Part shown: in pieces, positions 1 to 34,572 of the stretch
Layout: the number at the start of each line of letters is the position of its first letter
How positions within the stretch are numbered: the first letter of the stretch is position 1
NCBI GenBank assembly: GCA_001873285.1
Contig: MNYV01000075.1
Location: 1-34,572, forward strand
Length of the DNA: 34,572 nucleotides
Source: Nitrospirae bacterium CG2_30_53_67
GTDB lineage: Bacteria > CG2-30-53-67
Reading direction: 5' to 3'
The notes under the pieces: model-generated
The model's input: only the letters and a program-made list of their open reading frames with translations
The model's database searches: none
Told to the model about the DNA's origin: nothing
Made by a program: the position numbers and the translations under genes

Positions 1-1
1 G

Positions 2-901
2 CCCGAATTACTGGAAGTCGTGCACAGTCTGATCGAGGAAAAAAGAGGGATTCAATTCATTCTGACCGGCTCCAGCGCGAGAAAGCTCAAAAGAACGGGC
101 GTCAACCTCCTGGCCGGGCGCGTCCGGATGAAGCGCATGCACCCCTTTGTCGCCGCGGAACTTGGAAAGAACTTCGATTTGAACCATGCGTTGCAGCATG
201 GATTGATCCCGGTAGTTCTGGACAGTGCTCAGCCGGCTGCTTCCCTGAACGCATACATTGACCTCTATATCCGGGAAGAAGTCCGAATGGAAGGCCTGAC
301 CAGAAATATCGGCAACTTCTCAAGGTTCCTGGAAGCCTTAAGTTTCTCTCACGGTTCCGTCTTGAATATCAGCAACATTTCAAGAGACTGCCAGGTGCAG
401 AGAAAATTAGCGGAAGGCTACCTTCATATTCTGGAGGATCTCCTGCTGGCGTTCAGAGTTCCGGTTTTTACAAGAAAGGCAAAGCGCGCCGTAAGCCGGC
501 ATCCCAAGTTCTATTTCTTCGATGCCGGCGTCTACAGCAGCCTGCGCCCTTCGGGCCCGCTTGACCGGCCGGAAGAAAAGACCGGAGCCGCGTTGGAAGG
601 ACTGATCGCCCAGCACCTGAGGGCATGGATGGATTACAAACATCCCGATTGCCGGCTCTTCTTCTGGAGAACCAGTTCCGGCCCTGAGGTTGATTTCGTG
701 GTGTATGGCCCGGATATTTTCTGGGCCGTGGAGGTTAAGAATGCGGCCGATGTGCGTCCCGAAGATATCAGGGCGCTCAAAACCTTCGGAGAGGATTATC
801 CCGAGGCGAAACGAATTCTCGTCTATCGCGGCAAGGAGCGGCTCAAACGAGAAGGGATTCTCATCGTGCCCTGCACGGAATTTCTCATGACACTCTCCTA
901 A
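2..901 (+). CDS. DUF4143-type ATPase, C-terminal part (5' end outside window)
   Basis: The reading frame is open from base 2, so the start and the Walker A region lie upstream of the window. The visible 299 residues begin in the AAA+ core: a strand ending in LTGSSARKL is the sensor-1 region typical of this family, followed by GVNLLAGR. The rest matches DUF4143, a PD-(D/E)XK nuclease-like fold: FFWRTSSGPEVDFVV then WAVEVKNA, with the conserved Asp and Glu-x-Lys. Proteins of this family are common in mobile or accessory regions and their role is poorly defined; some are annotated as archaeal-type ATPases. It converges on secF and is followed by a PIN-domain remnant, which fits an accessory-island edge. 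The family call is firm, the function unknown. Confidence 0.85.
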   Translation, partial: PELLEVVHSLIEEKRGIQFILTGSSARKLKRTGVNLLAGRVRMKRMHPFVAAELGKNFDLNHALQHGLIPVVLDSAQPAASLNAYIDLYIREEVRMEGLTRNIGNFSRFLEALSFSHGSVLNISNISRDCQVQRKLAEGYLHILEDLLLAFRVPVFTRKAKRAVSRHPKFYFFDAGVYSSLRPSGPLDRPEEKTGAALEGLIAQHLRAWMDYKHPDCRLFFWRTSSGPEVDFVVYGPDIFWAVEVKNAADVRPEDIRALKTFGEDYPEAKRILVYRGKERLKREGILIVPCTEFLMTLS

Positions 902-934
902 TCGTCATCAACTTGCGCCCCGAGCGGGCCTGGG

Positions 935-1104
935 ACAGGCGCTTTGTGTGTCCTTCAAATCGCAGGGATTGCTTCCTCAAGAGGCGCTGCACGCGAGCTC
1001 TTGCGCCTCGCGGAGATAGGGCTCATCGAGATTCTTGTGCCGCGCCAGGCGATCGTTGAGGCCGACCGGAACATTTCGGCAAAACTTCCTGAATGCCTGA
1101 CGGA
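935..1104 (+). pseudogene. PIN-domain toxin-like gene fragment
   Basis: In plus frame, residues resembling the N-terminal third of PIN-domain proteins are visible: SSRGAARELLRLAE, then GLIEILVPRQAIVEADRN and KLPE. PIN proteins are Mg-dependent RNases, often toxins of toxin-antitoxin pairs. The first beta strand with the catalytic Asp (normally D-x-N-V near residue 5) is not present in frame. The match stops near 1100, where the frame runs into the 3' end of secF on the other strand. No antitoxin gene is visible. I read this as a truncated remnant; the only in-frame start is a TTG at 944 without a good ribosome-binding site. Confidence 0.6.
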
Positions 1105-2016
1105 TCAGGCTTTTGCCTTGGCCGGCTTTACAAACCTATCAAGAAACACAACAACCGGGGTGGCTACAAAGATCGAGGAATAGGTTCCCACCACGACCCC
1201 CACGATCATGGCAAAGGCGAAGTCGTGAATGACCTCACCGCCCAAAAAGAATAGGATCACCACCACGATAAAGACGGTCAAGGAGGTCAGGATGGTCCGG
1301 CTCAGGGTCTGGTTGATGCTCTGGTTGATGGTCTCATCAAAGGTCTCCTTCTTCTTAAGCTTCATCCTTTCCCGGATCCGGTCGCAGACCACGATGGTGT
1401 CGTTCAGGGAATACCCCACGATGGTGAGGAGCGCGGCAATGATCGGGAGGTTGAACTCCTTGTTCAAAAGCGAAAAGACCCCGATGGTAATGAGCACGTC
1501 ATGGATCGTGGCCAGGGTCGCGCCCAGGGCAAAACGGAACTCGAAACGGAAGGTGATATAAATCAGCAGAGCGACCAGGGAAAACGCCAGGGCCTTGAGG
1601 GCCTTGAGCTGCAGATCACGGCCGACTTGGGGCCCCACCTCTTCCACCCTTTGTACGGCGAAGGCATCCTTGCCATAGGATTTCTGCAGAGACTCGGTAA
1701 CGAGATCCGCAACACTCCCCTTGCCTTCGCTGGACTTCTCAAGCCGGATCATGATCTCATCGGGGCTTCCGTATTCCTGGATGACGCTGTCGCCCAGATT
1801 GATCTCTTTGAGACTCTGCCGGATTTTGCTGATGTCCGCAGGCGCATTGAATTTGAGCTCAACGAGAGTCCCGCCTTTGAAATCAATCCCATAGTTCAAC
1901 CCGCCGTGCCACATGATGGATCCGATGCCGATCAGGATCATCGTCCATGAGGCGACAACTCCGATCCACATCTTTTTTACAAAGTTGATATTGATATCCG
2001 GTTTGATGATCTCCAT
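1105..2016 (-). CDS. secF: Protein translocase subunit SecF
   Basis: SecF is the partner of SecD in the SecDF accessory complex, which uses the proton motive force to drive protein export through SecYEG in the inner membrane. The 303-residue length is normal. Visible marks are an N-terminal membrane segment (about residues 17-37), the periplasmic stretch starting YGIDFKGGTLVELKF, and five more membrane segments including SLNDTIVVCDRIRER, the SecF form of the RND motif. The start is ATG at 2016, preceded by GGAG eight bases upstream. secD lies 30 bases upstream on the same strand, so the pair is co-transcribed. The stop codon overlaps a short dyad (GCCTGA / TCAGGC, 1095-1110). Confidence 0.97.
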   Translation of the reverse strand: MEIIKPDININFVKKMWIGVVASWTMILIGIGSIMWHGGLNYGIDFKGGTLVELKFNAPADISKIRQSLKEINLGDSVIQEYGSPDEIMIRLEKSSEGKGSVADLVTESLQKSYGKDAFAVQRVEEVGPQVGRDLQLKALKALAFSLVALLIYITFRFEFRFALGATLATIHDVLITIGVFSLLNKEFNLPIIAALLTIVGYSLNDTIVVCDRIRERMKLKKKETFDETINQSINQTLSRTILTSLTVFIVVVILFFLGGEVIHDFAFAMIVGVVVGTYSSIFVATPVVVFLDRFVKPAKAKA

Positions 2017-2046
2017 GCGCCTGTCTCCGTTTGATAAAAATGAACC

Positions 2047-3579
2047 TCAAATACTGATCCGGTTGACTTCCCATTTCTGCAAAACAAAATCAAAGATCAC
2101 ACGGGTGACAAAGATGGCCGTAAACATACTGGCAATAAGGCCCAGGGAAAGGGTGACGGCAAATCCCTTGATCGGGCCGGTTCCGAACTGGAAAAGGAAA
2201 AAGGCCGTGATCAGCGTCGTCAGGTTGGCATCAAAGATGGTGATGAAGGCCTTGGTGTATCCTGCATCCAGGGCGGCGCGCATGGTTTTTCCCAGCCGGA
2301 GTTCCTCCCTGATCCGCTCGAAAATAAGGACGTTCGCATCCACGGCCATACCGATGGTCAGGATGATCCCGGCGATACCGGGAAGAGACAAGGTCGCATT
2401 GACGGCGGCCATGACCCCCAGGATCAGAAGAATGTTCAGGATCAAGGCGACATTGGCCACCAGACCGGAGAGTTTATAGTAGATCACCATGAACAGGACC
2501 ACCAGGATCCCGCCGATCAAGCATGATTTGATCCCCTTCGCGATGGAATCCCGTCCCAGTGACGGGCCCACGGTCCGGTTCTCCAGGATGCTCACCGGAG
2601 CGGGAAGAGCGCCGGCCCTAAGCACGATGGAGAGGTCCTTGGCCTCATCCAGGCTGAAACGGCCCGAGATCTGGGCACGGCCTCCGGAAATCCTCTCATT
2701 GATCACCGGAGCGGAATAGACGGCATTATCCAGGATGATGGCCATCCGCTTTTTCACATATTTCCCGGTGATCTGATCAAAGAGCTTGGCCCCTCGGCTG
2801 TCAAACGTCATGTGCACGTAAGGATTGTTGAACTGGTCATAGCCGACGCGGGCATCGGTGATGGTGTCCCCGGTCATCAGGACCCTTTTTTTCAACAGCA
2901 GGGGGGATTTTTTCCCGGGGGTTGCGGTCTTCTCATAAAGAATCTCGTCGTCCGGAGGGATATCTCCGGAGAGGGCCTTGTCCAGGTCGTTCTCATCGTC
3001 CACCAGTTTGAATTCGAGCCGCGCCGTCTTTCCGATCAGTTCGATGGCCCGTTTGGTATCCTTGAGTCCCGGGAGCTGGATCAGGATCCGGTCCTTGCCT
3101 TCCCGCTGGATGGTGGGCTCGGCAACCCCGAATTCATCCACCCGGTTCCGGATGGTCTCCAGACTCTGATCAATGGTCGCGTTCTTGATCCTCTGGATCT
3201 CCTGATCCTTGATGGTCAAAGAGACCTTGTTCTCTCCAAGCTCCTCAACGTTTAATATGTTGTATTCATCCTGGATGAACTTCTTGACATCCTCCAGTCC
3301 CTTCCGGTCGAGGGTCGAAACGTCCAGGGCGCCGTCCGCTTTATCAACGGAGACATATTCGATCCCTTTATCGTCCATGAGTGTCTGCAGTTCATCCACC
3401 ATCCGGTCCAGGGTCGAGTCTATGGCCTTTTCCGTCTCGACTCCTAAAATCAGGTGCATTCCTCCCTGAAGATCGAGCCCCAGATTGATCTTGTGCCCCT
3501 GCACCGGATAGAGAAAGTAGGCCGATGCCACGATGGACAGCGCTATCACCCCGATCCGCCACTGCAAACTCTTATCCAT
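2047..3579 (-). CDS. secD: Protein translocase subunit SecD
   Basis: Inner-membrane subunit that with SecF completes export of Sec substrates using the proton gradient. The 510 residues contain the N-terminal membrane segment (about 9-27), the early periplasmic motif LGLDLQGGMHLILGVE, a large periplasmic head region, and six C-terminal membrane helices with GMAVDANVLIFERIREELR, the conserved SecD proton-relay region. The start is ATG at 3579 with AAAGGAG six bases upstream. Together with secF and the more distant yajC it forms the usual yajC-secD-secF set, but here a repeat-bearing 337-base gap separates it from yajC, so it may have its own promoter. Confidence 0.97.
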   Translation of the reverse strand: MDKSLQWRIGVIALSIVASAYFLYPVQGHKINLGLDLQGGMHLILGVETEKAIDSTLDRMVDELQTLMDDKGIEYVSVDKADGALDVSTLDRKGLEDVKKFIQDEYNILNVEELGENKVSLTIKDQEIQRIKNATIDQSLETIRNRVDEFGVAEPTIQREGKDRILIQLPGLKDTKRAIELIGKTARLEFKLVDDENDLDKALSGDIPPDDEILYEKTATPGKKSPLLLKKRVLMTGDTITDARVGYDQFNNPYVHMTFDSRGAKLFDQITGKYVKKRMAIILDNAVYSAPVINERISGGRAQISGRFSLDEAKDLSIVLRAGALPAPVSILENRTVGPSLGRDSIAKGIKSCLIGGILVVLFMVIYYKLSGLVANVALILNILLILGVMAAVNATLSLPGIAGIILTIGMAVDANVLIFERIREELRLGKTMRAALDAGYTKAFITIFDANLTTLITAFFLFQFGTGPIKGFAVTLSLGLIASMFTAIFVTRVIFDFVLQKWEVNRISI

Positions 3580-3916
3580 CCCCGACTCCTTTCACAAGAC
3601 TCAGCCAAAAACCCTGACGGCAGGCACGCCCTTATCGCGTCGTCATCGTTCGCATATAAAACAAATAAAATCTTCCCTCACCCATCAGAGGGATAACTCC
3701 CCCCGGCCCCCTCTTAAATAAGAGGGGGAGAAAGGGGGATTTTCCATCATGCATTGCCGACACAAAGTCGATCTTCCCACTGTATACACGGAAGAATCAA
3801 AATAAATTACAAATAAATTTCAAATGAAGAATTTATCATATAAAAAAAATAAACTAAAGAAAAAAATGTAACCTGCTGAATATTTCATGAAAACGGTCAG
3901 ACCGGGGACAGCCATT
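3580..3916. other. Intergenic region between yajC and secD
   Basis: No gene is seen in these 337 bases. The secD-proximal half holds a C-rich hairpin repeat (listed separately). The yajC-proximal part, about 3780-3880, is strikingly AT-rich with A and T runs and could carry a secD promoter read on the minus strand, but no -35/-10 pair good enough to name was found. yajC and secD are usually only tens of bases apart in related operons, so the gap is unusual. Confidence 0.6.
3698..3740. repeat. C-rich palindromic intergenic repeat
   Basis: CCCCCTCTTA (3707-3716) and TAAGAGGGGG (3719-3728) form a perfect 10-bp stem with a two-base centre. Flanking C runs (from 3699) and G runs (to 3738) allow a longer imperfect stem. 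It lacks the T tract of an intrinsic terminator directly after the stem. It looks like a dispersed REP-type repeat; a related C/G-rich hairpin occurs at 26522-26544. Confidence 0.6.
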
Positions 3917-4252
3917 TCATCCTTTGGATACGGCCTGATCCGTTACGATTTTCCTCACGATGGCGCTCCTGTCCACCCTGATCTTGACCTTGTCGTCCAC
4001 CTGCAGGGTCACGGTATCGGACGTGATGGCCTTGATCTCCCCATGGACTCCGCCGGATGTGACCACGCGGTCCCCTGCTCTGAGAGCGGAGAGCATGGTC
4101 TTGAGTTCCTTGGTCTTTTTCATCTGCGGCCGGATCAGAAGAAAATAAAAAATCAGGACCATCAGGAGCAGGGGGGCTATCGAACCTAATGCCCCTCCGG
4201 GAGCCGCCGGTGTTGAAGTCGCGTCTTGCGCATAGGCCAGCATTTCAAACAT
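3917..4252 (-). CDS. yajC: Preprotein translocase accessory protein YajC
   Basis: Small inner-membrane protein that associates with SecDF. The 111 residues show one membrane helix (about 25-43) followed directly by FLLIRPQMKKTKE, the family hallmark, and a C-terminal beta-rich domain with LRAGDRVVTSGGVHGEI and VDRSAIVRKI. Translation starts at ATG 4252 with AAGGAG upstream. It is downstream of tgt as in many Gram-negative bacteria. A palindromic intergenic element fills the space between tgt and the yajC ribosome-binding site and could weaken read-through from tgt. Confidence 0.95.
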   Translation of the reverse strand: MFEMLAYAQDATSTPAAPGGALGSIAPLLLMVLIFYFLLIRPQMKKTKELKTMLSALRAGDRVVTSGGVHGEIKAITSDTVTLQVDDKVKIRVDRSAIVRKIVTDQAVSKG

Positions 4253-4290
4253 CTTTTTCTCCTTTTTGTAAAGTTAAAAAATAAGGTCCT

Positions 4291-6599
<2,309 letters not shown>

Positions 6600-6663
6600 A
6601 GGCCTCCCCTCTTCAATGTCCGATCAGAGTAAAACAACCGAACAGAACCAAACAGGGTTTTCC

Positions 6664-6888
6664 TTATTTTCGAAAGAAAAAATAGAATAACAAAAATAAG
6701 ATAATACTTAGAATGATGCTGGTCGTCAAAGGAAAATAAAAGGTAAAATTCTTTTTCCGGATAAAGATGTCTCCGGGAAGCCTGCCCAGCCACGGGATCT
6801 TCCCGGCAAGGAGGAGCATCCCGCCGATCAGGACCAGGAGAAAACCCGTAAAAATCAGGAATTTACCAATGGTTGTCCAGGGACTCAT
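6664..6888 (-). CDS. DUF2905 family small membrane protein
   Basis: A 74-residue protein with two hydrophobic helices (about 8-27 and 47-70) joined by WLGRLPGDIFIRKKNFTFYFP, the conserved core of DUF2905. These proteins have no assigned biochemical role and are often found next to ruvB, queA or queH, as here. The frame is open to a TTG at 6903, but two consecutive ATG codons at 6891 and 6888 follow a GAAAGAAGAG tract. The second ATG has the more natural spacing and is preferred. It is a membrane protein by sequence; function unknown. Confidence 0.85.
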   Translation of the reverse strand: MSPWTTIGKFLIFTGFLLVLIGGMLLLAGKIPWLGRLPGDIFIRKKNFTFYFPLTTSIILSIILFLLFYFFFRK

Positions 6889-6910
6889 CATCTCTTCTTT
6901 CAAAGGCCTT

Positions 6911-7151
6911 TTCAGGGTAAAAAGGATTCAAGGGTTTCAGGGTTCAAGGGTTCAAGTGAAATACCGAAACGCAAGAAAAATCTTCAGAGAAAAGCACTGG
7001 AACCCTGGACCCCTGATGTTTTTGGCACTTCACTTGACCCCTGGAATCCTGGACCCCTTGACCCCTCGGTCCCTTATGTTTTCAGCACTTCACTTGACCC
7101 CTGGAATCCTTGACCCCTTGGACCCTTATGTTTCACCCGCTCTTTTGGAGA
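6911..7151. repeat. Long palindromic element with inverted ends, copy 2 (with internal duplication)
   Basis: Shares the GGGTTCAAGGGTTCAAGTGAAATAC arm-type sequence, the AAATCTTCAGAGAAAAGCAC loop and the CCCGCTCTTTTGGAGATGA right end with the other copies; written here in pieces because the arms are long. The left end is less well conserved (TTCAGGGTAAAAAGG). A unit of about 55-60 bases beginning GCACTTCACTTGACCCCTGG is present twice in tandem (from 7025 and from 7085). The element begins just upstream of the DUF2905 start and runs into the 3' end of queH. Confidence 0.8.
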
Positions 7152-7703
7152 TGAACCTTTTTTTGCCTCCGGCTTCTTTTTCATGTAGCGTTCCATCTCG
7201 CTGTAGATACACCCGCAATAGGCCTGGCGGTAGATCCCAAGTTCCCTGGACCGGTCCGCCCCGGCCTTCCATCCTGTGCGGAAATCCTCATAGTAAAAGG
7301 GAATGCCCCTCTCCTTGGCCACGTCCTCGCCGACACGTTTCACCAGATCATGCTTCTGATAAATACTGTAAAGGAGGGTTGTGGAAAAAGCGCCGGCCCC
7401 CTGCTCCACCGCCTCTTGGGCGGCGGCGGTCAAACGCATACGGTAACAGTGAAAGCAGCGATTCTCTTCATGGAACACCACCTCTCGAAGAAACTCCTTC
7501 AACAGGTATTGGTCCCTGACGATCAAAGGGAGATCCATGGACGAGGCATAACCCGTCAGGGCCGAAAGACGCTTTCTGTATTCTGTCAAGGGATGGATGT
7601 TCGGGTTGAAAAAGAACCCCGTGGTTTCGACCTTCCGGTCTCTCAGAACCGTCAAGGGATATATGGAGCAGGGCGCACAGCAGATATGGAGCAACAGCTT
7701 CAA
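7074..7703 (-). CDS. queH: Epoxyqueuosine reductase QueH
   Basis: QueH reduces epoxyqueuosine to queuosine in tRNA and is the non-cobalamin alternative to QueG. Seen in sequence: LLHICCAPC at residues 4-12, CFHC at 83-86, and YCGC at 162-165; the adjacent cysteine pairs are those known to hold an Fe-S cluster and an extra metal site in this family. The TTG start at 7703 overlaps the ruvB TGA (TTGA overlap) and is preceded by GGAGGAGA inside ruvB, pointing to coupled translation. The last roughly 25 residues (from [11 protein letters not shown] on) are read out of a palindromic intergenic element, so this tail is probably acquired and non-functional. Confidence 0.93.
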
Positions 7704-8734
7704 AACATCTCCTCCTGAGGGCTCTTCCTGTAGGGTATCCCGAAATGCTCATAGGCATTTTTTGTGGCCACCCGGCCTCTTGGTGTTCTCGCCAGGTATC
7801 CGTTCTGGATCAGATAAGGCTCGTAGAGATCCTCAATGGTATCCTTTTCTTCGCTGATGGCCGCGGCCAGGGTTGAAATCCCCACCGGCCCCCCGCTGAA
7901 TTTCTCAATCAGGGTCCGGATCAGTTTCTGGTCCATATGATCCAGCCCCATGGAATCCACGTCCAGATGGAGCAGGGCCTGATCCGCCACTTCTCGGGTG
8001 ATCACGGGATCCCCCTGCACTTCTGAAAAATCCCGCACACGGCGGAGAAGCCGGTTGCATATTCTCGGCGTTCCGCGGGACCGTCTCGCAATCTCATGAG
8101 CCCCCTCCGAATCAATGGAAACGGAAATGATCCGTGCGGAACGGATGATGATCTGTGTGAGATCCTCGATGCTGTAAAAATTCAGGCGCTCGACCACGCC
8201 GAATCGGTCCCTTAACGGCGAGGTGAGAAGCCCGGCCCGGGTGGTGGCGCCCACCAGGGTAAACCGGGGAAGGTCCAGCTTGATCACACGCGCAGAAGGC
8301 CCCTCCCCCAGAAGAATATCAATCTGGAAGTCCTCCATTGACGGGTAGAGAAGCTCCTCCACCACTCGGTTCATCCTGTGGATTTCATCCACAAACAGGA
8401 CGTCCCCGTCCTTGAGGTTGGTGAGGATCGCAGCAAGGTCGCCCGGCCGCTCCAGCACGGGCCCCGATGTCGCCTTGATATGGACCCCCATTTCATCTGC
8501 AAGGATATGAGCCAGCGTGGTCTTCCCCAGGCCTGGGGGGCCGTAAAGAAGGATATGGTCCAGGGCCTCCTTCCTGGCCTTGGCCGCTTCAATAAAGATA
8601 CGGAGGTTATGCTTGATCTTCTCCTGTCCGACAAAGTCATTCAGACATCTCGGACGGAGGCTCGAATCCAAGACAACCTCGTCTATGCCTTCTTTTGGAC
8701 TGATGATGCGGTCTTCTTCCATAACCATAACCAT
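7700..8734 (-). CDS. ruvB: Holliday junction branch migration helicase RuvB
   Basis: RuvB is the hexameric AAA+ motor that, with RuvA, drives branch migration of Holliday junctions. The 344 residues show Walker A GPPGLGKT (65-72), Walker B VDEIHR (115-120), sensor 1 GATTRAG, and the winged-helix tail with TPRGRVAT. Three ATG codons are spaced six bases apart at the start (8734, 8728, 8722); none has a clear Shine-Dalgarno sequence because the upstream region is made of tandem nonamers, the last of which contains the first ATG. It lies 86 bases after ruvA and overlaps queH by four bases. Confidence 0.97.
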
Positions 8735-8812
8735 TTGAACCGTTCAAGCCGTTTAAACTGTTTGAACCGTTTGAATCTTTTGAACGGTTTGAACTGCTTT
8801 TACCGTTTGAAC
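8732..8812. repeat. Nine tandem nonamers between ruvA and ruvB
   Basis: On the plus strand the stretch divides cleanly into nine 9-base units of consensus CGTTTGAAC: CATTTGAAC, CGTTCAAGC, CGTTTAAAC, TGTTTGAAC, CGTTTGAAT, CTTTTGAAC, GGTTTGAAC, TGCTTTTAC, CGTTTGAAC. The first unit contains the complement of the ruvB ATG. The unit is related in sequence to the GTTCAAGG motif that makes up the larger palindromic elements. Confidence 0.85.
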
Positions 8813-8820
8813 CATTCTTT

Positions 8821-9429
8821 TTATGCCTTTGAAAGCAGCCTGAGAGACTCCCGGATCAGGTCCTCCACAGAGCGATCTTCTTTTTCATCAGCCAGCCCCT
8901 GAATGACCTCCCTGACTTCACCCCTCTTGTACCCAAGATGGACCAGGGCGGCCATGGCATCCTTGTATGGACACTGGTCCAGCAGGGAGAGCGCGGCGCT
9001 GGAAACGCCTTCCGGGTTGATGGGCTCATCCGGGATCTTATCCTTGAGTTCCATGCAGATCCTCTCCGAGGTCTTTCTCCCGACACCGGGAATGCCGCGG
9101 AGCCTTTCGACATCTCCGTGGCGGATGGCCGTCCGGAGGCTTCCCGTATCCAAACCGGAGAGGAGTGTCAGGGCGATTCTGGGCCCGACCTTGGACACGG
9201 AAATGAGCTGTTCAAAGAGATCCTTCTCCGAGGAGGTCAAGAACCCGAAGATCTGCATGGCATTATCACGGACATGGGTATAGGCCTTAAGACAGACCTG
9301 GGCGCCCGCCTCCGGCAACTGATAAAATGTTGAGAGTGGAATTTCCAAGAGATACCCGACGCCGTTCACATCCACGATAATCTCTGATGGATCCTTCTCT
9401 TCCAAGACACCTTTGATCTGGGCAATCAT
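8821..9429 (-). CDS. ruvA: Holliday junction branch migration protein RuvA
   Basis: RuvA binds Holliday junctions as a tetramer and loads RuvB. From ATG 9429 the protein is 202 residues, matching the family length, and begins MIAQIKGVLEEK like other RuvA proteins. An OB-fold domain (VDVNGVGYLLEIP) is followed by helix-hairpin-helix motifs (SVSKVGPRIALTLLSG and LRGIPGVGRKTSERI) and the C-terminal RuvB-binding domain (AMAALVHLGYKRGEVREVI). The frame extends nine codons upstream, but an AGAGGAAA ribosome-binding site sits properly before 9429. It is between ruvC and ruvB; a small mobile-type element lies in the ruvC-ruvA gap. Confidence 0.97.
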   Translation of the reverse strand: MIAQIKGVLEEKDPSEIIVDVNGVGYLLEIPLSTFYQLPEAGAQVCLKAYTHVRDNAMQIFGFLTSSEKDLFEQLISVSKVGPRIALTLLSGLDTGSLRTAIRHGDVERLRGIPGVGRKTSERICMELKDKIPDEPINPEGVSSAALSLLDQCPYKDAMAALVHLGYKRGEVREVIQGLADEKEDRSVEDLIRESLRLLSKA

Positions 9430-9456
9430 CTCTGGTTTCCTCTGCGGCGCCTTCAT

Positions 9457-9482
9457 CCCTGCCTGTGCTACGGCAGACAGGG
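9457..9482. repeat. Hairpin in ruvC-ruvA spacer
   Basis: CCCTGCCTG (9457-9465) pairs with CAGACAGGG (9474-9482), eight of nine positions matching, with an eight-base loop. No T run follows on either strand, so a terminator role is doubtful; it may be another dispersed repeat. Confidence 0.4.
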
Positions 9483-9514
9483 CGCCCCTCTACGGGCGTA
9501 GATCTTTCCCCCGG

Positions 9515-9636
9515 GGTCTGCGACAAATTTACAGGTAAATATTTCTCTAAGAGCGTCATTCCCCGACTCGATCGGGGGACCGGACAATGACAAACATATG
9601 TAATCCTGATGTGTACCCATAAATTTGTCGCACACC
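9515..9636. mobile_element. 122-bp MITE-like element with 17-bp inverted ends
   Basis: The left end GGTCTGCGACAAATTTA (9515-9531) and the reverse complement of the right end, GGTGTGCGACAAATTTA (9620-9636), differ at one base, and weaker similarity (AGGTA / GGGTA) continues inward. The element is flanked on both sides by CTTTCCCCCGG (9504-9514 and 9637-9647), an 11-base direct repeat that looks like a target-site duplication. It has no coding capacity, so a transposase would have to act in trans. It sits between ruvC and ruvA. I could not assign an IS family. Confidence 0.8.
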
Positions 9637-9681
9637 CTTTCCCCCGGCGCCCGGCCGATCCCCCGGGCGGATCTCCCTGCT

Positions 9682-10230
9682 CTATTCCTTCGGAAGATCC
9701 CGGCCATGCCTGCATCTTTCATTCTGATTCTTTAAGGTGACGGCCTTCAAGTTCCGGCGCATCATCCTGCTCTGGCTGTGGCAGATGGCTATGGCCAGGG
9801 CGTCCGAGGCATCGTAAGGATCGGGCAGGTAAGGAAGAGCAAGGAGGCTCTTCACCATTTTTTGGACTTGTTCCTTGTCGGCTCTTCCAAAACCGGCGAC
9901 CGCCTTCTTGACTTCCGCAGGGGTGTAATCAAAGACCTCAAGGCCGTAATTTACGGCCGCCAGAATAGCCGCTCCCCGAGCATGCCCCAGTTTAAATGCG
10001 GAGCTGACGTTCCTCGCAATGAAAATGTTCTCCAGGGAAACCACATCGGGGCGCTTCGATTCGATGATGCGGTTGAGTCCATGATACAGCCTTTTCAGGC
10101 GGTAGGATATCGGCAGTGTTCCCGAGGTGCGGATCACTCCGCAATCCAAAAATACCAGAGCGCCGTCTTTCTCTTCGATGATCCCGAACCCGGTCTGAAC
10201 CGAACCGGGATCAATGCCGAGTATGCGCAC
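9682..10230 (-). CDS. ruvC: Crossover junction endodeoxyribonuclease RuvC
   Basis: RuvC is the Mg-dependent resolvase that cuts Holliday junctions symmetrically. The 182 residues include the four acidic active-site positions: D7 in GIDPGS, E67 in SLENIF, and D140 and D143 in DPYDASDALAIAICH. The start is GTG at 10230, touching the yebC stop (TGA then GTG), with AGGA inside the end of yebC as the likely ribosome-binding site. The C-terminus from about residue 155 is a little longer and more basic than usual. Confidence 0.96.
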   Translation of the reverse strand: MRILGIDPGSVQTGFGIIEEKDGALVFLDCGVIRTSGTLPISYRLKRLYHGLNRIIESKRPDVVSLENIFIARNVSSAFKLGHARGAAILAAVNYGLEVFDYTPAEVKKAVAGFGRADKEQVQKMVKSLLALPYLPDPYDASDALAIAICHSQSRMMRRNLKAVTLKNQNERCRHGRDLPKE

Positions 10231-10980
10231 TCAGATACTCATCCTTTCCATGATCTCATCATCAATTTCATAGTTTGCATGGACGGCGTTCACGTCGTCA
10301 TTATCTTCCAGCGCCGAAACAAGTTTCAGCATCTGCTCCGCCTCCTTACCCTCCAGTCGGACCGAAGTCTGGGGTATCTTGGTCAGCTCAGCAAGCGTGT
10401 ACCGGATTCCGGCGGTATCCAGGGCCTGTTTCACGTTTTCGAAATGAGGAGGCTCCATAATGATTTCGAAGGTCTTACCTTCATCCTTGACGTCCTCAGC
10501 CCCGGCATCGAGAGCCGTTTCCAACAGCCGATCTTCATCGGCGCCCTCTTTTTCGACCACGATCAGACACCGGGTTTGAAACATCCAGGAAACGCAGCCG
10601 GTTTCTCCGAGGTTGCCGTGATTTTTTGAGAAGATATAACGGATTTCGGAAACGGTACGGTTCTTGTTGTCGGTCAGGGTCTCGACCAGAACGGCGACGC
10701 CTCCAGGACCGTAGCCCTCATAGACGATCTCTTCATAGTTGACGCCGGGCAGTTCCCCTGTCCCTTTCTGGATGGCGCGTTTGATATTGTCTGCCGGCAT
10801 GTTGGCCTCTTTGGCCTTCAGAATAACCGCCCGAAGCCTCGCATTCGATGCGGGGTCGCCTCCCCCTATACGGGCGGCCACGGTAACCTCCTTGATGATC
10901 TTCGAGAAGATCTTCCCACGCTTGGCATCCGCCGCCCCTTTCTTATACTTGATGGTGGACCATTTTGAATGACCTGACAT
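10231..10980 (-). CDS. yebC: YebC/PmpR (TACO1) family protein
   Basis: The 249 residues start [20 protein letters not shown], the defining sequence of the family, with [12 protein letters not shown] near residue 40 and [18 protein letters not shown] near 85. Members were first described as DNA-binding regulators (PmpR type); work on homologues also points to a ribosome-linked role in translation, so the molecular role here is open. It precedes ruvC directly, a very common linkage. The start is ATG 10980 with a GGAGTCC tract upstream. Confidence 0.95.
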
Positions 10981-11041
10981 AACCGGACTCCTTTAACTCT
11001 TTCAGCCCATGAAGAACGCTATGTTTATTGTTTTAGGTTTT

Positions 11042-11247
11042 TCTCCCATTTAGTGGGTAAAATAAGGGTTCAAGGGGTTCAGGGTTCAAGGATTCAAGTG
11101 AAATACTGAAACGCAAGCAAAATCTCCAGAGAAAAACACTTGAACACTTGACCCCTCAGACCCTCAAGTTCTTGAAAAGCACTTCACTTGACCCCTGGAA
11201 TCCTTGACCCCTTGACCCCTGATGTTTTCACCCACTCTTTTGGAGAT
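11042..11247. repeat. Long palindromic element with inverted ends, copy 3
   Basis: A 206-bp copy with the best-preserved ends: left TCTCCCATTTAGTGGGTAAAA (11042-11062) and right TTTTCACCCACTC plus TTTTGGAGAT (11225-11247), which are inverted repeats over about 22 positions. It contains one copy of the GCACTTCACTTGACCCCTGG unit (from 11179). It begins about ten bases after the stop codon of the upstream minus-strand gene and ends before the yebC leader. Confidence 0.85.
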
Positions 11248-11257
11248 GATCCTTTTT

Positions 11258-11797
11258 TTATGACTTCCTTCTCCAGAGGGATAGCAGCCGATCCCACCAG
11301 CTTGCAGCCTGGATCTCCCCTGGGTCCTGCGGCGTCTCTTCATCCTCTTCTTCCTCACCGTAGATGAGCGTGGTTCTTCCATCCAAGATGTCGATCTCCG
11401 GATGATCCTCGCTATCCGGACCAAGATCGTATGCGCCCTCTCCGCTGAAGGAAACCTCTGACTGAGACGCCTTTTTGAGAGAGATTGAAACACTGAGGAG
11501 ATATTCCTCAGAAACGCCGTTCGGAAGCTTAATCTGAAGGGGGATCAGAATCCCTCTCCCTTCATTTCTGCCGGAAGGCCTGATATCGAGCCTTTTGGAA
11601 ACAACAGGCCGGCGCTCGAAGAGGCGGTTTTCTCTTTTAAAAGGCTGAAGAGAAATATCCTCCTCATACTCCACATTCTCTTCCTCGGAGATCAAGTCCT
11701 CAAACGCCTTGAACCCCTGGTCCATCTGTTTTCCCGGCGCCTGCCCCCGTGAATGCGCATTTACGGATCCATTTTCATTAGATTTTTTCTCTTCCAT
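11258..11797 (-). CDS. Hypothetical acidic protein
   Basis: I do not recognise this protein. From ATG 11797 it has 179 residues. A low-complexity, charged N-terminal third (MEEKKSNENGSVNAHSRG) is followed by a predicted strand-rich part (GILIPLQIKLPNGVSEEYLLSVSISL), an acidic linker (YGEEEEDEETPQDPGE) and a tryptophan-rich basic end (WWDRLLSLWRRKS) that could touch a membrane. The frame is open to 11857, but no ribosome-binding site supports that; GGGACGGA lies upstream of 11797. It is between the degenerate-cyclase gene and yebC on the same strand. The open frame, start context and neighbours support a real gene. Confidence 0.65.
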   Translation of the reverse strand: MEEKKSNENGSVNAHSRGQAPGKQMDQGFKAFEDLISEEENVEYEEDISLQPFKRENRLFERRPVVSKRLDIRPSGRNEGRGILIPLQIKLPNGVSEEYLLSVSISLKKASQSEVSFSGEGAYDLGPDSEDHPEIDILDGRTTLIYGEEEEDEETPQDPGEIQAASWWDRLLSLWRRKS

Positions 11798-11925
11798 GTC
11801 GTCCGTCCCATTCAGGACCGAATGGCAGGATACCATCCAATCCATACCATAAAACATCTCATCAAGTCAATGGATTCCGTCTTCCACGTAAACAGCATCC
11901 GCGCCGCCCGATTCTTTGATGACCC

Positions 11926-14313
11926 CTATTCCCCGGAAGCCGTGCGTTTCAGACCCTTGATCCCATACGCCGTCAGTTTTTTATGAACCCCGTAGGATAG
12001 GACGAGACGAAGACTGTTTACCCGGCCGCCGATCAAATTTTCGGTCTCTTCGTCCACCAGAATCTGGCCGGGAGAACCGGCCTGCATCAGGGTCAAAGCC
12101 CTTTCCCACGTATGGCCGAAAACGGCATAGGGGATGCCCCCCGTCCTCTCCCGAATCAGGAGATCTCCTGTAGCCACGCCCACTGAAACGCCATACCCGT
12201 TCATGTCTTCCTGGGGCAGCCCTTCACCAAAACGTGAAAAAATCTTGAGAAGGTCAACGGATGCAAGAACCGCCCGCCAGGGGTCTCCATGATCAGGAAA
12301 GGGAAGCCCAAAAATCCCCATGACGCCTACGCCGGCATCCCCTGCCGCATCTCCGCTGTGCCGGGCAATGACTTCCCGAACTTTCCGGAGATGCTGTTCG
12401 ATCCTCCGGATCCTTTTGGAAGCCTCCGGGTCTTTCTGCATGGCCTCATTCTCATGGAGATGGACCGAGAGCACGGTCACCTTGTATTCTCCTTCCATCT
12501 TATCGAGAACCGGGGAGTTGTGGAAAACCTTTTCGGAAAGCCTCTGGGAGAGCCCCCCTTCATAACATTCACGGATCCAGCGGCCGTTCTCGAACTCCTC
12601 ATAAAGACGGTGATTCACAATGGCAATGGCCGCCTGTCTCGAAAGGACCTGCAGGATCTCAAGATCTTTATCTGTAAACGGACCTTCGCGCATCGGGTCG
12701 GAGAGATTGATGACGCCGAGGACTTTCCCCTCATGAAGCACCGGCGCCGAAAGCAGGGTCCCGGATCGATACCGGTCCCGCTTGAAGGGAACAAAACGGG
12801 GATCCTTTTCTATGTCCTCGATCAGAAGCGGCTCACCCTTCTGAGCCACGTAACCGGCTATGGCCTCACCGACCAACAGCCGTGTTTTTTGTGCGATCTC
12901 ATCCTGGAGCCCCCGGTAGGCCTTGACCACAAGGTCCCCTTTGTCCTCCCGGAGGAGCATAATCGATACGCTTTTCACAGAGATCTTCTCACAGATCATC
13001 TCCACAATCAAATCAAGCACCACATCCAGATCAAAGAGCATGGAGACGGCCTGGCTCAGGTCCACCGATGCCAGCATCTCAAAAACCTTCTGTTCCTTCT
13101 CCGATTCCCTGGCCATGAGAGAAAGGACCTCTTTATTCAGCTTCAGGGTGGCTGACCGCACCTGCTCATCGAGCGCCTCTTTGAGCCGGCGATTTTCCTC
13201 CTCAAGGGCCTGCAGGCGCTCCGCCGTGACCTCGGTTCCTCCGTTTTTTTCCGCTCCGGCCTCCCTGACCGGGACCGTCTTTTCCCCGGGATCCTTTTCA
13301 GGTCTTGGATCCTTATCCTCCTGCTTTTCAAAAGCAAGGGACTGCTGCATCCAGCCGGTCATCATCTCTTCATACGAGGAGAGGACCTCCCGTTCAGCAG
13401 GGGAAAAGGCATCCCTTCCTTTTCTGCCGAAAACAACCATCCCTTCCATCTCCCCCACACGGATACGGATCGAGAGCAGGCTGACAAGCCTTCGAGCTTC
13501 AAAAAAGTCCTTTTCATCCTTCTCCTTCCTGAGGTCAGGGTAATAGGCCTCCTCTCTCTTGATGGATCTCAATAACCAAGGAATCCGCTGCTGGCCCAAA
13601 AGAACCTCACCGATCTTTCCTCCCTGGTCCCGTTCCAGACCCCGCAGATTCCCATCCGGATCCAGGAGGAGAACCGAGCAGAAATCAACCTCGATGGGCG
13701 GGTCGTTTTCCAGAATTTTCTGAATGCAGTCTTTAAGACCCGGAGGGGGGCTGAAAGCAGGGATGCCGCGCACCAGCTTTCGCTGTCCGTGATATAGCGA
13801 TAGAATCCGATCCGCTCTTAAGACCACCGAATAAACAATCCCGGCGAACACAAAGTAGAGAAAAACGATCCCGCCGAGTTCCAGGTTCCATCCCTCGGAT
13901 ACCACCGAGGTGTAAAACGCATGATACAGGGTCATCACCGAAGGGATCAGGGCAATGGGAAACCAGGCCCACCTCCGATTGTAGCAGAGACCGATCCCCA
14001 GCATCAGGACAGGAATCGTCAAATACCACTGGACAGAAAGCCCCTTCATCTGGATCAGGGAAGAAACCGCGAAGACATCCAGAAAATAGATGCCGATCGC
14101 TACCCCCTGTTGAATCCGTCTGGTGTAGCGGACCAGGAGCATAATTTCCGATACGGCAAAATACCCCAAAGCCGGCCAGAGAGGGAAGAATCTGCCGGAT
14201 TCGATCAAGACGTAAACCGTCCATGCGATCAGAAGGAATACGGCAAACCTCAGGATAATGAAAGTCCATGACCGATGAATGGAGTCGTCTATTCTGTTGT
14301 TCCAAAACCTCAT
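11926..14313 (-). CDS. Membrane GAF-domain protein with a degenerate class III nucleotide cyclase domain
   Basis: The 795 residues show about six membrane helices (17-166), a weak GAF-like region (about 190-325), a charged coiled coil (360-410), a clear GAF domain (425-570, with LLVGEAIAGYVAQKGEPLLIED split over this range) and a class III cyclase homology domain (605-790). The cyclase fold is recognisable (MGIFGLP, VSVGVATGDLLI, SPGQILVDEET), but the catalytic positions appear replaced: first metal Asp by H618, second by V662, transition-state Asn by E737 and Arg by T741. It is therefore likely a signalling pseudoenzyme. Its start overlaps the uvrC stop (ATGA), so it is translated together with uvrC. 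Confidence 0.85.
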   Translation of the reverse strand: MRFWNNRIDDSIHRSWTFIILRFAVFLLIAWTVYVLIESGRFFPLWPALGYFAVSEIMLLVRYTRRIQQGVAIGIYFLDVFAVSSLIQMKGLSVQWYLTIPVLMLGIGLCYNRRWAWFPIALIPSVMTLYHAFYTSVVSEGWNLELGGIVFLYFVFAGIVYSVVLRADRILSLYHGQRKLVRGIPAFSPPPGLKDCIQKILENDPPIEVDFCSVLLLDPDGNLRGLERDQGGKIGEVLLGQQRIPWLLRSIKREEAYYPDLRKEKDEKDFFEARRLVSLLSIRIRVGEMEGMVVFGRKGRDAFSPAEREVLSSYEEMMTGWMQQSLAFEKQEDKDPRPEKDPGEKTVPVREAGAEKNGGTEVTAERLQALEEENRRLKEALDEQVRSATLKLNKEVLSLMARESEKEQKVFEMLASVDLSQAVSMLFDLDVVLDLIVEMICEKISVKSVSIMLLREDKGDLVVKAYRGLQDEIAQKTRLLVGEAIAGYVAQKGEPLLIEDIEKDPRFVPFKRDRYRSGTLLSAPVLHEGKVLGVINLSDPMREGPFTDKDLEILQVLSRQAAIAIVNHRLYEEFENGRWIRECYEGGLSQRLSEKVFHNSPVLDKMEGEYKVTVLSVHLHENEAMQKDPEASKRIRRIEQHLRKVREVIARHSGDAAGDAGVGVMGIFGLPFPDHGDPWRAVLASVDLLKIFSRFGEGLPQEDMNGYGVSVGVATGDLLIRERTGGIPYAVFGHTWERALTLMQAGSPGQILVDEETENLIGGRVNSLRLVLSYGVHKKLTAYGIKGLKRTASGE

Positions 14314-16163
14314 TTCGTCAACCCAGCTTCCTGGCGCAGGATATTGAAAACGCGGGAGGCCGCGTCAAGATTCATGGAAGGGGCCTGAGCCAGATCTTTC
14401 AGACTCGCCCGGCGCACCCTCTCCAGACTGCCGAAATGCCGCAGCAGCGAGAGGGTCCGGGTCTTTCCTATCCCCTTGATCTCTTTTAAACGCGAGGTCA
14501 GGGTGTCTCGGGTGTGCAGTTTTCTGTAGTACGTCACCGCAAATCTGTGGGACTCGTCTCTGATTCTCTGAATCAGATGGATCACCGGATCGGCGGGGTC
14601 CAAAACGACCGGCTCCCTGCGCCCTGGCAGATAGATCCGGTCAACGCCGTTCTTTCCGGCATCAGGGTCCCCGGGCTTTGCCAGGGCCATGAAATCCGTA
14701 CCCTCAGTAAACCCTTGCTCACCGGCGACGTGGAGCAAGATATTGAGCTGCCCTTTTCCTCCGTCTATGAGGATGAGGTCGGGCATGGGAAGAGCAGCAT
14801 CCTCCCCGGAGCCATAACGGCGCGTGAGGACCTCGAAGATCATGGCATAATCATTGGGGCCTTCCACCGACTGGATCCTGTAGTGCCGGTAATGGGATTT
14901 CAAGGGTTTCCCTTTCTCAAAAACGACCATGGACGCTACGGGATATTCCCCCTGGATATTCGAGATGTCAAACGCCTCGATCCGGAGCGGGAGCTTCTTT
15001 AAACCCGCCGCATCCTGCAGATCTTTCAGAATAACCAGATCCCGGTCTCTCTGATTGAGATGGGACTGCAGGGCAAGCGCTGCATTTTCGTCGGCCATAC
15101 GGACCAGCTTGAGGTTGATGCCCCTCTGCGGGACCCTCATCCTCACCCGGCGCCCGCCTACGGCTGAAAAGGCCTTTTCCATGGTCTCCGTCTCCGATTC
15201 CGCAAACGCGAAGGGGGCAAAAATCAAGGGCGGGATGAGCCTCTCTTTGCTGTAATACTGCATCATAGTCGTCCTGAGTATCTCCTCCTCTTTCTCGTCT
15301 CCGGGCCGTTCGATAAAAAAGTCTTCCTTCCCGAGCAGCTTTCCGCCCCGGACGAAGAGAATCTCCGCGCATACCGTTTCACCGCTCATCGCCGTACCGA
15401 AGACATCCTTGTCCTCCATGTTCGGGCTGATGATCTTTTGCTGCTCGGTCATCTTCTCGATGCGCCTGATCTGGTCCCGGATCACGGCTGCTTTCTCGAA
15501 TTCGAGGGACCTGGATGCCTGTTCCATCTTCGTGGAAAGTTCACGGATCAACGGCCGGTTCTTCCCCTGCAAAAAAAGAACGGCCTGCCGAACCATCCGG
15601 GAATATTCGGCCTTGGATATCGAACCGGTACACGGAGCGAGGCATCTTCCGATCTGGGCGTTCAGGCAGGGTCTCTCCCTTTTCCCATCTATCCTGTTTT
15701 TGCATTTCCTGAGCGGGAAGGTCTTTTCGATGAGGTCCAGGGTCGTACGCAGGTGACTCCCTGGAACGTAAGGCCCGAAATACCTGGACCTGTCCCTGCC
15801 GATCTTACGGACCACATCCAGTTTGGGATAATCCTCCTTGACCGAAAGCCGAAGATAGGGATAATGCTTGTCGTCCCTCAGGAGGATGTTGTATTTCGGC
15901 CTGTTCTTCTTGATCAGATTGCTCTCAAGAATATACGCCTCTGCCTCAGAACCGGTCACCATGAAATCGATCCGTTGGACCTTCGAGAGCATGACCTCGG
16001 TCTTGGGCGTGAGTTTGGCCGAAGCAAGAAAGTAGGCCCTGACCCTGGATCTCAAATCCTTGGCTTTTCCGATATAGAGGATATCCCCCTGCCGGTCCTT
16101 CATGAGGTAGACGCCGGGAGACCTGGACATTCGATCGACAGTTTCCAGTAAAGATTCATTCAT
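14310..16163 (-). CDS. uvrC: UvrABC system protein C (excinuclease subunit C)
   Basis: UvrC makes both incisions in nucleotide excision repair after UvrB has verified damage. The 617 residues show the N-terminal GIY-YIG nuclease (GVYLMKDRQGDILYIGKAKD, from residue 17), the cysteine-containing segment CLNAQIGRCLAPC near 150, a UVR motif near 205 (SLEFEKAAVIRDQI), the RNase H-like C-terminal nuclease (EAFDISNIQG; LILIDGGKGQLN) and tandem helix-hairpin-helix motifs (LKEIKGIGKTRTLSLL). The start is ATG 16163 with GGGA eight bases upstream. uvrB lies upstream on the same strand beyond a 369-base gap filled by a repeat element. Confidence 0.97.
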   Translation of the reverse strand: MNESLLETVDRMSRSPGVYLMKDRQGDILYIGKAKDLRSRVRAYFLASAKLTPKTEVMLSKVQRIDFMVTGSEAEAYILESNLIKKNRPKYNILLRDDKHYPYLRLSVKEDYPKLDVVRKIGRDRSRYFGPYVPGSHLRTTLDLIEKTFPLRKCKNRIDGKRERPCLNAQIGRCLAPCTGSISKAEYSRMVRQAVLFLQGKNRPLIRELSTKMEQASRSLEFEKAAVIRDQIRRIEKMTEQQKIISPNMEDKDVFGTAMSGETVCAEILFVRGGKLLGKEDFFIERPGDEKEEEILRTTMMQYYSKERLIPPLIFAPFAFAESETETMEKAFSAVGGRRVRMRVPQRGINLKLVRMADENAALALQSHLNQRDRDLVILKDLQDAAGLKKLPLRIEAFDISNIQGEYPVASMVVFEKGKPLKSHYRHYRIQSVEGPNDYAMIFEVLTRRYGSGEDAALPMPDLILIDGGKGQLNILLHVAGEQGFTEGTDFMALAKPGDPDAGKNGVDRIYLPGRREPVVLDPADPVIHLIQRIRDESHRFAVTYYRKLHTRDTLTSRLKEIKGIGKTRTLSLLRHFGSLERVRRASLKDLAQAPSMNLDAASRVFNILRQEAGLTK

Positions 16164-16290
16164 TGAAATATCCCATAATCAAATACTATTTCTGGTTCCC
16201 TATTTCTGGTTCTTCTCCTCTACGAGCCATCGGCCATTTAGTGGGTAAAATAAGGGTTCAAGGGGTCCAGGGGTCAAGGATTCAAGTGAA

Positions 16291-16321
16291 CCCCGTTAGA
16301 GAGATGATCTCTCTAACGGGG
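16291..16321. mobile_element. Nested 31-bp palindrome, first
   Basis: CCCCGTTAGAGAGA and TCTCTCTAACGGGG are perfect 14-bp arms around TGA. The insert is flanked by TGAA on both sides (16287-16290 and 16322-16325), while copy 3 of the host element has a single TGAA at this point (TTCAAGTGAAATACTGA). This is the pattern of an insertion with a short target duplication (four bases; or two bases if the outer A/T pair is counted as part of the palindrome). Confidence 0.8.
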
Positions 16322-16434
16322 TGAAATACTGATACCGGTGAACCTAGTACAAGAACGCAAACAAAATCTCCAGAGAAAAGCACTTGAACCCTTGGACCCT
16401 AGTACCCTCGGCCCCTTATGTTTTTAGCACTTCA

Positions 16435-16462
16435 CCCCGTTAGAGGACAACCTCTAACGGGG
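16435..16462. mobile_element. Nested 28-bp palindrome, second
   Basis: CCCCGTTAGAGG and CCTCTAACGGGG are perfect 12-bp arms around ACAA. It is flanked by TTCA on both sides (16431-16434 and 16463-16466); the matching sequence in copies 2 and 3 is GCACTTCACTTGACCC with one TTCA. The target is the reverse complement of the TGAA target used by the first palindrome. Confidence 0.8.
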
Positions 16463-16532
16463 TTCACTTGACCCCTTGAATCCTTGACCCCTTGACCCCT
16501 GATGTTTTCACCCACTCTTTTTGAGATGTTCC

Positions 16533-18536
16533 CTACTTTTTTATCGCCTGGACGCCGATCAGCCTCTCTTTCATGGCGAGGAATTGATCCCGAAGGACCG
16601 AGGCCTTTTCAAATTCCAGGTTCCTGGCCGCATTCAGCATCTCCGCCTCCAGATCCCTGATCTTCCGATCGATCTCCTCGTCTGACAAGTAGGCTTCACC
16701 CGGTTCAGCGACAACCGACACCGTGATATAATCCGCCTCGCAGATCTGTACAAGCCCTTTGGGGATCGCCTTCATGATGGTCTGCGGCGTAATCCCCATC
16801 CGATGGTTGTATGCTTCCTGAGTCTTCCTCCTCCTGCTGGTTTCCCGCATCGCGTTTCGCATGGAATCAGTGATCCGATCGGCATAGAGAATCACCTGTC
16901 CGGAGGCGTTCCGGGCAGCGCGCCCCGTGGTCTGGATCAGGGACCGCTCGGATCGAAGAAAACCTTCCTTGTCTGCATCCAGAACTGCTACGAGCGAGAC
17001 TTCGGGGAGGTCCAGACCCTCCCGAAGAAGATTGATCCCGATCAGGACATCAAAGTCCCCTTTGCGAAGAGACCGGAGGATCTCCATCCGTTCGATGGTC
17101 TGAATGTCCGAATGAAGGTATTTCACTCGTACACCCAGTTCGGAATAATAGTCCGTCAGATCCTCGGCCATCTTCTTGGTCAGCGTTGTCACAAGGACCC
17201 GTTCGTTCCGCTCCGCCCTGATCCTGATCTCGTTTAAAAGATCATCCACCTGTCCGTTGGCCGACCGGATGAAGATCTCAGGGTCGAGCAGGCCTGTCGG
17301 GCGGATGATCTGCTCCGCCACGGATGCCCCGGCCTTTTCCATCTCATATTGTGCGGGCGTGGCGGAAACGTAAATGACCTGTCCGGCCAGCCCCTCAAAT
17401 TCGTCGAACCGGAGCGGGCGATTATCAAAGGCTGAAGGGAGACGGAAACCGTATTCGACCAGATTCTCCTTCCTGGACCGGTCTCCCCGATACATGCCGT
17501 TGAGCTGAGGGACGGTGATATGGCTCTCATCGATCACTACAAGGGTATCCCGGGGAAGATAATCAATCAAAGTGGGCGGCGGCTCCCCCGGCAGTCTGCC
17601 CGTGAGATGACGAGAATAGTTTTCGATCCCCTGGCAGTATCCGACCTCCTGAATCATCTCAAGATCAAAGAGGGTGCGCTGTTCGAGCCGCTGTGCCTCC
17701 ACCAGTTTGTTCTGCCGCTCCAGTTCCGCCACCCTCTCCTGCAGCTCTTTACGGATCTCCCGGACTGCTTTCTCTATTCTTTCCTTTGGAGTGACATAGT
17801 GGCTCTTCGGGTAAACGGCGATCTTGGGCAGGCGGCGGATCCTATCCCCGGTCAGGAAATCCACTTCATAGATGGATTCCACCAGATCTCCAAAGAATTC
17901 CACTCGGATGGCTGTATCGGCATAGCTCGGCAGAATCTGTACCACATCCCCCCTGACGCGGAACGTCCCCCTCTTGTATTCGAACTCATTCCGCTGGTAC
18001 TGGATCTCCACCAGCTTGCGCAGCATGGCGTCCCTGTCTATTTCGCACCCCTCTTCGAGATGGACCAGCATCCCGTGATAAGCCTCGGGCGAACCGAGAC
18101 CATAGATACAGGATACGGACGCCACGATGATCACGTCGTTCCTTTCCAGGAGCGAGTGGGTGGCCGAGTGGCGCAGCTTGTCGATCTCATCATTGATCGA
18201 GGCGTCTTTTTCGATATAGGTGTCGGACTGAGGGATGTATGCCTCGGGCTGGTAATAATCATAGTAACTGACAAAATACTCCACGGCATTCTCAGGGAAA
18301 AAAAACTTGAACTCGTTATAAAGCTGTGCCGCCAGGGTCTTGTTGGGCGCAATCACCAGGGTGGTCTTCTGAACCTCCTCAATCACCTTGGCCATGGTAA
18401 ATGTTTTTCCCGAACCGGTCACCCCTAAAAGCACCATATGGGACCGGCCTTCCTGCACCCATGCAGACAACCGTTTGATGGCCTCAGACTGGTCGCCGCA
18501 TGGTTCGAACTCCGAGCAGACACGAAATGACGTCAT
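16533..18536 (-). CDS. uvrB: UvrABC system protein B (excinuclease subunit B)
   Basis: UvrB is the damage-verifying helicase-like subunit of nucleotide excision repair. The 667 residues show Walker A GVTGSGKT (38-45), the damage-probing beta-hairpin region ([20 protein letters not shown], from about 91), VVIDESH, the C-terminal helicase motifs ([21 protein letters not shown] then QTTGRAARN) and a UVR motif at the C-terminus ([20 protein letters not shown]) that pairs with UvrC. The start is ATG 18536, and a consensus promoter lies 30-60 bases upstream. No obvious LexA-type operator (CTGT-N8-ACAG) was seen. Confidence 0.97.
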
Positions 18537-18774
18537 GATGGATCCCTGCGGTTCTGATTTTCCTTTATTTTATAATAGTTTTCATTGCCTGTCAAACCCC
18601 GAAAAGAGCGATAGGACGGCGCCGATACAAGGGGAGCGTACTCCCTAAAAGGTCCGTCAAAGGCTATAAGTTGTTTATTTGTTCACTGAGGAGTTCTAAA
18701 ATTAACAAATTAACACTTATTGGATATAGAGCCCAGGCTGAACGAGATCTGTGGTTACAGGCATCTTCCCCCCC
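18537..18774. other. Intergenic region between the sugar cluster and uvrB
   Basis: Besides the uvrB promoter, no gene was found in these 238 bases. On the minus strand the direct repeat TTAATTTGTTAATTT (about 18700-18720) follows the sugar cluster, but no hairpin-plus-T-tract terminator is evident. Confidence 0.5.
18567..18595 (-). promoter_or_regulatory. Sigma-70-type promoter of uvrB
   Basis: Read on the minus strand, TTGACA (18595-18590) and TAAAAT (18572-18567) are separated by 17 bases, with the uvrB ATG about 30 bases further on. The -35 is a perfect match and the -10 matches at five of six positions. It would start the uvrB transcript near 18560. Confidence 0.75.
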
Positions 18775-21030
18775 TCACTTCTTAACCAAAACTTCCTGTT
18801 CAAGGATTTTATACATGGTCAGGAGGGAGATCAGCCATGAAAGGGTGGACTCTGCGCCCTGATTCGCATTCACTCCGGTAGGCTGAATGCCGTCGCAGCA
18901 GCCCCCTGTTTCAAAATCATAGATCTGTACATTGAGGTCGTTTCGTCCCAGAAACCAGCTGAGACAGCGGTACCCCTCTTCAATCCACTTCCTCTCGCCA
19001 GTGGCACGAAAGGCCTCGGCACAGGCTTCGATCAGGCACATGGCTTCAATCGGTTGTTGATCAAAGGTAGATGAATCGCCTTCCCTGTTGTGCCAATCCG
19101 TATTCCCGATGATGGAGAGGTGACCTTCAGGCGCCTTCTGTCTGGCAAGCAGCCAGTTCAGGCTGTTGATCCCCATCTCGAACATTTCCGTGTGCGGTAT
19201 CCATTGGCCGGCCAGGATCAGTGCATGGGACAACTTGGCATTGGCATAGGTCACCTGATCTTCACACCACGGCCAGTCGTGAGAGGCCCTTTGCTTAAAG
19301 AGGTCAAACAGTTTTTCCCCAAGGACTGCGCGCAACCGACGGGCCGTCGTGTCCCCGCCGAATGCTTCCATATAGGCCTGCAGGCCGACAATGGCAAAGG
19401 CCCATGCCCTGGGTGACGTAAAGTTTTCCAGCGCAGGAAGACCCTCTGAAAAGAGACCCGCAGCCATTTTCCGGATCGAGTCACTCGGCGCGCATTTCAC
19501 GGCAGTGCCCAGCCCCCAGAGGGACCGGCCGTGGGAATCTTCACTTCCCATCTCTTCAAGCCAGCGTCTGTCATAGGACATGAAGTTTCTGAAGCGAGCG
19601 TTTCCCGGATTGAAAGAGTCGTTCATAAAGGAAAGATAGGTCTGAATCAACGGGACCACACCTTTATCCTTGAGCAGGGAGTAGTGCATGCAGGCAACAA
19701 TGAGCGCCCTGGCGTTATCATCGGCGCAGTAGCCATGGCTTCGGTCGGGGATGGAGTATTTCGCGTGCTGAAGCATCCCGGTGTCATCGGTCATGATTCT
19801 CATATGTTTCAAGTTGATGTCAGGAAGTTCACTGACGATCCTGGCATCCGGTCTTTCCGAAAATTGTGGTATGGCCTGGTCTTTTGTGTGCGTGAGCACT
19901 TTACCGATTAGCTTGAAGTAGCTTCGTCCCACTTCCTTCCAGATCATGGACCGGCCGAACCGGTAACACTTCTCGCGGATCTCCATGCGTTCTTCTTCAT
20001 GATCCAGCAAGTGGTTGACGGCTTCGGCCATGGCGTGATCGTCGTTGAAAGGGACGAGGCGCCCTCTCCCATCAGCCAGCATCTCCTTGGCATACCAGTA
20101 AGGCGTGGAAACAGCGGGGGTCCCCATGCCCGTACTATAGGCCAGGGTGCCGGATACGATCTGTTGTTCGTTAATGTATGGCGTGATATAGATGTCGGCC
20201 GCCGTGATATATTGAATCAGTGTGTCCATCCTGACAAAACGGTTCCGAAACAGGACATGATCGTTCATACCGAGCCGGTTGACCAGCTGATAAAGGCCTT
20301 GTTGGTAGGAATCTCCGGATTCCTTCACAACGTATGGATGGATTTGCCCGAGAATAATATAAACCGCATCGGGGTGGCGCTCAATAATCCCGGGCATGGC
20401 CTTGATCATCATGTCAAGCCCCTTTGCCGGGCTCAACAGGCCAAAGGTTAAAAGAATCTTATTCTCGCTCAAGCCAAGGTGATTTCGAAAGGTATCGGAC
20501 CTTTTAAAGGGAGTGTCAGGAATCCCGTGAGGGATGAATTCTATTTTTGAGTCGTCGATGCCGTACACTTCCTTCAACATCGAACGGGCCTTGTGGGCCA
20601 TGACCACCAATGATTCGGAATATCTTGCCAGTTCCTGAATGATGACACGCTGTTTGCCGAAAGGGTCCTGGAGGATTGTATGCAAGGTGGTAATGACCGG
20701 CATTCTCAGATTCTTGATCAGACGGATGATGTAGGCGCCGTCACTTCCCCCAAAAATGCCGAATTCGTGCTGGAGGATGGCGACATCGAATTTGTGCACA
20801 TTCAGAAAATCAGCGGCACGGATATAATCAGGCTGGACATTTGCTCTAATCTGGAACTTGACCCGGTCCGGGTAGTGATACCCTTCATCCATATCATCCA
20901 TGGCCACGGCGATGAGATTTTCATCGCTCTTTTCCATCTGACCTGCAAGGGCATCACACAGATCGCCAGTAAAGGTTGCAATACCGCACTGCCTGGGGAG
21001 GTAATTTCCTATGACTGCTATTTTTTTCAA
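18775..21030 (-). CDS. GT4 glycosyltransferase fused to an (alpha/alpha)6-barrel glycosidase-like domain
   Basis: The first ~400 residues are a GT-B fold, family-4-like glycosyltransferase: KKIAVIGNYLPRQCGIATFT at the start, ILQHEFGIFGG, HTILQDP, FIPHGIPDTPF and LLTFGLLSPAKGLD. The usual E-x7-E near SGTLAYSTGMGTP keeps only its first Glu clearly. The C-terminal ~350 residues are helical repeats with sugar-hydrolase-like motifs (SHGYCADDNARALI, RAWAFAIVGLQAY, STFDQQPIEAMCLIEAC), suggesting an (alpha/alpha)6 barrel. I chose the TTG at 21030, preceded by GGGGA, over the TTG at 21045, because a duplicated remnant near 24968 shows the same start. The substrate is unknown; GH130 neighbours suggest mannosides. 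Confidence 0.8.
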   Translation of the reverse strand: MKKIAVIGNYLPRQCGIATFTGDLCDALAGQMEKSDENLIAVAMDDMDEGYHYPDRVKFQIRANVQPDYIRAADFLNVHKFDVAILQHEFGIFGGSDGAYIIRLIKNLRMPVITTLHTILQDPFGKQRVIIQELARYSESLVVMAHKARSMLKEVYGIDDSKIEFIPHGIPDTPFKRSDTFRNHLGLSENKILLTFGLLSPAKGLDMMIKAMPGIIERHPDAVYIILGQIHPYVVKESGDSYQQGLYQLVNRLGMNDHVLFRNRFVRMDTLIQYITAADIYITPYINEQQIVSGTLAYSTGMGTPAVSTPYWYAKEMLADGRGRLVPFNDDHAMAEAVNHLLDHEEERMEIREKCYRFGRSMIWKEVGRSYFKLIGKVLTHTKDQAIPQFSERPDARIVSELPDINLKHMRIMTDDTGMLQHAKYSIPDRSHGYCADDNARALIVACMHYSLLKDKGVVPLIQTYLSFMNDSFNPGNARFRNFMSYDRRWLEEMGSEDSHGRSLWGLGTAVKCAPSDSIRKMAAGLFSEGLPALENFTSPRAWAFAIVGLQAYMEAFGGDTTARRLRAVLGEKLFDLFKQRASHDWPWCEDQVTYANAKLSHALILAGQWIPHTEMFEMGINSLNWLLARQKAPEGHLSIIGNTDWHNREGDSSTFDQQPIEAMCLIEACAEAFRATGERKWIEEGYRCLSWFLGRNDLNVQIYDFETGGCCDGIQPTGVNANQGAESTLSWLISLLTMYKILEQEVLVKK

Positions 21031-21074
21031 TGATTCTGTCCCCAAAATATAGGGTTTGAGTGTTAAAGAGCTTT

Positions 21075-21098
21075 AGGGGTCAAGGGTCCAAGTGGAAT
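21075..21098. repeat. Fragment of the GTTCAAGG-type palindromic element
   Basis: AGGGGTCAAGGGTCCAAGTGG resembles one arm of the larger elements. It covers the last codons and stop of the nagB-like gene, so again a repeat end coincides with a gene's 3' end. Confidence 0.5.
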
Positions 21099-21856
21099 TG
21101 GGAATATTGTTTGCAGAAATTATTTGGCAAAAGCTTCGCTGCTTTTAAATCCAAAAACATATAAACTTTAGATTTTTTTTGCAAGACAGACGCAGGACAT
21201 TTTGGAGTTACTTCTCCCAACAGGCTTTCTGCCAAAATTCTTGACTTTGATTCTCCGCTAACTAAACAAAAAATTTCTTTGGATTTCATAATTTGTTTTA
21301 TTGACATCGTAATAGCTTTTTGAGGCACATTATCAACGGAAGGGAAATATCCTTTTTTAAATTGATTTTTTTTATTAAGATCATCCAATTCAACGACAAT
21401 ATATGGATCTTTTGTTAAAAGATCAGCCGGCGGATCATTAAAAGCAATGTGGCCATTTACCCCAATCCCTATAAATGTCAGGTCAACAACATATTGAGAA
21501 ATTAATTTATTTAATCGGTGACATTCTGTTTCAGCATTTACCGAATCGCCATTAATAAAATGAATTTCTCCGGGATGAACAATATCCACCAACCGTTCTT
21601 TTAAATATTTGCGAAAACTGGCAGGATGTTCTTTGCCAAGACCGATATATTCATCCAAATGAAAAATTGTAATTTTCCTCCAATCAATTCCCGGAAATGC
21701 GGTCAGTTCTTTTAAAAAGGCAATTTGAGTTCTTCCCGCTGCCGCCACCAGGCAAGCCCTGTTTTTTTTATCAATACATTGCTGAATTCTCTCCGTTGCC
21801 AACTTGGCGGCGGCGATAGCTAACTGATTCTCTGTCTCAAATAAATAAACGTTCAT
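21080..21856 (-). CDS. Glucosamine-6-phosphate deaminase (NagB)-like protein
   Basis: The family turns glucosamine-6-phosphate into fructose-6-phosphate and ammonia, in the cytoplasm. The 258 residues show FHLDEYIGL (65-73, with the base D68), IGIGVNGHIAFNDPP (129-143) and the conserved helix VPQKAITMSIKQIMKSKE. The N-terminal phosphate loop reads AAAGRTQ instead of the more usual ATG-S/T-T-P. The start is ATG 21856, with no purine-rich ribosome-binding site visible. It is AT-rich like its three upstream neighbours and lies 20 bases after the glycosidase-like gene. Related sugar-phosphate isomerases of this type occur in glycoside-use clusters, so the exact sugar phosphate is uncertain. Confidence 0.8.
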   Translation of the reverse strand: MNVYLFETENQLAIAAAKLATERIQQCIDKKNRACLVAAAGRTQIAFLKELTAFPGIDWRKITIFHLDEYIGLGKEHPASFRKYLKERLVDIVHPGEIHFINGDSVNAETECHRLNKLISQYVVDLTFIGIGVNGHIAFNDPPADLLTKDPYIVVELDDLNKKNQFKKGYFPSVDNVPQKAITMSIKQIMKSKEIFCLVSGESKSRILAESLLGEVTPKCPASVLQKKSKVYMFLDLKAAKLLPNNFCKQYSQFHLDP

Positions 21857-21875
21857 AATTATCAGGGGAATAATT

Positions 21876-23096
21876 TTATTTGTGTAGATTGTTGTGATTG
21901 TTGTTGTGCCGTCTCAGGTCATCAAAATACAGGGTGCTCTTTTTTTCCACACAAGCGGCTGCGTATAAATACATTGCTGCTGACCAGGTCTGCCAATCTT
22001 GCCCACGGGGTTCCCCTGTTTGGGCCTTAATCCATTCGTTAAAACCAAACGAAACATCATGGTCACGGGTTAATTTTACCAATGCGGTTAAACTAAGTAA
22101 CTTTTCTTCAGCTAAACGATATTTTTGCACTGCCACTATAGAAGCCACGTAAAAAGCAGATATAAAGGGCCAGACGCCTCCGTTATGATATTCGCCCGGA
22201 AGGTTAAATTGTTCATATCTTTTGTGCCAGTCAGGGTTAGTCGGCTGTATATATGGAATCAAGCAAGGCGGCAGTTTTATAGCCAACTCTTCTCTTTTAA
22301 TCAACGCCTCACTTTCAGCTTCAACCCAAAGCACCATCTCGAGCGCCCGGCTATGAGAAGCCACACCGGATAATATAGCCAAACTATTGCCCAATAAATC
22401 AAAACGGTCATCACTATGGATTTTATATGAAGACATCGCGTAATATGGTTTGTGTTTGACTACTAAACCTTCATGCACGTGCCGGTTTCTGCGCCCCCCT
22501 CGAACATTCAGCCTGTTCATCATTTTTTTTAACATATCAGCCCGGTCATTGAAGCCATAAAGCTTGAGATAGGTGTAAGTTAATGTATTAACATAAAGGC
22601 CAAATCCCATAACCCAGTGTTCATCTCGCCAGTCACTGGTCGGTAACTGAGCAACCATCTCTGAACAATCCGGACTTTGATATTCCATCCAAGTAAGTGC
22701 TTTTTGCGCCGCTTTTTCTAAAAACAATTTTTCTCCAGTCACTTTCCGATAAAGCGCTAATCCAATTAAAAATAACGGCGTGGTATCACTTGCGCCTAAA
22801 TCATGGGGATCATGGGCTAAGGAAGGTATATGTCCTAAGTTGGTTTGATTTTTAGCTAAAGCTTCCAATGTCCGACGCAATGAATCAATTAATTCTTCGT
22901 TTCCTGAAGCAAGCATTCCAAAGGCCGCAATCATTAAATCTCTGGTATAGGGCTCTGGATATCCCCAGCCAGCAGTTCTGGGCAGTTCTTGATAGGGTCC
23001 GTCAACGTTATGCAACAGTATCTCTATAGCAGCTTCCTTAGCTTCCTGAATTTCAGCTTTGTTTTTTTCATTAAGAACTGAATTTTTTTTGAACAT
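21876..23096 (-). CDS. (alpha/alpha)6-barrel glycoside hydrolase, GH100/debranching-like
   Basis: The 406 residues carry motifs of the GH100/amylo-alpha-1,6-glucosidase-like (alpha/alpha)6 fold: PEPYTRDLMIAAFGML (47-62), SLAHDPHDLGASDTTPLFLI, TSDWRDEHWVMGFGLY, EYHNGGVWPFISAFYV and QDWQTWSAAMYLYAAACV. It has no signal peptide, so it should act in the cytoplasm. Its ATG overlaps the previous gene's TAA by one base (TAATG) and AGGG lies upstream, so translation is likely coupled. It is AT-rich. The substrate cannot be read from sequence; alkaline/neutral invertase is only the nearest familiar family. Confidence 0.75.
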   Translation of the reverse strand: MFKKNSVLNEKNKAEIQEAKEAAIEILLHNVDGPYQELPRTAGWGYPEPYTRDLMIAAFGMLASGNEELIDSLRRTLEALAKNQTNLGHIPSLAHDPHDLGASDTTPLFLIGLALYRKVTGEKLFLEKAAQKALTWMEYQSPDCSEMVAQLPTSDWRDEHWVMGFGLYVNTLTYTYLKLYGFNDRADMLKKMMNRLNVRGGRRNRHVHEGLVVKHKPYYAMSSYKIHSDDRFDLLGNSLAILSGVASHSRALEMVLWVEAESEALIKREELAIKLPPCLIPYIQPTNPDWHKRYEQFNLPGEYHNGGVWPFISAFYVASIVAVQKYRLAEEKLLSLTALVKLTRDHDVSFGFNEWIKAQTGEPRGQDWQTWSAAMYLYAAACVEKKSTLYFDDLRRHNNNHNNLHK

Positions 23097-24235
23097 TATG
23101 ATATCCCTAAACGATTGGAAACAATTTCTACAAATTTTTTGGCTACTATTTTATAGTCGAAAAGCTTTGCTGCTCTTTTGCGTCCAGCTTCACCCATTTT
23201 TTTGCGTAAATCGGCGTCTTCCATCAACTTTAAAAGATAATCTGCTATATCATGAATACTGGCCCGAAAGTCTACAGTGCGGGGAGGGTTAAAAAGAACT
23301 CGGTGTCCCTTTTCATAACCGGATTCTTCACCAATGATGGCTTCGTTAACTACAATTTGGGTGGCAACATTCGCTAAAAATGCAGTTTCCCCATGTTTCA
23401 TGGTATCTAAAAAACCCATGGCATTGATTGCCAATACTGGTTTCCCGCAAGAATTTGCCTCTACAGCCGGCATACCAAATCCTTCCAATCTAGAGGGAGA
23501 CGCATAAATATCACAAGCTGCAAATAAATACGGCATAAAGTATCTTGACAGGACACCTTCAGAATAAAGCACATTTTTTTCTATACCCAAATGAGTGGCC
23601 AATTGCAGGTCAATAAGGTTTTGGGCTTTTGTACGAGCCTGTGGCCAAACCTTACATATATATCTCCAATCCGGCGCTTTTTGGTCAATTAGCGCTAATG
23701 CCTGCATGACTTCCTGAGCTCCTTTGGAAGCGGCATCTCCTCCTACAGTTAAAAGCATTAACTGGTCTTTAGGTATCCCGAATGTATTACGAACAGCTTG
23801 TACTTTTGAATCATCCTGATCCATCGGGGTAAAAACATTTGTATCACAACCAATGGGCAATACCTCTATATTGTCTCCTTTTACTCCGTCTCTAATATAT
23901 GTTTCTTTAACCCAATTTGAAGTAACTAAAATCAACGGCAACGAATTCAATATCTCATGATAATTCGCCACATAGCCGTCCGCTATTAACCAAGGAACAG
24001 GTTGAACACCATAACGTTTTGGATGAAGCACGATATGAGGGGTGTGCCCCCAATAGCCTATCCCCACAACGATATTCGGTTTAAACCATCTGTAATACCA
24101 CTCCTTTTCAGTTGGTGATTGAAAATGAACACCACATACGTCAACTCCTATCTCCTTAAGGCCTCGGTATAAAAGTGCTCCCTGGGTAGCAATCCCTCCG
24201 GGAGAAGTCGGATCAAACAACACCAAGACTTTCAT
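23096..24235 (-). CDS. GT4 family glycosyltransferase
   Basis: A 379-residue GT-B fold transferase. It begins MKVLVLFDPTSPGGIATQGA, the glycine-rich acceptor-side loop of GT4 enzymes, and has VLPIGCDTNVF, MLLTVGGDAASKGAQEV and the donor-binding E-x7-E segment LEGFGMPAVEANSCGKPV. The ATG at 24235 follows AGAGAGGTGG with good spacing; the GTG at 24244 has no such site. It is downstream of a PIG-L deacetylase gene and upstream of the glycosidase-like gene in the AT-rich block. A GT4 next to a PIG-L deacetylase recalls thiol-sugar pathways (MshA/B, BshA/B), but no cysteine ligase gene is here, so that reading is weak. Confidence 0.85.
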   Translation of the reverse strand: MKVLVLFDPTSPGGIATQGALLYRGLKEIGVDVCGVHFQSPTEKEWYYRWFKPNIVVGIGYWGHTPHIVLHPKRYGVQPVPWLIADGYVANYHEILNSLPLILVTSNWVKETYIRDGVKGDNIEVLPIGCDTNVFTPMDQDDSKVQAVRNTFGIPKDQLMLLTVGGDAASKGAQEVMQALALIDQKAPDWRYICKVWPQARTKAQNLIDLQLATHLGIEKNVLYSEGVLSRYFMPYLFAACDIYASPSRLEGFGMPAVEANSCGKPVLAINAMGFLDTMKHGETAFLANVATQIVVNEAIIGEESGYEKGHRVLFNPPRTVDFRASIHDIADYLLKLMEDADLRKKMGEAGRKRAAKLFDYKIVAKKFVEIVSNRLGIS

Positions 24236-24264
24236 TTTAACCACCTCTCTTAATTGCGAATACT

Positions 24265-24858
24265 TTAAAGTTTTCTGGTAGAATTAGCCTGCCAGAAAGC
24301 CTCAGTCTTTTGTGCGCATTTAGCTTCAAAACTATCATTAGCAAAACCATATATTTGTGTAATTATTTTATGTTTTTGATACCATATGCTTTGCGCCAAA
24401 TTTGACACTAAATCAGCTTTCTCGACAGGCTTCGGCAGATATTTTCCTTGTCCGTCTTCATAAGCAAACAACCACAATTTATCAGAAACAATATCGGCAC
24501 TTTCCCAAAGCTTGATTACGGCCTTACCGATTTGTTCATGTCGTAAATGAGAAGTGTATTCACCTTTCGGGTGGTGAGTTATTATAAGATCGTATTTTAT
24601 TAAAGGAAGTAAGGAAAGGATGTTTTGTTGGATCTCGTGAGTGCGTATTGGCTTGAGCTGAGGACTGTCGTCTAGATCACCCATTTTTCCGGCGGCGCCT
24701 AAAGCCCCGAGTGCTTTGTAGAACTTAGGAGCCCGATCTTTATCACTTGCACGGCATAATGACAGTATAAACCAATCCCAGCTTGGATTGCTCATGATCA
24801 AGCCCCCTGCCCATATAGTTTCGTCATCCGGATGGGCTACAATGACAGCCGCTTTCAT
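24265..24858 (-). CDS. PIG-L/LmbE family N-acetyl sugar deacetylase
   Basis: The family removes acetyl groups from GlcNAc-type residues using a zinc ion. The 197 residues from ATG 24858 open with MKAAVIVAHPDDETIWAGG, containing the AHPDDE zinc motif, and further on show ITHHPKGEYTSHLRHEQIG with the other metal His. Fragments SLCRASDKDRAPKF and GDLDDSPQL are also typical. A GTG at 24876 is possible, but neither start has a strong ribosome-binding site. It is the first gene of the AT-rich block. With the NagB-like gene it suggests use of an acetylated amino sugar. Confidence 0.85.
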   Translation of the reverse strand: MKAAVIVAHPDDETIWAGGLIMSNPSWDWFILSLCRASDKDRAPKFYKALGALGAAGKMGDLDDSPQLKPIRTHEIQQNILSLLPLIKYDLIITHHPKGEYTSHLRHEQIGKAVIKLWESADIVSDKLWLFAYEDGQGKYLPKPVEKADLVSNLAQSIWYQKHKIITQIYGFANDSFEAKCAQKTEAFWQANSTRKL

Positions 24859-24880
24859 TTGTCTATTAGCTTTCACCTAC

Positions 24881-24900
24881 ATTAAGTTATTTTACTTAAT
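24881..24900. repeat. Short hairpin at the block junction
   Basis: ATTAAGT and ACTTAAT form a 7-bp stem with a TATTTT loop, between the PIG-L start and the GT4 remnant. On the plus strand it is followed by TTTTG, but no plus-strand gene ends here. Confidence 0.35.
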
Positions 24901-24924
24901 TTTGTGTCCACTTTTTTAGCTTGC

Positions 24925-24968
24925 CTCACTTTGGGGACGTAGTTTTCCATGACTGCTGTTTTTTTCAA
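24925..24968 (-). pseudogene. Remnant of the 5' end of the GT4-(alpha/alpha)6 gene
   Basis: Read on the minus strand, TTGAAAAAAACAGCAGTCAT and following bases translate to LKKTAVMENYVP, matching the start LKKIAVIGNYLP of the gene at 21030, and the DNA agrees at most positions over about 38 bases up to GTCCCC. The similarity then ends abruptly. The TTG overlaps the TGA of the GH130 gene (TTGA) and has GGAGGGG upstream, as an intact start would. It marks where the GT4 gene once began, before the AT-rich block intervened. Confidence 0.75.
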
Positions 24969-26461
24969 TTCCCCTCCAAAACACTGGTGGTTCGGCTATT
25001 CAACATCCTGGACAGTAAATCCTTTACCGGAACAACCGCAATGCCTGACGAGGTATCCGACATGGAGTAAGGGATAATCAAGTCCTCGTTGTGGATCATG
25101 GCTCCGCAGGTATACAACACGTTCGGCACATACCCTTCACGCTCTTCTTCTGTGGGAGAAAGAAGCGGTTCAGACAGGCGGCCGATCACCTTTGTCGGAT
25201 CTTCCAGATCCAGCAGGCAGGCTCCAATGCAATATTTCCTCATGGGACCGACGCCGTGAGTTAACAGGATCCACCCTTCCTCGGTCTCAATGGGAGAGCC
25301 GCAATTGCCGATCTGTATGAACTCCCACGGATACCGTGGCTTCTGCAGAAGTTGGGCTTCTTGCCAGAAGTGAATATTGTCTGAAGACATGATAAACATG
25401 TTTTCACCATCCTGACGGGAGATCATCATATATTTCCCATTAATTTTTCTGGGGAAAAGGGCCATCCCTTTGTTCTGCACGGCATCCCCGTTGAGCGTTC
25501 GAATCTTGAAGTTGTTAAAGTCCCTGGTTTCCAGTAGCATGGGGAGGATATTAAAACCGTTGTAGGCGGTGTAGGTCGCATAGTAGATGGGTTCGTCGTC
25601 GCCATTGAAAAAATGTACGAATCGGGCATCCTCAATCCCCCGGCTTTCGTTTTCAGAGACCGGGAAGATGACTTTCTCTGATATCCTTTTCTCTTTTCTG
25701 AATCTTAATTCGTAATTGGATCTGGCGAGCCAGAGGATCTTCTCAACCGTGTCATGAAGCAAAGGCAGCCGCGCTCCTCTATGCGCGTCGAACTCCCGCT
25801 GAATAGCCGTCTCAAGCTCATAGAAAGAAAACCTGTCGGACAAGTCCTTCAAGATTTCATCGGAGACCTCGTTCTTTGACTCCATATCTTCCAGTTTCAA
25901 CTGGAACACGTATTTGTCGTAGGTCGGGTTCTTTATCACTTCAGGGGTCTCCACAAAGCGGCCCACTTCGTCGAAGTGGAGTTTATTCTTATCATCAAGA
26001 ATGCCGCTTCTGAACTCAATCGAGGAGATATGACCTTCGCCGGTGGAGCGAAAACTCAGAATAAATCGGACGCTCCCTTTGTTGAGATTGCTCTGATCCG
26101 TATGCTTCACGATGGAGGGGTTAAAAAAGGCCGCAGCTTGTACAGAGTATTCATGCGTAAAACAAGCCCCGATCAGGCACCGCCTGTCCCCGGACATCTT
26201 CGTTCCATTCGGGATATAATGTTTGATGACCTTGAAGTTCTTGTCAATTATCCGCCAGATGTCCTTGTGGCGGGTTGAAAAGTCAGTGATGATCTGGTTC
26301 AGGTTCTCCTTGACGTCATCCTCTGAAAGACCAAGAACACGTTGGATGATATGGTTGATCTGCTCAACACTGCTCGGCACGTAGAATTTGGCGATGACTC
26401 TGGAGGGCTCTGAAAAAAACCTTTTTTTTCTTCTTCGTATCTTTAAAGAATTATTATTCAT
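24965..26461 (-). CDS. GH130-family mannoside phosphorylase/mannosidase, long form
   Basis: GH130 enzymes are five-bladed beta-propellers that split beta-mannosides by phosphorolysis or hydrolysis. The 498 residues have an N-terminal extension of about 130 residues and then the propeller: GSVRFILSFRSTGEGHI, ENESRGIEDARFVHF (the position of the catalytic Asp), YYATYTAYNG, NKGMALFPRKINGKYMMISRQD, QIGNCGSPIETEEGWILLTHG, and YVPNVLYTCGAMIH. ATG 26461 follows GGAGAAG with nine-base spacing, better than the frame's first start at 26509. The shorter GH130 gene lies upstream. No signal peptide is seen, so action is probably cytoplasmic. Phosphorylase versus hydrolase cannot be decided by eye. Confidence 0.88.
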   Translation of the reverse strand: MNNNSLKIRRRKKRFFSEPSRVIAKFYVPSSVEQINHIIQRVLGLSEDDVKENLNQIITDFSTRHKDIWRIIDKNFKVIKHYIPNGTKMSGDRRCLIGACFTHEYSVQAAAFFNPSIVKHTDQSNLNKGSVRFILSFRSTGEGHISSIEFRSGILDDKNKLHFDEVGRFVETPEVIKNPTYDKYVFQLKLEDMESKNEVSDEILKDLSDRFSFYELETAIQREFDAHRGARLPLLHDTVEKILWLARSNYELRFRKEKRISEKVIFPVSENESRGIEDARFVHFFNGDDEPIYYATYTAYNGFNILPMLLETRDFNNFKIRTLNGDAVQNKGMALFPRKINGKYMMISRQDGENMFIMSSDNIHFWQEAQLLQKPRYPWEFIQIGNCGSPIETEEGWILLTHGVGPMRKYCIGACLLDLEDPTKVIGRLSEPLLSPTEEEREGYVPNVLYTCGAMIHNEDLIIPYSMSDTSSGIAVVPVKDLLSRMLNSRTTSVLEGN

Positions 26462-26521
26462 ACTCAAGTTCTTCTCCAATTTAGTGTGCAAGAAGAAATT
26501 TGGTGACACCCCTCATCCTAA

Positions 26522-26544
26522 CCTTCTCCCCATGGGGGAGAAGG
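26522..26544. repeat. C/G-rich hairpin between the two GH130 genes
   Basis: CCTTCTCCCC and GGGGAGAAGG are perfect 10-bp arms around ATG. The preceding CACCCCTCATCCTAAC is of a widely dispersed intergenic type. Just left of it, TTCTCCAATTTAGTGTGCAAG (26475-26495) resembles the left end of the long palindromic elements. No T tract follows, so termination is uncertain. Confidence 0.55.
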
Positions 26545-26583
26545 GATATTTAAACTTCCTTTTATCTTCAGCCTTCCAATCTC

Positions 26584-27519
26584 CTAATAAGCTGCCCTTG
26601 AATGCTTCAGGCACATCTCCACAAGATCCGAGATGGTAGCGGACCCAACACACATGACGGTATCCGCGCCGCCCCAATAAAGCTTTACAGTGCCGTCCTC
26701 TTCCGGAACGGCGCCGCAGGTGAAGACAACATTGGGAACATAGCCGGTCGTCTCCCAGGGATCTTCGGGCTGAAGAATCCAGTCATCAGAGATACCGATC
26801 ACTTTGGACGGATCGTCCAAGTCGTGTAAGGCCACGCCTAACCTGTAAACCGCACCTGCCATAGTCCGGTAGACCCCGTGGTAGATATGGAGCCATCCTT
26901 GATCGGTCCTGAACGGGGTGGCTCCAGGACCGATCTTCAGCTCATCCCAGTGATAGGTCACCGGTTTCATCACGACCCTCGACTCTCCCCAATGGATCAG
27001 GTCGGGAGAATAGGATATGTGTATGGACCAAGGTGATATCTCCGAATGAGGGCGGTCAAGACGAGCATATCGCCCGTCAAACTTCTGGGGGAAGATGACC
27101 ACATTTCGCATGTCCGGTTGGGAAATAAGAGCCATACGCTCGACACTCTTAAAATCCGTGGTTCGTGCCAGGGCAATCCTCACTCCATGTCTGGAGTAAG
27201 CGCTGTAGGTAAGCAGATACTCGTCATCTATGGCACAGATACGCAGATCCTCGACCCCATACTCTTCGTATTCGGCGAAGACGCCTTGTTTTGCAGGAAC
27301 AAGGAAAGGCTCCGGACGCACGGTAAAGGAGTAACCCTCTTCGCTTTCCGCCAGACCGATGACACACCGGCCGTTTAAAAGATGGGAACGGAAGAGCATC
27401 ACGTACCTCCCGTCATGTTTGACCATCCCGGCATTATGAACGGTAGAGACGGGGTAGGGTACGTCATCACAGGTCAGAATGGGGTTCTTTTCATACCTTC
27501 GAACCACAGGATTTTTCAA
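26584..27519 (-). CDS. GH130-family mannoside phosphorylase, short form
   Basis: About 311 residues with the standard GH130 propeller: YPVSTVHNAGMVKHDGRYVMLFRSH, EEYGVEDLRICAIDDEYLLTYSAY (catalytic Asp in EDLR), RNVVIFPQKFDGRYARLDRP, KIGPGATPFRTDQGWLHIYHG, and TGYVPNVVFTCGAV. It resembles the phosphorylase-type members (mannosylglucose or manno-oligosaccharide phosphorylases). An in-frame ATG at 27525 directly abuts AGAGGAG; the TTG at 27519 has a normal six-base spacing and is preferred. Only a few bases separate it from the upstream GT4-cupin gene, so they are co-transcribed. Confidence 0.9.
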   Translation of the reverse strand: MKNPVVRRYEKNPILTCDDVPYPVSTVHNAGMVKHDGRYVMLFRSHLLNGRCVIGLAESEEGYSFTVRPEPFLVPAKQGVFAEYEEYGVEDLRICAIDDEYLLTYSAYSRHGVRIALARTTDFKSVERMALISQPDMRNVVIFPQKFDGRYARLDRPHSEISPWSIHISYSPDLIHWGESRVVMKPVTYHWDELKIGPGATPFRTDQGWLHIYHGVYRTMAGAVYRLGVALHDLDDPSKVIGISDDWILQPEDPWETTGYVPNVVFTCGAVPEEDGTVKLYWGGADTVMCVGSATISDLVEMCLKHSRAAY

Positions 27520-27530
27520 GACCATCTCCT

Positions 27531-28883
27531 CTACTTCCGACCGAAGTCATCCTCGATCCTTACAATATCATCCTCACCGAAATAGTCTCCCATTTGTACC
27601 TCAATAAAGGCCATGTTCTCCTTTGTCGGATTTTCGATACGATGGACACCCCCCCTCGGGATGTCTATGGAATCGCCTTTATTGAGCCGGATCTGTTTCC
27701 CATCCAATGTGACCAGGCCCTCACCATATACCGCAGTCCAATGCTCGGCACGACGCTGGTGCTTCTGGAGGCTCAGCCGCTTTCCGGGATAGACCACGAT
27801 ACGTTTGACTTTGTGGTCCGGTTTGTCGGAAAGGATCGTGTAGTATCCCCACGGACGATGGTCCTCACGTTTTGTCAATTCAAGGATCTGCTCGTAAACT
27901 TGAATGTAATCATTCACCATACGCTCAGCAGAAAAGTTCTTCTCCACAAACCCGCGGCAGGCCGAGCGGTCTATTGCAGACAACTCTTTCACGGCGTCAA
28001 CCGCCTCCTCAACATTGGAGACCAGGAAACCATTCACACCATGCCGAATCAGCTCCGGCATACTGCCCCGGTTAAAAGCAATCACCGGCGTCCCACAGCA
28101 CATGGCCTCAATAATGGAAAGACCGAAGGGCTCCTCAAAACTGATAGGGTGTAACAAAGCGCATGCCTTGCCGAGGAGTTTATCCCTCTGCTCCGGACCC
28201 ACGCTTCCCACATAGGTGACATGATCACCATCGATATGAGGCTTCACCTCTAATTCAAAATAAGCCTCGTCCTGAATCACACCGGCCATGATGAGTTTCT
28301 TGCCTGCGGCCCTGGCAATTTCGATTGCCTCTTTGGCTCCTTTTTCCGGGTGGATCCGGCCGAAGAAGAGAAGCGTGTCCTCAGGTTCAGGTACGAAAGT
28401 AAAGCCATCGAGGTCAATACCGTGGTGGATCGTAGCAATGTAGTTCAGATTCGGTGAACGGTCGGCCTCGCTAATGGCAACATAGAAGGTCTTTTCGTTA
28501 TATTTTTCATAAACAGGCAGGATGCGGGGGGATGAAAAGCCGTGAATCGTTGTGAGAACAGGCGTCGTCACCAGCTTGCTGTATGTCAAAGGGAGAAAAT
28601 CAAAATGGTTGTGAATCAGGTCAAATTCATCGGCCCGGTCAAAGAGTTCGGAAATGTGGAGGCACTCCCAGACCTTGGGTTCGATCTGCCTGTTCTCTTC
28701 GTAGCCTCCTTTGCAGACGGCATGGAGTTGCCCCTTTGTGATGGAGTCCGCCGTGGCAAAAAGGGTCACGTCGACCCCTTTGGCGATCAGCCCCTCCGTC
28801 AACAGAGACACGACACTTTCCCATGGTCCGTAATGTCGTGGAGGCGTTCTCCAAGCAATCGGTGAAAGCATCGCTATGCGCAT
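27531..28883 (-). CDS. GT4 glycosyltransferase fused to a mannose-6-phosphate isomerase-type cupin
   Basis: From ATG 28883 the protein has 450 residues. The first ~340 are a GT4 transferase: MRIAMLSPIAWRTPPRHYGP, LIHNHFDFLPL, TIHHGIDLDGF, LLFFGRIHPEKGAKEAIEIA and the donor motif FEEPFGLSIIEAMCCGTPV with E-x7-E intact. The last ~105 are a cupin of the type found at the C-terminus of bifunctional GDP-mannose pyrophosphorylase/phosphomannose isomerases: RPWGYYTIL, KVKRIVVYPGKRLSLQKH, RAEHWTAVYGEGLVTLDG, IPRGGVHRIENP, and GEDDIVRIEDDFGR. It may therefore couple mannose-phosphate handling with transfer. It heads the cluster. The upstream start at 28964 adds an unconvincing leader; no strong ribosome-binding site precedes 28883. 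Confidence 0.88.
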   Translation of the reverse strand: MRIAMLSPIAWRTPPRHYGPWESVVSLLTEGLIAKGVDVTLFATADSITKGQLHAVCKGGYEENRQIEPKVWECLHISELFDRADEFDLIHNHFDFLPLTYSKLVTTPVLTTIHGFSSPRILPVYEKYNEKTFYVAISEADRSPNLNYIATIHHGIDLDGFTFVPEPEDTLLFFGRIHPEKGAKEAIEIARAAGKKLIMAGVIQDEAYFELEVKPHIDGDHVTYVGSVGPEQRDKLLGKACALLHPISFEEPFGLSIIEAMCCGTPVIAFNRGSMPELIRHGVNGFLVSNVEEAVDAVKELSAIDRSACRGFVEKNFSAERMVNDYIQVYEQILELTKREDHRPWGYYTILSDKPDHKVKRIVVYPGKRLSLQKHQRRAEHWTAVYGEGLVTLDGKQIRLNKGDSIDIPRGGVHRIENPTKENMAFIEVQMGDYFGEDDIVRIEDDFGRK

Positions 28884-29120
28884 AAGGTATATGTAACCTA
28901 TATTCCGATTGACAGCAAGGTTTTTCCCCTCATAGGGGAAGAAGAACCGCCACAGCCCATCCAAAACCGACGAGAAAATTGATCCTTCGATAGTATGAAT
29001 ACCGGGAAATCTAACACTCGCTCAGAAATATGTCAAACTGAAACATGATGGCCGGGATCCTGGTTCACATTCGCCATACGGCGCTTACCGATAAGGCTCT
29101 AATGCGGCAGAGTTATGGAT

Positions 29121-29597
29121 TCAAAGAGGTCGTGGTCGGTCCGGATCGGAGTTCTTCAGGGATTCCAATGCTTCCACATCGGCCAAATCCTTGGTTCTTC
29201 CTGACGTCCTCTTGTTTCGAATGAGGTCGTCAATCGAAAGAATATGCACTTCGATTCCCTCAATGTTCAGAGACAGTGACCTTCGATACGTCTCCTCAAA
29301 CTGAAGTCCGGATGCCGCGGTGATGATGTCGATTCGCCTCGGGGCAACTCCGATCTGGAAAATGGTCCCATCCTTCTGAAGGTCTTCTTTGGTCAGATTG
29401 TGCAGCGGGGCGCCGAAGCGGCGCAATGCCCGTAATACGGCATCAGCGTTCTGAGGTGACGGCATGACCCAAATGTCTATGTCCATGGTGGCCCGGGGAT
29501 AACCGTGGGCTGCCATGGCATAGGCGCCGACGAGGAGGAACCTAACCTTCTCGTCGGACAAGACTTGTAATATGTCTTTGTAGTCTTCGTTCAGCAT
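29121..29597 (-). CDS. DUF6036/AbiEii-like nucleotidyltransferase
   Basis: A 158-residue protein of the minimal nucleotidyltransferase fold: FLLVGAYAMAAHGYPRATMDIDIWV (about 20-44) holds the G-S/A box and the D-x-D metal pair, and RRIDIITAASGLQFEETYRR the third acidic position. The C-terminal HILSIDDLIRNKRTSGRTKDLADVEAL is the usual family tail. Such proteins are often paired with a small partner and grouped with toxin-antitoxin systems, but here no activity has been shown. It overlaps the 63-residue upstream gene by 56 bases and shares its promoter. Confidence 0.85.
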   Translation of the reverse strand: MLNEDYKDILQVLSDEKVRFLLVGAYAMAAHGYPRATMDIDIWVMPSPQNADAVLRALRRFGAPLHNLTKEDLQKDGTIFQIGVAPRRIDIITAASGLQFEETYRRSLSLNIEGIEVHILSIDDLIRNKRTSGRTKDLADVEALESLKNSDPDRPRPL

Positions 29598-29733
29598 CGT
29601 GCTTTTTACTCAGGGATGATATCTCTTGGGTCAGAATCCAGACGAGCTTAATGCGGTCTGCCGGCGTGCCGGGGACGAAGTCGTCGTTCCGTCGGTCCGA
29701 CATTCGGTATATGGCTGTGTGCTTCCTGTTCAT
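29542..29733 (-). CDS. Small protein paired with the nucleotidyltransferase
   Basis: A 63-residue basic protein; the core DDFVPGTPADRIKLVWILTQ...AERRLQRHITSLVRREG is of a type that, from memory, commonly stands just before such nucleotidyltransferase genes. A perfect sigma-70 promoter ends about 30-40 bases upstream of its ATG at 29733 (a second ATG is at 29703). The 56-base overlap with the downstream gene suggests coupled translation. It may be the antitoxin-like or regulatory half of a two-gene module; its function is not known. Confidence 0.65.
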   Translation of the reverse strand: MNRKHTAIYRMSDRRNDDFVPGTPADRIKLVWILTQEISSLSKKHDAERRLQRHITSLVRREG

Positions 29734-29772
29734 GCTCTCAATCTACCCTGCTCTTTAAAATAATTTTTTGTG

Positions 29773-29802
29773 ATTATATCTTTGGGGAATTGCGCATGTC
29801 AA
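29773..29802 (-). promoter_or_regulatory. Perfect sigma-70 promoter of the small-protein/nucleotidyltransferase module
   Basis: On the minus strand TTGACA (29802-29797) and TATAAT (29778-29773) are both exact consensus, separated by 18 bases. Transcription should begin near 29766, about 33 bases before the 29733 start codon. Confidence 0.85.
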
Positions 29803-29934
29803 GAATAATCCTGGAAGGACGCCTGGTGTTCGCTTCGTGGTCCTGTTCGTAAATAGGGTGACGTGCCGAGAGGGTCTCCAATGGAAGGATGAAGCAAGTG
29901 CCACGGAAGCGGTTTAGTTCAACAGGGTTTTCTA

Positions 29935-30654
29935 TTGTCGAAATCCTTTTTTAATGATATAAATGCAATCCTGATGACAAAAATTTCCCTGTTGGTTATC
30001 GTTTCCGTCATGATTCAGTTGGCCGCGGCATTCCTGGCCTTCCGCATGATCAAGGTCTCGAGGCACGTCCCAGGCTGGATCCTGATCTCTCTCGCCCTTT
30101 TTCTCATGGGAGTCCGGCGGATCGCCTCCCTCATGGGTTATCATCTGCCGGGAGCTGAACACTTCAGGGGGGGAACCCCGGAGACCATCGCCTTGGTCAT
30201 TTCCATCCTGATGCTCTGCGGCGTCGTCCTGATACGGCGCTATTTCATCCATCAAAACCGGCAGGAAGAACGCCTTCTCGAATCGGAAAAGCGCTACAAA
30301 ACCCTGTCGGATCAGCTCGAACAACGGGTAGAAGAGAGAACCCGGGAACTCCAGAATACCATTCAGACCCTTCAGGAGTGCCGGCGGATCAAAAGCGATT
30401 TTCTGGGCAGGATGTCCCACGAGCTCCGGACGCCGCTCAACTCCGTCATCGGTTTTTCAGACGTTCTTTTGAACGGCATGGATGGAGAACTCACCAGTGA
30501 ACAGAAAAAAGACGTCGAGATGATCTTCCACAGCGCTCAGCATCTTCTTCAACTAATCGATGATATCCTTGACCAATACAGACATGAATCAGGGAAGGAG
30601 ACACCGGACGCAGGCAAGGCGGGAAGTCCGGAAATCCCGGACGACGTTCATTGA
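29935..30654 (+). CDS. Membrane protein with HisKA domain but no ATPase domain
   Basis: The 239 residues have three membrane helices (about 17-36, 48-66, 83-101), a coiled coil (105-150) and a histidine-kinase dimerisation domain with FLGRMSHELRTPLNSVIGFSD (phospho-acceptor His at 162). After IDDILDQYRHESGKE the protein ends in a short polar tail; the HATPase_c domain that normally follows is missing, and no in-frame or shifted remnant is evident before the next gene. It may act as a phosphotransfer or dominant-negative partner, or be a truncated kinase. The start is probably TTG 29935, with AGGG seven bases upstream. Its stop overlaps the next reading frame. Confidence 0.8.
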   Translation: MSKSFFNDINAILMTKISLLVIVSVMIQLAAAFLAFRMIKVSRHVPGWILISLALFLMGVRRIASLMGYHLPGAEHFRGGTPETIALVISILMLCGVVLIRRYFIHQNRQEERLLESEKRYKTLSDQLEQRVEERTRELQNTIQTLQECRRIKSDFLGRMSHELRTPLNSVIGFSDVLLNGMDGELTSEQKKDVEMIFHSAQHLLQLIDDILDQYRHESGKETPDAGKAGSPEIPDDVH

Positions 30655-30674
30655 GGTTTTTTGAGCACGCGGCT

Positions 30675-32609
30675 ATGGCGAAACACAAACCTTGGGCAAT
30701 GACGGTCATTCTCCTCTCAGCCATCCTGGGCGGAGCGGCGGCGGGGTGGGTGGTTTCACGTTTCATGAACCTCCCTCAAGTCGAGAGCCTTGAGGAATAT
30801 CATCCGAGTGAGGCTTCACACATTTTTTCCGATGACGGAACGCTCATGGATGAACTCTTCATCGAGAGAAGGGAGGTCGTCCCCTTGGACCGGATCCCGC
30901 TTCACCTCAGAGAGGCCGTAATCGCCGTTGAGGACTCCCGTTTCTATTCTCACCACGGAATCGATTTTCAAGGCATCGCGAGGGCCATGGCCAGCAACCT
31001 CATGGCCGGCCGTGTGGTTCAGGGGGGAAGCACCATCTCACAGCAGCTCAGCAAGGTTCTGTTTTTTTCGCCTGAAAAGTCCCTCCTCCGGAAAATCAAG
31101 GAGGCGATCGTCACCCTGCAAATCGAGAAACGCTATACCAAAGATCAGATCCTGGGTCTGTATCTCAACCAGATCTATCTGGGCATGGGATGTTACGGCG
31201 TTGCAGCCGCATCCCGGAGGTATCTGGGGAAGGACGTCTCCGACATCACCCTGCCGGAAGCGGCTCTCTTGGCGGCTCTCCCTAAATCACCGGGTAAATA
31301 CTCCCCCTCATCCAATCCTGAAGAAGCCGAAAAAAGAAGGAACCACGTCCTCGACCGGATGGCCGAGGAAAGATTCATCAGCCGTGCAGAGGCCGAAAAG
31401 TCAAAAAAAGAGCCTGTTCCGATCCGGGTTTACCAGCCGCTCAGCAGGAACGCCCCATACTTTGTCCAGGAGGTCGTGCAGGATCTTGAATCGCGTCTCG
31501 GGAAAAAAATCCTCTATCAGGGGGGGCTCTCCATTCATACCACACTCAACCTGCGTCTGCAGACCATCGCCCAGGAGAGCCTGCGGCAGGGTCTTGAAAC
31601 CGTCATCAAGCGCAACCGCCGCAAACCACACGCCCAACTGCAGGGCGCCTTGATTGCCATGGACCCGGCCAATGGACAGGTCAAGGCATTAGTCGGGGGT
31701 TATGACTTCGTATCGAGCCCGTTCGACAGGGCCTTGCATGCCAGACGCCAGCCTGGGTCCGCCTTCAAACCGATGATCTATGCCGCCGCGCTCGAGAAGG
31801 GATATCAGCCTTCGGATATCCTCATGGACACACCGCTTTCCTTCACGGACCCTCGGACCGGAAAAACCTGGGCCCCTCAGAACTACCGCCATGAGTTCAC
31901 GGGACCTGTCACCCTCCGGCATGCCCTGGAGAATTCCCTGAATATCCCCACCATCCGCCTGCTCCGGAATGTGGGGATTCAAAACTGCATGGATCTGGCA
32001 AAACGCCTGGGCATAGAGGAGCCTCTGACCCCTGATCTCTCCCTGGCCCTCGGGACCTCCGAGGTCACCCTTCGGGAACTGACCGCCGCCTATGCGGCCT
32101 TCGCGGCGCAGGGGGTTTACTCCTCACCCATGCTGATTACACAGGTCTATGACCGGAACGGGCGTATACTCGAAAATCACCAGCCTGAGCAGAGGATCGC
32201 ATTCGATGAAGATGCGGCTTTTCAGATGACCTATCTGCTGGAAGGGGTCGTACAGTCCGGCACCGGCAGGATCGCACGGTCGCTGAACCGCCCTGTTGCC
32301 GCCAAGACGGGAACCACGGACGATTACAGCGACGCCTGGTTCATCGGTTACTCGCCGGAGCTGGCAGCGGGGGTCTGGGTCGGGTATGACAAACGGACGC
32401 CTATCGGCCCGGGTGAAACCGGCAGCATGGCGGCCGGACCCATCTGGGTCTTCTTCATGCAGGAGGCATTGAAAAACAAGGCCCCTTCCTACTTCCCGGT
32501 CCCTTCGAATATCGTCTTCAAAAAGATCAATGCCCTAAACGGAGAACCGGCCGATTCCGACACGGCGAATGTGGTTGAAGAGGCCTTCAGGTTGAAACGG
32601 CGGGAATAG
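30675..32609 (+). CDS. Class A penicillin-binding protein 1A (peptidoglycan glycosyltransferase/transpeptidase)
   Basis: A bifunctional cell-wall enzyme of 644 residues: an N-terminal membrane anchor (9-27), a GT51 transglycosylase with AVEDSRFYSHHGID (catalytic Glu at 86) and GGSTISQQLSK, and a transpeptidase with SAFK (362-365), SLN (421-423) and KTGTTDDYSDAWF (from 544). It polymerises and cross-links peptidoglycan on the outer face of the inner membrane. ATG 30675 is the conventional start; a TTG at 30651 overlapping the preceding stop (TTGA) would add eight residues and cannot be excluded. It is read with the upstream HisKA-protein gene. Confidence 0.95.
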   Translation: MAKHKPWAMTVILLSAILGGAAAGWVVSRFMNLPQVESLEEYHPSEASHIFSDDGTLMDELFIERREVVPLDRIPLHLREAVIAVEDSRFYSHHGIDFQGIARAMASNLMAGRVVQGGSTISQQLSKVLFFSPEKSLLRKIKEAIVTLQIEKRYTKDQILGLYLNQIYLGMGCYGVAAASRRYLGKDVSDITLPEAALLAALPKSPGKYSPSSNPEEAEKRRNHVLDRMAEERFISRAEAEKSKKEPVPIRVYQPLSRNAPYFVQEVVQDLESRLGKKILYQGGLSIHTTLNLRLQTIAQESLRQGLETVIKRNRRKPHAQLQGALIAMDPANGQVKALVGGYDFVSSPFDRALHARRQPGSAFKPMIYAAALEKGYQPSDILMDTPLSFTDPRTGKTWAPQNYRHEFTGPVTLRHALENSLNIPTIRLLRNVGIQNCMDLAKRLGIEEPLTPDLSLALGTSEVTLRELTAAYAAFAAQGVYSSPMLITQVYDRNGRILENHQPEQRIAFDEDAAFQMTYLLEGVVQSGTGRIARSLNRPVAAKTGTTDDYSDAWFIGYSPELAAGVWVGYDKRTPIGPGETGSMAAGPIWVFFMQEALKNKAPSYFPVPSNIVFKKINALNGEPADSDTANVVEEAFRLKRRE

Positions 32610-32633
32610 CCGGCCAAAGAAATCAAATCCCAT

Positions 32634-32682
32634 GGAGTGGGTAAAGGGGGGTGGAAGGTTCAAGGGTTCAAGGGTTCAAGTT
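32634..32682. repeat. Partial palindromic element with tandem GGGTTCAA
   Basis: CCCATGGAGTGGGTAAAG resembles the CCCATTTAGTGGGTAAAA left end of the long elements. It is followed by AGGTTCAA, GGGTTCAA, GGGTTCAA (32656-32679), an 8-base tandem repeat. No right end is present, so this looks like a truncated copy, between the converging PBP and HD-GYP genes. Confidence 0.65.
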
Positions 32683-32762
32683 GTTTTTTTACTTTTTGAT
32701 TCCCAGTTTGCGCGTGGTTCAACACGGTCACGAAAGAGGGCAAATCATCGGCCGCCGGCTGA

Positions 32763-33857
32763 TCAGGACGACCCGACCAGATTCAATGATTCCTGACGGG
32801 TCAGGATATCCACAAAGACTTTCACGATCCGGGGATCGAACTGGGCACCTGCGCAGGATTGGATCTCTTGGATGACCCAATCCAGGGAGAGGGCCTTCCG
32901 GTAAGGCCGGTTGGAGATCATGGCATCATAGCTGTCGATGATCTGTATGATCCTGGCACAAAGCGGGATCTCTTCTCCTTTGAGTCCGTCCGGGTATCCC
33001 TGCCCGTCGAAGGATTCATGGTGATGCAGGATGATCTTGAGCACCTCCTGTGGAAGGCAGAGCGGTTTCAGAATCTCCACGCCGCGTCGGGGATGCTCCT
33101 TGATTTCGGTCCATTCTTCCGGATTCAGCTTTCCTCTCTTGTTCAGAATCTCATTGCTGATTCCTACCTTGCCGATGTCGTGGAGAAAGGCTGAAATCGT
33201 CAGAACCTCCTGTTCCTTTTCGGAGAGGCCCATGGCCTCGGCAACCACCATGGAATAGTGGTTCACACGCTCCGAATGGTGATGCATATTGGAATTCTTC
33301 GCCTCCAGGGTTCTGGAGAGGACCTTGATAAAATCCAGCAGACTGAGGTTTTTGCAATTGGACCAGGCCTCTCCCAGTGGAACCGTCCCCCCCTGCGGGT
33401 CCGGTTCTCCTTGGTTCATAATCACACTCCAGTCGGTTATGCCCTTGCTTTTCAGGTCCGAGATCACGGTTCCTACACGATCCTGAAGCCGTTTCTTGCA
33501 GATCGCTTTATTGACGACCGATATGAATTCCTTGATGTTGAACGGCTTGGTGATATAATCGAAGGCGCCGTACCGGATCGCCTGCTGTGCCGTTTCCAGG
33601 GAGCCGTACCCGGTGATGATCACCACCTCGATCTCCTGTTTCTTCTCTTTAATTCTTTTCAGAACTTCAACCCCGTGCATATCCGGCATATTCAGATCCA
33701 GTGTTACGAGATCGAAGGACTCATCCGTTATCTTCTGCAAAGCCTCCGCTCCGCTTTTCGCTGTTTGGATCTCGTGGTAAGGCTTCATGATCATACGGAT
33801 GGATTCTCGGGGACCGACCTCATCATCCACAACCAGGATATTTCCTCTATACTCCAT
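32763..33857 (-). CDS. Response regulator with HD-GYP phosphodiesterase-type output
   Basis: From ATG 33857 (AAGGAG seven bases upstream) the protein has 364 residues. The receiver domain shows DD at 11-12, the phospho-acceptor D54 in LDLNMPD and K104 in YITKPFN. A linker with a Gln/Gly-rich piece follows, then an HD-GYP domain: FLHDIGKVG (HD at 226-227), IKEHPRRGVEIL, and HHHESFDGQGYPDGL (GYP near 286-288). HD-GYP proteins of this sort break down cyclic di-GMP. All main catalytic residues are present. The cognate sensor is not obvious; the nearby HisKA protein has no kinase domain. Confidence 0.95.
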   Translation of the reverse strand: MEYRGNILVVDDEVGPRESIRMIMKPYHEIQTAKSGAEALQKITDESFDLVTLDLNMPDMHGVEVLKRIKEKKQEIEVVIITGYGSLETAQQAIRYGAFDYITKPFNIKEFISVVNKAICKKRLQDRVGTVISDLKSKGITDWSVIMNQGEPDPQGGTVPLGEAWSNCKNLSLLDFIKVLSRTLEAKNSNMHHHSERVNHYSMVVAEAMGLSEKEQEVLTISAFLHDIGKVGISNEILNKRGKLNPEEWTEIKEHPRRGVEILKPLCLPQEVLKIILHHHESFDGQGYPDGLKGEEIPLCARIIQIIDSYDAMISNRPYRKALSLDWVIQEIQSCAGAQFDPRIVKVFVDILTRQESLNLVGSS

Positions 33858-34385
33858 GCGCCGCTCCTTCCTGCTTCCGCTCAAATTGCCGGATGAAAAT
33901 AGTAAACGCCTCTTTCCGGATATCCGACGATTCCGGATGCCGGATAGTATTATCTTTGTCCAACGATGCTTCTTTTTTGATCTGAAGATGCCCCGTTTCA
34001 ATGCAAAACTGATGCCATGGCTCCGCCTGCCCGTCCGCCCTTCGCCTGGTATGACCAAGAAAAGGACCATCCAGGCAGTGACACAATTTGTCCGGCCATC
34101 TATCCCTTTTTATCATCTGATAAAAAAATGTATGAGACCGATTTTTGGCAGGATGGGACGGAATTCGACTGGAAAGAGTCCCTATGATTGGATATCGAAT
34201 CCGGAATGGAATCAACAAAAAAAAGGACCATTTAGACCGGATACCGGTCGAAATGGTCCTTGAACAGCTTGCTGCACAAATCCTTTGGTAACGTTCAAAA
34301 GTTGTGGCAAATAAGGAATTGAATAAATCACGACCACTTTCTATGATTAGGATCTGGAAAACCATAATCAAAAGAAAGGGTCGTG
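33858..34385. other. Non-coding region upstream of the HD-GYP gene
   Basis: No gene is supported in these 528 bases. The part next to the HD-GYP gene should hold its promoter, but no convincing -35/-10 pair was found. The far part has the strong hairpin at 34213-34260 and the inverted repeat at 34328-34386, both listed separately. A 174-codon minus-strand frame runs through both structures and is rejected. Confidence 0.6.
34213..34260 (-). terminator. Strong intrinsic terminator (minus strand)
   Basis: AAGGACCATTT (34222-34232) pairs with AAATGGTCCTT (34250-34260), and inside it GACCGG pairs with CCGGTC around ATA. On the minus strand the stem is followed by a run of T residues ending TTTTGTT. 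It would stop minus-strand transcripts entering from beyond the window before they reach the HD-GYP gene. Confidence 0.8.
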
Positions 34386-34386
34386 A
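34328..34386 (+). promoter_or_regulatory. Inverted repeat enclosing the transposase start
   Basis: TCACGACCACTTTCTATGAT at the left and AATCAAAAGAAAGGGTCGTGA at the right are near-perfect inverted repeats (written in two arms). In mRNA the right arm holds the AAAGGG ribosome-binding site and touches the ATG at 34386, so a fold would hide the start, as known for several IS transposase genes. Confidence 0.7.
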
Positions 34387-34572
34387 TGGAACAAGAGATA
34401 CATATCACATTAAGGTTCAATCTTGCAACTGGCAAAGTCAATTTGAATGAGATCGTCTACAGGCTGAAAGAGATCGGAGATGCTCTTATGTTGGATGTAT
34501 TGAAAGAGATTCTCATGAGTTATGACGATCTCATTGCGGAGAGGCTGAGCAAGACAACGGTTTATGGTAGCA
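34386..34572 (+). CDS. Probable transposase, N-terminal part (runs off the window)
   Basis: Sixty-two residues are visible, starting MEQEIHITLRFNLATGKVNL and continuing with NEIVYRLKEIGDALMLDVL, KEILMSYDDLIAERLSK; the frame is open at the window end. The pattern recalls the N-terminus of transposases of the ISKra4/ISLre2-like kind, but with so little sequence this is a memory-based guess. The start codon sits at the edge of a long hairpin, which fits a mobile element. No left terminal repeat of an IS was recognised. Confidence 0.5.
   Translation, partial: MEQEIHITLRFNLATGKVNLNEIVYRLKEIGDALMLDVLKEILMSYDDLIAERLSKTTVYGS

Follow-up and report, generated by a model that had tools for sequence, protein, structure and literature searches.

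Small palindromes in a uvrC–uvrB spacer as probable members of a cross-phylum family of tiny transposons with GIY-YIG coding elements

Two perfect palindromes in the spacer between uvrC and uvrB of Nitrospirae bacterium CG2_30_53_67 are probably non-autonomous, MITE-like members of a tiny-transposon family that is distributed across phyla and includes coding elements with a gene for a GIY-YIG endonuclease. They are read as non-autonomous derivatives because longer members share their ends and duplication and carry the GIY-YIG gene. We also consider it somewhat likelier than its opposite that this nuclease (~86 residues) acts as the transposase for ~280-bp transposons that form a class of their own. 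They would target start and stop codons matching RTRAR, borrow a stop codon, recreate the start of the neighbouring gene, and have seeded many phyla with palindromes of 24–130 bp. The system as a whole, and not the two palindromes alone, would be categorically new if the nuclease is the mobilising enzyme.

The window, i.e. the whole stretch of DNA that was analysed, comprises positions 1 to 34,572 of contig MNYV01000075.1. Both palindromes are located in the uvrC–uvrB spacer within copy 4 of a host repeat, other copies of which lie at ~4293, 6904, and 11046 (copy 4 at 16234). The features of the locus are as follows.

11046..11259, no strand: host repeat copy 3, the comparison copy, empty at both sites
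14310..16163, minus strand: uvrC, which has its own GIY-YIG domain and lies outside the element
16234..16520, no strand: host repeat copy 4, carrier of both palindromes, ~280 bp
16287..16290, no strand: TGAA, left copy of the target duplication of type A (target G^TGAA)
16291..16321, no strand: type A palindrome, 31 bp, perfect, probable non-autonomous element, CCCCGTTAGAGAGATGATCTCTCTAACGGGG
16322..16325, no strand: TGAA, right copy of the target duplication of type A
16431..16434, no strand: TTCA, left copy of the target duplication of type B (TGAA on the other strand)
16435..16462, no strand: type B palindrome, 28 bp, perfect, probable non-autonomous element, CCCCGTTAGAGGACAACCTCTAACGGGG
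16463..16466, no strand: TTCA, right copy of the target duplication of type B
16533..18536, minus strand: uvrB

Copy 3 is uninterrupted at both sites, where it reads TTCAAGTGAAATACTG and GCACTTCACTTGACC. The sequence and this uninterrupted copy agree with the preliminary description of two insertions in the repeat, with 4-bp duplications of TGAA and TTCA. The arms of the palindromes are terminal inverted repeats of 13–14 bp, and the four arms are the only exact occurrences of CCCCGTTAGAG in the window. Folding of the two palindromes as single-stranded DNA gave z values of −9.8 and −8.3 relative to shuffled sequences. The host repeat itself (GTGGGTAAAA ... TTTTCACCCAC) is intergenic and abundant, and contains many TTGACCCC/GGGTTCAAG words.

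In the window's own genome, the pattern CCCCGTTAGA-N3-33-TCTAACGGGG has 13 matches and its reversed control has none. The ends of contigs C112 and C138 overlap, which reduces the matches to 12 distinct places, 11 of them with direct TTCA or TGAA flanks. The overlapping ends (L006 and L012) contain a 32-bp family palindrome outside the host repeat, with TTCA/TGAA flanks and without a direct duplication. The host repeat has ~97 cores in this genome, and occupancy was counted on 81 distinct copies. The left site was filled in 5 copies and cleanly empty in 60, and the right site was filled in 6 and cleanly empty in 35, in line with the earlier view that the palindromes are nested within a larger repeat for which empty sites exist. 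Whenever the left site is filled it contains the 31-bp type, and the right site likewise contains only the 28-bp type; the loop of each type has a single orientation. The filled copies are scattered among the empty ones in the host repeat tree without forming a single clade. The simplest reading is that one insertion took place at each site and was later spread or lost with the repeat via copying, conversion, or precise deletion.

The preliminary description had placed the insertions in copy 4 itself. This cannot be retained, since each type is tied to one site and orientation in several copies and palindromes of both types are present in a same-genus genome (apparently Hainich-H32-bin143; locus L138). 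The insertions therefore predate the species split and are older than copy 4. The uvrC–uvrB spacer of this sister species is without the host repeat and its sequence joins window position 16166 to 16521, so the palindrome-bearing repeat either arrived in the spacer or was lost in the sister. The L138 orthologue of the copy 3 spacer was dropped as a filled/empty pair, as the whole right-hand unit also differs.

A scan for CCCCGTTAGA-N4-24-TCTAACGGGG with one genome per species found the pattern in at least 118 stretches, which derive from Omnitrophota, Patescibacteria, Nitrospirota, Deltaproteobacteria, Elusimicrobia, Planctomycetota, Cloacimonadota, an Aenigmatarchaeota bin, and others. Among the matches listed, an exact 4-bp direct duplication brackets 58 of 125 distinct palindromes (mean of 10.8 and maximum of 24 in 2000 shuffles of the flanks), and about half of these exact palindromes are without matching flanks. 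In eleven such genomes the CCCCGTTAGA arm mostly occurs 20–84 times per strand, compared with 0–7 times for the reversed control. The arms are 10–15 bp long in elements outside the window. Longer elements (42–130 bp) that share these ends and duplications are frequent, and their interiors are often unrelated. In a Nealsonbacteria genome (G007), exact duplications of six different kinds were observed at 12 of 12 elements; because they vary among the elements, they are real target duplications and not part of the element. The check on flanks elsewhere that had been proposed for it supports the interpretation of the palindrome as a tiny mobile element that truly duplicates 4 bp of its target, both in the listed matches and in this single genome. 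The preliminary description missed the wider family, including the carriers of a GIY-YIG gene.

The target consensus of 116 duplication-verified elements is R^TRAR (TAAA, 49; TGAA, 33; and others), which replaces the TTCA-specific targeting suggested previously. Both window sites fit this target with G^TGAA on one strand, and TTCA/TGAA predominates here because the palindromes occupy two fixed sites of one repeat. The pre-insertion site was the ATG of an open frame in 24 of the 116 elements (21%), whereas the value for controls was 25 of 2225 (1.1%; p = 1e-19). In this test, open frames were at least 80 codons long and unannotated as genes, and the controls were the other occurrences of the same 4-mer in the same loci. 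Stop codons are mildly enriched at the target sites. Palindrome clusters were also observed immediately before lptF and lptG in one locus (L254:5448-5588 and 6698-6818), where the GTG start codons of both genes arise from the last palindrome base together with the TGAA. In 28 loci, 28 sampled palindromes are located inside predicted open frames. The commonest length is 29 bp, which gives 33 bp with the 4-bp duplication and keeps the frame.

A 278-bp element with TGAA duplications in the Nealsonbacteria genome G007 is filled by one GIY-YIG gene. We used its protein as the query against 50 palindrome-bearing genomes and read the flanks of the matches. The ends of the family are (C/T)CCCGTTAGA...TCTAACGGG(G/A). 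Elements with (C/T)CCCGTTAGA ends and exact duplications were found in Nealsonbacteria, Giovannonibacteria, Falkowbacteria, another Parcubacteria genome, Thermodesulfovibrionia, three Omnitrophota genomes, and the complete genome of Velamenicoccus archaeovorus, and the ends of a Doudnabacteria copy are slightly decayed. The coding members are ~271–307 bp long and contain one gene, that of a GIY-YIG endonuclease of ~86 residues. Of 72 GIY-YIG loci, 15 are enclosed by an exact duplication and inverted ends of 12 bp or more, and a few of these 15 have other end sequences; the same holds for none of 482 pseudo-genes placed at other positions of these loci. Ends of the YCCCGTTAGA type are present in all of the closest homologues (at least 72% identity). 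A scan by length only in a small phylum (7 genomes) for elements of 260–288 bp yielded two, one with a GIY-YIG gene (L501) and one without (L500). The element protein matches PF01541 with E = 3e-16, and the Y, Y, G, R, H, and E of the GIY-YIG motif are invariant among element proteins. Pairwise dN/dS values among the genes are 0.05–0.21, indicating purifying selection, with synonymous sites near saturation. Among viral contigs, phages, and plasmids, there was no match to the whole-element pattern or the protein.

In most coding elements the gene extends to the final base of the element and the duplicated target supplies its stop codon. In 10 elements the gene ends with ...LTG within the inverted repeat and the stop codon directly follows the last base of the element, being a TGA or TAA borrowed from the duplicated target. 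The target is often ATGAA, so the right junction recreates the GTG or ATG start of the downstream gene. Two elements (L317 and L297) have a stop codon inside the element, and in L501 the gene is reversed, with TTTA at its 3′ end and no stop codon there or in the duplication. Stop-borrowing is common but not required.

The ends, duplication length, and target are common to the palindromes and the GIY-YIG elements, and in some genomes the resemblance extends to neighbouring bases. In an Omnitrophota genome (G009), the sub-terminal CCT of its GIY-YIG element is present in 13 of 14 palindromic elements versus 0 of 90 elsewhere. The agreement is partial in G007, where the sub-terminal GAT of the GIY-YIG element is shared by 6 of 14 palindromes versus 3 of 90 elsewhere, and in G043 the sub-terminal bases mismatch. 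G043 also contains three copies (L484:9219, L488:19679, and L490:12363) of a non-coding family of 109 bp whose ends and interior are similar, and two of the copies have TTCA duplications. In another genome (G027), an unusual TATG/CATA duplication occurs at two GIY-YIG elements and one 125-bp non-coding element. Close homologues of the GIY-YIG protein (E ≤ 1e-20) were found in 21 of the 50 genomes with palindromes versus 2 of 182 genomes without palindromes (p = 3.5e-14); the 50 genomes were picked for their palindromes, so this value describes an association of two features and not a random sample. With a looser threshold and one unselected set of 193 genomes, the counts were 7 of 11 versus 25 of 182 (p = 4e-4), and 4 of 8 versus 25 of 179 (p = 0.02) after removal of the window's own family. 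Genomes rich in one feature may simply have much mobile DNA of all kinds. No GIY-YIG element with these ends was found in the window genome or in several of the other genomes that bear palindromes.

The GIY-YIG gene could be a passenger, with an unrelated transposase (DDE or other) encoded elsewhere recognising the CCCCGTTAGA ends. Ends with a fixed 4-bp duplication resemble classical cut-and-paste transposition, and some palindrome-bearing genomes have no close GIY-YIG homologue. Nevertheless, we consider this explanation unlikely, as no longer element in the stretches read combined these ends with a different gene. The GIY-YIG gene, the only one observed within such elements, evolves under purifying selection, and its presence correlates with the palindromes. 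The coding elements of 271–281 bp differ from a DDE insertion sequence in holding the GIY-YIG gene only. The ends of piggyBac/IS1380-like elements start with CCC and are accompanied by a 4-bp duplication; a mobiliser of this type was considered, and the elements read contained no such gene. Arm pairs up to 9 kb apart were also discarded as an autonomous element, since they proved to be palindrome clusters around ordinary genes, e.g., lptF. Alternatively, the palindromes might be ancestral in the host repeat and the empty copies might have lost them through replication slippage, with the 4-bp repeats as the exact boundaries of the deletion. Short direct repeats flanking a palindrome favour precise deletion, and the scatter of filled copies in the repeat tree, with type and orientation fixed per site, is compatible with it. 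However, empty copies are the large majority, and deletion covers the distribution among copies but not the origin of palindromes whose ends and duplications recur in unrelated contexts in many phyla. We therefore give this alternative a small chance.

The palindromes are also abundant, and REP-like hairpins moved by a Y1 (HUH) transposase, RAYT, have to be considered. A Y1_Tnp match was found in 15 of 18 palindrome genomes and a few RAYT genes are close to palindromes, but the remaining three genomes are without a Y1 match and ~35 of ~40 RAYT loci have no such palindrome nearby. In Y1 transposition of the IS200/IS605 type, the site of right cleavage is part of the element itself, so that target duplications differing within a single genome are unexpected. 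This origin appears quite improbable. It is hardly conceivable that the palindromes serve the uvr genes as structured RNAs or terminators of transcription. They do form strong hairpins, but no terminator-like stem followed by a T run and no Rfam match near the gathering score were found at them, and the same sequence is present in many phyla with target duplications.

If the palindromes and the GIY-YIG elements form one transposon family, the nuclease may cleave RTRAR targets with a stagger and, at this same boundary, either release the element or copy it. Fill-in of a 4-nt stagger, or replication, would then yield the 4-bp duplication, and elements reduced to their ends could be mobilised in trans by the GIY-YIG protein. 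From the sequence comparisons described above, we infer that this protein is the catalyst of movement and acts in trans on the palindromes. Characterised GIY-YIG enzymes mostly leave 2-nt 3′ overhangs, so the 4-bp duplication is not predicted by them. In the window genome, one insertion per site would have occurred in an ancestral host repeat and spread with it, and the repeat would have reached the uvrC–uvrB spacer once the two species had separated (or have been lost in the sister).

Very small mobile palindromic repeats, sometimes inside genes, include SDR5 of cyanobacteria and the Rickettsia palindromic elements. To our knowledge, neither of these has a known coding partner, whereas one is found here. 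As in prokaryotic MITEs (PMC10969869), the palindromes are short and non-coding, with terminal inverted repeats, a short duplication fixed at 4 bp, and a coding relative with the same ends and duplication, which is found in other genomes. They differ in being as small as 24–31 bp, with little beyond the two ends, in interiors that are often unrelated between copies, and in a coding relative that carries a GIY-YIG gene and no DDE transposase. REP/BIME sequences with RAYT (TnpA_REP) (PMC2817692) are likewise small palindromes in many copies, often intergenic. In contrast to them, the present palindromes have true 4-bp duplications that vary within G007 (REP/RAYT and IS200/IS605 insertion is without target duplication), ends conserved across phyla, and no consistent RAYT neighbour. 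The coding elements share the GIY-YIG domain with free-standing homing endonucleases (I-TevI, SegA-type), which are also small nuclease genes that apparently spread themselves. Unlike these, they have defined inverted ends, a 4-bp duplication, and non-coding derivatives, and occupy many ectopic sites with a 5-bp consensus instead of a single long homing site. The nearest solved sequence relatives are small GIY-YIG proteins of the UPF0213/YhbQ type (1zg2, BH0048; E = 8e-8), from which the element proteins differ by a shared C-terminal KxGxGKRxLxNR block and an end inside the inverted repeat. A search of open-access full text with the 10-base ends returned only unrelated oligonucleotides, and the open-access papers searched contained no description of GIY-YIG with inverted repeats, target duplications, MITEs, or palindromes.

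We know of no transposon with inverted ends that has a GIY-YIG protein as its sole enzyme. If the proposal is correct, these elements would be among the smallest autonomous transposons known and would account for a very common palindrome in groundwater and candidate-phyla genomes. Many small GIY-YIG genes in such genomes would then be selfish DNA and not repair factors, and the arrangement of stop and start codons would offer a simple route for insertion between closely spaced genes that leaves them intact. A 2025 study of Patescibacteria listed a GIY-YIG domain protein among the genes transferred to other bacteria (PMC12455944), which is consistent with mobile GIY-YIG elements.

Other small GIY-YIG genes (L457, L465, L467, L324:743, L314, and L325) are bounded by different inverted ends, which suggests further families of the same kind. 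These ends are CCCCGCACCTTT, CCCTCACTTTGGACTC and CCCCCACACCAATTATGT with CGCG, CGCCTACGGCGGAAG with GATC, and CCCCGTAGAG with TATG duplications. In five loci (L456, L460, L464, L468, and L472), small GIY-YIG genes are situated between apparent duplicated fragments of tRNA genes, and this group looks as if it inserts into tRNA genes. GIY-YIG genes of the window's own family are located beside 'gtccgccccgccaga..tgctgctc' in L475 (own genome, C17:20053), L463, and L471, with this sequence on both sides in L463.

Follow-up and report, generated by a model that had tools for sequence, protein, structure and literature searches.

Probable insertion of an AT-rich PIG-L/GT4/GH100-like operon at a glycosyltransferase gene start in the GH130 cluster of a Nitrospirae bacterium

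Background

The pairing of a GT4 glycosyltransferase with a PIG-L family de-N-acetylase is familiar from the synthesis of low-molecular-weight thiols, where it is represented by BshA/BshB and MshA/MshB. The (α/α)6 fold is that of the GH100 neutral/alkaline invertases InvA and InvB, and the GH130 family is one of mannoside phosphorylases. With respect to the uptake of foreign DNA, single-crossover integration and homology-facilitated illegitimate recombination are processes that leave the incoming DNA flanked by a duplicated homologous segment; duplication of the homologous segment was the predominant outcome among the events examined in an E. coli study in which the incoming DNA had one homologous end (PMC3240628).

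A locus from Nitrospirae bacterium CG2_30_53_67 shares features with each of these systems. It contains a four-gene block that combines a GT4/PIG-L pair with a putative (α/α)6 glycosidase that appears to resemble InvA and InvB in its predicted fold and in its C-terminal sequence, lies among GH130 and GT4 genes, and has foreign DNA bracketed by a short duplication. A first-pass annotation, made from the sequence alone, had interpreted the block as a functional module gained by insertion with duplication of the start of the target gene.

Results and Discussion

Organization of the locus

The window, by which we mean the whole stretch of DNA analysed (34,572 nucleotides), is an entire contig, C75, of a 2.36 Mb genome in 183 contigs. 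From position 28964 downwards its minus strand encodes a GT4-cupin protein, two GH130 proteins, the four-gene block, a GT4-(α/α)6 fusion protein, and then UvrB and UvrC. The left partner of the original junction is GH130a (24965..26509; PF04041, 118 bits) and the right partner is the fusion gene (18775..21045), in which the start homologous to that of the relative G003 is the TTG at 21030. The remainder of the resident cluster, namely the second GH130 gene (GH130b) and the GT4-cupin gene (26584..28964), was identified with Pfam and has the same order as in G003. Between the two partners lie genes for a PIG-L family deacetylase (module gene 1, 24265..24876; PF02585, 37.7 bits against a cut-off of 28.2), a GT4 glycosyltransferase (module gene 2, 23096..24244; PF00534, 84.6 bits), a GH100-like (α/α)6 glycosidase (module gene 3, 21876..23096; PF12899, 46 bits; GH100/GDE_C-like) and a NagB-like sugar-phosphate isomerase/deaminase (21080..21856; PF01182, 83.8 bits). 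All four block genes, like the genes on either side, are on the minus strand, and each is open from start to stop; Pfam agrees with the identities that had been assigned to them and to the GH130 flank at first pass.

The GT4-cupin gene itself (27531-28964) encodes a C-terminal mannose-6-phosphate isomerase domain, which seems to be absent from relatives of about 340 amino acids in Balneolaceae (L109:5650-6663) and Bacteroidales (L052:11508-12542). Just upstream of the cluster, at 29121-29597, is a small nucleotidyltransferase gene of the DUF6036/AbiEii kind.

Composition of the block

Across 21001-25000 the GC content falls from 0.50-0.56 to 0.34-0.44, the individual block genes having 36-42% GC. 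GC3 is 0.30 in the NagB-like gene, 0.39 in the GH100-like gene, 0.34 in the GT4 gene and 0.36 in the PIG-L gene, as against 0.60-0.73 in the other window genes tested. Codon usage, measured as distance from the non-block genes, gives the same division: the block genes lie at 0.61-0.79 and all remaining genes tested at 0.18-0.30. Among the latter are the immediate neighbours, GH130a and the GT4 fusion gene, whose usage is host-like. The AT-richness remarked upon at first pass is thus borne out by a break in GC, GC3 and codon usage at both junctions. The low overall GC of the GH130 gene (0.474) does not mark it as foreign, because its GC3 of 0.614 is the same as that of its G003 ortholog.

The empty site

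G003, which belongs to another genus of the same family, contains the GT4-cupin, GH130b, GH130a and GT4 fusion genes in this order and without the block, the stop codon of GH130a overlapping the start of the fusion gene. GH130a of the window and its G003 counterpart, the gene adjoining the GT4 fusion there, are 77% identical; the window's fusion protein is 83% identical to that of G003 and 90% identical to a fragment in G002. A relative with GH130 and the GT4 fusion adjacent, which the earlier reading had led one to expect, therefore exists, and it is a single one: the site itself could be tested in G003 alone, since the G002 contig breaks off within the GT4 gene and the other relatives have no close relative of the fusion gene or of GH130a. 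Neither the GH100-like nor the NagB-like protein was found in 7 other genomes of the genus, family and class.

The resident cluster (18775-28964) is itself patchily distributed, being complete in the window, cut by the contig end in G003 and present in part in G002; it was not found in the remaining family members examined. It is followed by UvrB here and by a DEAD-box-helicase-like gene in G003 (locus L022).

The start remnant and the junctions

A TTG overlapping the stop codon of GH130 opens a start remnant (24933..24968, minus strand), in which the first 12 codons of the GT4-(α/α)6 gene recur in decayed form (LKKTAVMENYVP). When TTGAAAAAAACAGCAGTCATGGAAAACTACGTCCCC (24968-24933, minus strand) is set against TTGAAAAAAATAGCAGTCATAGGAAATTACCTCCCC (21030-20995), 31 of 36 bases are identical and 5 differ, four of the differences being protein-changing; the copy recognized at first pass thus survives alignment. 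The best match in 200 Markov sequences of the same nearest-neighbour make-up reached 24/36, i.e. at least 12 mismatches, and the next-best place in the window for the GT4 start has 14. The similarity is lost abruptly at about 38 bases, the flanking stretches of 40 bases having only 9/40 and 11/40 identities, and the right and left junctions show no similarity beyond about 1 base upstream of the start. The DNA adjoining the two copies is AT-rich: the presumably foreign spacer before the PIG-L gene (24877..24932, minus strand) has a GC content of 0.28 at 24883-24932, and the right junction (21031..21079, minus strand), between the NagB-like gene and the intact GT4 start, one of 0.38 at 21046-21079.

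A three-way comparison with G003, with the small numbers that 36 sites afford, shows 4 differences common to the remnant and the intact copy, 4 changes private to the remnant, none private to the intact copy, and 1 site at which all three differ. Because the remnant has those 4 bases in common with the intact gene against G003, the most natural interpretation is that it was copied, within this lineage, from the gene start of the lineage itself. The copy that is no longer a gene is the one that has changed, the left copy being in decay. The divergence between remnant and intact copy is 0.14 (95% interval 0.05-0.29), and the fourfold-site divergence of this genome is 0.40 from G003 and 0.24 from G002. 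These values accord with an insertion later than the separation from G003, since the divergence of the remnant, 0.14, is to be set against a fourfold-site value of 0.40.

The remnant also opens a 28-codon frame (24882-24968) that ends 5 bases before the GTG start of the PIG-L gene, and which could be either a coupling leader or a chance occurrence.

Origin of the block at this site

These observations make it very probable that AT-rich DNA amounting to about 3.9 kb and carrying the block was inserted where the GT4-(α/α)6 gene begins, a gene that formerly overlapped the end of GH130. Gain by insertion with duplication of the target start, the central proposal of the first-pass annotation, is upheld by the foreign composition, the empty site in G003 and the repeat of 31/36 bases. 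One copy of the first 36-38 bases of the GT4 gene flanks the insert on each side, which are the direct repeats that a Campbell-type integration would leave.

As to how the start came to be duplicated, the likeliest route, which we would put at roughly an even chance, is a single crossover at the short homology in the GT4 start. The incoming DNA would have carried the operon followed by the GT4-fusion gene, or a piece of it, as in G224, on a circular or circularised molecule. A single recombination event in the conserved start of the fusion gene, whether an ordinary crossover or a one-sided homologous one, would then have placed the foreign DNA between short duplications, leaving the native start beside GH130, truncated at the end of the donor piece, and re-forming the full gene on the other side. 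The insert has the same orientation as the GH130 operon, and the two probably share a transcript. Counting against the model, the closest candidate for a donor sequence is only 63% identical over the concatenation, too distant for a base-by-base comparison; 36-38 bases are short for homologous recombination, and the repeat could be a duplication by another route.

One such route is template switching while a staggered or broken end was being repaired, whereby the GT4 start would have been duplicated at a random site and the insert kept by selection for co-expression. The abrupt end of the repeat on both sides is what a target duplication would give; however, an insertion in the same orientation between the very families that flank the operon in other phyla is more simply explained by shared homology, and we regard this route as having a real but clearly minor share of the probability.

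An IS3-type mobile element, which might have carried or captured the block and left the repeat as a by-product, is improbable. The spacer does contain a motif, AAAGTGGACACAAAATTAAG (24895-24914; AAAGTGGACAC...TTAAGT), that resembles the left end of IS3A, with a score reached by 3.3% of shuffles. Nevertheless, there is no transposase among the block genes and no matching second end, nor hence a pair of terminal repeats, within the window; the motif is present in a single copy in the genome and is mostly missing at IS3-family loci of other genomes. IS3 target duplications are of 3-5 bases, and that of 36-38 bases is far longer. A search of plasmid records likewise gave no convincing match to the motif. 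In view of the weak resemblance (p ~0.03), the single copy and the irregular occurrence at IS3-family loci, we rejected an IS3 origin.

It is more improbable still that the block was ancestral at the site and was lost in G003 and the other relatives. The gene order GH130-PIG-L-GT4-GH100 in Balneolaceae and Bacteroidales and the order GT4-GH100-GT4 fusion in G224 would accord with such a history, and a clean deletion of the block could be had by recombining the 36-base repeats. Against this, the block has foreign codon usage between two host-like flanks, the second start that lies, cut short, between GH130 and the block requires that GH130 and the GT4 fusion gene had earlier been adjacent, and the remnant carries bases specific to this lineage. 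Relatives with all the genes in order and of uniform composition, which the first-pass annotation had named as evidence against insertion, are represented only by distant phyla and without NagB, the site within the family being empty.

Finally, an assembly chimera, although the genome is a metagenome assembly in 183 contigs and the block deviates in composition, is extremely improbable, since an assembler would not be misled by the junction copies, whose longest exact run in common is 11 bases, and the inserted genes are known partners of the genes that flank them.

The operon in other genomes and its donor

A search with the GH100-like protein in the genomes of 84,980 species yielded 80 loci that were kept, to which two loci (G224 and G257) were added. 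In the loci that hold all three of the PIG-L, GT4 and GH100-like genes, these are in the same order and on the same strand without exception (74/74), mostly in Bacteroidota and Phycisphaerae, and in 32 of the 74 the operon has near it, within the stretch examined, a gene related to a GH130 or GT4 neighbour in the window. No NagB gene occurs in any of them (0/74), and the closest relatives of the NagB-like protein have no neighbour gene in common; NagB was accordingly rejected as a member of the module. Of the four-gene functional module proposed at first pass, a fixed operon of three genes therefore stands, and the NagB-like gene, which does not accompany it elsewhere, falls away.

In the Balneolaceae locus L109 (2198-11179) all seven non-NagB genes are contiguous on one strand, with GH130a directly before PIG-L, and in the Bacteroidales loci L037 and L074 GH130a is likewise before PIG-L. 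G224 has the order GT4, GH100-like, GT4 fusion, which is that of the window minus NagB. Since the order GH130-PIG-L-GT4-GH100, without NagB, exists in Balneolaceae and Bacteroidales, the block is unlikely to have landed here at random. The mean column identity of the module GT4 is 83% (13 sequences), and this degree of conservation suggests one dedicated function.

In trees of the GH100-like protein, the GT4 protein and the concatenated sequences, the window groups with Planctomycetota, G224 and G257 (SH-aLRT 95-99%), on a branch that is long (0.80-0.88), which renders the placement uncertain, and that lies outside the Bacteroidota set; Bacteroidota were for this reason rejected as the direct donor. 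The trees of the block genes proposed at first pass thus join the GH100-like and GT4 genes to other lineages, and that of PIG-L gives no resolved placement of the window. The best identity to any sequence over the concatenation being 63%, we infer that the donor was an unsampled AT-rich lineage.

Putative functions

In the PIG-L protein the motif AHPDDE and, in the conserved histidine region, GEYTxHxRHE are invariant in 12 sequences, in keeping with a PIG-L/LmbE deacetylase. The predicted fold of the GH100-like protein (model mean pLDDT 73) finds its best match in the GH100 neutral/alkaline invertases (E 7.6e-10), and appears to be shared, more distantly, with mannosylglycerate and glucosylglycerate hydrolases; its PF12899 match is over the cut-off and covers the C-terminal half only. 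The NagB-like protein falls under the cut-off of the NCBIfam nagB equivalog (158.2 vs 236.9 bits), and none of the three module proteins is named by NCBIfam above its cut-offs.

The presence of PIG-L with GT4 suggests N-acetylhexosamine transfer and de-N-acetylation. The likeliest product would be an intracellular oligosaccharide containing mannose, and perhaps glucosamine, mannose being proposed because two GH130 genes lie alongside. We tentatively suggest, while considering it less likely than not, that the operon adds GlcNAc-type transfer, de-N-acetylation and trimming to a pathway, already resident, for the synthesis and phosphorolysis of an intracellular oligosaccharide containing mannose. 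A bolder conjecture, and a quite doubtful one, is that the seven genes (two GH130, GT4-cupin, GT4-(α/α)6, PIG-L, GT4 and GH100-like) constitute a widely exchanged pathway for an amino-sugar-containing mannoside, the parts of which meet by homology-guided insertion, with one such step caught here and the decayed start serving as a 28-codon leader that couples the translation of GH130 and PIG-L. A conserved, uncharacterised operon that accompanies GH130 genes across several phyla may have a product that is accessible to biochemistry, for which the L109 contig is a good starting point. Our literature search, which was incomplete, found no paper describing the PIG-L/GT4/GH100-like operon.

Comparison with known systems

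The block departs from the thiol systems in having a glycosidase as partner and no ligase, and bacillithiol or mycothiol synthesis was rejected on scores far below the cut-offs (45/274 for BshA, 72/462 for MshA and 26/195 for BshB2). The GH100-like protein differs from InvA and InvB in being only 17-18% identical, with a TM-score of about 0.6 and a sequence match confined to the C-terminal half. The duplications sequenced in the E. coli study were of 109-950 bp, arising from 1 kb of homology (PMC3240628), whereas here the duplication is of 36-38 bases, old and decayed. A further likeness is to the operon of Bacteroidota and Balneolota (L109, L037 and L074), in which GH130 is directly followed by the same three genes, co-oriented and in unchanged order, but which lacks NagB and has the GT4 fusion elsewhere or on the other strand; judging from gene order, the insertion appears to have recreated an arrangement known in other phyla. 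The locus offers a clean example of the growth of a gene cluster, in which the empty site, the insert and the decaying scar are all readable, and the event is an ordinary horizontal transfer with an unusually clean anatomy, having landed between genes that are the operon's partners in other phyla.
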